DNA of 64,000 nt from Vibrio diabolicus (GTDB taxonomy: Bacteria > Pseudomonadota > Gammaproteobacteria > Enterobacterales > Vibrionaceae), in contig CCKK01000004.1 in NCBI GenBank assembly GCA_001048675.1, positions 1-64,000 on the forward strand. Reading direction: 5' to 3'. This document shows positions 1-64,000 of the stretch, piece after piece. The notes under the pieces are model-generated. The model worked only from the letters and a program-made list of their open reading frames with translations. It did no database searches and was not told the DNA's origin. The stretch's first letter is position 1. Each line of letters begins with the position of its first letter. The translations under genes and the position numbers were made by a program.

Positions 1-35
1 GCTTGGCTAATTTGGCTTGCTAACTTGGCTTTCGT
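1..35 (-). repeat. Short tandem repeat in an rRNA-operon leader
   Basis: Two 11-base copies, GCTAATTTGGC (6-16) and GCTAACTTGGC (20-30), differ at one base and lie three bases apart, with a further GGC/TTGGC echo at the edge. They lie downstream of the leftward rRNA-type promoter, so they would be in the transcribed leader. Function unknown. Confidence 0.5.
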
Positions 36-69
36 TTCTTTCGAAGCGTTGCCGTGTCAGCGAGGTGGC

Positions 70-130
70 ATTATAGAGATTGCGATCACATTGGCAAGCC
101 CTTTTTCTCGTTTTTTTTGATTTTTTTATT
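70..130 (-). promoter_or_regulatory. Leftward rRNA-operon P1-type promoter with UP element
   Basis: On the minus strand a TTGCCA -35 (92-97) and a perfect TATAAT -10 (70-75) are separated by 16 bases and followed by the GC-rich discriminator GCCACC. Directly upstream (about 101-130) are A-tracts typical of an UP element. This combination is that of growth-rate and ppGpp controlled rRNA promoters. The 16S gene itself would lie left of the window, so the target is inferred from the promoter type. Confidence 0.65.
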
Positions 131-177
131 CGTTCGGATAAATTTGCATCAAAAGCGGTCAAAAGAGCACGTTATTT

Positions 178-705
178 CTACAGTTCTCTGAATTTATCTG
201 CGAAAAGAGCCACTTTTTCCCAATTGGTGTATTCCACTTCTTTGGTCGTATCGGTTTCGCCACCTGTCATCGACATAATGAACCTAATCATAGTTCTGTC
301 GAACCAGCCGTAACGTGGGTAATAAAGTGCACCAGCAAAAACACCGATTAGCGTTGGTCTCCAAGGCGACTTAATTAGGAACTTGCGAATGTAGGCACTA
401 CCTTCAGGTGTATCCTTTCCTTGGTCCTCTTTACGAGCGGTTAGGTTTACGCAGAAAAATGCCACTTTATTTTGCTCCAATTGATTGAGGTTTCGCTCAA
501 TAAACTGGTATAGCTTTTTATTAAGATGGCCATAGCGAATAGAGGCGCCTATCAATACTCTGTCGTATTGGCTGAAGTCAATCGTCTCGATATTATGTAA
601 ATCCACCAGCTCACAATCGAAGTCTGGAAGTTGTTCATCTATATAGTGGAGAATTTTTTTAGTCTGCCCTTCGCGGGAAGAGTATAGAAATAATGCTTTT
701 GCCAC
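178..705 (-). CDS. hemG: Menaquinone-dependent protoporphyrinogen IX dehydrogenase
   Basis: HemG oxidises protoporphyrinogen IX to protoporphyrin IX, the penultimate step of haem synthesis, passing electrons to quinone at the inner membrane. The 175-residue protein is a flavodoxin-fold enzyme of normal family length. The FMN phosphate loop is near residues 8-15 (YSSREGQT), and the family's long insertion is present. The start is GTG, nine bases after the trkH stop, with the Shine-Dalgarno AAGGGG just upstream. It is the last gene of a leftward yigZ-trkH-hemG cluster, the same order as in E. coli, and is followed by the rRNA-type promoter. Confidence 0.93.
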   Translation of the reverse strand: MAKALFLYSSREGQTKKILHYIDEQLPDFDCELVDLHNIETIDFSQYDRVLIGASIRYGHLNKKLYQFIERNLNQLEQNKVAFFCVNLTARKEDQGKDTPEGSAYIRKFLIKSPWRPTLIGVFAGALYYPRYGWFDRTMIRFIMSMTGGETDTTKEVEYTNWEKVALFADKFREL

Positions 706-714
706 GATTTCCCC

Positions 715-2171
715 TTAGCTACGCCAAAACGTCGGCGTAAGTAGAATAAGTAAGGTAAAGATTTCCAAACGACCAAACAGCATAGAAACTATCAATACCC
801 ATTTTGCTTTGTCGTTAACATCACCAAAGTGAAGCGCCACTTCTCCCAAGCCAGGACCGAGGTTGTTCAGAGTCGCAGCCACCGCAGAGAATGCACTGAG
901 CTCGTCCATCCCTGTAGCAATCAAGCCCAACATACAAACCACAAATACCAATGCGTACGCGGAGAAGAAACCCCAAACCGCATCGACAACACGTTGCGGT
1001 AGGGCACTGCCACCTACTTTGATGGTGTAAACCGCGCGTGGATGGACTAAACGTTTTAGTTCACGCGCACCTTGTAAGGTAAGAAGCAGGATACGGATCA
1101 CTTTCATGCCGCCGCCTGTTGAACCAGCACAACCACCGATAAAAGAGGAGAACAATAGCAGTACAGGTAAGAAGAGCGGCCAATCCGCAAAACCTGTCGT
1201 CGTAAAGCCCGCAGTTGTCGAAATTGACACGGTTTGGAAAAGTGCCTGATCGAAAGCATCGTATGTCGATGTGTAAGAGTGATGTTTCAGTAATAATAGA
1301 AAGCAAATGACAAATAGCAGCACTTGAATAAACAAGAAGGCGCGAAACTCAGGATCTTTCCAGTAATACTTGGGATGTACGCCACCTGATGCAAATGCAG
1401 CAAAGTGCAGCGTGTAGTTACATGCAGATATAAGCAGAAAAACCACCGTAATCAGGTTAATCGCGTAACTATCAAAGTATCCGATGCTGGCATCGTGGGT
1501 AGAAAAGCCACCAATGGCAATGGTGGAAAAGCTGTGACTGATGGCGTCAAATGGCGTCATACCAGCTAACCAAAAAGCCGATGCACAGGCGATAGTCAGG
1601 CTCAAATAGATGTACCAAAGCGCCTTAGCAGTTTCTGCTATGCGCGGCGTCACTTTAGTGTCCTTGACTGGACCAGGGATCTCGGCGCGGTAAAGCTGCA
1701 TACCACCAATGCCAAGTACTGGCAAAATCGCCACAGCTAATACGATGATTCCCATACCTCCGAACCACTGCAGTAACTGTCGATAGAATAGAATCGCTTT
1801 AGGTAACTCATCCAAACCAACAATAACGGTCGCCCCGGTCGTAGTGAGAGCAGAAAACGATTCAAAAAACGCATCTGTGACTGAGACGTTCGGGTTGTCA
1901 GCAATGAGAAAGGGGATCGAGCCTGCACTGCCAAGTACTGTCCAGAATAAGACGACAATAAGAAAGCCATCTCGAGCTTTAAGCTCGTGCTTATACCTGC
2001 GGTTTGGGTACCAACAAACGGCCCACAAAACAGCAGAACAAAAAATGTCGTGACAAAAGGCACACCTGCACCATCTCGATAGATCAGCGCAACGAGTGCT
2101 GGCGCAAGCATAGTGACACTAAAGAGTGCGAGCAGTAGCCCGACGATTCGAATAATTGAACGAAATTGCAT
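715..2171 (-). pseudogene. trkH: TrkH potassium uptake channel subunit, reading frame broken by a 1-base indel
   Basis: TrkH is the membrane channel of the Trk K+ uptake system and works with cytoplasmic TrkA. The first 50 residues (start ATG at 2171, MQFRSIIRIVGLL) are in one frame and end ...LLFCG. The remaining 435 residues continue in another frame from AVCWYPNRR to the stop at 715. The break lies at a GGG run (2022-2024 as CCC on the plus strand). One extra G would restore a single 485-residue protein, the normal length. The pore-loop motifs TTTGATV and STTAGFTTTGF are intact. As written, translation would stop early or restart at the TTG at 2028, missing the first transmembrane segments. 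A sequence error is as likely as a real mutation. Confidence 0.85.
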
Positions 2172-2217
2172 GGATAAATTGACTAGCGAAGCTGTCCCTG
2201 TTGCTTCCTGTTTTTCA

Positions 2218-2842
2218 TTATTGTCCGTCTAGCGGAGTCACAATTGCCTTTGCCCCGCTTTTATTGATGATTGCTTGGGTAAACGCGCTCACTTCTCGAA
2301 GCTCAATTTCCACCACTAATACGACCTGATCGCTGTATTCAGCCTCGACTTCTATCGCACCAAATTGCGGCATGATTGACTGTGCGATCGGCATAAACCC
2401 ATAGTCTAACGTTAGTCTGAGCTTTGTGGTTATTTTTTTCTTCAATAGTTTGAAGCAGCTTGAGCGCTTGTTGTACTCCACCCCCATACGCTTTAACCAA
2501 GCCGCCTGTACCTAACTTGATTCCACCAGAGTATCGCGTGACCACTGCCGTGATCTCCCCCACACCAGATCCAGACAGCTGCGCCAGGATCGGTTTGCCT
2601 GCAGTTCCGGATGGCTCCCCATCATCACTAAAACCCCATTTCATTGAATCTTCCGGGCGACCAGCAACAAAGCCCCAACAGTTATGTCTAGCATCAGCGT
2701 GTTTAGCTTTGATTTGATCAACAAATGCTTTTGCAGCTTCGATACTTGGCGTGTGCGCCAAATAAGTAATGAATACGCTCTTTTTAATTTCTTCTTCAAA
2801 TTGAGCGAGCTCTGCTGGAATCAGATAAGGCTTGTCATTCAT
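2218..2842 (-). pseudogene. yigZ: YigZ, IMPACT-family protein, frame broken near the C terminus
   Basis: YigZ belongs to the IMPACT/UPF0029 family, with an N-terminal ribosomal-protein-S5-like domain and a C-terminal ferredoxin-like domain. Its cellular role is poorly known. The first frame (start 2842) carries GEPSGTAGKPIL and RYSGGIKLGTGGL and runs to ...LLQTIEEK. The true C terminus (ITTKLRLTLDYGFMP... to the stop at 2218) is in the next frame. The switch coincides with an A7 run on the coding strand (T7 at 2433-2439). Six A residues would give one continuous protein of about 207 residues, the usual length. As written, the first frame ends at 2339 after 167 residues with a nonsense tail. 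It lies 46 bases upstream of trkH, probably in the same operon. Confidence 0.85.
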
Positions 2843-2984
2843 AGGATTATGGATTCAGGTCTATTTGCCTGAAGTCTATCACGAGTGTGATTTACCCGTC
2901 GCATAAGATCTGCCACAGCGCACAATGTTAAACACTTGTTTAAAAAATGTATTGAAATTAGACAATCCACGATCCAAACTAACT

Positions 2985-3002
2985 TTACTGGTCAAACCAG
3001 AA
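2985..3002. promoter_or_regulatory. FadR-like operator upstream of fadBA
   Basis: CTGGT (2988-2992) and ACCAG (2996-3000) form perfect inverted arms around a 3-base spacer. This matches the E. coli FadR operator layout (CTGGT-N3-ACCAG). FadR represses fadBA until long-chain acyl-CoA binds it. Position about 100 bases upstream of fadB fits that role. Regulation is inferred. Confidence 0.65.
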
Positions 3003-3011
3003 CAAAAATAA

Positions 3012-3066
3012 AACGACTTCCTCGATACCTATTTGCCGAGGTACACGGCGTCGTTGAAATAGGTAT
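3012..3066 (+). promoter_or_regulatory. fadB upstream region with overlapping inverted repeats
   Basis: Three inverted-repeat pairs interleave here: AACGAC (3012-3017) with GTCGTT (3050-3055); CCTCG (3020-3024) with CGAGG (3037-3041); ATACCTATTT (3025-3034) with AAATAGGTAT (3057-3066). The last two cannot form together in a simple fold. A 13-base direct repeat (GACAATCCACGAT at 2961 and 3070) flanks the block. No function is known to me. Confidence 0.45.
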
Positions 3067-3103
3067 ACAGACAATCCACGATTGTATGTCATGGAGATAG
3101 ACA

Positions 3104-6465
<3,362 letters not shown>

Positions 6466-6565
6466 CGCTTGGGGTGAAGTAGGCTCAAAACGACGATGGT
6501 CGTAGTGATCCACTCAACAACCAGCATGAAATGAATAAATACTAAAATAATTTAGTATTACACTT

Positions 6566-6595
6566 AAGGGCGACATCAGATGTCGCCCTTTGTTT
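6566..6595 (+). terminator. fadBA terminator
   Basis: Near-perfect inverted repeat AAGGGCGACATC / GATGTCGCCCTT with a very short loop, followed by TTTGTTTT. Confidence 0.75.
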
Positions 6596-6746
6596 TACGC
6601 CAAACACAGTAAATATGCATACAAAGCATACATGAAATGAGTAACTTTCATTTTATTCATAGATAGAGAAGACATAGACTTATAGACAGTTAATATCTTG
6701 CTGTATGTGGCAACTGAGTCACGCTAACGCAATTTCGGAGAACCTT

Positions 6747-7727
6747 ATGTTTAATGCTCTAGTTCTAAACCAAGAAGACAAACGCACTATCGCTAGTATC
6801 GAGCAAATCGATGAAACACAACTGCCGGAAGGTGACGTTCTGGTTGAAGTCGATTACTCATCGTTGAATTACAAAGATGGTTTGGCGATCACAGGTAAAG
6901 GTAAAATCATCCGTAACTTCCCGATGGTACCTGGCATTGATCTAGCGGGTACGGTTGTAAGTTCTGAAGATTCGCGTTACCAAGCTGGTGACAAAGTGGT
7001 CTTAACTGGCTGGGGCGTGGGTGAAAACCATTGGGGTGGCATGGCTCAACGTGCTCGTCTAAAAGCGGATTGGCTAGTGCCACTACCAAAAGGTCTAGAC
7101 AGCAAAAAAGCAATGATGGTTGGTACTGCTGGCTTCACTGGTATGCTATGTGTTCAAGCACTGCTTGATGCAGGCATCAAACCTGAAGCTGGTGAAATCC
7201 TAGTAACGGGCGCAAGTGGCGGCGTAGGCTCGGTAGCAGTAACGCTCCTAGCGCAGCTTGGCTACAAAGTTGCAGCAGTGACAGGACGTGTAGAGAAAAA
7301 CGGTCCGCTACTTGAAAAACTAGGTGCTAGCCGCATCATTGACCGTACTGAATTTGAAGAACCAGCACGTCCACTTGAAAAGCAAGTATGGGCAGGTGCG
7401 GTAGACACCGTCGGCAGCAAAGTACTAGCAAAAGTACTGGCGCAAATGGATTACAACAGTGCAGTCGCCGCTTGTGGTCTTGCAGGTGGTTTTGATCTAC
7501 CAACTACAGTGATGCCGTTCATCCTACGTAACGTTCGTCTACAAGGTGTGGACTCAGTAATGTGTCCAACAGAGAAACGCATCGCAGCATGGGAAAAACT
7601 GGTTGAACTACTACCAGAAAGCTATTTCGAGCAAGCGTGTACTGAAGTAGAACTAGCAGAAGCACCAAAATACGCAGAAGACATCACTAACGGTCAAGTA
7701 ACAGGTCGTGTGGTTATCAAGCTATAA
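6747..7727 (+). CDS. acuI: Acryloyl-CoA reductase-type quinone oxidoreductase (YhdH/AcuI family)
   Basis: An NADPH-dependent medium-chain reductase of the YhdH/AcuI family, which reduces acryloyl-CoA to propionyl-CoA and detoxifies acrylate. The 326-residue protein lacks the zinc ligands of alcohol dehydrogenases. It has the Rossmann motif GASGGVG at about 155-161 and the family stretches SSLNYKDGLA and PGIDLAGTV. I use the ATG at 6747 because CGGAG precedes it; the longer in-frame extension upstream has no support. It converges on a LysR gene across a shared terminator. Substrate is inferred from family membership. Confidence 0.88.
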   Translation: MFNALVLNQEDKRTIASIEQIDETQLPEGDVLVEVDYSSLNYKDGLAITGKGKIIRNFPMVPGIDLAGTVVSSEDSRYQAGDKVVLTGWGVGENHWGGMAQRARLKADWLVPLPKGLDSKKAMMVGTAGFTGMLCVQALLDAGIKPEAGEILVTGASGGVGSVAVTLLAQLGYKVAAVTGRVEKNGPLLEKLGASRIIDRTEFEEPARPLEKQVWAGAVDTVGSKVLAKVLAQMDYNSAVAACGLAGGFDLPTTVMPFILRNVRLQGVDSVMCPTEKRIAAWEKLVELLPESYFEQACTEVELAEAPKYAEDITNGQVTGRVVIKL

Positions 7728-7751
7728 ACACTGACTCAGCGTAAACAGACG

Positions 7752-7776
7752 AAGAGCCGGCATTGCTGGCTCTTTT
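7752..7776. terminator. Bidirectional terminator between acuI and the LysR gene
   Basis: AAGAGCCGGC / GCTGGCTCTT stem with a T-tract on the acuI side and an A-rich flank on the other. Confidence 0.65.
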
Positions 7777-7778
7777 TG

Positions 7779-8723
7779 TTAGCAGTTTAGTCCCATATCT
7801 TCGATACGCTTAGCTATTAGACGGCTACATTCTTCACGCACAATCGTTCTTAACCATTCTTGAGCAGGAGAATGCTCGCAACGCGCATGCCAAATCATCG
7901 AGTATTCAAATGGAGTAAATTGGAATGGTAATGGTTTCACCACCAAGTCATAACGCTCGGCAACCAGATACGCCAAGTCCGCTGGCACTGTGATGATAAT
8001 TGGCAAGGTATCCATGATCGCCAATGCGGCTTCTAAATGATAAGCCCGCAGAACCATTTTACGCTTAGGTTTCTCCATCAAAGCTTGTTCGATCAGTGCC
8101 TTAACACCATCACTGATGGCGATCATGGCATGTGGATGGCTCAGATAATCATCCAAGCTCATTTCTTTATCCGCTAATGGATGCTGTTTTGAAAGCATAC
8201 ACAGCACCCCCACTCGCCCCAACACTTCACTGCGTAGCGGCTCCACCGGGCCAGTTGGGCGACAAATGGCGAGATCGGCCCCTTCATAAGTCAACTGATC
8301 GGATAAACGGTCATGCTGCAAAGGCAAAAAGTTAAACGACACGTTTGGCGCTTCTTGGTAAATTCTCGGCAAAGCGAACGGTAAGATCGTTTGCATGGCA
8401 TAGTCGGTGGTCACGATGTTGAAAGTCTGTACGCATTGCAATGGGTCAAACTCAACCGGAGATAACAACTGACGTAAAGACTCTAATGGCTCGCCTAATG
8501 AGCGATCGATCTCTAACGCTTTCTGAGTTGGGATTAAATGCTGCCCCTGACGAGTAAACAGCGGGTCTCCCAATAAGTCACGCAGACGACCAAGCACACG
8601 ACTCATTGCCGATTGACTCAAATTCAGACGTGTTGCCGCCTTACTGACACTGTTTTCTTCTATCAGTACTCGCAACGCAACCAGTAAATTTAAATCTCGG
8701 CGATAGATGTCTTCCAGTTCCAC
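7779..8723 (-). CDS. LysR-family transcriptional regulator
   Basis: A 314-residue LysR-type regulator. The N-terminal winged helix-turn-helix is clear (RRDLNLLVALRVLIEENSVS, then AATRLNLSQSAMSRVLGRLR, about residues 9-50), followed by a periplasmic-binding-protein-like effector domain. The N-terminal form resembles the NodD/LeuO-like branch of the family. Target and ligand are unknown. It is convergent with acuI and tandem with the small membrane protein gene upstream, from which a terminator separates it. Confidence 0.85.
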   Translation of the reverse strand: MELEDIYRRDLNLLVALRVLIEENSVSKAATRLNLSQSAMSRVLGRLRDLLGDPLFTRQGQHLIPTQKALEIDRSLGEPLESLRQLLSPVEFDPLQCVQTFNIVTTDYAMQTILPFALPRIYQEAPNVSFNFLPLQHDRLSDQLTYEGADLAICRPTGPVEPLRSEVLGRVGVLCMLSKQHPLADKEMSLDDYLSHPHAMIAISDGVKALIEQALMEKPKRKMVLRAYHLEAALAIMDTLPIIITVPADLAYLVAERYDLVVKPLPFQFTPFEYSMIWHARCEHSPAQEWLRTIVREECSRLIAKRIEDMGLNC

Positions 8724-8771
8724 GAATTAGCCACTTATTTTGTATGTGTTTGGGTAAATTGTACTCTTCAG

Positions 8772-8803
8772 GCAAAAAAAATCCCGCCTTTCAGCGGGGA
8801 AGC
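8772..8803 (-). terminator. Leftward terminator after the 60-residue membrane protein gene
   Basis: On the minus strand TCCCCGC-TGAAAG-GCGGGA is followed by a run of T residues. Confidence 0.7.
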
Positions 8804-8889
8804 CCAAGAAAAATGGGGATAGTGTCGGAATGAAGTGTCGGTAAAAATAGGTGAGCGTTATTAAAGTATTCTGATCGAAGCAAAAAGCG

Positions 8890-9072
8890 CTAATTTTCTT
8901 GCTCAGATGCACCTGACCATTTGCGCATCTCGATCCAAATCCCAATAATAGTGGCAACCATGCCTACAAGAGGCATCAAAGAGGTGTCAGCTGGCGTTCT
9001 GAGTACCAAAGCACAAAACGAGATAAAACAAAGTACGGAGTAAATCGTAAGTCTGTCTAACGCTGTTAACAT
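8890..9072 (-). CDS. Small membrane protein, function unknown
   Basis: Predicted 60-residue protein starting MLTALDRLTIYSV. Two hydrophobic segments (about residues 8-25 and 33-50) are followed by a short charged tail (EMRKWSGASEQEN). I chose the ATG at 9072 because a strong Shine-Dalgarno (GGGAGAGG) sits just upstream; an alternative start nine codons earlier lacks one. It is divergent from tusA and has its own downstream terminator. I do not recognise a characterised family. A similarly built small protein lies on the other side of tusA. Confidence 0.65.
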   Translation of the reverse strand: MLTALDRLTIYSVLCFISFCALVLRTPADTSLMPLVGMVATIIGIWIEMRKWSGASEQEN

Positions 9073-9205
9073 TGCCTCTCCCTTGCCAGTTGTTACCAAA
9101 TTGTTAATTTAAGGTAAAACAAAAAATTCCGTTTGCCAAGTGGTTATTGAATATTTTTTCAACGAACGTAGAATTCACCGCTAAGTTAGTTACGAGAATC
9201 ACACT

Positions 9206-9454
9206 ATGAGCTTTAATCCTGAACTGGCAACAAAGACATTAGAGGCGGAAGGACTGCGCTGCCCAGAGCCAGTGATGATGGTCAGGAAGACAATTCGCAA
9301 CATGCAAGATGGTGAGATTTTGCTGGTCAAAGCAGATGACCCATCCACGACTCGAGACATTCCGAGTTTCTGCCGTTTTATGGATCACCAATTAATTGCA
9401 GCACAAACGGAGCAAGTTCCGTATCAGTACCTGATCAAGAAAGGATTGGAATAA
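9206..9454 (+). CDS. tusA: Sulfur carrier protein TusA
   Basis: TusA accepts persulfide sulfur from IscS and passes it to the TusBCD/TusE relay for 2-thiouridine formation in tRNA; it also influences molybdenum-cofactor and Fe-S sulfur flow. The 82-residue protein has the family's CPEP motif near residue 19 ([10 protein letters not shown]) and the [13 protein letters not shown] segment. Length and start are normal. It is monocistronic, with a hairpin terminator immediately downstream that also faces the convergent 86-residue gene. Confidence 0.93.
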
Positions 9455-9466
9455 TCTGGTCGAATT

Positions 9467-9496
9467 AAAAACGGCAGCCGATTGGCTGCCGTTTGT
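9467..9496. terminator. Bidirectional terminator between tusA and the 86-residue gene
   Basis: AAACGGCAGCC / GGCTGCCGTTT stem with A- and T-rich flanks. Confidence 0.75.
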
Positions 9497-9757
9497 TTAT
9501 TCATCGTATTCGAGTGTGCGAACTTCTGATTGGAGCTTGTTGAGTTGTTTTTTCATTGCCCGCATCTCTTCATGCATAGGAATGATGTGGGCTACGCGAA
9601 TCCACGCCTCTACTGTTAATCCAGTAAGAACGAACGATCCTGCCACAATCGGCAACCACATATCAGTCAGTACCATCGCTAACAAGCACAGCGCCAAACC
9701 AAAGGTGAATAAATAACTCTGACTCTTTGGGGTCATCCCCATGTAACGTGTAAGCAT
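9497..9757 (-). CDS. Small membrane protein with C-terminal amphipathic helix, function unknown
   Basis: Predicted 86-residue protein starting MLTRYMGMTPKSQS. Two hydrophobic segments (about 16-31 and 34-50) are followed by a helical charged tail (MHEEMRAMKKQLNKLQSEV) that could form a short coiled coil. The Shine-Dalgarno GAGAGGG precedes the ATG. Its topology resembles the 60-residue protein at 8890-9072. I do not recognise a characterised function. Confidence 0.7.
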   Translation of the reverse strand: MLTRYMGMTPKSQSYLFTFGLALCLLAMVLTDMWLPIVAGSFVLTGLTVEAWIRVAHIIPMHEEMRAMKKQLNKLQSEVRTLEYDE

Positions 9758-9963
9758 AAACTTGCCCTCTCGCTATCATTCACACCATTAAACTACCATG
9801 ACAAGTATGACACTAATATGTCATCCGTCACGCTACGGAGCGATTTTAAGTCAGAGTTTGAGCTACGCCACTAATTCGCTAGTTATTGATTATTTGCATC
9901 ATTTTAACGATTGTTCGCGGATAACATTTTCCATTTTCAGGCTGCGTTATCCGCCTAAAAACA

Positions 9964-10518
9964 TTAAAAGAAGGCCGCACCAATCGCCAACAACACGAAC
10001 AAAATAGCGGTGACTTTACGAATCAACCCCAGGGGCATCTTGTCTGCTGAAAGCTTACCAATTAACACCACAGGCACATTAGCCAACAACATACCAATGG
10101 TCGTGCCAAGTATGACCCAACTCAGCGCATCCGCATACTGCGCGCCTAGGATAGAAGTGGCGATCTGAGTTTTATCACCAATCTCAGCCACAAAGAAAGC
10201 AATAAAGCTGGCAATGAAAGGACCTCGGTTTGAAATCTGTTCGTCATCATCCAACTTATCAGGAATCAACACCCAAGCAGCCATCGCGACAAAACTGACC
10301 ACCAGCACCCACTTTAAAATATCAGGTGATAAATAGTCAGCGACAACCACACCTAACCATGCAGCCAAAGCGTGGTTGGCAATGGTTGCCAAAAAGATTG
10401 CTGCAATAATTGGTATTGGTTTGCGGTAACGACTTGCGAGTAATAGAGATAGCAATTGGGTCTTATCGCCAATTTCTGCTAACGCTACAGTAGTAATTGA
10501 AATAGCTAAAACGCTCAC
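9964..10518 (-). CDS. mneA: Manganese exporter of the GDT1/TMEM165 (UPF0016) family
   Basis: The protein has two copies of the family signature EIGDKTQ, near residues 15 and 115, each in a three-helix repeat. This is the classic GDT1/TMEM165 architecture; the V. cholerae member MneA exports Mn2+. The C terminus is hydrophobic. I use the GTG at 10518 (MSVLAISITTVALAEIGDK, 184 residues), which matches family N termini. The in-frame TTG at 10563 would add 15 unlikely residues and fall against the riboswitch. The yybP-ykoY riboswitch directly upstream supports the Mn2+ role. Confidence 0.88.
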   Translation of the reverse strand: MSVLAISITTVALAEIGDKTQLLSLLLASRYRKPIPIIAAIFLATIANHALAAWLGVVVADYLSPDILKWVLVVSFVAMAAWVLIPDKLDDDEQISNRGPFIASFIAFFVAEIGDKTQIATSILGAQYADALSWVILGTTIGMLLANVPVVLIGKLSADKMPLGLIRKVTAILFVLLAIGAAFF

Positions 10519-10530
10519 GACATGCTCATT

Positions 10531-10581
10531 GGGGCAGGGATTATTATTTTTAACCGAAGACAAACCTCACGCCCCTACCCC
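10531..10581 (-). promoter_or_regulatory. Candidate expression-platform helix of the mneA riboswitch
   Basis: The 3' strand of the riboswitch base helix, GGGGTAGGG (10573-10581 on the minus strand), is complementary with one G-U wobble to CCCTGCCCC (10531-10539), 12 bases before the mneA start codon. Pairing of these segments would compete with the riboswitch P1 helix and place a stable stem beside the ribosome binding site. No U-tract follows, so translation control is more likely than termination. Inference from complementarity only. Confidence 0.5.
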
Positions 10582-10720
10582 GGTTCATGATGATTTGTCT
10601 AAGGTCTTGCTAAACTTGAAAGGCTTCAAGTCTCGAACGCCATGGTGATTTTGCACCAATTATGTTGACGGACGAACCAGATGAAACAGAAACTTCATCA
10701 GGTAAGCTACTCCCCAAAGA
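10570..10720 (-). ncRNA. yybP-ykoY manganese riboswitch
   Basis: Read on the minus strand the leader contains the conserved 5' element TTTGGGGAGTAGCTTAC, a central hairpin region with CGAGACTTGAAGCC and AGACCTTAG, and the closing ACCGGGGTAGGGG. These are the recognisable conserved segments of the yybP-ykoY class, which senses Mn2+ and switches on manganese exporters. It lies between a good promoter and the exporter gene mneA. Confidence 0.88.
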
Positions 10721-10728
10721 CAGGCGCA

Positions 10729-10757
10729 ATTCTAGCCACCTTTGTTGCGCTTCTCAA
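10729..10757 (-). promoter_or_regulatory. mneA promoter
   Basis: Minus-strand TTGAGA (10752-10757) and TAGAAT (10729-10734) with a 17-base spacer. Transcription would start near 10722, just before the riboswitch. Confidence 0.7.
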
Positions 10758-11002
10758 GAGCCAAAGCAGGCAAAAACTCCCTTTTAAGAAAAATACAGCA
10801 GATAACGCGGTAAAAATTCATTAAAGGAGAAAATCGCCCACGAATTAATCAAGATTAGCTCTACTCCCATGCTCAATATCTGGTTATACTAGATTGTTAA
10901 TTTATTCAACCGTAATTACTCTTTATCGCCGTTGTTAGAGTTGAAAAACTCGGCATAGATGACGAATTAACGAGTAACAAGAGAATCGCGCGAACCTGAC
11001 TT
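10758..11002 (+). other. glyQS upstream region
   Basis: About 245 bases without a gene. A TATACT hexamer (10885-10890) could be the -10 of a glyQS promoter, but I see no convincing -35 at proper spacing. No T-box-like specifier element is visible. Confidence 0.4.
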
Positions 11003-11920
11003 ATGCAAAAATACGATATCAAAACCTTCCAGGGAATGATCCTCGCGCTGCAGGATTATTGGGCTCAAAATGGTTGTACCATTGTTCAACCGCTAGATAT
11101 GGAAGTGGGTGCGGGTACCTCTCACCCAATGACCTGTCTACGAGCGCTTGGCCCAGAGCCAATGTCGACAGCTTACGTACAACCTTCACGTCGTCCTACT
11201 GATGGCCGTTACGGTGAAAACCCTAACCGTCTTCAGCACTACTACCAATTCCAAGTAGCGCTAAAACCATCGCCTGACAATATTCAAGAGTTGTACCTTG
11301 GCTCCCTTGAAGTTCTTGGTATTGACCCTCTTGTACACGACATCCGTTTCGTAGAAGACAACTGGGAAAACCCAACACTAGGCGCATGGGGTCTAGGCTG
11401 GGAAGTTTGGCTAAACGGTATGGAAGTAACTCAGTTTACGTACTTCCAACAAGTTGGCGGCCTTGAGTGTAAACCAGTCACTGGCGAAATCACTTACGGT
11501 ATCGAGCGTCTAGCAATGTACATCCAAGAAGTAGACTCGGTTTACGACCTAGTTTGGAACATCGCACCAGACGGCAGCAAAGTGACTTACGGTGATATCT
11601 TCCACCAAAACGAAGTAGAGCAATCGACTTACAACTTCGAGCACGCAGACGTTGAATTCCTATTTGGTTTCTTCGAGCAGTGTGAGAAAGAGTGTAAAGA
11701 GTTGCTTGAGCTTGAAAAGCCACTGCCATTACCTGCTTACGAGCGTATCCTAAAAGCAGGTCACGCATTCAACCTACTAGACGCGCGTAAAGCGATCTCA
11801 GTAACTGAGCGTCAGCGTTACATCCTGCGCATTCGCGATCTGACTAAGTCAGTAGCAGAAGCATACTACGCATCGCGTGAAGCTCTTGGCTTCCCAATGT
11901 GTAAGAAAGAACAAGCGTAA
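11003..11920 (+). CDS. glyQ: Glycyl-tRNA synthetase alpha chain
   Basis: The alpha subunit of the tetrameric bacterial glycyl-tRNA synthetase holds the class II catalytic core that activates glycine with ATP and charges tRNA-Gly. The 305-residue protein is family-typical: [16 protein letters not shown] and [28 protein letters not shown] (quoted in part) near the start, and [11 protein letters not shown] as class II motif 3. glyS follows after 12 bases, so the two subunits are co-transcribed. Codon use is strongly biased, as expected for a highly expressed gene. Confidence 0.96.
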
Positions 11921-11932
11921 GGGGTAGAGAAC

Positions 11933-13999
11933 ATGGCAAAAGAATTTCTAATCGAGCTAGGTACAGAAGAGCTACCACCAACGCAACTTCGTACGCTAGC
12001 TGAAGCATTCGCAGCAAACTTCGAAGCAGAACTAAAAGGCGCTGAGCTAGCTCACGAAGGCGTAAAATGGTTTGCGGCTCCTCGTCGTCTTGCACTTAAA
12101 GTCGCGGCACTAGCAGAAAGCCAATCAGACAAAATCGTTGAAAAACGTGGCCCTGCGGTTTCTGCAGCGTTTGACGCGGAAGGCAACCCAACCAAAGCGG
12201 CTCAAGGCTGGGCACGCGGTTGTGGTATTTCTGTTGACCAAGCAGAGCGCATGGTTACAGATAAAGGCGAATGGCTACTGTTCAAACAAGAAGTGAAAGG
12301 TCAGCCAACGTCTGAGATCGTTGTTGAACTTGCAGCGAAAGCACTAGCAAACCTACCTATCGCAAAACCAATGCGCTGGGGTAACAAAACGACTCAATTT
12401 ATCCGCCCAGTGAAAACGCTAACCATGCTGATGGGCAGCGACCTAATCGAAGGCGAGATCCTTGGTGTCGCTTCTGACCGCACTATCCGTGGTCACCGCT
12501 TCATGGGTGAACAAGAGTTCACTATCGATTCTGCTGAGCAATACCCTGCAATCCTAGAAGAGCGCGGTAAAGTTATGGCAGATTACGAAGCACGTAAAGC
12601 CATCATCCTAGCTGACGCACAAAAAGCGGCAGCAGAAGTTGGCGGTATCGCTGATCTAGAAGATGACCTAGTAGAAGAAGTCACGTCTCTGGTTGAATGG
12701 CCAGTAGTACTTACAGCGAAGTTCGAAGAAGAGTTCCTAAAAGTGCCTTCTGAAGCGTTGGTTTACACCATGAAAGGTGACCAGAAGTACTTCCCTGTTT
12801 ATGACGAAAACAAGAAGCTACTACCTAACTTCATCTTCGTATCGAACATCGAATCAAAAGAACCTCGTTACGTAATCGAAGGTAACGAGAAAGTGGTTCG
12901 TCCTCGTCTTGCTGACGCAGAGTTCTTCTTCAACACAGACCGTAAGCGTCCGCTTATCGACCGTCTGCCTGAACTAGAGCAAGCGATCTTCCAAAAGCAA
13001 CTGGGTACGATCAAAGACAAAACAGACCGCATCACAGAACTTGCTGGCTACATTGCAGAGCAAATCGGTGCTGACGTTGAGAAATCAAAGCGTGCTGGTC
13101 TACTAGCAAAATGTGACCTAATGACCTCAATGGTATTCGAATTCACGGATACTCAAGGTGTTATGGGTATGCACTACGCTCGCCACGACGGTGAAGCAGA
13201 AGAAGTTGCAGTCGCACTGAATGAGCAATACATGCCTCGTTTCGCAGGTGATGAACTGCCATCAAACGGCGTTTCAACAGCAGTTGCAATGGCAGACAAG
13301 CTAGACACTATCGTAGGTATCTTCGGTATTGGTCAAGCGCCTAAAGGCAGCGACCCATTCGCACTACGCCGCGCATCTCTAGGTGTACTACGTATCATCG
13401 TTGAATACGGCTACAACCTAGATCTTGTTGACCTAGTAGCGAAAGCGAAGTCACTGTTTGGCGACCGCCTAACCAACGACAACGTTGAACAAGACGTGAT
13501 TGAGTTCATGCTTGGTCGTTTCCGTGCTTGGTACCAAGACGAAGGCTTCAGCGTCGACATCATTCAAGCGGTACTGGCTCGTCGTCCGACTAAACCAGCA
13601 GACTTTGACCAACGTGTTAAAGCGGTTTCTCACTTCCGTGAACTGGAAGCGGCAGAGTCTCTAGCAGCAGCGAACAAACGTGTTGGTAACATCCTAGCGA
13701 AATTCGACGGCGAACTTGCAGAAGAAATTGACCTAGCATTGCTACAAGAAGACGCAGAGAAAGCACTAGCAGAAAGCGTTGAAGTCATGACTGAAGCACT
13801 AGAGCCTGCATTTGCGACCGGTAACTACCAAGAAGCCCTAAGCAAGCTAGCAGATCTACGTGAGCCAGTGGATGCGTTCTTCGATAACGTAATGGTAATG
13901 GCAGACGACGAAGCACTTAAGAAGAACCGTCTGACATTGCTGAACAACCTGCGCAACCTGTTCTTACAGGTCGCAGATATCTCTGTCCTTCAAAAGTAA
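11933..13999 (+). CDS. glyS: Glycyl-tRNA synthetase beta chain
   Basis: The beta subunit binds tRNA-Gly and pairs with GlyQ. The 688-residue protein starts [19 protein letters not shown], the family hallmark, contains the HD-like central region ([20 protein letters not shown]) and ends in a helical anticodon-binding domain ([20 protein letters not shown]). It begins 12 bases after glyQ and is followed by a strong terminator. Confidence 0.96.
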
Positions 14000-14032
14000 T
14001 TCATTACTCTTCGAAGTGATTAAGAAATAAGT

Positions 14033-14060
14033 AAAAGGGAAGCAAATGCTTCCCTTTTTT
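14033..14060 (+). terminator. glyQS terminator
   Basis: AAGGGAAGCA / TGCTTCCCTT hairpin followed by TTTTTT. Confidence 0.8.
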
Positions 14061-14216
14061 GTTGCCTTCAAACCGATGAAGGTGACGCTTATTATTCATT
14101 TTGTGAACAAGACTAAAATTTGTAGGGTGAGACGCGTTTAACTTGTTGGTGTAGAGCTCGGATTGTAGAGGCACAGTTTTGCTATAACTGGACTGTTTAT
14201 TCGGGGGAAGGACACA

Positions 14217-16301
14217 ATGAAAAAAACAATTCTCGCACTCTCTATTGGACTATTGAGCGCCTGCAGCCAGATTCCAGAAAATGCTATCGTACTGAGCGTT
14301 GGAGACGATACAGCCGTCTTCGAACAAAACTCTAACGGCTTACTTGTCGCCGAGCAAAAACTCGAAAAAGGCAGCTACACCTTTACCATTGCCGACAGTA
14401 ATCAAAGCTGTGGAAGTAGTTTTGCTTTGGCAGAAGAAAGCCGCATCAAATTCAATCGTCCATTGAAAATGGATAATTGTGCCACAGATGCCCAAATGCC
14501 GCTGCGCATCTTCAAAGCCAACACCTATCAGTTTACGCTCAACCCAACTACTAACGAGCTAACTGTTAGGCTCAAACCCAAACAGAACCAAGACATCACC
14601 TACTCTTGCCCTGTCGCAACTGACGCGCCAAAAACCATCAACGTTGCTCAAACCTTTAATGATGGCACTGTCGTTCGTGATGCCTTAACCGGACAAGAAG
14701 CCACAGTCGCCAATGGCAGCGTAACCTTGCAGCCAGGCACTATGAGCCAAGGTCTGTTGTTACTAGAAGAGGTTGAGCAGCAAGCCGAAAAACCTTTCAG
14801 TTGGGACAACGCGACGGTGTACTTCGTCATGACTGACCGCTTCTATAACGGCAACCCAGACAACGACAACAGCTACGGTCGCAGCAAAGACGGAAAATAT
14901 GAGATTGGTACCTTCCACGGTGGTGACTTAGCGGGTCTGACGAAAAAACTCGATTACATCGAATCACTTGGTGTCAATGCTATCTGGATAACCTCACCAC
15001 TGGAACAAATCCACGGCTGGGTTGGCGGCGGCGATAAAGGCGACTTTAAACACTACGGCTACCACGGCTACTACCATCAAGATTGGACCAAGCTTGATGC
15101 CAACATGGGTTCCGAAGATGAACTCAGAACCTTCGTCGATACTGCCCACAAGAAAGGCATCCGCGTGATTTGGGATGTGGTCATGAACCACACTGGCTAC
15201 GCAACATTAGCAGACATGCAGGAATTCGGATTTGGTCAGCTTTACCTTGATGACCAAGAAGCCAAAGAAGTCCTTGGTGAAAAATGGACCGACTGGCAGC
15301 CAAAATCAGGACAAAGCTGGCACAGCTTCAACGACTACATCAAATACAGTGATAGCGAAGCGTGGGATAAATGGTGGGGCAAAGGTTGGATCCGCACCGA
15401 CATTGGTGACTATGATGCACCAGGCTACAACGACATCACCATGTCTTTGAACTACCTACCGGATCTCAAAACCGAATCGACTCAGAAAACCGGATTACCA
15501 AACTTCTTCCGCAATAAAGACACCAATGCGCAAGATGAGCTGCAAACCCCACGTGAACACCTGATTACCTGGCTATCCGATTGGGTGCGCGACTACGGCA
15601 TTGATGGCTTCCGCGTCGACACGGCCAAACACGTTGAAATGGAAGCGTGGGCAGAGTTGAAAGCCAGCACCACCCAAGCGCTTGCCCAGTGGAAGCAAAA
15701 CAACCCAGACAAAGCCTTGGATGATTTACCTTTCTGGATGACAGGTGAAGTGTGGGCACACAGCGTGGTGAAGAGCCCGTATTTCGATAACGGCTTCGAT
15801 TCCATCATCAACTTCGAGTTCCAATCTGACGTAGCACCAAAAGCGCTGAAATGCTTCGCTCAACTCGATAGCGATTATCGCCGCTACGCGGAACGTATTA
15901 ACTCCGATCCTGAGTTCAACGTGTTGAGTTACCTGTCTTCGCACGATACTCAACTGTTTTGGTCAGCGCGCAGCCGCAGCTTTGATGACCAAGCACGTGC
16001 CGCAAATGCACTGATGCTGGCTCCGGGTGCAGTCCAAATCTACTACGGCGATGAGATTGCTCGTGACTTTGGCGTGACTGGCTCCGATCCTACTCAAGGT
16101 ACTCGCTCTGATATGCCATGGGATAAGATTCATGGCGAACGTGAAGACTTGCTGCAACATTGGCAAAAACTCGGCGAGTTCCGTCAACGCCACCCAGCGG
16201 TTGCGCAAGGCAAACACATCACTCGCAATCAAGAAGGGTATTACGCGTTCGAGCGCCAATACCACGACGACAAAGTGCTGATCGTCTACACTGGCGAATA
16301 G
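14217..16301 (+). CDS. malS: Lipoprotein alpha-amylase (MalS-like, GH13)
   Basis: A 694-residue glycoside hydrolase family 13 enzyme that cuts alpha-1,4-glucans such as maltodextrins. The N terminus is a lipoprotein signal with lipobox LLSAC and C16 as the lipidated residue, so it is probably anchored in the cell envelope. An accessory domain of about 180 residues precedes the barrel. The four conserved regions are visible: DVVMNH, GFRVDTAKH with nucleophile D468, GEVW with acid/base E511, and SSHD with D577. It ends at VLIVYTGE, perhaps with a short C-terminal domain. It stands alone between glyS and avtA, with its own terminator. The MalS name is by similarity; the lipobox differs from soluble periplasmic MalS. 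Confidence 0.85.
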   Translation: MKKTILALSIGLLSACSQIPENAIVLSVGDDTAVFEQNSNGLLVAEQKLEKGSYTFTIADSNQSCGSSFALAEESRIKFNRPLKMDNCATDAQMPLRIFKANTYQFTLNPTTNELTVRLKPKQNQDITYSCPVATDAPKTINVAQTFNDGTVVRDALTGQEATVANGSVTLQPGTMSQGLLLLEEVEQQAEKPFSWDNATVYFVMTDRFYNGNPDNDNSYGRSKDGKYEIGTFHGGDLAGLTKKLDYIESLGVNAIWITSPLEQIHGWVGGGDKGDFKHYGYHGYYHQDWTKLDANMGSEDELRTFVDTAHKKGIRVIWDVVMNHTGYATLADMQEFGFGQLYLDDQEAKEVLGEKWTDWQPKSGQSWHSFNDYIKYSDSEAWDKWWGKGWIRTDIGDYDAPGYNDITMSLNYLPDLKTESTQKTGLPNFFRNKDTNAQDELQTPREHLITWLSDWVRDYGIDGFRVDTAKHVEMEAWAELKASTTQALAQWKQNNPDKALDDLPFWMTGEVWAHSVVKSPYFDNGFDSIINFEFQSDVAPKALKCFAQLDSDYRRYAERINSDPEFNVLSYLSSHDTQLFWSARSRSFDDQARAANALMLAPGAVQIYYGDEIARDFGVTGSDPTQGTRSDMPWDKIHGEREDLLQHWQKLGEFRQRHPAVAQGKHITRNQEGYYAFERQYHDDKVLIVYTGE

Positions 16302-16319
16302 CCGATTCACTCCACCAGC

Positions 16320-16347
16320 AAGGGAAGCATTTCGCTTCCCTTTTTTA
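16320..16347 (+). terminator. malS terminator
   Basis: AAGGGAAGC-ATTTC-GCTTCCCTT hairpin followed by a T-tract. Confidence 0.8.
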
Positions 16348-16522
16348 TTCACTGCTCATATCCCCATCATCTGGTCTGATGACAAACTTTTTTCTTCTTC
16401 GAGTAAATTCACACTTTGCGTCGTAATAACATTAGGGTAAGGTCAAGTATTACTCTATAAGCTGATGTTTCATCAGCATTCAATACACATAAGCAATCAC
16501 AATGAATTAGGTATCAGTCAGC

Positions 16523-17776
16523 ATGCAGTTCTCAAAGTTTGGTGAAAAATTTAATCAGTATTCAGGTATCACGCAGTTAATGGACGATTTGAATGATGGT
16601 CTACGCACACCAGGTGCCATCATGCTCGGTGGAGGTAACCCAGCCGCCATTCCTGCCATGCTCGATTACTTTCACCAAGCCAGTGAGGAAATGCTCGCCA
16701 GTGGCGAACTCGTCGCCGCCCTAGCCAACTACGATGGGCCACAGGGTAAAGACGCGTTCGTGAAAGCGCTGGCTCAGTTATTCCGTGAAACTTACGGTTG
16801 GGACATTTCAGAGAAGAACATCAGCCTAACTAACGGCAGCCAAAGTGGCTTCTTCTACTTGTTCAACTTACTCGCAGGTAAACAGCCAGACGGTTCGCAT
16901 AAGAAGGTGCTACTGCCTATCGCGCCTGAGTACATCGGCTATGGTGATGCTGGCATTGATGAAGATATTTTTGTCTCTTACCACCCAGAAATCGAGCTGT
17001 TAGATAACGGATTGTTTAAATACCACGTCGATTTTGAACAGCTAACCGTCGACGATTCTGTTGCGGCAATCTGCGCATCTCGCCCAACCAACCCAACAGG
17101 AAACGTACTGACAGACGAAGAAGTGCGTAAACTGGACAAATTGGCGCGCGAGAACAACATCCCACTGATCATCGATAACGCCTACGGCTTGCCGTTCCCG
17201 AACATCATCTTTGAAGATGTCGAACCATTCTGGAATGAAAACACCATCTTGTGCATGAGCCTATCTAAGCTGGGCTTACCGGGTGTGCGTTGTGGCATTG
17301 TGATTGCGAGTGAAGAAATCACTCAAGCGTTAACCAATATGAACGGCATCATCAGCCTAGCACCAGGCAGTGTGGGTCCAGCGCTGGCAAACCACATCAT
17401 CGCTAAAGGCGACCTGCTTAAACTGAGTTCAGAGGTGATTAAGCCGTTTTACAAGCAGAAGTCGCAACGTGCGGTTGAACTGCTGCAAGAAGCGATTACC
17501 GATGAGCGCTTCCGTATTCACAAACCGGAAGGCGCTATCTTCTTGTGGTTGTGGTTTGATGAACTGCCAATAACAACAATGGAACTGTACCAACGCTTGA
17601 AAGCGCGTGGTGTATTGATAGTCCCGGGTGAATACTTCTTTATTGGCCAGAAAGACGAATGGGACCACGCTCATCAGTGCTTACGCATGAACTACGTTCA
17701 AGACGATGAGATGATGCAAAAAGGCATTGTGATTATCGCGGAAGAAGTTGAAAAGGCTTACCAACAAGGTCAGTAA
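16523..17776 (+). CDS. avtA: Valine--pyruvate aminotransferase AvtA
   Basis: AvtA is a PLP-dependent class I aminotransferase that interconverts valine plus pyruvate with 2-oxoisovalerate plus alanine, a side route for alanine and valine synthesis. The 417-residue protein has the family length and start (MQFSKFGEKFNQYSGI). The SRPTNPTGN motif and the PLP lysine K249 in CMSLSKLGLPGVR are intact. It is monocistronic and shares a bidirectional terminator with the convergent ibpA. Confidence 0.94.
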   Translation: MQFSKFGEKFNQYSGITQLMDDLNDGLRTPGAIMLGGGNPAAIPAMLDYFHQASEEMLASGELVAALANYDGPQGKDAFVKALAQLFRETYGWDISEKNISLTNGSQSGFFYLFNLLAGKQPDGSHKKVLLPIAPEYIGYGDAGIDEDIFVSYHPEIELLDNGLFKYHVDFEQLTVDDSVAAICASRPTNPTGNVLTDEEVRKLDKLARENNIPLIIDNAYGLPFPNIIFEDVEPFWNENTILCMSLSKLGLPGVRCGIVIASEEITQALTNMNGIISLAPGSVGPALANHIIAKGDLLKLSSEVIKPFYKQKSQRAVELLQEAITDERFRIHKPEGAIFLWLWFDELPITTMELYQRLKARGVLIVPGEYFFIGQKDEWDHAHQCLRMNYVQDDEMMQKGIVIIAEEVEKAYQQGQ

Positions 17777-17805
17777 AGCAAACTCCCACATCAAAGACAC
17801 AAATT

Positions 17806-17834
17806 AAAAAGAGCGCCAACTGGCGCTCTTTCTC
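17806..17834. terminator. Bidirectional terminator between avtA and ibpA
   Basis: AAAGAGCGCCA / TGGCGCTCTTT stem with A-rich and T-rich flanks. Confidence 0.75.
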
Positions 17835-17860
17835 ACTCTATAAGGCAAATAACTTGCTGA

Positions 17861-18298
17861 TTAGTTGCTTTCTAGCAGGTTGTTGCTGCCGATAGCAATT
17901 TTACGTGGTTGCATTGCTTCTGGGATTTCACGAACCAAATCAATATGTAATAAGCCGTTTTCCATTGATGCGCCAGTCACTTTGACGTAATCCGCTAGCT
18001 GGAATTTACGTTCAAAGTCGCGCTCAGCAATGCCTTGGTACACGTAGTTTTTGCCTTCTTCTGCTTTGCGTTCGCCCTTCACAATCAACATGTTTTCGTT
18101 TTGAGTCAGATCGAGTTGGTCTTCAGAGAAGCCAGCAACTGCCATAGTAATACGGTAGTTATGCTCGTCTTTTTGCTCAATGTTGTACGGAGGGTAACCG
18201 CCAGAAGTATTTTTCGCTGTATTCGCTTCCATCAGGTTTAGCAGACGATCAAAGCCAATTGCATTACGGTATAGTGGTGAGAAATCTACGTTACGCAT
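17861..18298 (-). CDS. ibpA: Small heat shock protein IbpA (Hsp20)
   Basis: IbpA binds unfolding proteins and keeps aggregates accessible to ClpB/DnaK. The 145-residue protein begins MRNVDFSPLYRNAIGFDRL and has an alpha-crystallin domain at about residues 38-125 (NYRITMAVAGFSEDQL, GLLHIDLVREIPEAMQPRKI). There is a single ibp gene, as usual in Vibrio. Expression appears doubly heat-controlled: a sigma-32 promoter at 18558-18586 and a ROSE-type RNA thermometer over the ribosome binding site. Confidence 0.95.
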   Translation of the reverse strand: MRNVDFSPLYRNAIGFDRLLNLMEANTAKNTSGGYPPYNIEQKDEHNYRITMAVAGFSEDQLDLTQNENMLIVKGERKAEEGKNYVYQGIAERDFERKFQLADYVKVTGASMENGLLHIDLVREIPEAMQPRKIAIGSNNLLESN

Positions 18299-18350
18299 AA
18301 ATCTATCCTCTTAATTAAGCAATAGTCTTAGCTCAGATGACGTTCATCTC
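18299..18350 (-). ncRNA. ROSE-type RNA thermometer over the ibpA ribosome binding site
   Basis: On the minus strand TTGCT (18318-18322) sits eight bases upstream of the Shine-Dalgarno AGGA (18306-18309). UUGCU pairs with AGGA leaving one bulged G, the defining ROSE arrangement seen in E. coli ibpA. An additional hairpin, AGATGA/TCATCT, lies immediately upstream (18335-18349). Heat would melt the pairing and free the ribosome binding site. Confidence 0.75.
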
Positions 18351-18557
18351 ACAGGCGTGTTTATGCAAAAACCAACGCCGAGCTAAGAGATTCTTATCAT
18401 TCCGCAGGCCATCATTTGGCTCGGAGACATGATAGGAAATCTAAAGGTTTAGGTTGTGTGCTAAAACGCCATATCCTCTTTTGAGCGATCTCGTTTTAGC
18501 GATTCCAGAGGGCTGTCTTCTAGTCTCTAGCAAGCCAATCATCCTCTTTACAACTAG
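18351..18557 (-). other. Long ibpA 5' leader
   Basis: About 200 bases of leader lie between the predicted sigma-32 start and the thermometer. They contain no ORF I can support. The octamer AAGAGGAT occurs at 18541-18548, 18473-18480 and 18305-18312 (the last includes the real Shine-Dalgarno). Confidence 0.5.
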
Positions 18558-18586
18558 ATATAAGGTCGTCAAAAATGACTTTCAAG
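18558..18586 (-). promoter_or_regulatory. Sigma-32 heat shock promoter of ibpA
   Basis: Minus-strand CTTGAAA (18580-18586), 14-base spacer, CCTTATAT (18558-18565). This agrees with the sigma-32 consensus CTTGAAA-N13-15-CCCCATNT at all of the -35 and six of eight -10 positions. Confidence 0.75.
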
Positions 18587-18662
18587 GGAAAAAATAAAAA
18601 ATTTTAAGTGCGCTCGCTATTTCCCCAGAAAGGTCAGTTTACCCTCGCTTTGCAATCGGTAT

Positions 18663-18690
18663 TAAAAAGCCCACCTTTCTGGTGGGCTCA
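18663..18690 (-). terminator. Leftward terminator after the 38-residue protein gene
   Basis: Minus-strand AGCCCACC-AGAAA-GGTGGGCT followed by TTTTT. Confidence 0.8.
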
Positions 18691-18699
18691 ATCTGCACT

Positions 18700-18816
18700 C
18701 TACTTGCGGGAGGATTTACGAGCTTTTACAACGCTCTTTTCTGCCGCTTTTTCCTGTTTTAACTTACGCTTTTCTTTCAGACTCAACTGTGGTTGTTTCT
18801 TGTCTTTCTTACTCAT
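18700..18816 (-). CDS. 38-residue lysine/arginine-rich protein, function unknown
   Basis: The short ORF starts MSKKDKKQPQLSLKEKRKLK and ends KARKSSRK. It is extremely basic, with no hydrophobic segment. The Shine-Dalgarno AGAGGTGA is well placed before the ATG at 18816, the stop is TAG at 18700, and a terminator follows within 40 bases. It lies 14 bases downstream of the GreA/B-like gene, so the two are probably co-transcribed. Its composition suggests nucleic-acid binding, but that is a guess. I do not recognise a named family. Confidence 0.6.
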   Translation of the reverse strand: MSKKDKKQPQLSLKEKRKLKQEKAAEKSVVKARKSSRK

Positions 18817-18830
18817 GACTTCACCTCTAT

Positions 18831-19247
18831 TTATTGACACAACAGACAGCCACACAGCATTTTCTGCGCTGGTGGCTGCGATTGATGAACAATTTCAGTA
18901 ATCACAAAGCAGCGTCGCTGATTAAAAATTTCTATTTCGAACGCATCATTTTTAGCTCGCCCTAATAAACGGGATCCCAAATAAGAATCGACCGCGAGCA
19001 TACCTGTCATCGGTTGGCTCTTGTGCGAGTTGACTAACGTCATGCGATATTGATAAGCACGCTCAACATCCGCTAAGCGAACCGTGTCCCCAACCGCAAT
19101 ACGAGCTCGGTTACGGCAATGGGCTTGTTGCTCGCAGGTTTCAAATAGCGATAACAACCTTAGTGGTGATTGATAGGTTAAAAAGCGACTGGTTAACCAC
19201 CAAGTTCGCAGCGCCAAACAGTACGCCGAGAACCAGCGTTCAAACAT
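18831..19247 (-). CDS. Protein with GreA/GreB-type C-terminal domain, function unknown
   Basis: A 138-residue protein. The C-terminal half (VGDTVRLADVERAYQYRM, then VDSYLGSRLLGRAKNDAFEI and FVITEI) follows the pattern of the GreA/GreB/Rnk FKBP-like domain. The N-terminal half lacks the GreA coiled coil and is rich in aromatic and hydrophobic residues. It therefore probably does not enter the RNA polymerase channel like GreA. I prefer the ATG at 19247 (MFERWFSAYCL), which has AAGGAA upstream; an alternative start at 19310 has GGAGG only two bases away. The 38-residue basic protein follows. Confidence 0.6.
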   Translation of the reverse strand: MFERWFSAYCLALRTWWLTSRFLTYQSPLRLLSLFETCEQQAHCRNRARIAVGDTVRLADVERAYQYRMTLVNSHKSQPMTGMLAVDSYLGSRLLGRAKNDAFEIEIFNQRRCFVITEIVHQSQPPAQKMLCGCLLCQ

Positions 19248-19320
19248 GATTATTTCCTTCTTAATGCCTTGTCTTACAAATAAATTCAGTGCATTGAACC
19301 GGAAGTGCATCACCTCCGGC

Positions 19321-19365
19321 TTAGTTCAGGAAAGTCATCACCATTTTTTCAACCTCCTTATTCAT
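19321..19365 (-). CDS. Candidate 14-residue upstream ORF
   Basis: ATG AAT AAG ... TAA encodes MNKEVEKMVMTFLN. An internal ATG at 19344 is preceded at proper distance by the strong Shine-Dalgarno AAGGAGG. The ORF ends just before the alternative start of the GreA/B-like gene. It may be a leader peptide or the accidental end of a decayed gene. Weak support. Confidence 0.25.
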   Translation of the reverse strand: MNKEVEKMVMTFLN

Positions 19366-19542
19366 CAGCTCTTCAGCACTATAGCGAGCAGAAAAAAGAA
19401 AGCAAAAGCGCCCAAGCGAACAAAATGGCGAGAAAAAAAGAAAACAGAAATAAAATGGCAAGCTTGATCAGGTTATTGGCAGTTAGCACCAGAAAAACCA
19501 AAGTCTTGGCAGAAAGTGGCGATTTTCACTGATGGTTAAAAC
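19366..19542. other. Gene-free purine-rich stretch
   Basis: About 180 bases, with the plus strand very A-rich in places. I see no supported gene, RNA or repeat here. Confidence 0.4.
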
Positions 19543-19573
19543 AAAAAAAAGCAGCGATTTCTCGCTGCTTTTT
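19543..19573 (-). terminator. gyrB terminator
   Basis: Minus-strand AAAAAGCAGCGA / TCGCTGCTTTTT hairpin followed by more T residues, 20 bases after the gyrB stop. Confidence 0.85.
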
Positions 19574-19593
19574 CCTATTAAGACAAGTTGTCG

Positions 19594-23104
<3,511 letters not shown>

Positions 23105-23113
23105 TCAGTTGGC

Positions 23114-24214
23114 TTATAGACGAATTGGCATCACCACGTACATGGCACTGTCATCGTCGGCATTTTCAATCAATGCGCTAGCGTTAGCATCCGACATCGA
23201 CACACGTACATTTTCACAACGCAACGTGTTCAGAACATCAAGCACATAGCTTACGTTAAAGCCGATTTCGATGGCGTCACCTTCAAAGGTCACATCAAGC
23301 ATCTCTTCCGCTTCTTCTTGTTCTGGGTTATTCGCGGTTATGCGCATTTCAGTATCAGCCAGATTCACACGCACGCCACGGAATTTTTCGTTGGAAAGAA
23401 TCGCAGCACGAGAGAAGGCTTGGCGCAACTCGTCACAACTTGCTATTAGGGTCTTATTGGTGCTCTGAGGCAATACGCGGCGGTAGTCAGGGAAACGACC
23501 ATCAACCAACTTAGAGGTAAAAGTAAAGTTATTCACCTCAGCACGAACATTGGAGCTACCGATCTGAAGTACTACAGGTTGCTCTGGCGCGTCCATCAAC
23601 TTCACTAATTCTTGCACACCTTTGCGTGGCACGATGATTTGCTTCTGCGCAAAATCCGCACCCAGCTGAGTTTGCGATACCGCCATACGGTGGCCGTCCG
23701 TCGCCACGCTGCGTAGCGTGGTACCGTCAATTTCAAACAACATGCCGTTGAGGTAGTAACGAACGTCTTGATTCGCCATCGAGAACTGAGTTTTGTCGAT
23801 CAGCGTACGTAGATCGGCTTGGCTCAGTGATACTTCCACTTCACTTTGCCAATCTTCAATATTAGGGAAATCGTTCGCAGGAAGCGTTGCCAATGAGAAA
23901 CGGCTGCGACCAGAGCGAACTTGTACGCGATCACCTTCTAATACAAATGTGATGATCGCATCGTCCGGTAAACCACGGCAGATATCGAGAAACTTACGCG
24001 AAGGAACGGTAATGCTGCCCGCTTCAAAATCACCTTCTAGCGTCACTTTGCTTACTAACTCTACTTCAAGATCGGTTGCCGTCATCGACAATACGTTCTC
24101 TTCTACTTTAAGAAGTAGGTTACCCAGGATTGGCAGAGTTGGTCGGCCACCTAAAGCGCCCGAAACCTGCTGTAGCGGTTTGATTAAATGACTACGTTCA
24201 ATGGTAAATTTCAT
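23114..24214 (-). CDS. dnaN: DNA polymerase III beta sliding clamp
   Basis: DnaN forms the ring-shaped dimeric clamp that tethers polymerase III to DNA. The 366-residue protein has the usual three repeated domains and ends YVVMPIRL, the typical clamp terminus. It starts MKFTIERSHLIKPLQQVSG with ATG. It lies between dnaA (63 bases upstream) and recF. Confidence 0.98.
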   Translation of the reverse strand: MKFTIERSHLIKPLQQVSGALGGRPTLPILGNLLLKVEENVLSMTATDLEVELVSKVTLEGDFEAGSITVPSRKFLDICRGLPDDAIITFVLEGDRVQVRSGRSRFSLATLPANDFPNIEDWQSEVEVSLSQADLRTLIDKTQFSMANQDVRYYLNGMLFEIDGTTLRSVATDGHRMAVSQTQLGADFAQKQIIVPRKGVQELVKLMDAPEQPVVLQIGSSNVRAEVNNFTFTSKLVDGRFPDYRRVLPQSTNKTLIASCDELRQAFSRAAILSNEKFRGVRVNLADTEMRITANNPEQEEAEEMLDVTFEGDAIEIGFNVSYVLDVLNTLRCENVRVSMSDANASALIENADDDSAMYVVMPIRL

Positions 24215-24277
24215 GCTTGGCTCTTTACGCTGTCAGCTCAATAAATGATTTGCTTAGAATACCGTTATTCTAACCGA

Positions 24278-25684
24278 TTACGAGGACAGGGTGCGAATCA
24301 AGTTAGAGTAATCTTCTTTAATATCGTGGCTCTCTTCACGCAGCTGCTCAATCTTGCGACACGCATGAAGTACGGTCGTATGATCGCGGCCACCAAACGC
24401 ATCACCAATTTCAGGCAGGCTGTGGTTGGTTAGCTCTTTTGCTAACGCCATGGCCAACTGACGAGGACGCGCTACAGAACGAGAGCGACGTTTGGACAGC
24501 AAGTCAGCCACTTTTATCTTGTAGTATTCAGCCACGGTCTTTTGAATGTTATCGATCGTCACCAGCTTCTCTTGCAGAGCGAGCAGATCGCGCAGCGCTT
24601 CACGAACAAAATCAATCGTAATTGGGCGGCCAGTAAAGTTCGCGTTAGCGATAACGCGGTTCAGTGCACCTTCTAGCTCACGAACGTTCGAACGCAGACG
24701 CTTGGCAATAAAGAATGCCACTTCATCAGCAAGGTGGATTTGGTGATCTTCGGCTTTTTTCATCAAGATCGCCACACGCGTTTCAAGCTCAGGCGGCTCG
24801 ATCGCAACAGTAAGACCCCAACCAAAGCGAGATTTAAGACGATCTTCAACGCCATTAATCTCTTTAGGATAACGGTCAGACGTTAAGATGATCTGCTGGT
24901 TACCTTCCAATAGTGCGTTGAAGGTATGGAAGAATTCTTCTTGCGAACGTTCTTTATTAGCAAAGAATTGGATGTCATCGATAAGGAGTGCATCCACACT
25001 GCGGTAGTAGCGTTTGAATTCTTCAATCGCATTGTTTTGCAGCGCTTTTACCATGTCTTGCACAAAACGCTCTGAGTGCATGTAGACCACTTTCGCGTTC
25101 GGGTTGTTATCCACAATCGCGTTACCCACCGCATGCAATAAGTGGGTTTTACCCAAACCCGTGCCGCCGTATAGGAATAGTGGGTTGTAAGCTGCACCAG
25201 GGTTATCCGATACCTGACGCGCCGCAGCCAAACCCAGTTGGTTCGACTTACCTTCAACAAAGTTGTCGAACTTGTGTTTTGGGTTCATGTTTGAGCGGTG
25301 ATTGATCGCCGCAATCGCTTGAGCGTCGTCATCCCAGGTTTTGTGTACTGGCTTACGTGCCTGTAATTGCGCAGGTGCAGATGACTCCGCAGCCACATCT
25401 GCAGGCGTACGTGTCGGCGCTGGTTTTGGAGCAGAGACAGGTCGACTCCCCACTTCAAAGCGTAAGTTAGGAATGTCGCCACCACAGTATTCCTGTAGTA
25501 AACGAGTAATATTGTTCAGATACTTATCACGCACCCAGTCCAACACAAAGCGGTTTGGCGCGAATAGAGTGAGAGTATTGTCATTGAGCTCCGCTTGTAG
25601 CGGACGAACCCACATGCTGAATTCTGTAGCTGGTAGCTCTTCTTGAAGCTGCTGCAAACATTGCAGCCAAAGCGAAGATGACAC
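24278..25684 (-). CDS. dnaA: Chromosomal replication initiator protein DnaA
   Basis: DnaA binds DnaA boxes at oriC and unwinds the duplex. The 468-residue protein has the N-terminal DnaB-interaction domain, a variable linker rich in Ala/Pro, the AAA+ core with [10 protein letters not shown] and LLIDDIQFF, and the C-terminal DNA-binding domain with [15 protein letters not shown]. The start codon is GTG at 25684. DnaA boxes and many GATC sites upstream suggest autoregulation and SeqA/Dam control. Confidence 0.98.
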
Positions 25685-26096
25685 GGTGCCCCCACTGAGT
25701 AATTGAATTATCGGAAAAGACTGGCAATTTTACCTGTTGATAACCAAGATCGCCAGCGATTGATCGACGATCCAGTGAATAAGATCCAAGTTATTCACAA
25801 TTATTTCTGCAAACTTGATGAGATCAACACACCTTGCCCCAAATTTGCCCACATAACGATCCACAATTGGGCAAAATTCACAAGATCGAGTGATTGGTGA
25901 TAAGTCTGTGTATTATTTTATTCCCAATGCTGATTTTGTCGATCATTTCCCCTGGTTCAGTTCGCATTTTCGTCACATTTAACATTCTTCTTCTATTATC
26001 TAATAACTCACAGGTCTAGGTTATTGCTCTTGGTTATTTATTTAATTGAGCTAACTAACAGTAGTATTTCCAACCATAAAATTATGGAGATGTATT
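25685..26096. promoter_or_regulatory. dnaA regulatory region with DnaA boxes and GATC sites
   Basis: No gene lies here. A perfect DnaA box TTATTCACA is at 25791-25799, and a one-mismatch box (TGTTGATAA) is at 25735-25743. Eight GATC sites occur between about 25748 and 25945. The arrangement fits DnaA autorepression and Dam/SeqA control of dnaA. The right half should hold the promoter of the divergent ABC transporter gene. Confidence 0.6.
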
Positions 26097-26843
26097 ATGA
26101 AAAACTGGATTAAGGTTGCCGTTGCAGCCATTGCACTGTCGGCAGCAACCGTACAAGCAGCTACCGAAGTCAAAGTTGGTATGTCAGGTCGCTACTTCCC
26201 GTTTACTTTTGTAAAGCAAGATAAGCTACAAGGCTTTGAAGTCGACATGTGGGATGAAATCGGCAAACGCAACGATTACAAAATCGAATACGTAACCGCT
26301 AACTTCTCTGGTTTATTTGGTCTGCTAGAAACCGGTCGTATCGATACGATCTCCAACCAAATCACCATGACTGATGAGCGTAAAGCCAAATACCTATTTG
26401 CTGACCCTTACGTTGTAGATGGCGCACAAATTACCGTGCGTAAAGGCAACGACAGCATCAAAGGTGTTGACGATCTTGCGGGCAAAACCGTTGCTGTGAA
26501 TCTAGGATCTAACTTCGAGCAACTGCTTCGTCAGTACGACAAAGACGGCAAGATCAACATTAAAACGTACGACACAGGTATCGAACATGACGTGGCGCTC
26601 GGTCGTGCAGATGCATTTGTAATGGATCGTCTTTCTGCGTTAGAGCTGATTAAGAAAACCGGTCTTCCTTTGGAATTGGCGGGCGAACCGTTTGAAACCA
26701 TTCAAAACGCATGGCCTTTCGTGGACAACGAGAAAGGTCGTAAGCTGCAAGAAGAAGTAAACAAAGCACTGGCTGAGATGCGCGCAGATGGTACAGTAGA
26801 GAAAATTTCCGTGAAGTGGTTTGGCGCTGACATCACGAAATAA
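26097..26843 (+). CDS. Amino-acid ABC transporter substrate-binding protein (cystine-type)
   Basis: A 248-residue family 3 periplasmic solute-binding protein. A signal peptide (MKNWIKVAVAAIALSAATVQA) is cleaved near residue 22. The binding-domain start KVGMSGRYFPFTFV and the DVALGRADAFVMDRLSALEL segment are typical of cystine/polar amino-acid binders such as E. coli TcyJ. Permease and ATPase genes follow on the same strand. Substrate is inferred. Confidence 0.85.
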   Translation: MKNWIKVAVAAIALSAATVQAATEVKVGMSGRYFPFTFVKQDKLQGFEVDMWDEIGKRNDYKIEYVTANFSGLFGLLETGRIDTISNQITMTDERKAKYLFADPYVVDGAQITVRKGNDSIKGVDDLAGKTVAVNLGSNFEQLLRQYDKDGKINIKTYDTGIEHDVALGRADAFVMDRLSALELIKKTGLPLELAGEPFETIQNAWPFVDNEKGRKLQEEVNKALAEMRADGTVEKISVKWFGADITK

Positions 26844-26957
26844 GAACTCTTTGTACTTTAGGCCGCAAAGTGGTATCACTCTCGGACTAAAATAAACTTA
26901 CGTAAAGGTGGAACTTGTTTTCCACCTTTTCTTTTCTCTAGCCTTTAGGTAAGCCGT

Positions 26958-27629
26958 ATGGGATTTGACTTTAATTACATGTTGGAACTGCTGCCGATAT
27001 TGCTGAAATATCTTGGCACTACCATGGAGATGGCGACATGGGGATTGGTGTTTTCACTGATTTTATCCGTCATTTTAGCCAATATTCGCGTATTTAAACT
27101 GCCAGTTCTGGATCAATTAAGCCAACTGTACATCAGCTTCTTCCGTGGCACCCCTCTCTTAGTTCAGCTTTTCCTGCTTTATTACGGCTTACCACAAATT
27201 TTCCCATTGATGGTGGGTATTGATGCCTTCTCAGCAGCGGTGATCGGTTTAACGCTGCACTTTGCCGCTTATATGGCGGAAAGTATTCGTGCCGCCATTA
27301 TTGGTATTGATCGTAGCCAGATGGAAGCGAGCTTGTCGGTGGGTATGACAACATCTCAGGCGATGCGCCGAGTGATTTTACCTCAAGCAACGCGTGTCGC
27401 ACTGCCTTCATTGATGAACTATTTCATCGATATGATCAAGTCAACGTCTCTCGCCTTCACGCTTGGTGTGGCCGAAATCATGGCGAAAGCACAGATGGAA
27501 GCCTCATCAAGTTTCCGTTTCTTTGAAGCTTTCCTTGCGGTTGCTCTTATTTACTGGGGCGTGGTGGTGATTCTGACTCGCGTACAAATCTGGGCAGAAG
27601 CAAAACTGAATAAGGCGTACGTACGATGA
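26958..27629 (+). CDS. Amino-acid ABC transporter permease
   Basis: A 223-residue inner-membrane permease of the HisM/TcyL type, with about five membrane segments. The ATPase-docking EAA loop is visible as [22 protein letters not shown] near residue 135. [18 protein letters not shown] is the family hallmark. Its stop overlaps the start of the ATPase gene, so translation is coupled. With its neighbours it forms a complete importer. Confidence 0.9.
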
Positions 27630-28363
27630 TTAAGTTAGAAAATATTCACAAACGTTTTGGTGAGACTGAAGTGCTGAAAGGCATCGACCTCGATATTAAG
27701 CAAGGTGAGATCATCGTGATTATCGGCTCAAGTGGTACGGGTAAATCAACCTTGCTGCGTACGGTGAACTTTCTAGAACAAGCAGATGAAGGTCGTATCA
27801 CGATAGATGACATCTCCGTTGATACTCAAAAACACACTAAAGCCGAAGTATTAGCGCTGCGTCGTCGAACTGGCTTTGTGTTCCAAAACTATGCCCTGTT
27901 TGCCCATATGAATGCGCGCCAGAACATTGCCGAAGGTCTAGTGACCGTTCGAGGTTGGAAAAAAGTCGATGCTCTCAAACGAGCGCAACAAATTCTGGAT
28001 GACATAGGCCTTGGGGATAAAGGCGATAGTTATCCAGCGGCATTGTCTGGCGGCCAACAACAACGTGTGGGTATCGGCCGAGCGATGGCGCTGCAACCAG
28101 AACTGCTGTTATTTGACGAACCAACTTCTGCGTTGGATCCGGAATGGGTTGGAGAAGTTCTCTCATTAATGAAGAAGTTAGCTAATCAGCATCAAACCAT
28201 GCTGGTGGTGACGCACGAGATGCAATTCGCGAAAGAAGTCGCAGATAGAGTGATCTTCATGGCGGAAGGCAATATCGTTGAGCAAGGTTCTCCACAGGAT
28301 ATCTTCGATAATCCACAAGATCCTCGTTTGAAAAAATTCCTTAACCAAGTAGGAATAGAGTAA
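27626..28363 (+). CDS. Amino-acid ABC transporter ATP-binding protein
   Basis: A 245-residue ABC ATPase of the polar amino-acid class. Walker A GSSGTGKS is near residues 33-40, the Q-loop is VFQNYALF, the signature [14 protein letters not shown], Walker [13 protein letters not shown] and the switch histidine in VVTHEM. It overlaps the permease gene by four bases and is the last gene of the three-gene operon. Confidence 0.93.
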
Positions 28364-28390
28364 CGATCAAGCATCAGGATCGATTGATCC

Positions 28391-28418
28391 TTGAGATTTT
28401 ACTCACACTACGTATAAT
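28391..28418 (+). promoter_or_regulatory. Distal rpmH promoter
   Basis: TTGAGA (28391-28396), 16 bases, TATAAT (28413-28418), followed by GC-rich CGCCCGG, like a stringently controlled ribosomal promoter. Confidence 0.65.
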
Positions 28419-28450
28419 CGCCCGGCCGGAATTTCGTACTCATTGAGTCA

Positions 28451-28479
28451 TTGACACATTATGTGAGTGTGATTACAAT
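28451..28479 (+). promoter_or_regulatory. Proximal rpmH promoter
   Basis: Perfect TTGACA (28451-28456), 17 bases, TACAAT (28474-28479). A GCCTCT/AGAGGC hairpin lies just after the expected start site (28483-28500). Confidence 0.75.
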
Positions 28480-28605
28480 TCCGCCTCTTTGTTGAGAGGC
28501 GTCGGTTGTCCTTCTCTATATAAAGAGCTTCTTTATATAAGAAAGCAAATACCCACGCCGGGTTTAACAAGAACCTAAAACTACTGATCAGTAAAGGTAA
28601 TTATC

Positions 28606-28740
28606 ATGAAACGCACTTTTCAACCTACAGTTCTAAAGCGCAAGCGTACTCACGGCTTCCGTGCTCGCATGGCAACTAAGAACGGTCGTAAAGTTATCAA
28701 CGCACGTCGTGCAAAAGGCCGTGCGCGCCTATCAAAATAA
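28606..28740 (+). CDS. rpmH: 50S ribosomal protein L34
   Basis: L34 is a small basic protein of the large ribosomal subunit. The 44-residue ORF reads [20 protein letters not shown] and ends GRARLSK, matching the family throughout. It is followed after 13 bases by rnpA, the near-universal bacterial rpmH-rnpA pairing. Two good promoters lie upstream. Confidence 0.97.
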
Positions 28741-28753
28741 TCGCTAGTTTATT

Positions 28754-29110
28754 TTGAACACGTACGCGTTTAATCGGGAGTTACGTTTGTTAACTCCCGA
28801 GCATTATCAAAACGTCTTCCAGCAAGCTCATCGAGCTGGCTCGCCTCATTTCACCATCATTGCTCGCAATAACAAACTTTCTCATCCACGATTAGGTTTA
28901 GCGGTTCCAAAAAAGCAAATCAAAACGGCTGTCGGTCGTAACCGATTTAAGCGTTTGGCTCGTGAAAGCTTTCGTAACAATCAACATCAGCTTCCAAACA
29001 AAGATTTTGTTGTGATTGCGAAGAAAAGCGCGCAAGATTTAAGCAATGAGGAAATTTTTAAGTTGTTTGATAAGCTATGGCAACGCCTGTCTCGCCCTTC
29101 ACGTGGATAG
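28754..29110 (+). CDS. rnpA: Ribonuclease P protein component
   Basis: RnpA is the protein subunit of RNase P, which matures tRNA 5' ends together with M1 RNA. The 118-residue protein has the RNR motif region ([14 protein letters not shown], near residue 56-70) and starts with TTG at 28754 ([13 protein letters not shown]). No ATG is available and the Shine-Dalgarno is weak, so translation is probably coupled to rpmH. Its 3' end overlaps yidD by 34 bases. Confidence 0.95.
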
Positions 29111-29334
29111 CCATTGGGCTCGTTTATCTGTATCGCTGGTTTATCAGCCCTTTGATTGGTCCTCGTTGCCGGTTCACACCAACCTGTTCCACTTACGCGC
29201 TAGAAGCTTTGAGAGCTCACGGTTTTGTAAAAGGATGTTGGTTATCAGGCAAACGTCTATTAAAATGCCACCCTTTGAATGAAGGGGGGTATGACCCCGT
29301 TCCACCAGTCCAAAAACAAGACAGAGATAACTAA
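29077..29334 (+). CDS. yidD: Membrane protein insertion efficiency factor YidD
   Basis: YidD is a small membrane-associated protein that helps YidC-dependent insertion. The 85-residue protein has the family core [18 protein letters not shown] and the C-terminal [14 protein letters not shown]. It starts with ATG inside the end of rnpA and ends two bases before yidC, so the three are translationally linked. Confidence 0.95.
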
Positions 29335-29336
29335 CG

Positions 29337-30977
29337 ATGGATTCTCAACGTAATATCCTGCTCATCGGTTTGGCCCTGGTTTCTTTTTTGCTGTTTCAAC
29401 AATGGCAAGTAGCAAAGAATCCAGAACCTCAAGCAGTTGAACAGGCTCAATCAAGCAGCACTCTACCTGCACCATCTTTTGCTGATGAACTTGACCCAGT
29501 ACCTGGCCAACAGCAAGCTTCTGCAAAAACTATCACAGTAACGACTGATGTTTTAACTCTGTCGATCGACACCGTTGGTGGCGATGTGGTACATGCCAAC
29601 CTTAACGAATACTCTGCTGAGTTAGATTCATCAGATTCTTTTGTTCTGCTTAAAGACGCTCAAGGTCACCAATTTATCGCTCAAAGCGGTCTAGTGGGTC
29701 CTCAAGGTATCGACTTGAGCAGCACTAACCGTCCTCACTACAACGTGAGCGCAGATAGCTTCACTCTAGCTGACGATCAAGATGAACTTCGCGTTCCGAT
29801 GACATTCACTGCAAACGGCATCGAATACACCAAAACTTACATCTTTAAACGCGGCAGCTACGCGCTTAATGTTGAATACGATGTAGTGAACAACTCAGGC
29901 AATAACGCAACATTTGGTATGTACGCTCACCTACGTCAAAACCTAATGGACGATGGTGGTAGCATCACAATGCCTACTTACCGTGGTGGCGCATACTCAA
30001 CAGAAGATACGCGTTACAAGAAGTACAGCTTTGATGATATGCAGGATCGCAATCTGTCTCTAAACCTAGCCGATGGCCAAGGTTGGGCAGCAATGATTCA
30101 GCACTACTTTGCCGCAGCTTGGATCCCACGTAACGAACCAGGTACCAACCTATACACTCGTGTAATTGGCAACCTAGGCGACATCGGCGTTCGTATGCCA
30201 AACAAAACTATCGCAACAGGCGATCAGGCTAAGTTTGAAGCAACACTTTGGGTTGGTCCAAAACTGCAAGATGAAATGGCAGAAGTGGCACCTAACCTAG
30301 ACCTAGTAGTGGACTACGGCTGGTTATGGTTCATTGCGAAGCCTCTTCATATGTTGCTTTCATTCATCCAGAGCTTTGTTGGCAACTGGGGTGTGGCAAT
30401 CATCTGTCTGACCTTCATCGTTCGTGGTGCAATGTACCCACTAACGAAAGCGCAATACACGTCTATGGCGAAAATGCGTATGCTTCAGCCTAAGCTGCAA
30501 GCTATGCGTGAGCGCATCGGTGATGACCGCCAACGTATGAGCCAAGAAATGATGGAACTGTACAAGAAAGAGAAAGTAAACCCACTCGGTGGCTGTTTAC
30601 CTCTTATCCTACAGATGCCTATCTTCATCGCACTATACTGGGCGCTAATGGAATCGGTAGAGCTACGTCACTCTCCATTCTTTGGTTGGATTCACGACTT
30701 GTCAGCGCAGGACCCTTACTACATCCTGCCGCTGTTGATGGGTGCGTCTATGTTCCTAATCCAGAAGATGAGCCCGACAACAGTAACGGATCCAATGCAG
30801 CAGAAGATCATGACCTTTATGCCGGTTATGTTTACCTTCTTCTTCTTGTTCTTCCCATCAGGTCTCGTTCTGTACTGGTTGGTGTCGAACATCGTAACGC
30901 TTATCCAGCAAACTCTGATCTACAAAGGGTTAGAGAAAAAGGCTTACACAGCAAGTAACCTTTTAGGAAATGATTGA
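29337..30977 (+). CDS. yidC: Membrane protein insertase YidC, C terminus altered by a probable indel
   Basis: YidC inserts and folds inner-membrane proteins, alone or with SecYEG. The protein has the N-terminal membrane anchor ([18 protein letters not shown]), a large periplasmic domain and the conserved insertase core ([20 protein letters not shown]). As written it is 546 residues and ends [14 protein letters not shown]. The next frame reads GLHSK-stop at exactly this point, the usual Vibrio ending (EKKGLHSK), which would give 540 residues ending at 30958. One missing A in the A5 run at 30936-30940 explains it. The change removes only the positively charged tail, so function could survive. 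Confidence 0.93.
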
Positions 30978-30978
30978 G

Positions 30979-31010
30979 AAAGGCGGCCAAAAGGTCGCCT
31001 TTTTGTTTTT
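30979..31010 (+). terminator. yidC terminator
   Basis: AAGGCGGCC / GGTCGCCTT hairpin with a T-rich tail. Confidence 0.75.
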
Positions 31011-31075
31011 GGCTGATTACAATTCAGCTAACTAAAGTTATGGCTCAATTTGAGCCCAGCTCAAAAGGCAAAATT

Positions 31076-32437
31076 ATGACTACAGATACGATTGTCGCTC
31101 AAGCGACCGCGCCTGGTCGTGGCGGTGTCGGTATTATTCGAGTATCAGGCCCTAAAGCCAACCAAGTGGCGTTAGAAGTCACGGGTAAGACACTAAAGCC
31201 CCGCTATGCAGAGTACCTGCCGTTTAAGTCAGAAGATGGCACTGTGCTTGATCAGGGCATCGCTCTGTACTTCCCTAACCCGCACTCATTTACAGGTGAA
31301 GACGTACTTGAGCTGCAAGGCCATGGCGGCCCCGTCGTGATGGATATGCTGATAAAACGCATTCTAGGTATTGATGGTATTCGAGCAGCTCGCCCTGGTG
31401 AGTTCTCTGAACGCGCGTTCCTGAACGATAAACTCGACCTCGCTCAAGCAGAAGCAATTGCAGACCTCATTGATGCAAGTTCTGAAGAAGCAGCAAAATC
31501 GGCGCTGCAATCCTTACAGGGCGCCTTTTCAGGGCGCATTAATACCTTAGTTGAGTCGCTGATTCATTTGCGTATCTATGTTGAGGCAGCCATCGACTTC
31601 CCAGAAGAAGAGATCGACTTTCTGGCCGACGGCAAAGTGGCTGGTGACCTACAAGCCATCATCGACAACCTAGATGCGGTGCGTAAAGAAGCCAACCAAG
31701 GCGCGATCATGCGTGAAGGGATGAAAGTCGTGATTGCAGGTCGTCCAAATGCGGGCAAATCAAGCCTACTGAACGCGCTATCAGGCAAAGAGTCTGCAAT
31801 CGTAACCGACATCGCAGGTACCACGCGTGACGTCCTGCGTGAGCATATCCACATTGATGGTATGCCACTACACATCATTGATACAGCAGGTCTGCGTGAT
31901 GCCTCCGACGAAGTCGAGAAAATCGGTATCGAGCGCGCGTGGGATGAAATCGCTCAAGCAGACCGCGTCTTGTTCATGGTGGATGGCACCACAACCGATG
32001 CCACCGATCCGAAAGATATCTGGCCAGACTTTGTGGATCGCCTACCCGACAATATCGGCATAACCGTGATCCGAAACAAAGCGGATCAAACGGGTGAAGA
32101 AATGGGGATCTGCCACGTCAATAACCCTACCCTCATCCGCTTGTCAGCGAAAACTGGTGCAGGGGTTGAAGCTCTGCGTGAACACCTAAAAGAATGCATG
32201 GGCTTCTCAGGCAATAGTGAGGGTGGCTTTATGGCTCGTCGCCGTCACCTCGATGCATTGGAACGCGCCGCACAGCACCTTCAAATAGGCCAGGAACAGC
32301 TTGAAGGCTATATGGCTGGTGAGATACTGGCAGAAGAGCTGCGCATCACCCAACAGCATCTCAACGAGATTACCGGCGAGTTCAGTTCTGACGACTTACT
32401 GGGCCGAATCTTCTCTTCATTCTGTATCGGGAAGTAA
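31076..32437 (+). CDS. mnmE: tRNA modification GTPase MnmE
   Basis: MnmE, with MnmG, installs the carboxymethylaminomethyl group on wobble uridine-34 of several tRNAs. The 453-residue protein has the tetrahydrofolate-binding N-terminal domain, an inserted G domain with [14 protein letters not shown] (near residue 222), DTAGLRD and NKAD, and the C-terminal FCIGK motif with its catalytic-region cysteine. I use the ATG at 31076 ([17 protein letters not shown]); an upstream extension overlapping the terminator is not credible. Its partner mnmG lies across oriC. Confidence 0.97.
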
Positions 32438-32446
32438 ATAATCGAA

Positions 32447-32486
32447 CGCGCGGTGCTGAGCTTAACTCACACCGCGTTTCTTTTTG
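32447..32486 (+). terminator. mnmE terminator
   Basis: CGCGCGGTG / CACCGCG hairpin followed by TTTCTTTTT. Confidence 0.65.
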
Positions 32487-32537
32487 TACGGCAAGCCATC
32501 CATGAGCTTTAGCCGTCGCATTCAATAAGGAAGAAGT

Positions 32538-32972
32538 ATGATCCACATTATTACAGGCAGCACGCTAGGTGGCGCAGAATACGTAGGGGATCACCTGAGT
32601 GATCTACTCAACGAGAATGGATTTGAAACAACGATCCACAACCAGCCGTCTCTCGATGAGATCGAAAATCAAGGAACGTGGTTGGTGATCACCTCAACCC
32701 ATGGGGCTGGTGAGTACCCTGATAATATTCAACCTTTTATCGCGGCATTACAAAATACCCCGCCGAAAATGACCGACGTAAAGTTCGCAGTGATTGCGAT
32801 TGGTGATTCAAGCTATGATACGTTCTGCGCCGCTGGTCAACACGCTTATGATTTACTAGAGGACATTGGTGCCACACCGCTCGCTGATTGTCTTAAGATT
32901 GATGTACTGAGCCATGCTGTACCCGAAGACGCCGCAGAGGCATGGTTAAAAGAGAATATCGAACGCTTTTAA
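32538..32972 (+). CDS. mioC: FMN-binding protein MioC
   Basis: MioC is a flavodoxin-like FMN protein linked to biotin synthase electron supply; its transcription runs toward oriC. The 144-residue protein has the FMN phosphate loop [10 protein letters not shown] near residues 7-16 and the [12 protein letters not shown] and [14 protein letters not shown] loops. AAGGAAG precedes the ATG. Its position next to the origin is conserved in enterics and vibrios. Confidence 0.94.
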
Positions 32973-33081
32973 GCTCCCCGCTTTCCCTTCAACAGAGTCG
33001 AAATTCGGCTCTGTTTTCCCCAATGTGAATAACTCCCGTCAAATTATTTTGTTTAACTGCTCAAAAACCAACCAAACGAGC

Positions 33082-33345
33082 TGTGGATAACTACGATAAG
33101 ATCCAGTGATTTTCCTTTAGTTATCCCAATAACAACTTTGATCAATTTTACCCCCTGTGTATAACTACTACTTTTGATCCCAGGTAATCCTCGATCTGAT
33201 CCAATCATGATCACAAGATATGATCCAAAGAAGATCCATGATCTTGTTGATCATTTTTAGGTTATCCACAGAAACGGTCGATCCTAATAGTAGATCTAAT
33301 AAAAGATCATATATATAGATCTTATATATATTTATCTTGAAGCTT
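33082..33345. other. Chromosomal replication origin oriC
   Basis: The gap between mioC and mnmG holds DnaA boxes TGTGGATAA (33082-33090, mioC side), TGTGTATAA (33156-33164) and TTATCCACA (33262-33270). I count fourteen GATC Dam sites between 33100 and 33321. Next to the last box is an A+T-rich block with repeated AAGATC/TAGATC motifs (about 33285-33345), fitting the DNA unwinding element on the mnmG side. The layout matches E. coli oriC with R4-like and R1-like boxes at the ends in opposite orientation. SeqA control follows from the GATC density. Confidence 0.95.
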
Positions 33346-33449
33346 AAAACGGATAAAACGAGAAAACGTTTTTCTCTGTGGCATAAAGCAGGTAAAATAC
33401 TGCTCCTTTATCTGTCCATTAAATCCCTTTGAATACCTGAGGTCAGTTC

Positions 33450-35345
33450 ATGCTTTATCACGAAAACTTTGACGTCATTGTTGTCGGTGGCGGACACGCA
33501 GGAACGGAAGCCGCGCTCGCATCTGCACGCACAGGACAAAAAACGCTTCTCCTTACCCATAACATCGATACATTAGGCCAGATGTCTTGTAACCCGGCGA
33601 TTGGTGGTATTGGTAAAGGTCACTTAGTAAAAGAAGTGGATGCTATGGGCGGTTTGATGGCTGAAGCCATCGACCATGCAGGTATTCAATTCCGTACACT
33701 AAATGCCTCCAAAGGTCCTGCAGTTCGAGCGACTCGAGCTCAAGCGGATCGTGCTCTGTACAAAGCGTACGTCCGTAACGCATTAGAAAATGCACCTAAC
33801 TTAACGCTGTTCCAGCAGTCAGTGGATGATCTGATTGTTGAGCAAGACCGCGCGGTTGGCGTGGTGACTCAAATGGGACTTCGCTTCCATGCGAAAGCCG
33901 TCGTACTCACGGTAGGTACGTTCCTTGGTGGTAAGATCCACATTGGCATGGAGAGCTCTTCAGGCGGACGTGCAGGGGATCCACCGTCGATCGCATTAGC
34001 GGATCGATTACGTGAACTGCCATTCCGTGTGGATCGTTTAAAAACGGGTACCCCACCGCGCATTGATGCTCGCACTGTTGATTTTTCAGTGCTTGAAGCT
34101 CAGCACGGTGATAACCCTACCCCTGTATTTTCATTCATGGGTAAACGCGAACAACACCCGCGTCAGATCCCATGTTTTATTACGCACACCAATGAGCAAA
34201 CGCACGACGTGATCCGTAGCAACTTGGATCGCAGTCCGATGTACGCGGGTGTGATTGAAGGCATTGGTCCGCGTTACTGCCCGTCGATTGAAGACAAAGT
34301 GATGCGTTTTGCGGATAAAAATAGCCACCAAATCTTCATTGAGCCAGAAGGTTTAACGACGCACGAGCTATACCCTAACGGTATCTCGACTAGCTTGCCA
34401 TTTGATGTGCAAGTACAAATCGTTCGCTCAATGAAAGGCTTTGAAAATGCGCATATCGTTCGTCCTGGTTATGCGATTGAGTACGATTTCTTCGATCCAC
34501 GTGATTTGAAGCAAACGTACGAAACCAAGTTTATTCATGGTCTGTTCTTTGCTGGTCAGATTAATGGTACGACTGGCTACGAAGAAGCCGCAGCGCAAGG
34601 CTTGATGGCCGGTCTAAACGCAAGCTTGTACAGCCAAGACAAAGAAGGCTGGAGCCCACGTCGTGACCAAGCTTACATGGGCGTATTGATTGATGATTTA
34701 TCGACCATGGGTACCAAAGAACCGTACCGCATGTTCACTTCTCGTGCGGAATATCGCTTGTTGCTACGTGAAGATAACGCCGATTTACGTTTAACGGAAA
34801 AAGCACGCGAGTTAGGCTTGATTGACGATGTTCGTTGGGCTCGCTTTAACGAGAAACTCAATAACATGGAAACGGAACGTCAACGTTTGAAAGCAACGTG
34901 GATGAATCCGAAGTCAGAAGGCGTGGATGAGCTGAACAAGCTGCTGAAAACACCAATGGCACGTGAAGCGAGTGGTGAGGATCTTCTGCGTCGTCCAGAG
35001 ATCACTTATTCGCAACTGACGCAACTTGAAGCGTTTGCTCCTGCACTTGAAGATCAGCAAGCGGCGGAGCAAGTTGAAATTCAAGTAAAATACGATGGTT
35101 ACATCAAGCGTCAGCAGGAAGAGATCGAAAAATCATTGCGTCACGAAAATACCAAGTTACCTGCTGATTTGGATTACCGCGATGTAAAAGGTTTATCAAA
35201 CGAAGTCGTTGCTAAACTGAGTGAAGCCAAACCAGAGAGCATCGGTATTGCATCGCGCATTTCTGGTATTACGCCTGCTGCAATTTCTATTCTACTTGTT
35301 CACTTGAAAAAGCATGGTTTGCTGAAGAAAGGTGAGGAAGAATAA
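33450..35345 (+). CDS. mnmG: tRNA uridine-5-carboxymethylaminomethyl modification enzyme MnmG
   Basis: MnmG (GidA) is the FAD-dependent partner of MnmE in wobble-uridine modification. The 631-residue protein has the dinucleotide motif [11 protein letters not shown] near residues 12-22, the [17 protein letters not shown] family signature and the helical C-terminal MnmE-binding domain ([19 protein letters not shown]). It starts at ATG 33450 right of oriC. Its TAA overlaps the rsmG ATG by one base. Confidence 0.98.
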
Positions 35346-35980
35346 TGAGCGCATTGCGAACAAAGCTGGATTCACTGATCGCGAAAACCGATTTAGAAGT
35401 GTCAGAGCAACAAAGAGAGCAATTGGTCGGTTACGTCGAACTGCTCGACAAGTGGAACAAAGCGTACAACTTAACGTCGGTGCGCGATCCGCTTGATATG
35501 TTAGTGAAACATATTCTTGATAGCATCGTGGTGAGCACACACCTGCCCGGTGAGCGCTTCATTGATGTTGGTACTGGTCCGGGTTTACCGGGCATACCTT
35601 TGGCAATCATGAACCCTGAGAAGACCTTCTTCTTGCTCGACAGTCTTGGCAAACGCATCCGTTTTATCAAGCAAGTCGTGCACACATTAGGGCTGAAAAA
35701 CGTGACACCAATTCAAAGTCGCGTCGAAGAATTCCAACCTGAAGAAAAATTTGATGGCGTTTTGAGTCGAGCTTTTGCTTCAATGACAGACATGGTGGAA
35801 TGGTGCCACCATTTGCCGAAACAAGAGCATGGGGTGTTTCTAGCGCTGAAAGGACAGCACCCTAAAGATGAAATGGATCAGCTTCCTGAATGGTGCAGTG
35901 TGACAGAGATCATATCTTTAGCTGTTCCTGAGTTGGAAGGTGATCGTCATCTAGTAATCTTATCGCGCAAGGAAAATTAG
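35345..35980 (+). CDS. rsmG: 16S rRNA (guanine527-N7)-methyltransferase RsmG
   Basis: RsmG (GidB) methylates G527 of 16S rRNA using S-adenosylmethionine. The 211-residue Rossmann methyltransferase has motif [16 protein letters not shown] near residues 75-89 and [13 protein letters not shown]. It is translationally coupled to mnmG through a TAATG overlap and is followed 10 bases later by parA. Confidence 0.97.
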
Positions 35981-35990
35981 CGAGGTAATC

Positions 35991-36764
35991 GTGGGTAAAA
36001 TTGTAGCAATCGCCAACCAGAAAGGTGGGGTCGGCAAAACAACAACGTGCATTAACTTAGCGGCTTCGATGGCGGCAACAAAGCGCAAAGTTTTGGTGAT
36101 CGATCTCGACCCGCAAGGCAATGCTACGATGGCCAGTGGCGTGGATAAGTATATGGTCGATGCCACCGCATACGATCTTTTGGTCGAAGATACACCGTTC
36201 GATCAAGTGGTATGTACCCAAACCACAGGGAAGTATGATTTGATCGCGGCGAACGGTGACGTAACCGCGGCAGAGATCAAATTGATGGAAGTGTTCGCTC
36301 GCGAAGTGCGTTTAAAAAATGCATTGTCGTCAGTTCGCGATAACTATGATTTCATCTTTATTGATTGTCCTCCTTCTCTAAACCTTCTTACAATCAATGC
36401 GATGGCGGCAGCTGATTCTGTGCTGGTGCCGATGCAATGTGAATACTTTGCGTTAGAAGGTTTAACTGCTCTTATGGACACAATCAGCAAGTTAGCGGCT
36501 GTGGTTAATGAAAACCTCAAAATCGAAGGTTTACTGCGTACTATGTACGACCCGCGCAACCGCCTATCGAATGAAGTGTCCGATCAACTTAAAAAACACT
36601 TTGGCAATAAAGTTTACCGTACCGTCATTCCGCGTAATGTGCGTTTGGCCGAAGCGCCAAGTCACGGTAAACCTGCGATGTACTACGATAAGTACTCTGC
36701 AGGGGCCAAAGCGTATCTTGCTCTAGCGGGCGAAATGCTCCGCCGCGAAGAAATCCCAGTTTAA
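35991..36764 (+). CDS. parA: Chromosome partitioning ATPase ParA
   Basis: ParA (Soj) is a deviant Walker ATPase that, with ParB-parS, moves the origin of the large Vibrio chromosome to the pole. The 257-residue protein begins MGKIVAIANQKGGVGKTTTC, with the KGGVGKTT motif at residues 11-18. IDCPPSLNLLTINAMAA is the Walker B region. The start is GTG with GAGG upstream. No extra N-terminal DNA-binding domain is present, as in chromosomal type Ib ParAs. Confidence 0.96.
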   Translation: MGKIVAIANQKGGVGKTTTCINLAASMAATKRKVLVIDLDPQGNATMASGVDKYMVDATAYDLLVEDTPFDQVVCTQTTGKYDLIAANGDVTAAEIKLMEVFAREVRLKNALSSVRDNYDFIFIDCPPSLNLLTINAMAAADSVLVPMQCEYFALEGLTALMDTISKLAAVVNENLKIEGLLRTMYDPRNRLSNEVSDQLKKHFGNKVYRTVIPRNVRLAEAPSHGKPAMYYDKYSAGAKAYLALAGEMLRREEIPV

Positions 36765-36788
36765 CTCTAACCTAAGGAATTCAATCCC

Positions 36789-37670
36789 ATGTCTAAGCGT
36801 GGTCTCGGAAAAGGACTGGATGCGTTATTGTCGACCAGTTCGTTTGCTCGTGAAAAACAGCATATTGCATCGCATAGCCAAGAATTATCGGCAGACGGTG
36901 AGTTAACCGATTTAGCGATTGGTCAATTGCAACCGGGCGTATACCAACCGCGTAAAGATATGGCGCCTGAAGCGCTCGAAGAATTAGCGGCTTCTATTCA
37001 GTCACAAGGCATTATTCAGCCAATCGTGGTTCGCCAGGTTGAAAGCGGCCAGTTTGAGATCATCGCTGGTGAGCGCCGCTGGCGTGCGGCAAGGCAGGCT
37101 GGTTTAAAACGTGTGCCGTGTTTGGTGAAGAAAGTCGAAGATCGCGCGGCGATTGCCATGGCGTTGATTGAGAACATTCAACGTGAAGACTTGAATGTGA
37201 TTGAAGAAGCACAAGCGCTTGAGCGCTTACAAGACGAATTTACGCTTACGCATCAACAAGTCGCAGAAGTGATTGGTAAGTCGAGAACGACGGTCAGTAA
37301 CTTGTTACGTTTAAACCAGCTTGAGTCCGATGTGAAAAGCTTGGTTGCGGATAAATTGCTAGAAATGGGTCATGCGCGAGCGCTATTGGCCTTGCAGGGT
37401 GAGAGGCAGGTTGAGGTTGCTCAACAAGTCGCGAAAAAGCAAATGACTGTTCGCCAAACCGAACAGTTAGTAAAAAAGTGCTTAGCCCCACAAAATGAGC
37501 AAAAAGGGCAACAAGAAGATACCGAAGCTGAGCAAATGTCGCATAAATTGAGTCAGCTGCTTGATGCAAAAGTTTCTCTGACCCGTTCTGCAAACGGAAA
37601 AGCGAAATTGACGATAAGTATTGATGAGCCTCACAAATTGGACCAACTAATTGCCAAGCTTGAGGCCTAG
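36789..37670 (+). CDS. parB: Chromosome partitioning protein ParB
   Basis: ParB binds parS sites and spreads as a CTP-dependent clamp. The 293-residue protein has the ParA-stimulating N terminus (MSKRGLGKGLDALLS), the CTP-binding GERRWRAARQAG motif near residues 98-109, a helix-turn-helix at QQVAEVIGKSRTTVSNLLRL and a C-terminal dimer domain. It follows parA after 24 bases. Confidence 0.96.
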   Translation: MSKRGLGKGLDALLSTSSFAREKQHIASHSQELSADGELTDLAIGQLQPGVYQPRKDMAPEALEELAASIQSQGIIQPIVVRQVESGQFEIIAGERRWRAARQAGLKRVPCLVKKVEDRAAIAMALIENIQREDLNVIEEAQALERLQDEFTLTHQQVAEVIGKSRTTVSNLLRLNQLESDVKSLVADKLLEMGHARALLALQGERQVEVAQQVAKKQMTVRQTEQLVKKCLAPQNEQKGQQEDTEAEQMSHKLSQLLDAKVSLTRSANGKAKLTISIDEPHKLDQLIAKLEA

Positions 37671-37768
37671 ATGAGATAATTGATTTAGGTCAATTAATCT
37701 AATTAATCGAATTTTGTGCGAAAGTTGTCGTTTTGTAAACAAAACTGTAAGTTTTTGATGCAATCGAA

Positions 37769-37796
37769 TTGCTTTACGTTGAACTGAACGTATAAT
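37769..37796 (+). promoter_or_regulatory. Candidate atp operon promoter
   Basis: TTGCTT (37769-37774), 16 bases, TATAAT (37791-37796), 64 bases before atpI. Confidence 0.6.
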
Positions 37797-37859
37797 TTTC
37801 GCCAATTTCCCAGCACAGAGAGTTTAGTGCGAAGTGGATATTACTAGAGGTACGAATAC

Positions 37860-38249
37860 ATGGTAGCTGCGTTAGCTAGACCAGGACGAGAGCTCGCAAG
37901 GCAATTGTTAATGATCCAGTCTGGCGCGGTTATTTTTGTGGCAGCAGGAATGGCGGTAGCCATAAATCCTGACTGGGGATTTTCAGCGCTGATTGGCGGA
38001 GGCATTTTTGTTGTTGCCAATGCAGTATTCGCGCTGTGTGCTTTCATGTTTAGTGGGGCTCGCGCTGCCAAGCGCATCGCGGCTTCCTTCTATACGGGTG
38101 AAGTACTGAAAATTCTCATCACGGTTGCACTGTTCTATGTTGCCTACATGTATATGCAGGTGGAACTTGTTCCCCTCAAACTAACCTATTTGCTGGTACT
38201 AGGTATTAATATCTGTGCACCAGTGCTATTCATTAACAACAAAAAATAG
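37860..38249 (+). CDS. atpI: ATP synthase accessory protein AtpI
   Basis: AtpI is a small four-helix membrane protein at the head of atp operons that assists c-ring assembly. The 129-residue protein (MVAALARPGRELARQLL) has four hydrophobic segments and the family-typical position before atpB. Sequence conservation is low across species, so position carries much of the call. Confidence 0.88.
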   Translation: MVAALARPGRELARQLLMIQSGAVIFVAAGMAVAINPDWGFSALIGGGIFVVANAVFALCAFMFSGARAAKRIAASFYTGEVLKILITVALFYVAYMYMQVELVPLKLTYLLVLGINICAPVLFINNKK

Positions 38250-38254
38250 GATGA

Positions 38255-39070
<816 letters not shown>

Positions 39071-39101
39071 TTTTTTTTAAAGCTTTTTATTTGGGCACTA
39101 A

Positions 39102-39383
<282 letters not shown>

Positions 39384-39457
39384 TCACCTTTAACTCGGGA
39401 CGAGCGATTAGCGCTTGTCACTGATTAACACTAAGTCCAAATAGAGGGGTAGCTGTT

Positions 39458-39928
39458 GTGAACATAAACGCAACTCTGCTAGGTCAAGCAATCTCGTTTG
39501 CACTATTTGTGTGGTTCTGCATGAAGTATGTATGGCCACCATTGATGAAAGCGATCGAAGAGCGTCAGAAGAAAATTGCTGATGGCCTTCAAGCAGCAGA
39601 ACGTGCTGCGAAAGACTTGGATCTAGCACAAGCCAACGCTTCTGATCAATTGAAAGAAGCGAAGCGCACAGCAACTGAGATCATCGAACAAGCGAACAAG
39701 CGCAAGTCTCAAATTCTTGATGAAGCTCGCGAGGAAGCTCAGGCAGAACGCCAGAAAATCCTAGCGCAAGCAGAAGCAGAACTTGAAGCTGAACGCAATC
39801 GTGCGCGCGATGACCTGCGCAAACAAGTTGCTACTCTGGCTGTAGCTGGTGCTGAGAAAATCCTTGAGCGTTCTATCGATAAAGATGCGCAAAAAGATAT
39901 TCTCGACAACATTACTGCAAAACTTTAA
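39458..39928 (+). CDS. atpF: ATP synthase F0 subunit b
   Basis: Subunit b is the peripheral stalk. The 156-residue protein has one N-terminal membrane helix ([19 protein letters not shown]) followed by a long charged coiled coil of heptads rich in Ala, Glu and Arg. The start is GTG at 39458 with AGAGGGG upstream. Confidence 0.97.
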
Positions 39929-39942
39929 GTCTGGGGGCGCAT

Positions 39943-40476
39943 ATGTCTGATTTGACTACTATCGCACGCCCCTATGCTAAAGCAGCCTTCGACTTTGCTT
40001 TAGAGAAAGACCAGTTGGACCAATGGGGCCAAATGTTATCTTTTGCTGCTGAAGTGGCCAAAAACGAACAAATGAACGAACTTCTAACCGGTTCGGTTTC
40101 TGCTGATAAAATGGCAGAGATTTTTGTTGCAGTTTGCGGCGAACAAGTTGATACGCACGGTCAAAACCTTTTGAAGGTGATGGCTGAGAATGGTCGTTTA
40201 GCGGCCCTTCCTGATGTTTGCACAGAGTTTTACACTCTGAAGAAAGAGCATGAGAAAGAAATCGATGTTGAAGTCATTTCAGCTACAGAACTTTCTGATG
40301 AGCAACTTGCAAACATTGGCAGCAAACTTGAAAAGCGTCTTGAACGCAAAGTGAAGCTGAATTGCAGTGTAGATGAGACCCTACTTGGTGGGGTTATTAT
40401 TCGAGCCGGAGACCTAGTCATCGATGACTCAGCGCGTGGTCGTTTGAACCGCCTGAGCGATGCATTGCAGTCTTAA
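39943..40476 (+). CDS. atpH: ATP synthase F1 subunit delta
   Basis: Subunit delta links the F1 head to the b stalk. The 177-residue protein begins [20 protein letters not shown], the family hallmark, and has the C-terminal [20 protein letters not shown]. atpA begins 13 bases downstream. Confidence 0.97.
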
Positions 40477-40489
40477 TGGGGATTGGAGC

Positions 40490-42031
40490 ATGCAACTTAA
40501 TTCCACGGAAATTAGCGATCTAATCAAACAACGTATCGAATCTTTCGAAGTTGTTAGTGAAGCTCGCAACGAGGGTACTATCGTATCGGTAAGCGATGGT
40601 ATCATCCGCATCCACGGCCTAGCGGACGTGATGCAAGGTGAAATGATTGAATTACCGGGTGGCCGTTATGCACTGGCACTTAACCTTGAGCGTGACTCGG
40701 TTGGTGCGGTTGTAATGGGCCCATATGCTGACCTTAAGGAAGGCATGAAAGTTACAGGTACTGGCCGCATTCTTGAAGTGCCAGTTGGTCCAGAACTACT
40801 AGGCCGCGTAGTAAACACGCTGGGTGAGCCTATCGATGGTAAAGGTCCAATCGAAGCGAAAATGACTTCGCCTGTAGAAGTGATCGCACCAGGTGTAATC
40901 GACCGTAAATCGGTAGACCAACCTGTGCAAACTGGTTATAAGTCAGTTGACTCAATGATCCCAATCGGTCGTGGTCAGCGTGAGCTTATCATCGGTGACC
41001 GTCAGATTGGTAAAACAGCACTGGCGATCGATGCGATCATCAACCAGAAAGACTCTGGTATTTTCTCTATCTACGTAGCAATTGGTCAGAAAGCATCGAC
41101 TATCGCTAACGTAGTTCGCAAACTAGAAGAGCACGGCGCACTACAAAACACTATCGTTGTAGTTGCATCAGCTTCTGAATCTGCAGCGCTGCAATACCTA
41201 GCGCCATACGCAGGTTGTGCGATGGGTGAATACTTCCGCGATCGCGGTGAAGACGCACTGATTGTTTACGATGACCTATCTAAGCAAGCGGTAGCTTACC
41301 GTCAGATCTCTCTACTACTTAAACGTCCACCAGGCCGTGAGGCATTCCCAGGTGACGTATTCTACTTACACTCGCGTCTACTAGAGCGTGCAGCTCGTGT
41401 AAACGAAGAGTACGTAGAGCGTTTCACTAACGGTGAAGTGAAAGGTAAGACTGGTTCATTGACTGCTCTTCCTATCATCGAAACTCAAGCAGGTGACGTT
41501 TCAGCATTCGTACCGACTAACGTAATCTCGATTACCGATGGTCAGATCTTCCTACAAACTGAGCTATTCAACGCCGGTGTTCGTCCAGCGGTTGACCCAG
41601 GTATCTCAGTATCTCGTGTAGGTGGTTCAGCTCAGACGAAAATCATCAAGAAACTATCAGGTGGTATCCGTACAGCACTAGCTGCGTACCGCGAACTAGC
41701 TGCATTTGCTCAGTTCTCTTCTGACCTTGATGAAGCAACGAAGAAACAGCTAGACCATGGTCAAAAAGTAACAGAACTAATGAAGCAGAAGCAGTACGCT
41801 CCAATGTCTGTATTTGACCAAGCTCTAACTATCTTCGCGGCAGAGCGCGGTTACCTTGATGATGTAGAACTTAACAAAGTTCTAGATTTCGAGGCGGCTC
41901 TACTATCGTACGCTCGCGGTCAATACGCTGAACTAGCAGCTGAGATCGACAAGTCTGGCGCTTACAACGATGAAATCGAAGCTCAGTTGAAGAAACTGAC
42001 TGACGACTTCAAAGCAACCCAAACTTGGTAA
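40490..42031 (+). CDS. atpA: ATP synthase F1 subunit alpha
   Basis: Subunit alpha carries the non-catalytic nucleotide sites of F1. The 513-residue protein has Walker A GDRQIGKT near residue 170, where E. coli has GDRQTGKT, and the family signature [15 protein letters not shown] start at ATG 40490 ([12 protein letters not shown]), with TTGGAGC upstream; the longer frame overlaps atpH. Confidence 0.97.
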
Positions 42032-42075
42032 TTAGGTCGGTGGCAGTTTCTGCCACCAACTAACGGAGAGTAACG

Positions 42076-42942
42076 ATGGCCGGCGCAAAAGAGATACGTA
42101 ATAAAATCGGTAGTGTTAAAAGCACGCAGAAAATTACGAAAGCGATGGAAATGGTAGCAGCTTCAAAAATGCGTCGTTCTCAAGATGCAATGGAAGCTTC
42201 TCGTCCATACGCTGAAACAATGCGTAAAGTGATCGGTCATGTGGCTAACGCAAACCTAGAGTACCGTCATCCGTACCTAGAAGAGCGTGAAGCTAAACGT
42301 GTTGGTTACATCATCGTTTCGACAGACCGTGGTCTGTGTGGTGGTTTGAACATTAACGTGTTCAAAAAAGCCGTTACAGACATGCAAGCATGGAGAGAGA
42401 AAGGTGCTGAGATTGAGCTTGCCGTTGTTGGCTCAAAAGCAACAGCTTTCTTTAAACATGGTGGCGCAAAAGTTGCGGCACAGGTTTCTGGCCTGGGTGA
42501 TAACCCAAGCTTAGAAGACCTAATCGGTTCTGTTGGCGTAATGCTGAAGAAATACGATGAAGGTGAACTGGACCGTCTATACGTAGTATTCAACAAGTTT
42601 GTGAATACTATGGTTCAGCAACCAACGATCGATCAATTGCTACCTTTGCCTAAATCGGACAGCGAAGAGATGCAGCGTGAGCACTCATGGGACTACATCT
42701 ATGAGCCTGAGCCAAAACCTCTACTGGATACGCTACTAGTGCGTTACGTAGAGTCTCAGGTATACCAAGGTGTGGTTGAGAACCTTGCTTGTGAACAAGC
42801 GGCTCGAATGATTGCGATGAAGGCTGCAACGGATAATGCAACCAACTTGATTGACGATTTGGAACTTGTGTACAACAAAGCCCGTCAGGCTGCGATCACA
42901 CAAGAACTATCGGAAATCGTTGGTGGTGCAGCTGCGGTTTAA
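42076..42942 (+). CDS. atpG: ATP synthase F1 subunit gamma
   Basis: Subunit gamma is the rotating central shaft. The 288-residue protein begins [20 protein letters not shown] and ends in the conserved long helix ([20 protein letters not shown]), normal for the family. Confidence 0.97.
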
Positions 42943-42962
42943 GCTTAGGTAAAACGAAATAG

Positions 42963-44381
<1,419 letters not shown>

Positions 44382-44399
44382 GGCTAACTAGGAGGCGAT

Positions 44400-44822
44400 A
44401 TGGCAGCAATAACCTTTCACCTAGACGTAGTAAGCGCTGAGAAGAAAATCTTCTCTGGTCGTGTTGAAACGTTTCAGGTGACCGGTAGCGAAGGTGAACT
44501 TGGTATTTTCCATGGTCACACACCGCTGCTGACCGCTATCAAGCCTGGTATGGTGCGTATTGTGAAACAGCACGGCCACGAAGAAATCATTTATGTTTCT
44601 GGTGGTATGGTAGAGATTCAGCCTGGTACAGCGACTGTACTGGCTGATACCGCTATCCGTGGTGAAGAGCTAGACGCAGCGAAGGCAGAAGAAGCCAAGC
44701 GCCGCGCTGAGGAGCAAATCCAGAATCAGCATGGTGACATGGACTTCGCACAAGCGGCCAGTGAACTGGCTAAAGCCATTGCTCAGCTACGAGTTATCGA
44801 GCTGACAAAAAAGCGTCGCTAA
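44400..44822 (+). CDS. atpC: ATP synthase F1 subunit epsilon
   Basis: Subunit epsilon regulates ATP hydrolysis and couples gamma to the c ring. The 140-residue protein has the N-terminal beta sandwich ([19 protein letters not shown]) and the C-terminal helical hairpin. AGGAGG precedes the ATG. It is the last atp gene and is followed by a terminator. Confidence 0.97.
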
Positions 44823-44846
44823 GCTCAATTAGCAACGTTGCATGAC

Positions 44847-44873
44847 AAAAGGCGGCCAAATGGTCGCCTTTTT
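44847..44873 (+). terminator. atp operon terminator
   Basis: AAGGCGGCC-AAAT-GGTCGCCTT hairpin followed by TTT; almost identical to the yidC terminator at 30979. Confidence 0.8.
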
Positions 44874-44971
44874 GATTAATTTTAGTTGGAAATTTACCTT
44901 ACTCCATTAACTATTTTAAAAGAGCTGTTTAAAATAACGGCCAATTAACATAAAACGTCAATAGGTTCTCA

Positions 44972-46333
44972 ATGAAATTCAGTGCTGTGATTCTTGCTGC
45001 GGGTAAAGGTACCCGTATGCATTCGAACATGCCTAAAGTGCTACACACTTTGGCAGGGAAGCCAATGGTAAAACATGTGATTGATACATGTACTGGTCTT
45101 GGTGCACAAAATATTCACTTAGTATTTGGTCACGGTGGTGATCAAATGCAAACCACTCTTGCTGAAGAGCCAGTAAACTGGGTGCTGCAAGCGGATCAGT
45201 TGGGAACTGGCCATGCAGTTGACCAAGCATCTCCTCGCTTCGAAGACGATGAGAAAATCCTCGTGCTTTATGGTGATGTGCCATTAATCTCAGCTGAAAC
45301 CATCGAGAATTTGTTGGATGCTCAACCAACTGGTGGTATTGCACTGCTTACAGTGATGCTTGATAACCCAACAGGTTATGGTCGTATTATTCGTAAAAAT
45401 GGTCCTGTTGTTGCGATTGTTGAGCAAAAAGACGCAACGGAAGAACAAAAACAAATTAAAGAGATCAACACTGGCGTGATGGTTGCGACTGGTGGGGATC
45501 TTAAGCGTTGGTTGTCTGGCTTAAACAATAACAACGCGCAAGGCGAGTACTACCTAACTGACGTTATTGCAGCCGCACATGATGAAGGTCGTGCCGTTGA
45601 GGCAGTACACCCAGTAAACGCGATTGAAGTGGAAGGGGTCAACGACCGTGCACAGCTTGCTCGTCTAGAGCGTGCCTTCCAATCAATGCAAGCTCAGAAG
45701 CTACTAGAGCAAGGTGTGATGCTACGCGATCCAGCACGCTTTGATTTGCGTGGTGAGTTGCAGTGCGGTATGGACTGTGAAATTGACGTGAATGTTATCA
45801 TTGAAGGTAAAGTATCACTCGGTGATAACGTGGTTATCGGTGCTGGCTGTGTACTGAAAGATTGCGAAATCGACGACAACACCATCGTTCGCCCTTACAG
45901 TGTGATTGAAGGTGCAACGGTTGGTGAAGAATGTACCGTTGGTCCATTTACTCGCCTTCGTCCTGGTGCTGAGATGCGTAACGATTCCCATGTGGGTAAC
46001 TTCGTAGAAGTGAAAAATGCGCGTATCGGAGAAGGCTCAAAAGCGAACCATCTAACTTACCTCGGTGATGCTGAAATCGGTCAACGTACGAACATCGGTG
46101 CCGGTACGATTACTTGTAACTACGATGGTGCGAACAAGTTTAAAACCATCATCGGTAATGATGTATTTGTTGGTTCTGATAGCCAGTTGGTGGCGCCTGT
46201 CACTATCGCTGATGGCGCAACCATCGGTGCAGGCACGACGCTGACAAAAGATGTTGAAGAAGGCGAGTTAGTGATTACTCGCGTCAAAGAGCGCAAAATT
46301 AATGGCTGGCAACGCCCTGTAAAACAGAAATAA
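44972..46333 (+). CDS. glmU: Bifunctional N-acetylglucosamine-1-phosphate uridyltransferase / glucosamine-1-phosphate acetyltransferase
   Basis: GlmU makes UDP-N-acetylglucosamine for peptidoglycan and lipopolysaccharide in two steps. The 453-residue protein has the N-terminal pyrophosphorylase motif LAAGKGTRM (residues 7-15) and, from about 250, a left-handed beta-helix of hexapeptide repeats for acetyl transfer ([20 protein letters not shown] region). It is the usual gene downstream of atpC in gammaproteobacteria. Confidence 0.97.
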
Positions 46334-46362
46334 GCAGTACCTGCACTCTGTCGCTATATTGT

Positions 46363-46391
46363 CAAAGCCGCTCAACAAGAGCGGCTTTGTT
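46363..46391. terminator. Bidirectional terminator between glmU and the permease gene
   Basis: AAAGCCGCTC-AACAA-GAGCGGCTTT stem flanked by T residues. Confidence 0.75.
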
Positions 46392-46414
46392 GTTTCTAGC
46401 TAAAGGCTTCATCG

Positions 46415-47156
46415 TTAGTAACTGGGAATGGCGATGCGTTTTTCGAGCCAACGAACGGCTTGGGATACGAATAGAATGAGCAACAAGTACTCCAAAACGA
46501 GGAAGGTATAAATCTCTAGGGGTAAGTACTCATTCACCACTAGCTCATTGGCACGGCGAGTGAGATCGCTTAAACCAATCACACTGACTAAAGAGCTCAT
46601 CTTGAGGATGTAGACAAATTGATTGCCCAATGGTGGGAGAATTTGTCGAAACGCTTGGGGAAGAATTACCAAGCGCATCTTTTGCCAATAGCTTAAGCCC
46701 AAAGATTCAGCCGCTTCATGCTGGCCACGACTGATGGCTTGGATTCCGCCGCGAAACACCTCCGCCATAAACGCACTCTCAGCAATGGTCAGTGCAATGA
46801 CTCCTGCCCAAAAATAGATTAAGCGAGACATCCAACAGCGTTGGCATACCGTAATACACCCAAAGTAGTAAGACTAAAACAGGCACTGAGCGGACTACCT
46901 CGACATAAATGCGGTTGATCCACTTCAAGTAGGGAGAGTTCGACAGAGCCGGTAGGGCGATGATTAAACCTAATGTCATCGCAAATAACATACTGAGGAG
47001 TGATACTTGGATGGTGTCACTAAATCCGGCGATTAAAAACTTCAGATTGGTGAGTCCTTGCTCCGTGGAGGGATCGAGCACATACCAGCCCCATTGATAA
47101 TCTGAGCAACCTGTGAGCAACAGCAGCGAAATCAGCCATAGAGTTCGAAAGGTCAC
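46415..47156 (-). pseudogene. Amino-acid ABC transporter permease, reading frame broken by a 1-base indel
   Basis: A HisM-type permease. The N-terminal part (start 47156, MTFRTLWLISLLLLTGCSDY) runs through VRSVPVLVLLLWVYYGMP to ...DVSLNLF. The C-terminal part (WAGVIALTIAESAFMAEVFR to the stop at 46415) is in another frame. The change fits one extra T in the coding-strand T5 run (A5 at 46810-46814); four T residues would give one protein of about 246 residues reading SLNLFWAGVIALT. The EAA loop (EAAESLGLSYWQKMRLVILP) is intact. The N terminus carries an unusual lipobox-like LLLTGC before the first membrane span. It is divergent from a solute-binding protein gene; no ATPase gene is adjacent. 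Confidence 0.8.
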
Positions 47157-47271
47157 ATTTACTCCCTGAATTAACTAAAAAACTTCCATTGTTGCTGCTA
47201 TGTTATCAATAGAGCTTTAATAAAGGTTAATCATTAAACCGCATAAGGTCATTATTTTTAAGGGAATAAAA

Positions 47272-48048
47272 ATGAAAAAGATTTTACTAGCGCTAGGAAT
47301 GTGTTTACTTGCTGCAACTCAAATTGCTCATGCTGAAAGCCGTCTTCAATCCATTTTAGACAGTGGTGTACTCCGTGTTGGAACGACGGGAGATTGGAAT
47401 CCGATGACGATGAAAGACCCTGCAACCAACAGTTATCGTGGCTTTGATATCGACGTAACGACAGAGCTTGCTAAAGATCTCGGTGTAAAAGTAGAGTATG
47501 TAGCCACGGATTGGAAGACACTAGTCAATGGCATTACCGCCAACAAATACGATATTACTGGCAGCGCGTCCCTGAATATGTCGCGCGCGAAAGTCGCTGG
47601 ATACAGCCAACCGTATTTCTACCTTGCCTTTGTACCCGTTGTGCAAAAGAAAGATCTCGCCAAATTCTCTGATTGGGCAGATTTTAATACGCCTGATGTG
47701 AAAGTCGCGGCGACACTAGGAACGGTGCAAGAAAAAATGGTGAAAGAGTTTTTCCCGCTGGCTCAACACATTGTGATTGAAGCGCCAGCGCGCGACTTCC
47801 AAGAATTACTAGCTCGCAGGGCCGATGTATCGGTGACGTCCAATGTGGAAGCAGCGACGTTGGTGGACAAGTTTAAACAACTGGCGATAGTACCAGTGAC
47901 CGCTCCGCGTAAACCGACACCAATTGCGATGCTGTTGCCGCAAAACGATCAAGTATGGATTAATTACATCAACCATTGGGTTGAGCTGAAAAAGACCCAA
48001 GGCTTTTTCAAGCTGACTGCCAAGAAGTGGGGGTTGAAAAGCTTATAA
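47272..48048 (+). CDS. Family 3 solute-binding protein, cyclohexadienyl dehydratase-like
   Basis: A 258-residue periplasmic protein with a signal peptide (MKKILLALGMCLLAATQIAHA, quoted to the cleavage region) and a type II solute-binding fold. Its start, ESRLQSILDSGVLRVGTTGD, and GFDIDVTTELAKDLGVKVEY resemble PheC-type cyclohexadienyl dehydratases as closely as amino-acid binders. The region equivalent to the PheC catalytic glutamate reads SNVEAATLV, keeping a glutamate. It is divergent from a frameshifted permease, which favours transport, but enzymatic activity cannot be excluded. Confidence 0.7.
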   Translation: MKKILLALGMCLLAATQIAHAESRLQSILDSGVLRVGTTGDWNPMTMKDPATNSYRGFDIDVTTELAKDLGVKVEYVATDWKTLVNGITANKYDITGSASLNMSRAKVAGYSQPYFYLAFVPVVQKKDLAKFSDWADFNTPDVKVAATLGTVQEKMVKEFFPLAQHIVIEAPARDFQELLARRADVSVTSNVEAATLVDKFKQLAIVPVTAPRKPTPIAMLLPQNDQVWINYINHWVELKKTQGFFKLTAKKWGLKSL

Positions 48049-48050
48049 AC

Positions 48051-48080
48051 AAAAAGAGCCGCATTATGCGGCTCTTTTTT
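48051..48080. terminator. Bidirectional terminator
   Basis: AAAAAGAGCCGCA / TGCGGCTCTTTTT hairpin between the convergent solute-binding protein and punC genes. Confidence 0.85.
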
Positions 48081-48093
48081 ATTATCTGAACAA

Positions 48094-49299
48094 TTAAAGT
48101 TCGTCTTCACTCACTACACGAGCATTGTCTGGAGTCGTGAAGTGCTGAGACAATTCACGGTTAGATAAGATGTAACCCATCCAAAGACCACCCATACAGA
48201 TGATGATTGCAACGCCCGTTACCATTTGAGCTTGGCTTGCCATTGCAGCAACTAATGCGCTTGATAGACTGCTCACAGTAATTTGTAAGCTGTTTTGCAG
48301 GCCTGCAGCTGTTGCAGGGCTTTGCTTAGCACTTGCCAACGCGCGGTTTACTACGATTGGGTATAGCGCACCATTGGCTACCGCAATTAAACAGAAAGGC
48401 GCTAGAATTGGCCAGATAGAAGACAGTTCCCATTGTGAGGCAATGAATATCATTATTGCCGCGACACTAAATAGTCCAATCAATTGACGTAGAACTTTTT
48501 CATCACCAAATTTACGAACGCCGACTTTACCCAAGTAACCACCAGCCATAAACGCGATAGTTTGTGGGATAAAGCTCAAACCAATATCTTTTGCTTCATA
48601 GCCCAGTTGCGCCATGATTTCTGGCATACCAGTTAGGTAAGCAAAGAATGCAGCCGAAGCCGTCGCAAACATAAATACGTTGCCAAGGTATTTTTTAGAA
48701 CTCAGCAGCGCTTTGATATCGGCAGACATACTGGTTTGTTTGATTTCTGCTTTCTCGTCTTTTTGGGCCATTGTCGCAAAGACCAAGAAGACACCAACTA
48801 GTGTTAGCGTAATAAAGATACTGTGCCAGCCGAAGTTATCTGCCAACACTACCCCTAATTGAGGTGCTAGTGCTGGTGATAGCGCGACTAACGGCATGAT
48901 CGTTGCGAAAATTTGCTGACTGCTGCTTGAGTAGCGTTTAATGACCATGGCTTGCCAGATCACGGCTGGTGCACATACACCGATAGCTTGGATAAAGCGC
49001 AGTGTCAGTAGTTGCCATACTTGGTCACAGAAAGCCAAACCGAATGACGCGATAGTAAACAGCACTAACCCGGCCGCGAGTGTATTGCGGTGGCCAAATT
49101 TATCGGATGCCAATCCCCACATTAGCTGGCCAACCGCCATACCAACTAGGAATACTGTTAAAGAGAGCGCTATTTGCTCAGGGCCTGTTGCAAAGTCGAT
49201 TTCCATCGCTTTGAATGCTGGCAGATACATATCGGTAGCAACGAAGCCAAGCATCGATAATGCTGCCAGATAAATGAGCTGTAGTTTTGATATTTTCAT
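48094..49299 (-). CDS. punC: MFS transporter of the Bcr/CflA family, PunC-like purine nucleoside permease
   Basis: A 401-residue major facilitator protein with twelve predicted membrane segments. It follows E. coli YdhC/PunC closely: LGFVATDMYLPAF near residue 17, RFIQAIGVCAPAVIWQA, IMPLVALSPALAPQLG and YPIVVNRAL. PunC takes up purine nucleosides such as adenosine. The divergent neighbour is a PunR-like LysR regulator, the same pairing as E. coli ydhB/ydhC. The older annotation would be multidrug efflux; pair conservation favours PunC. Confidence 0.8.
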   Translation of the reverse strand: MKISKLQLIYLAALSMLGFVATDMYLPAFKAMEIDFATGPEQIALSLTVFLVGMAVGQLMWGLASDKFGHRNTLAAGLVLFTIASFGLAFCDQVWQLLTLRFIQAIGVCAPAVIWQAMVIKRYSSSSQQIFATIMPLVALSPALAPQLGVVLADNFGWHSIFITLTLVGVFLVFATMAQKDEKAEIKQTSMSADIKALLSSKKYLGNVFMFATASAAFFAYLTGMPEIMAQLGYEAKDIGLSFIPQTIAFMAGGYLGKVGVRKFGDEKVLRQLIGLFSVAAIMIFIASQWELSSIWPILAPFCLIAVANGALYPIVVNRALASAKQSPATAAGLQNSLQITVSSLSSALVAAMASQAQMVTGVAIIICMGGLWMGYILSNRELSQHFTTPDNARVVSEDEL

Positions 49300-49451
49300 G
49301 ATTCAACCAGTCAAATTATTTAATCATTTTTTAATCAACATCAGTTGGCGCCAACCCTGATTTATTTACCTTATTATTCTATTTTTCGATTTTAAGAAAA
49401 TAAAACGCTAAAATTGTTGGTTATCAATCAAATTTTTTGAAAGGTTAAATC
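49300..49451. promoter_or_regulatory. punC-punR divergent promoter region with a perfect palindrome
   Basis: The 152-base gap is A+T-rich and contains the perfect 12-base palindrome GTTGGCGCCAAC (49344-49355), which stands out by composition. It is a candidate operator, possibly for PunR; LysR sites are usually T-N11-A, so the assignment is open. Confidence 0.4.
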
Positions 49452-50354
49452 ATGTTCTCTAAAGCGTCTCTGGAAATGCTGGATACGGTTGCCCGTTTAG
49501 GCAGTTTCACCGCTGCGGCTGAGGTGCTGCATAAAGTCCCTTCAGCCATCAGTTATGGAGTAAGGCAGGTCGAGCAAGATTTAGATGTGGTGCTGTTTCG
49601 ACGCTTACCGAGGAAAGTGGAGTTAACTCCAGCAGGTGAGCTTTTTATGGCTGAGGCGCGCTCTTTGCTGCGTCAAATGGAAGAGGTGAAAGCACAAACA
49701 CGCCGAGCCGCTCAGGGATGGAAGAGTACATTAAAACTGACCTTAGATAACGTGGTGAAACTGGAGAAGCTAAAACCTTTGGTGGAAGATTTTTATCGCG
49801 AGTTTGAATTTGCTGAATTGCAGATCAATATGGAGGTCTTCAATGGTTCTTGGGAAGCTATAGCACAAGGGCGAGCCGATATTGTCGTTGGAGCCACGTC
49901 TGCGGTTCCCGTTGGTGGAGATTTTGAAGTCAAAGATATGGGCGTATTGGATTGGGCATTTGTGATGTCTCCCGCTCATCCCTGTGTTCGCCAACAAGTG
50001 CTTACTGAAGAGTTTGTGAGTCAATTTCCGGCGATCTGCCTTGATGATACTTCGAACGTGCTGCCAAAGCGCCATACTGGCCATTATCCGCAACAACGCC
50101 GATTGTTACTACCCAACTGGTACAGTGCAATTGAATGTTTGAAAAATGGAGTTGGCGTGGGTTATATGCCACGTCATATTGCAACGCCACTGATCAATGA
50201 TGGTGTGCTGGTGGAGAAGGTGATGCCAGATGATAAGCCGCTCAGTCATTGTTGTTTGGTCTGGCGCAAAGATGATAATCATAAATTGATCCAATGGATG
50301 GTGGATTACCTAGGATCGCCTAATCAACTACATCAAGATTGGTTACAGTCATAA
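49452..50354 (+). CDS. punR: LysR-family regulator PunR
   Basis: A 300-residue LysR protein matching E. coli YdhB/PunR, the adenosine-responsive activator of punC. The N-terminal helix-turn-helix is clear (GSFTAAAEVLHKVPSAISYG, about residues 17-36). Family-specific stretches include EVFNGSWEA and VPVGGDFEVKDMGVL. It is transcribed away from punC, consistent with local control. Confidence 0.82.
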   Translation: MFSKASLEMLDTVARLGSFTAAAEVLHKVPSAISYGVRQVEQDLDVVLFRRLPRKVELTPAGELFMAEARSLLRQMEEVKAQTRRAAQGWKSTLKLTLDNVVKLEKLKPLVEDFYREFEFAELQINMEVFNGSWEAIAQGRADIVVGATSAVPVGGDFEVKDMGVLDWAFVMSPAHPCVRQQVLTEEFVSQFPAICLDDTSNVLPKRHTGHYPQQRRLLLPNWYSAIECLKNGVGVGYMPRHIATPLINDGVLVEKVMPDDKPLSHCCLVWRKDDNHKLIQWMVDYLGSPNQLHQDWLQS

Positions 50355-50386
50355 AAAAACACCTCGCAATAGCGAGGTGTTTTATT
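50355..50386. terminator. Bidirectional terminator between punR and ilvA
   Basis: AAAACACCTCGC-AATA-GCGAGGTGTTTT hairpin. Confidence 0.85.
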
Positions 50387-50409
50387 TGATATGTTTGGAG
50401 CGTGGCGTT

Positions 50410-51957
50410 TTATGACAGGAAGAACTTGTAAGACGGGTTGTCTGTTTCGTCTTTGCATTGATAGCCAAGTTCGCGCAAATGTGCCGAAAACTGAGCTAAA
50501 TCTCCTTCATCTAACTCGAAACCACATAAAACGCGTCCGTAGTCTGCGCCGTGGTTACGGTAGTTGAACAAGCTAATATTCCAATGGGTACCAAGAGTGC
50601 TTAAGAATTTCAGCAAGGCACCTGGGTACTCTGGAAATTCAAAGCTGTAGAGTCGCTCTTTGAGTTGCTTCGATGGCTTCCCGCCGATCATGTAGCGAAC
50701 GTGTAGCTTCGCCATTTCATCGTCAGAAAGGTCAACCACCGGATAGCCACCTTCACGTAGATCGTGAATGATGTTTTCCAACTCTTCTTGACCGCCTTGC
50801 AGACGGACACCGACAAAGATATTAGCGAGTTCGTCATCGTTATAGCGGTAGTTAAACTCCGTTACGGCACGACCGCCAATCAAGTTACAGAATTCAAAGA
50901 ACGCTCCTTGGCGTTCAGGGATCGTCACTGCCAATAAACCTTCACGTTTTTCACCTAACTCGCAGCGTTCAGAAACATAACGCAGACCGTGGAAGTTGGT
51001 GTTTGCGCCAGACAGTACCGTGCCTAGGTTTTTGTCTTTCAGCTTGTTCTGTTCAGCAAATTTCTTCAAACCGGCCAGAGCAAGCGCACCCGAAGGCTCA
51101 GCAATCGCACGGGTATCTTCAAAGATGTCTTTTACGGCTGCGCAGATTTCATCACTAGAGACCGCAATATGGCCATCAATGTACTTCTGGCACAGACGGA
51201 AAGTCTCTTCACCAATGCGCTTTACTGCGACGCCATCGGCAAACATGCTGACTTGGTCTAGTACGACAGGTTCACCAGCATCCAGCGCGGCTTTAAGACA
51301 AGATGAGTCTTCCGGCTCTACAGCAATGACTTTGATTTCTGGCATGAGCTGCTTCACGAGTACCGCAACACCGGCAGCTAAACCGCCACCACCGACAGGA
51401 ACAAAGATGTAATCAAGGTGACCATTTTGCTGCAGCATTTCCATACCGATGGTGCCTTGACCTGCAATCACCAGTGGGTGATCGAAAGGAGGGACAAAAG
51501 TGTAACCATATTGCTCTGACAAACGTTCGGCTTCTGCTTTTGCTTCATCAAAGTTGCTGCCGTGTAGTACCACATTGCCACCAAAGCTGCGTACTGCGTC
51601 GACTTTGATATCCGGCGTGGTCTTTGGCATCACGATGGTAGTTTTGATGCCCAGCTTAGTGCCAGACAGCGCCATGCCTTGAGCGTGGTTACCTGCCGAT
51701 GCTGCGATGACACCAGCGGCTTTCTGCGCTTCAGATAAACTCGCCACCATGTTGTATGCACCGCGCAATTTGAACGAGTGCACGGGTTGGCGATCTTCAC
51801 GCTTGATCTGCACATTATTCCCGATACGTGCAGATAAACGAGGCATTTCTTGCAGTGGCGTCACTGTTGCTACTTCATAAACAGGTGCGCGAAGGATTTG
51901 GCGCAGATAATCTGCGCCAGTTTGGTTCACTTGTTTTTCGGGTTGAGCTTCCATCAT
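50410..51957 (-). CDS. ilvA: Threonine ammonia-lyase (biosynthetic)
   Basis: IlvA deaminates threonine to 2-oxobutanoate, the first step to isoleucine, and is feedback-inhibited by isoleucine. The 515-residue protein has the PLP lysine in HSFKLRGAYNM near residue 62, the glycine-rich PLP loop VGGGGLAAG and two C-terminal ACT-like regulatory domains. Two adjacent ATG codons (51957, 51954) follow AGAGGG at the ilvD end, so it is the last gene of ilvGMEDA. Confidence 0.97.
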   Translation of the reverse strand: MMEAQPEKQVNQTGADYLRQILRAPVYEVATVTPLQEMPRLSARIGNNVQIKREDRQPVHSFKLRGAYNMVASLSEAQKAAGVIAASAGNHAQGMALSGTKLGIKTTIVMPKTTPDIKVDAVRSFGGNVVLHGSNFDEAKAEAERLSEQYGYTFVPPFDHPLVIAGQGTIGMEMLQQNGHLDYIFVPVGGGGLAAGVAVLVKQLMPEIKVIAVEPEDSSCLKAALDAGEPVVLDQVSMFADGVAVKRIGEETFRLCQKYIDGHIAVSSDEICAAVKDIFEDTRAIAEPSGALALAGLKKFAEQNKLKDKNLGTVLSGANTNFHGLRYVSERCELGEKREGLLAVTIPERQGAFFEFCNLIGGRAVTEFNYRYNDDELANIFVGVRLQGGQEELENIIHDLREGGYPVVDLSDDEMAKLHVRYMIGGKPSKQLKERLYSFEFPEYPGALLKFLSTLGTHWNISLFNYRNHGADYGRVLCGFELDEGDLAQFSAHLRELGYQCKDETDNPSYKFFLS

Positions 51958-51959
51958 TG

Positions 51960-53801
51960 CTAGCCCTCTAGCTTCGACTTGTCTCGTACTGCACCCTTGT
52001 CAGCACTGGTGGCCATGCTCGCGTACGCTTTAAGTGCAAAGGAAACTTCTCTTTGACGATCAACAGGTTTCCAGCCAAGTTCGTCTTGTTTTGCACGGCG
52101 CTCTGCAAGTTCCTGTTCAGACACTTCGAGTGAAATTGAACGGTTCGGAATATCAATCGCGATCATATCGCCCGGTTTCACCAGTCCAATAGCACCGCCG
52201 TTAGCGGCTTCAGGAGAAGCATGGCCGATAGAGAGTCCTGATGTACCTCCAGAGAAGCGGCCATCTGTTAATAACGCACACTCTTTACCAAGGCCCATCG
52301 ATTTTAGGTAAGTGGTTGGGTAAAGCATTTCTTGCATGCCCGGACCACCCTTAGGGCCCTCGTAACGGATAACAACCACGTCACCTGCTTTGACTTTGCC
52401 ACCCAAGATGCCTTCCACCGCATCTTCTTGGCTCTCAAATACCACGGCTGGGCCAGTGAACTTATGAATGCTTTCATCAACACCAGCTGTCTTAACGATA
52501 CAACCATCTAATGCGATGTTGCCTGATAGAACGGCTAGGCCACCTTCTTGGCTGAAGGCGTTGTCTTTCGCGCGAATACAACCTTCTGCACGGTCGTCAT
52601 CAAGGCGATCCCAACGACAATCTTGCGAGAACGCTTGGGTGGTACGAATACCCGCAGGGCCTGCGCGGTAGAACTTAAGTACCTCTTCGTCTTCCGTTTG
52701 GATGATGTCGTATTTTGCCAACTGCTCTTTCATTGAAAGACCCAGTACGGTGCGAGCATCATTGTGCAGTAGACCGGCACGGTCAAGCTCACCAAGAATC
52801 GCCATTACGCCACCTGCGCGGTGTACGTCTTCCATGTGATATTTCTGGGTAGATGGTGCCACTTTACATAGGTGTGGTACTTGACGTGATAGGCGATCGA
52901 TATCTTCCATATCGAAATCCACTTCACCTTCTTGCGCTGCAGCTAACAGGTGCAAAATGGTGTTGGTTGAACCACCCATGGCGATATCCAGTGCCATTGC
53001 ATTTTCGAAGGCATCATAAGTTGCGATGTTGCGTGGCAACGCGGATTCGTCATCTTGCTCGTAGTAACGGCGAGTCAGTTCAACAATGCGTCGGCCCGCG
53101 TTAAGGAATAGTTGTTCACGATCAGCGTGAGTCGCCAGCATAGAACCGTTGCCCGGCTGAGAAAGACCCAGCGCTTCCGTTAGACAGTTCATCGAGTTTG
53201 CCGTGAACATGCCTGAACACGATCCACAGGTTGGACACGCGCTGCGTTCGATCTGCTCGCTTTGCTCATCAGATACTTTTGGATCCGCGCCTTGGATCAT
53301 TGCATCAACAAGGTCTAGTTTGATGATCTGATCAGAAAGCTTGGTTTTACCTGCTTCCATCGGGCCACCAGAAACAAAGATAACTGGGATGTTAAGACGC
53401 ATAGATGCCATTAACATTCCCGGAGTGATTTTGTCACAGTTAGAGATACACACCATGGCATCGGCACAGTGTGCATTCACCATGTACTCTACTGAGTCTG
53501 CAATCAGCTCACGCGATGGCAGTGAATACAGCATGCCGCCGTGACCCATTGCGATACCATCATCGACCGCGATGGTGTTGAACTCTTTCGCGATGCCGCC
53601 GGCTTTTTCGATTTCACGTGCGACAAGCTGACCCATGTCTTTAAGATGTACGTGACCCGGAACAAATTGAGTAAACGAGTTCACCACGGCGATGATTGGT
53701 TTACCGAAGTCTTCTTCTTTCACACCCGTTGCACGCCACAGCGCGCGTGCCCCCGCCATGTTACGACCATGTGTGGTGGTAGCTGATCTATATTTTGGCA
53801 T
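51960..53801 (-). CDS. ilvD: Dihydroxy-acid dehydratase
   Basis: IlvD dehydrates dihydroxyacids to the 2-oxoacids of valine and isoleucine synthesis. The 613-residue Fe-S enzyme has cluster cysteines in [12 protein letters not shown] and [17 protein letters not shown], and the [12 protein letters not shown]-type C-terminal domain motif. It lies two bases upstream of ilvA. Confidence 0.97.
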
Positions 53802-53815
53802 TTCTTAAATCCTTC

Positions 53816-54754
53816 TTACTTCTGTTCTGGGTACACATAGTCTAACCAGCCCCACTTATCTTCCGTGGTGCCGTCAAATAGGCCAAAGTAGGCTGCTTGT
53901 AGTTCTTTAGTGATTGGGCCGCGTTTACCTGTGCCCACTTCAATTTTGTCGATGGTTGCCACTGGCACAATTTCAGCCGCAGTACCTGTCATGAAGACTT
54001 CATCGGCAAGGTAAAGGGCTTCACGAGCAATGTTCGCTTCACGCACTTCGTAGCCTTTATCGCGTGCAATCGTCATGATCGAGTCACGAGTGATGCCCGG
54101 TAGAATCGCGCTAGTTGCTGGTGGTGTGGTGATTACGCCATCTTTGATAACGAAGATGTTTTCACCGGCGCCTTCCGATAGGTAACCATCTACGCTTAGC
54201 GCAATACCTTCGTCGTAACCGTGACGACGCGCTTCACCACCAACCAGTAGTGAAGATAGGTAGTTACCGCCTGCTTTAGCCGCAGTTGGGATGGTGTTTG
54301 GTGCCGCGCGGTTCCAGCTTGAAATCATCGCATCGACACCTTTTTCTAGCGCTTCTTCGCCTAAGTAAGAGCCCCAAGGAAATGCCGCAATGATTAGATC
54401 CATTTCAGTGCCAACTGGTGGGCACACGCCCAAACCAACATTACCGACAAAACCTAATGGACGAATGTAAGCACTATCGAGTTTGTTTTGGCGCAGTGTT
54501 TCGCGGGTAGCTTCCATGATTTCTTCTACAGAAAAAGGGATCGGGAAACGGTAAATCTTGGCGGAATCTTTTAAACGTTGTGCATGCTCACGGTGACGGA
54601 AGACAATTGGGCCTTTTGGTGTGTTGTAACAGCGCACGCCTTCAAACACGGATGTACCATAGTGCATTGCGTGAGTCAGAACGTGAACGTTAGCCTCTGC
54701 CCATGGAACCATCTCACCATTAAACCAAATGAAATCTGCAGTTTTCGTTGCCAT
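53816..54754 (-). CDS. ilvE: Branched-chain-amino-acid aminotransferase
   Basis: IlvE transaminates the last step of valine, leucine and isoleucine synthesis. The 312-residue fold-type IV PLP enzyme has the PLP lysine in TAAKAGGNYLSSLL near residue 163 and the SEGAGENIFV motif. It lies between ilvM and ilvD. Confidence 0.97.
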   Translation of the reverse strand: MATKTADFIWFNGEMVPWAEANVHVLTHAMHYGTSVFEGVRCYNTPKGPIVFRHREHAQRLKDSAKIYRFPIPFSVEEIMEATRETLRQNKLDSAYIRPLGFVGNVGLGVCPPVGTEMDLIIAAFPWGSYLGEEALEKGVDAMISSWNRAAPNTIPTAAKAGGNYLSSLLVGGEARRHGYDEGIALSVDGYLSEGAGENIFVIKDGVITTPPATSAILPGITRDSIMTIARDKGYEVREANIAREALYLADEVFMTGTAAEIVPVATIDKIEVGTGKRGPITKELQAAYFGLFDGTTEDKWGWLDYVYPEQK

Positions 54755-54766
54755 TTGTTGCCTTCC

Positions 54767-55051
54767 TTATGCACTTACGTGTTGTTGTAAGTTGTGATTT
54801 GGCAGTTCATCGTTGCGGATTTTTAGCACCTCAACCTTACGAACGTCCCACAACTTCTCTATTTGATTGATCAAAAACGAGATTGGTCGATCGCTGTCGA
54901 CGATGATCTCGACGCTGGCTACTTTGCTTTCGTGGTTTTGCGTAGCAGCGACTTGTTTGATCACGAAGCCTCGGTGACGAATCACACGTAGAACGCGCTC
55001 CAACAGTACCGGTTTGTCATCGGCTTTGATGTCGAGTAAATATCTGTCCAT
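54767..55051 (-). CDS. ilvM: Acetolactate synthase II small subunit
   Basis: IlvM is the ACT-domain regulatory subunit of acetolactate synthase II. The 94-residue protein starts MDRYLLDIKADDKPVLLERV and is a single ACT domain. It follows ilvG by 11 bases, the expected subunit pairing. Confidence 0.93.
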   Translation of the reverse strand: MDRYLLDIKADDKPVLLERVLRVIRHRGFVIKQVAATQNHESKVASVEIIVDSDRPISFLINQIEKLWDVRKVEVLKIRNDELPNHNLQQHVSA

Positions 55052-55062
55052 GCGATTGTCTC

Positions 55063-56709
55063 CTATGTATTTTCCAACATATCACTGTTTGATGCGCCAG
55101 GTGGCACCAATGGCCACACGTTTTCTTCTTCATCAATCAAAACGTGAAGCATGTAAGAAGTTTCACTCGCTAGCATCTCTTTGAGAGCAGGTTCGACTTC
55201 TTCTTTCTTGGTGATGGTTTTGCCCGGGATATCGAACGCTTTGGCAAGCATCACGAAGTCTGGGTTGTCATCAAGAATGGTTTCACTGTGGCGACCGTCG
55301 AAAAACAGCGACTGCCATTGGCGAACCATGCCAAGACGTTGGTTATTAAGAAGGACAATCTTCACTGGAATCTGACGACGCTTCAGCGTGCCCAATTCCT
55401 GCACGTTCATCATAAATGAACCGTCACCTGTAATAAGGATAGACTGATCATCAGGACGTGCGACTGCTGCACCCATCGCTGCTGGCAAGCCAAAGCCCAT
55501 GGTGCCAAGGCCAGCAGAAGTGATGAAATTTTGTGGTTCGCGTGGCTGGATATGTTGCGCTGCCCACATCTGGTGCTGACCTACATCAGTCGAGACAATT
55601 GAGCTGTCTGGCATCATGTCTGACAGTTGTTTAAGCAATAGCGGTGCGTAGATTAACTCGCCCGGGTGGTCGTAACGCCACTTAAAGCCGCTACGCAGAC
55701 TTTCACTGTGATGTACCCACGGTGAGATATCTTGAGTCAGCTCTAGCTGAGGAAGAATGGTGTTGATGTCGCCACGCAATGGTGCGTTGGCGTGGCGCAG
55801 TTTATGAATCTCCGCAGCATCAATGTCGATGTGAATCACTTTCGCATTTGGTGCAAACGTGTCGAGCTTACCCGTCACACGGTCATCAAAGCGTGCGCCA
55901 ACCACGATCAATAGATCGGCTTCTTGAACCACTAGGTTAGCGGCTTTGGTGCCGTGCATGCCCAACATACCAAGATAGTGAGGGTCATGGCGTTCAATGG
56001 TACCGAGGCCTTTTAGTGTGCTAACTGCTGGCATTGGGTTTAAGCGAAGGAATTCGCGTACTGCATCGGTTGCTTTAGCGAGTTGCACGCCACCACCAAC
56101 ATACAACACTGGGCGAGTTGAGGCTGCCAGTACATCTTGTGCGCGCTTAATGTCTTCAGCGCTGACATCTTCGATTGCAGGCGCTACGTATGGAGGCAGT
56201 AGATCTGTTGGGGTTTGAGCCAGTTGAACGTCTTTGGCGATATCGACAATGACTGGACCCGGACGACCCGTTTTGGCCACTTCAAACGCTTCGGCTAGCG
56301 TTGGTGCTAGGTCTTCAATTTCGGTCACGAGATAGCTGTGTTTAGTACAGGCTAGGGACATTCCGATCACATCCATTTCTTGGAATGCATCGGTACCGAT
56401 ATGAGAGCTAGCAACCTGGCCTGTGATGGCAACTAGAGGTACGGAGTCAAGGAAAGCGTCGGCAAGGCCGGTAACAAGGTTAGTGGCCCCTGGGCCGGAA
56501 GTTGCCATGCATACAGCAACGTCTTGAGTGGAACGAGCCATACCAATTGCGGCCATGGCGGCCCCTTGCTCATGACGGCATAGGATGTGTTCCACCCCTC
56601 CGTCATACAAAGCATCGTAGATTGGCATGATGGCCCCGCCAGGGTAGCCAAAAACGGTTTCGATGCCTTGCTGTCTTAAAGCGGCTACGACAAGTTGTGC
56701 ACCAGTCAT
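55063..56709 (-). CDS. ilvG: Acetolactate synthase II large subunit
   Basis: IlvG condenses two pyruvates, or pyruvate with 2-oxobutanoate, the committed step of branched-chain synthesis. The 548-residue ThDP enzyme has the catalytic glutamate in the first domain ([10 protein letters not shown]), the FAD-binding middle domain and the ThDP motif [14 protein letters not shown]. Unlike E. coli K-12 ilvG, the frame is intact. Transcription passes the ilvL attenuator upstream. Confidence 0.97.
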
Positions 56710-56831
56710 CGTAAACCTCCTTTGCTACGTTGTGGCTCGTAGCGATTGCCATATTTATTGCACTTCATGTGCACTCCCATTCTTCCCGTTAAACTGTCCG
56801 AGGGTTAGACAGATGACAACTTGTAGTTAGT

Positions 56832-56868
56832 AAAAAAACCCCCGGACTTTTCAGTGCGGGGGTTTTTT
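56832..56868 (-). terminator. ilv operon attenuator
   Basis: AAAAAACCCCCG / CGGGGGTTTTTT hairpin followed by T residues, between the leader peptide and ilvG. It would terminate transcription when leader translation is fast, i.e. when branched-chain amino acids are plentiful. Confidence 0.88.
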
Positions 56869-56879
56869 GTAATTTGTGG

Positions 56880-56969
56880 TTACCTTTCGCCCACAATACC
56901 CCGCGCGGTGCCAATAATGACCACGATAATCAGGGCTAGCAGTGCGTTGATATGAGCGAAAAGGTTCAT
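56880..56969 (-). CDS. ilvL: ilv operon leader peptide
   Basis: A 29-residue peptide, MNLFAHINALLALIIVVIIG, ending TARGIVGER. It contains five Leu/Val positions and six Ile codons clustered in the middle, the regulatory-codon pattern of an attenuation leader. It ends 12 bases before the attenuator stem. Stalling at Ile/Val/Leu codons under starvation would favour antitermination of ilvGMEDA. Confidence 0.9.
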   Translation of the reverse strand: MNLFAHINALLALIIVVIIGTARGIVGER

Positions 56970-57039
56970 CTGTCTGTCGTTCTTTTTTCGTTAAAAAATG
57001 TTGTGTAATGTTCTACGAAATTGTTTGCGTCATTAGTGG

Positions 57040-57065
57040 TATCACACAATTCCGCTGCATGACAA
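57040..57065 (-). promoter_or_regulatory. Possible ilv promoter
   Basis: Minus-strand TTGTCA (57060-57065) is a fair -35; 16 bases further is GATACC, a weak -10. The position, about 80 bases upstream of ilvL, is suitable. Confidence 0.35.
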
Positions 57066-57174
57066 GCAAAAAGTCATTCTTTTTTCACATTAACTCTCAA
57101 TTGGGACGCGGTATATAACATAACCAACTAGATAAAACATTTGTTTACAGAGTGTTCAATAAATTGAGGAACGT

Positions 57175-58698
57175 ATGGGGCTGGCAATCATTCATAGTCG
57201 AGCAAGCGTCGGGGTGCAAGCGCCATCGGTTAGTGTAGAAGTTCATATTAGCAATGGTATGCCCGGGTTTACCTTGGTAGGGCTGCCAGAGACGACGGTA
57301 AAAGAGTCCAAAGATCGCGTTCGTAGCGCGATCATTAATTCTAATTTTCAATTTCCTGCTAAGCGGATCACCGTGAACTTGGCTCCAGCAGATCTACCTA
57401 AGGAGGGAGGGCGTTTTGATCTTCCTATTGCATTGGGAATTTTGGCCGCTTCGGAGCAAATCGCGACAGATAAGCTCAAAAACTACGAATTTGTTGGTGA
57501 GTTAGCGCTATCTGGTGGTCTGAGACCGGTAAAAGGTGTGCTGCCTGCTGCGCTGGAAGCCAGTAAGATTCAGCGTCATTTAGTGGTCCCACATGTGAAT
57601 GGCGATCAAGCGGCGCTAGTGGGGAAGGAACAACATAAATCGGCCCAATCTCTACTGGAAGTATGTGCCGAGCTTTGTGGCCAACATCGGCTGAATCTTT
57701 TTCAAACGCCTAAGCGCAAAATAGTCGAAAAACATGGTCGAGACTTACAAGATATTATTGGCCAACAACAAGGTAAGCGCGCACTGGAGATTGCTGCCGC
57801 TGGAAACCACAACTTACTTTTCCTTGGCCCGCCAGGTACCGGGAAAACCATGTTGGCTTCGCGCTTGTGTGACTTATTACCGGAAATGAGTGACGAAGAA
57901 GCAATGGAAACCGCTTCGGTGGCATCGCTGACACAAAGTGAAATTAATGAGCATAATTGGAAGTCGCGTCCGTTTCGTTCGCCGCATCATTCAAGTTCAA
58001 TGGCAGCATTAGTTGGCGGTGGCTCGGTACCCAGACCCGGGGAGATCTCTTTAGCCCACAACGGCTTGTTGTTTCTCGACGAAATGCCCGAATTTGACCG
58101 AAAGGTGCTGGACTCGTTACGCGAACCGCTCGAATCTGGTGAGATCATTATCTCTCGAGCGCAAGGTAAAACACGCTTTCCGGCTCGCTTCCAATTAGTT
58201 GGAGCATTGAACCCAAGTCCGACAGGATATTACGAAGGCAATCAAGCTCGCACCAATCCACAAGCTATTTTGCGTTACCTTGGTCGATTATCTGGACCAC
58301 TGTTAGATCGCTTTGATATGTCTTTAGAAATCCCAGCTTTGCCCAAAGGGACATTAGCAGAAGGTGGTGATCGCGGTGAGCCGACCGCTATCGTTAAAGA
58401 ACGTGTGAATCATGCGCGTACCAATATGTTGAACCGCAGCGGTAAGGTAAATGCACTGTTAGGCAGTCGAGAAATCGAGGCGTTTTGCCCCTTACACAAA
58501 AGTGATGCAGAGTTTCTTGAAACCGCTTTACATCGTTTGGGGCTTTCGATTCGCGCGTATCATCGCATTATCAAAGTAGCACGAACGATAGCAGATCTTG
58601 ATGGGGCGGAGCAGATTGAACGAGCGCACTTAGCCGAGGCGCTTGGGTATCGAGCGATGGATCGCTTACTGAAACAACTCACGGCGCAAGCGGTATAG
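57175..58698 (+). CDS. comM: ComM/YifB AAA+ helicase, Mg-chelatase-like
   Basis: ComM is a hexameric helicase that extends branch migration of incoming DNA during natural transformation, important in Vibrio competence. The 507-residue protein has an N-terminal Lon-like ChlI domain, then the AAA+ core with Walker A GPPGTGKTML near residue 220, FLDEMPEFDRKVLD and the VGALNPSPTGYY sensor region. It is divergent from the ilv operon, as yifB is in E. coli. Confidence 0.93.
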   Translation: MGLAIIHSRASVGVQAPSVSVEVHISNGMPGFTLVGLPETTVKESKDRVRSAIINSNFQFPAKRITVNLAPADLPKEGGRFDLPIALGILAASEQIATDKLKNYEFVGELALSGGLRPVKGVLPAALEASKIQRHLVVPHVNGDQAALVGKEQHKSAQSLLEVCAELCGQHRLNLFQTPKRKIVEKHGRDLQDIIGQQQGKRALEIAAAGNHNLLFLGPPGTGKTMLASRLCDLLPEMSDEEAMETASVASLTQSEINEHNWKSRPFRSPHHSSSMAALVGGGSVPRPGEISLAHNGLLFLDEMPEFDRKVLDSLREPLESGEIIISRAQGKTRFPARFQLVGALNPSPTGYYEGNQARTNPQAILRYLGRLSGPLLDRFDMSLEIPALPKGTLAEGGDRGEPTAIVKERVNHARTNMLNRSGKVNALLGSREIEAFCPLHKSDAEFLETALHRLGLSIRAYHRIIKVARTIADLDGAEQIERAHLAEALGYRAMDRLLKQLTAQAV

Positions 58699-58715
58699 AG
58701 ACGTGCAAATATCAC

Positions 58716-58745
58716 CGCAACAAGTGTTGTAAGTGCCTTGTTGCG
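58716..58745. terminator. Hairpin between comM and the DUF2860 gene
   Basis: CGCAACAAG (58716-58724) and CTTGTTGCG (58737-58745) form a perfect 9-base stem. No clear T-tract follows on either strand, so it may be a weak or Rho-assisted terminator. Confidence 0.5.
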
Positions 58746-58755
58746 ATGAAGGACG

Positions 58756-59712
58756 TTAGAAGGTGTAGTTGAGACCAAGAGACAACAGGTACTCTTTCTC
58801 ATCATAGAACGTGATATTTGAGTCCGTTTGGCTGTAGCCGGCTAAAGAGATGAACGACCAGTTTTGCCAGTCAAATACGTTTTGATATTCATAGGCTGCA
58901 AATAGGCTGACGGTGTCGTCATTTCGTATTTTGGCAAAAGTTTGGCTAGCGGCTTGATAGTCTTTCCATGCATAACCTGCGGTGAGGGCCAACCGATGGC
59001 GGTTGATAAATTTAAACCAACTGATGTCAAACCCGTACGAATTAAATGATTCCGCCTTACCGTCGGCAGCTTGATTAATGTAGGTAAACGCCGGTTGCAA
59101 CATGGATGTTTGATTAAGTGAAATCCGATAGTCACCTTTAACGTAGTAAAGGCTCGCATCGCGAGCGAGTGAACGGTCCGTTACTTCTTCTTGCTCAATG
59201 TCTTTATCAGCATAAGCGAGATCAAGGTTGAAGTTTTTATCAATCAATCCCTTGATTTGAAAGCGATAGGCATTGCCGTCCACATCCGTTTCTTGACGGG
59301 CGATTCCGACTTGATATGGGTTACGCCAAGTTTCGCTTTTGAGCACGGTCGGTAGATAGGAAATATCGAGCACGGTGCCGGATGGCAACTCGTGTTGATA
59401 GCCCAGCTGAAAAGCGAGTGTACCAACCGCGACATCGGAACGTGTGGTACCCGCGTACACTTGGTGATTGAGTCGGTTACCAAAAGTGTAAGTAATGCTT
59501 CCTAGCGGCGCAGCGATAACGGAACTGTCACTATCGGCGCGCTTATCGAGAGAATCGATGGTTTTACTATTTTCCGTATTGAAGTTGGATTCTGATGATA
59601 CAAATCCGGCATTCAGCGAAATTTCACCGCCAAAACCTGCGGTTTCAGCGAGTTGAGCCTGAGCAGAACTGACGACAAAGGCCAAAGGCAAGAGAATTAG
59701 CCTTGGTTTCAT
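58756..59712 (-). CDS. DUF2860 outer-membrane beta-barrel protein
   Basis: A 318-residue protein with a signal peptide cleaved after AQA (residues 18-20). Regular amphipathic strands alternate along its length and the last residue is aromatic (SLGLNYTF), the beta-barrel assembly signal. I recognise the DUF2860 family common in Vibrio. Function is unknown. It converges on comM. Confidence 0.8.
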   Translation of the reverse strand: MKPRLILLPLAFVVSSAQAQLAETAGFGGEISLNAGFVSSESNFNTENSKTIDSLDKRADSDSSVIAAPLGSITYTFGNRLNHQVYAGTTRSDVAVGTLAFQLGYQHELPSGTVLDISYLPTVLKSETWRNPYQVGIARQETDVDGNAYRFQIKGLIDKNFNLDLAYADKDIEQEEVTDRSLARDASLYYVKGDYRISLNQTSMLQPAFTYINQAADGKAESFNSYGFDISWFKFINRHRLALTAGYAWKDYQAASQTFAKIRNDDTVSLFAAYEYQNVFDWQNWSFISLAGYSQTDSNITFYDEKEYLLSLGLNYTF

Positions 59713-59861
59713 TCGTTATCTCCTTATTGTCGAATGAGTGGTGCAAATATTGGTTGAGGTAACAAATCTGACCATTCCCACGCATATTCCAATGTGGCAA
59801 AGGCGCAGTATAATTACACGCTGTTTTATTCTTCACACATTATCACTGTTGTTTGACTATC

Positions 59862-60740
59862 ATGTTGGCATATTTGTTATTTTTTTTTAACGCTTCTTTT
59901 GTGATTCTCAATTCTGCGCTGTGTTCAATCGCAATTTGTATTATCGCTGTGTTTAAAGTATTGCTTCCAAGCGTGGAGCTAAAAGCGAAAGCGACCGCTT
60001 GTGCCAACAAGGTGATGTGGTTATGGGCTACCGTTAATGCGGGCATTCTGGCGGTTTCTAACCGTGTTGACTGGGATGTTCAGGGCGGTGAGGCGCTGAA
60101 AAAAGACGGGTGGTATCTGTTGATCAGTAATCATCTCAGTTGGACCGATATTGTGGTGCTTTGCTGCGTGTTTAAAGACCGCATTCCTATGCCGAAGTTT
60201 TTCCTCAAACAACAACTGTTGTATGTGCCTTTCATTGGGATGGCGTGTTGGGCGCTCGACATGCCATTTATGCGTCGTTATTCGCGAGAGTATCTGATCC
60301 GCAACCCGCACAAACGAGGTCAAGATTTAGAGACGACACGTCGCTCGTGCGCCAAGTTCAAAAATGCCCCAACCACAGTGGTTAATTATGTCGAAGGCAC
60401 TCGATTTACCGAAGAAAAACAGCGTAAGAGCAAGGCGAGTTACCAATATTTGCTGCAACCCAAATCGGGCGGGATCGCATACACGTTAGCGGCAATGGGG
60501 GAGCAGTTCGAGAACATTATCGATGTGACTCTGGCGTACCCAGAAAATACAAATAAGCCATTCAAGGATTTATTAATGGGCCGAATGGGCAAGGTTGTTG
60601 TGCGTGTGAATGTGTTGCCCGTCGATGAACGAGTGCTTGGTGATTACTTTAACGATAAGCCCTATAAGCGACAATTTCAGCAATGGTTGGGTGATGTGTG
60701 GCAAGAAAAAGATCGGTTGCTACAAGAGATTTACAAATAA
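59862..60740 (+). CDS. yihG: YihG-type 1-acyl-glycerol-phosphate acyltransferase
   Basis: A 292-residue membrane acyltransferase of the PlsC/LPLAT superfamily. It has an N-terminal membrane anchor (LAYLLFFFNASFVILNSALC), the catalytic HX4D motif in NHLSWTD, the RYSREYL segment and the substrate motif VEGTRF. E. coli YihG lies beside dsbA and srkA in the same way. I use the ATG at 59862; an upstream TTG is three codons earlier. Confidence 0.85.
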   Translation: MLAYLLFFFNASFVILNSALCSIAICIIAVFKVLLPSVELKAKATACANKVMWLWATVNAGILAVSNRVDWDVQGGEALKKDGWYLLISNHLSWTDIVVLCCVFKDRIPMPKFFLKQQLLYVPFIGMACWALDMPFMRRYSREYLIRNPHKRGQDLETTRRSCAKFKNAPTTVVNYVEGTRFTEEKQRKSKASYQYLLQPKSGGIAYTLAAMGEQFENIIDVTLAYPENTNKPFKDLLMGRMGKVVVRVNVLPVDERVLGDYFNDKPYKRQFQQWLGDVWQEKDRLLQEIYK

Positions 60741-60771
60741 ACAAAAGGGGAGCGACGTGCTCCCCTTTTGA
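60741..60771. terminator. Bidirectional terminator between yihG and dsbA
   Basis: CAAAAGGGGAGC / GCTCCCCTTTTG hairpin. Confidence 0.8.
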
Positions 60772-60786
60772 TTGATATCGATGCGC

Positions 60787-61389
60787 TTATTTTAGTGTCA
60801 GCAAGTAGTTCACCAGAGAGAAGTACTCATCCATCGTCTTGATGCTTTGTGCTTGAACTAGGTATTTGTTGTTAACGATAACCGCAGGAACGCCGGTTAG
60901 ACCGCTGTTTTCAAATTGCTTGTCCATACGGCGAACCATGGAATCAACCGCAAAGCCTTTGAATGCAGAGTCGAACTTCTTCGCGTCTACACCTTCATCA
61001 AGGAAGATTTGGCGAAGCTCTTCATCGTTACGTGGCGCCTTCTTTAGATTGTGGATGCGGTTAAACATCACTGGCACCATTTTGTCTTCCACTTTTAGTG
61101 CAACCATGGTCGCGTAGGCTTTACTCATTGATGGGCCCATGTTGCCACCCATGAAAGAAACGTGGTTTTTTAGTAGCTTAGTACCTTCTGGCAACTGCTT
61201 TTTCAGTTGCTGGATAACGGGTTCAAAGCTATTACAGTGCGGGCAGTAGAAAGAGAAAAACTCCGTCACAAGAGGTTTTTTTGATGCCTCAAGATCCAAT
61301 ACTTTGTAATGTTCACCTTCTTTGAATTGCGCTGCATGTGCCGACAGGCTTAGCATCAGCATAGAAAACAGTGCGAACAGTTTTTTCAT
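60787..61389 (-). CDS. dsbA: Thiol:disulfide interchange protein DsbA
   Basis: DsbA forms disulfide bonds in the periplasm and is reoxidised by DsbB. The 200-residue precursor has a signal peptide (about residues 1-19), the redox motif CPHC at residues 49-52 and the cis-proline loop GVPAVIV. It lies downstream of srkA, the conserved srkA-dsbA pair. Confidence 0.96.
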
Positions 61390-61423
61390 CGAAATATCTC
61401 CATTTTTGAATTTGTGGCCTGAC

Positions 61424-62410
61424 TTACCATTGAGGCATTAAAGACAGCGGTGCTTCTTCTAAAGCGGCGATCTGCTCTTTAAATGCAAGGACCTGACCTT
61501 CCCAGTATTTTGGCTCATTAAACCATGGAAAAGCGAGAGGAAACGCAGGGTCATGCCAACGTTTTGCTAGCCATGCCATATAGTGCACCATTCGTAGACC
61601 GCGAAGTGGCTCAATTAGTTTCAATTCTGCGGGGTTAAAGTCGCAAAACTCTTGATAAGCTTCTAAAACAATATCCAGCTGCATCAGTTTGTCTTGGCGC
61701 TCACCATTAAGCAGCATCCATAAGTCCTGCACAGCAGGGCCGTTACGAGCGTCATCCAAATCAACAAACATAGGGCCATCTCGCCACAAAATGTTGCCTG
61801 GGTGGCAATCGCCATGCAGCCGAATGGTATTGAAGCCTTCTTGCCAGTGGCTTTCAATCGATTTGATCAGCATATCCAAGTCATTGAAGAAGCTGTTCTC
61901 CAAGTGCATTGGAATCATGTTGGCGTTTTGCAGAATCTTTCTTGGTTGATACAGGTATTCTTGCAAGCCAATCGTTGGGCGATGTTGGAAGGCTTGGCGG
62001 CTACCCACTTTGTGGATGCGACCAAGGAAACGCCCTACACCTTCGAGCTGATCTAAGTTGTCAACCTCGTACTGGCGACCACCTACGCTCTCAAACAGCG
62101 CAAAGGCATAGCCTTGATAGTGATGCAGGGTTTCACCGTTGATGCGCACAGGTGGTGCGACGGGGATTTCGTTGCCAATTAGTTCTAAAGTGAAATCGTG
62201 CTCCTCTTGGATCTGTTCGTTGCTCCAACGTTCAGGGCGGTAAAACTTGACGACATAACGACGACGCTCTTCGTCAGTGAATTGATAAACACGGTTTTCG
62301 TAGCTATTGAGGGGAAGAAAGCCTGATTCTGCGCGAACGCCGATGCTTTCTAACGCGTACCACATGAAGTCTGGGGTAAGGGCGTCAAAGTTAAACATGC
62401 TTTGGGACAT
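61424..62410 (-). CDS. srkA: Stress response kinase A
   Basis: SrkA (YihE) is a cytoplasmic Ser/Thr kinase of the aminoglycoside-kinase fold linked to Cpx stress and protection from the MazEF toxin. The 328-residue protein has the catalytic [11 protein letters not shown] and metal-binding FVDLDDA motifs. I place the start at 62410 ([15 protein letters not shown]). A start at 62428 has AAAGG upstream but would lie within the ccoG terminator stem, so it is less likely. Confidence 0.9.
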
Positions 62411-62414
62411 ATAA

Positions 62415-62443
62415 ACAAAAAGGCTCATTACTGAGCCTTTTTC
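62415..62443 (-). terminator. ccoG terminator
   Basis: Minus-strand AAAAAGGCTCA / TGAGCCTTTTT hairpin, 20 bases after the ccoG stop and just before srkA. Confidence 0.7.
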
Positions 62444-62463
62444 CGTTAGTCACTGAAGTAGCG

Positions 62464-63885
62464 CTATAGTTTTTTAATAAAACGGCTTTCTACTTCAATG
62501 GTGAATTCGTTGCTCTTATCGGTGAGTATAAACTGAATTGTCGTAATCGCAGAGTTTAGCTTGTCAGGATCGGCGCCAAGACTCATTGGTAAGTTCAATA
62601 CCTCACCTGGCTGTACCTGAATTGTCTGCTTACCGTACCAACTTACATCGGATAGCCCTTCAACATCCAACGAGTACTCTTGCACTTGCTGGGTTTTGTT
62701 GATTACTTTGAGGGTGTAGGTGTTTTCTACTTCGCCTGAGCTATTTACTCGGAACAGTTGGTTACGGTCGCGAATAACACTCATGCCTGCTGGGTCTACC
62801 GCTGCGATTTGGGCAAAGAACAGACCAATCATGACCAGTAGCACAGCTCCATAGCCCAGCAGCTTCGGACGCATGACTTTGGTACTCTTACCCGATAAGC
62901 GGTGCTCGGTGGTGTAGCTGATTAGTCCTTTCTCGTAACCCATGCGATCCATGGTGTTGTCACACGCATCAATACAGGCACCACAGTTAATACATTCATA
63001 TTGTAAGCCGTCACGAATATCGATACCTGTTGGGCACACCTGCACACACAAGTCACAATCAATACAATCCCCCAAACCAAGTTGCTTTGGATCGGCTTTG
63101 CGCGGACGTGGACCACGTTTTTCACCACGTTTGGCATCATAGCCAACGATGAAGGTGTCTTTATCAAACATGGCAGACTGGAAGCGCGCGTAAGGACACA
63201 TGTGAATACACATGATGGAACGCATCCAACCAGCATTACCATAAGTACAAATGGCAAAGAACATTATCCAAAAGACGGGCCAGAAGTTGGCGTTAAAAGT
63301 GAAAAAGTCGATAACCAATTGCTTCATTGGAACGAAGTAGCCAACAAAAGTAAAACCAGTGGCGAGCGCAATGGCAAACCAAGCGATATGTTTGATGGTT
63401 TTGCGCATCGCTAAATTTGCCGTCAGCTTATTGGAGTCCTGCTTGCGACGCTTATTGGCGCTGCCTTCCAGTTTCTCTTCAAACCAGATATACATGAAGG
63501 TCCAGACGGTTTGTGGGCAGAGATAGCCACACCAAACTCGACCTAAGAAGGTGGTAATAAAGAACAACCCAAACGCTGCGATCACAAATAGCAAGGCGAG
63601 TAGGGTAAGATCTTGCGGATACAACGTGGTACCGAAAAAGTTGAACTGCTGGTTGCCAATATCGAGCAAGATCGCTTGACGTTCACCGTAAGGAATCCAC
63701 GGTATCAAAGCGAAGAGAAGCAGTAAGAACCAACCACCGTAACGACGCAGTTTCTGGTAAGTCCCTTTGCTTTCGCGTACATAGATGCGATTACTTGGGT
63801 TGAACCGATCCCCATTCCCTTTATGAGTCTTAGGGTTGTAGGTTTTAGGAGTCACATCTTTGATATCGATCTTATCCTGACTCAT
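62464..63885 (-). CDS. ccoG: Cytochrome c oxidase accessory protein CcoG
   Basis: CcoG (RdxA/FixG) is a membrane-bound 4Fe-4S protein that reduces copper for cbb3 oxidase assembly. The 473-residue protein has several membrane segments, the WCGYLCPQTVW motif, two ferredoxin clusters (CIDCDLCVQVCP and CINCGACIDACD) and a C-terminal immunoglobulin-like domain. ccoNOPQ genes are not in view; the upstream gene lies beyond the window. Confidence 0.94.
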   Translation of the reverse strand: MSQDKIDIKDVTPKTYNPKTHKGNGDRFNPSNRIYVRESKGTYQKLRRYGGWFLLLLFALIPWIPYGERQAILLDIGNQQFNFFGTTLYPQDLTLLALLFVIAAFGLFFITTFLGRVWCGYLCPQTVWTFMYIWFEEKLEGSANKRRKQDSNKLTANLAMRKTIKHIAWFAIALATGFTFVGYFVPMKQLVIDFFTFNANFWPVFWIMFFAICTYGNAGWMRSIMCIHMCPYARFQSAMFDKDTFIVGYDAKRGEKRGPRPRKADPKQLGLGDCIDCDLCVQVCPTGIDIRDGLQYECINCGACIDACDNTMDRMGYEKGLISYTTEHRLSGKSTKVMRPKLLGYGAVLLVMIGLFFAQIAAVDPAGMSVIRDRNQLFRVNSSGEVENTYTLKVINKTQQVQEYSLDVEGLSDVSWYGKQTIQVQPGEVLNLPMSLGADPDKLNSAITTIQFILTDKSNEFTIEVESRFIKKL

Positions 63886-64000
63886 GCACTCATCCTTCTT
63901 AGGCTTTTATAATGTACGGCGTCATTTCTATTGATGTCGCTCGATGACATTGCTACTTCGTCCTTATCATAAATCATGACCGGACATAATTATTTTAGTA
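63886..64000. other. ccoG upstream region
   Basis: About 115 bases, A+T-rich. I looked for an FNR box (TTGATN4ATCAA) and found no good match. Nothing else is supported. Confidence 0.4.

Follow-up and report, generated by a model that had tools for sequence, protein, structure and literature searches.

A proposed three-helix translational platform for a predicted yybP-ykoY Mn2+ riboswitch upstream of mneA in Vibrio diabolicus

The mneA gene and its leader

The window, which is the whole stretch of 64,000 nucleotides that was analysed, carries on its minus strand a gene encoding a Mn2+ exporter of the GDT1/UPF0016 family. The gene is called mneA on the basis of family membership and of PMC13274385. 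The features of the leader and the gene are as follows, in the order in which they would be transcribed.

10729-10757, minus strand: predicted sigma-70 promoter (TTGAGA, 17 nt, TAGAAT; 10/12 consensus)
10612-10727, minus strand: predicted yybP-ykoY Mn2+ riboswitch aptamer (RF00080; match over the full length of the model with 42.7 bits, E 3.5e-10)
10714-10721, minus strand (10721-10714): 5' strand of helix P1, GUCUUUGG, placed by alignment and swap tests
10707-10715, minus strand: L1, GGGGAGUAG, in invariant alignment columns, with a GGGG that is further proposed to pair with the C-rich/Shine-Dalgarno stretch in the OFF state
10596-10604, minus strand: 3' strand of P1, CCUUAGAC(A), with CCUUAGAC itself at 10604-10597; common to helix S1
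10586-10605, minus strand: 5' strand of S1, the P1 3' strand extended to CAUG
10572-10581, minus strand (10581-10572): 5' strand of helix S2, GGGGUAGGGG, G-rich, in the upper part of S1
10553-10571, minus strand: 3' strand of S1, CGUGAGGUUUGUCUUCGGU, the competitor of P1
10531-10540, minus strand (10540-10531): 3' strand of S2, UCCCUGCCCC, C-rich, 12 nt from the start codon
10525-10527, minus strand: weak Shine-Dalgarno (SD) sequence GAG, 6 nt 5' of the start, read from the sequence
9964-10518, minus strand: mneA, GTG start (Pfam PF01169, E 3.1e-41)

The score of the aptamer lies just below the RF00080 gathering score of 45, and for this reason a default scan of the window does not report the match. 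No other RF00080 match at E<=0.001 was found in the genome. Both GGGGAGUAG and CGUCAACAUA are found in the aptamer. In a MAFFT alignment of 64 Vibrionaceae leaders, which was not fitted to any structure, the L1 motif and a CAACAUA-type L3 motif occupy columns that are invariant or nearly so; the role of L1 is taken from PMC6754395. The downstream gene belongs to a Mn2+ homeostasis family (PF01169, GDT1). The initial annotation had already placed a manganese riboswitch in front of mneA, and these sequence features support it.

The promoter is weak evidence alone, because shuffled sequences contain on average 2.4 such sites against one here; many leaders have, as seen by eye and uncounted, hexamers resembling TAGAAT or TAAAAT at this position. 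With the 3' end of the promoter-like site at 10729, transcription would start immediately 5' of P1. A simple pattern scan detected no intrinsic terminator on the minus strand of the leader, in agreement with the earlier suggestion of a switching platform that works without one. Elsewhere in the window, at 25091-25171 on the plus strand, there is a match to RF02674 (AsdA, the antisense RNA of dnaA) that scores 54.3 bits, the gathering score being 52. It lies antisense within an open reading frame (24278-25684, minus strand) that we take to be dnaA from the way it reads, and it may only reflect the conservation of that gene.

The codon at the 10518 position is GTG in 80, ATG in 7 and TTG in 7 of the 94 distinct Vibrio leaders, which were selected by a rule that demanded one of these three codons there. 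GAG is found at most 12 nt 5' of the start in all 94. The GTG start had been read as fitting translational control; the codon is indeed present, but it is not diagnostic, as 14 of the 94 leaders have ATG or TTG instead. The longest mneA reading frame (9964-10563, minus strand) begins at a TTG within the 3' strand of S1, and automatic annotation could misplace the start at this TTG. The TTG at 10563 was rejected as a start because changes in the length of the C-rich strand shift the frame between species, as judged by eye, and it is also disfavoured by the alternation of ATG, GTG and TTG at the 10518 position. An out-of-frame mini-ORF, AUG-UCG-UGA, is located at 10515-10523 on the minus strand, and its stop codon overlaps the GTG start (GUGA). 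The AUG of this mini-ORF is retained in 77 of the 94 Vibrio leaders, though it lies 5' of the start codon.

Leaders compared

Named genomes supplied 80 GDT1 loci, the best of at least 583 confirmed matches. Vibrio contributed 98 loci including the window's own (30 loci and 68 regions): a match was present in 106 of 118 genomes of the genus, and eight weak or fragmentary ones were left out. The 179 candidates, the window among them, yielded 159 parsed leaders, of which 149 are distinct (94 from Vibrio and 55 others, 46 of the 55 from outside the Vibrionaceae). Eleven of the 20 that were dropped had no aptamer pattern (L145, L156, L159, L034, L038, L043, L044, L047, L069, L073 and L078); the other nine were Vibrio leaders with a start that did not fit the pattern.

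For each of four pairings, P1, S1, S2 and a proposed start-site mask termed AS, a leader's own strands were compared with swapped strands, and shuffles were used in addition. These statistics treat the leaders as independent of one another rather than as related by a tree, and were obtained on sets of different stringency. A thinned set of 34 leaders includes Shewanella and Pseudomonas twice each, a set of 28 includes several Vibrionaceae, Shewanella and Burkholderiales, and a strict set of 19 has one leader per family, the families being judged from record titles. The strict set gave lower z-scores than the larger sets and the same verdicts. Three control pairings scored between z -0.4 and 0.7 in the 34 thinned leaders.

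The three helices

P1 closes the aptamer and consists of GUCUUUGG (10721-10714) paired with CCUUAGAC (10604-10597). Its 3' strand overlaps the end of the conserved AAGACC, and this placement matches that of the P1.1 strand for which probing is described in PMC6754395. In the alignment of 64 Vibrionaceae leaders, 96.1% of the P1 cells are paired and 26 cells are changed on both sides, neither value being reached in 500 shuffles; only 2 of the 6 pairs have changes on both sides, which is matched by 340/500 shuffles. The swap test gave z 3.5 (2/5000) with the 34 thinned leaders and z 2.4 (62/5000) with the 19 leaders, for which RNAduplex gave z 3.9 (0/5000). When the 94 Vibrio leaders and the 55 others were tested separately by RNAduplex, the result was 0/2000 in both groups for P1, and likewise for S1 and for S2. 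The initial annotation had taken the G-rich strand for the 3' strand of P1. The coordinates and the alignment counts of P1 rule this out, as the G-rich strand is about 15 nt away.

Besides pairing within P1, the 3' strand of P1 can form the hairpin S1 with GGUUUGUCUUCGGU (10566-10553), and this alternative pairing covaries strongly. This helix lacks a U-tract and has a median length of 16 pairs in the 149 leaders. In the Vibrionaceae alignment 96.0% of its cells are paired (0/500 shuffles), and 8 of its 15 pairs, with 60 cells, are changed on both sides (0/500 shuffles for both counts). The swap test gave z 13.7 with the 34 leaders and z 10.0 (0/5000) with the 19 leaders, the latter with an RNAduplex value of 10.4. 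P1 and S1 are mutually exclusive because both use the strand 10604-10597, and both covary in the GDT1 leaders, so that two mutually exclusive folds are conserved. The either/or switch that had been proposed for this leader therefore exists, but its alternatives are P1 and S1. P1 and S2, which had been thought to exclude each other, share no base, and when P1 is imposed in the folding, S2 forms with a mean probability of 0.83 in the Vibrio leaders and 0.78 in the others.

S2 is formed by the G-rich and C-rich strands. The complementarity within 10531-10581 had been located exactly: GGGGTAGGG (10581-10573) pairs with CCCTGCCCC (10539-10531) on the minus strand through eight Watson-Crick pairs and one G-U pair, and one further G-U pair follows at the inner end. 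The window's leader alone is only suggestive, because 16 of 1000 dinucleotide shuffles reach its best-helix score. The best-helix search always yields some helix, so that the mere recovery of S2 in 149 leaders carries no weight; the evidence comes from shuffling and from swapping strands. A value of p<=0.05 was obtained for 107 of the 149 with 100 shuffles each. The swap test gave z 9.2 with the 34 thinned leaders, z 8.3 with the 28 leaders and z 6.6 (0/5000; RNAduplex 4.8) with the 19 leaders, and thus the covariation across homologous leaders that the initial annotation had named as a check was found. In the Vibrionaceae alignment 92.9% of the S2 cells are paired (0/500 shuffles). Changes on both sides occur in 4 of its 9 pairs (5/500 shuffles), a count that is also 4 with the register slid by one, and the pair types do not exceed many shuffles (110/500). 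S2 is the least clean helix in this family, in part owing to length variation of the C-rich strand, which is misaligned.

In more distant leaders the position of S2 is kept and its sequence is changed, to GGCUAGCA x UGCUAGCC in Acinetobacter and to GGGCCGGA x UCCGGCCC in Burkholderiales. S2 and the S1/S2 layout were found in leaders from Vibrio, Acinetobacter, Pseudomonas, Burkholderiales and alphaproteobacteria. The RF00080 match stops at 10612, and both helices are outside it. Judged by covariation, S2 is a real helix that is conserved across families. Its polarity is pronounced: among 37 leaders the 5' strand contains GGG in 32 and CCC in 1, and the 3' strand contains CCC in 30 and GGG in none. 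For comparison, the corresponding counts for S1 are GGG 5 and CCC 0 in the 5' strand, and CCC 3 and GGG 4 in the 3' strand. In 93 of the 149 leaders, 12 or 13 nt separate the 3' end of S2 from the start codon; the range is 7 to 22 nt.

Two other structures were considered for these strands and rejected. A G-quadruplex in GGGGUAGGGG is disfavoured by leaders L028, L060 and L079, which retain S2 without such runs. For an extension of S2 by a CAUG x CAUG pairing, the S1 side varies (CACG, CGUG) and the side near the start is mostly constant, as seen by eye.

That S1 and S2 exclude each other is inferred from the length of the linker between them. It is 6 nt or shorter, with an S1 of at least 11 pairs, in 19 of the 149 leaders, and in these it is by estimate too short to cross S1. 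The median linker in Vibrio is 13 nt, so that an S1-S2 pseudoknot could still form in this genus.

Folding of the leaders and the proposed mechanism

The leaders were folded without pseudoknots, a treatment in which S1 and S2 exclude each other by construction. In unconstrained folding the mean probability of S1 was 0.80 for the 94 Vibrio leaders and 0.79 for the 55 others, and that of S2 was 0.04 and 0.03; the values of S2 given above were reached when P1 was imposed and L1 was held open. On going from the free to the P1-imposed state, AS fell from 0.59 to 0.05 in Vibrio and from 0.34 to 0.01 in the others, and the unpaired fraction of the SD rose from 0.43 to 0.55 and from 0.49 to 0.58, respectively. 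The modelled gain of the SD exceeded 0.1 in 48 of the 94 Vibrio leaders and in 21 of the 55 others, and the SD became worse by 0.1 in three leaders of each group. The opening of the SD predicted by these models is modest.

AS is the pairing of the P1 5' strand together with the GGGG of L1 (UCUUUGGGG) to the 3' end of the C-rich strand together with the SD (CCCCAAUGA). Its swap test gave z 3.1 (6/5000) with the 34 leaders, z 4.7 (0/5000) with the 46 leaders from outside the Vibrionaceae, z 2.2 (102/5000) with the 28 and z 2.4 (61/5000) with the 19. RNAduplex energies, for which a negative z is better, gave -1.7 (259/5000) for the 34 and -3.8 (2/5000) for the 55 leaders; RNAduplex gave 1.6 (295/5000) for the 19. 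Within the 94 Vibrio leaders AS gave no signal (1509/2000), and the P1 strand paired with the SD alone gave none in the sets of 34, 55 and 28 leaders. The swap test has low power for AS because its GGGG is invariant. Examples that fit are UCAUUGGGG x CCCCAGUGA in L030 and CUCCGGGG x CCCCGGAG in L067. Weakly supported as it is by these comparisons, AS appears to be the best candidate for masking the start in the absence of Mn2+, and the polarity of S2 favours it.

The sign of the switch is suggested by related systems. According to PMC13274385, mneA and terC are induced by Mn in V. parahaemolyticus, without a drop-off of reads and with the mechanism left open. PMC11647493 describes E. coli mntP as translationally ON with Mn, its SD being masked without it. 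For these reasons the state with P1 and S2 should be the ON state. In PMC6754395, Mn2+ stabilises P1.1, the switch helix.

On balance, it is somewhat more probable than not that the region serves the yybP-ykoY Mn2+ riboswitch as its translational expression platform and that mneA is turned on by way of three helices. Once complete, with about 16 pairs, S1 would enclose the G-rich strand and block S2, which would thus accompany P1. When Mn2+ is present, L1 would dock, P1 would be held and the 3' strand of S1 could not invade. The C-rich strand, once transcribed, would then zip onto the G-rich strand, and the resulting S2 would lock out S1; the SD, 3 nt downstream, would stay single-stranded and allow translation to start. 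When Mn2+ is absent, S1 would displace P1 and free the 5' strand of the aptamer (UCUUUGGGG), which might then pair with CCCCAAUGA, the C-rich 3' end and the SD, and mask the start; this is the least supported step. Overall, the conservation of the pairing suggests that manganese operates a switch in translation. A bolder and rather doubtful extension is that the invariant GGGG of L1 doubles as the start-site mask across Proteobacteria and upstream of two unrelated exporters. The 5' strand of S2 would in that case be a decoy G-run, the C-rich strand would toggle between the two, and metal binding in L1 would amount to the release of the ribosome site.

Alternative roles of S2

S2 could itself be the OFF helix, masking or crowding the start, a role implicit in the initial annotation. 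It would form a pseudoknot with S1 without Mn2+, and Mn2+ would weaken it by disrupting S1. S2 adjoins the SD in most leaders and extends over it in L193, L194 and L199, which therefore fit an OFF helix better, and the Vibrio linker is long enough that it could bridge S1. On the other hand, at least 10 nt are left between S2 and the start in 137 of the 149 leaders, the 19 leaders with short linkers apparently could not form the pseudoknot, no competitor of S2 was found for the Mn2+-bound state, and the energy of S2 as a duplex is about -20 kcal/mol. An OFF role of S2 is accordingly considered unlikely.

Less likely still is a reading in which S2 mainly shields the C-rich strand from Rho, the strand being free without Mn2+, with Rho-dependent termination as the result, and covered with Mn2+. 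The C-runs in 30 of 37 S2 3' strands would suit such a function. A typical Rho site, though, is longer than the roughly 9 nt of the C-rich strand. Acinetobacter, moreover, retains S2 without a C-run (L060, L079). According to PMC11647493, Rho-dependent termination at E. coli mntP is partly relieved by Mn, and inhibition of Rho binding has been proposed; against this, V. parahaemolyticus has no read drop-off (PMC13274385). Finally, S2 might be constitutive, spacing the SD or stabilising the mRNA, while only P1 and S1 switch and act by another route. The regular position of S2 relative to the start and the small change in modelled SD accessibility are what such a helix would give. Yet S1 and S2 are exclusive in nested folding, if by construction, and the linker lengths in the 19 leaders apparently do not allow both, which makes independence from the switch unlikely there; a constitutive S2 is the least probable of these roles.

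The preferred three-helix model, with its named strands, is offered for the route of the signal from Mn2+ to mneA in Vibrio, which PMC13274385 leaves undetermined. The riboswitch class, its ligand and the switching by P1 are already known. Searches of open-licence papers turned up no account of S2 or of the S1/S2 pair, and Dambach 2015, on E. coli mntP, may show related pairings; what is claimed as new is only the description of S1 and S2 as conserved and common to both genes.

The S1/S2 layout upstream of mntP

The mntP loci examined number 31, comprising 30 loci and that of E. coli K-12, and in 14 of them, all from Enterobacterales, a riboswitch is accompanied by a recognisable MntP start. 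L191, a repeat of L190, was omitted from the swap tests. In the remaining 13 leaders S2 gave z 4.4 and S1 z 5.5 (both 0/5000), and in nine spread leaders z was 4.1 for each. By shuffles, S2 has p<=0.05 in 8 of the 14. Covariation of P1 was not seen in the 13 leaders (z -0.6, 3706/5000), and AS was worse there than with swapped strands (z -1.5, 4731/5000). The modelled accessibility of the SD, computed for six mntP leaders, went up in three and down in three. By the covariation of its strands, the S1/S2 layout recurs upstream of mntP, a gene unrelated to mneA. Because the layout also precedes mntP in Enterobacterales, the three-helix model can be tested in a laboratory strain.

Two observations on single leaders may be added. 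L187 is a leader of the same class before an MntP-like protein and has, by eye, a possible S2-like pair, GGUGCA x UGCACC, near the start. L182 and L188, both from genome G208, are two equally scoring RF00080 copies on one contig, separated by about 20 kb; they are identical over the compared leader and the first GDT1 bases, which looks like a recent duplication.

Comparison with known systems

The mneA leader resembles that of E. coli mntP in its aptamer motifs, in the strands of S1 and in a helix, GCUGGGG x CCCCGGU, that ends 12 nt before the start, and mntP is a translational ON switch according to PMC11647493. The two differ in that MntP is not a GDT1 protein, that the stretch between the S1 strands is longer in mntP, and that S2 has only 7 pairs there and, in the E. 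coli leader alone, is not above shuffles (686/1000). The yybP-ykoY riboswitches that have been studied as transcriptional switches, from Lactococcus lactis and, as the aptamer, from Xanthomonas oryzae, are alike in that P1.1 is the switch helix and its 3' strand is contested by a strand downstream (PMC6754395). Their competitor is a terminator, whereas in the mneA leader it is S1, without a U-tract, followed by S2 before the start. E. coli alx carries the same aptamer class, but downstream of the anchor it has, by eye, a local hairpin and a hairpin with a U-run in place of the S1/S2 layout.
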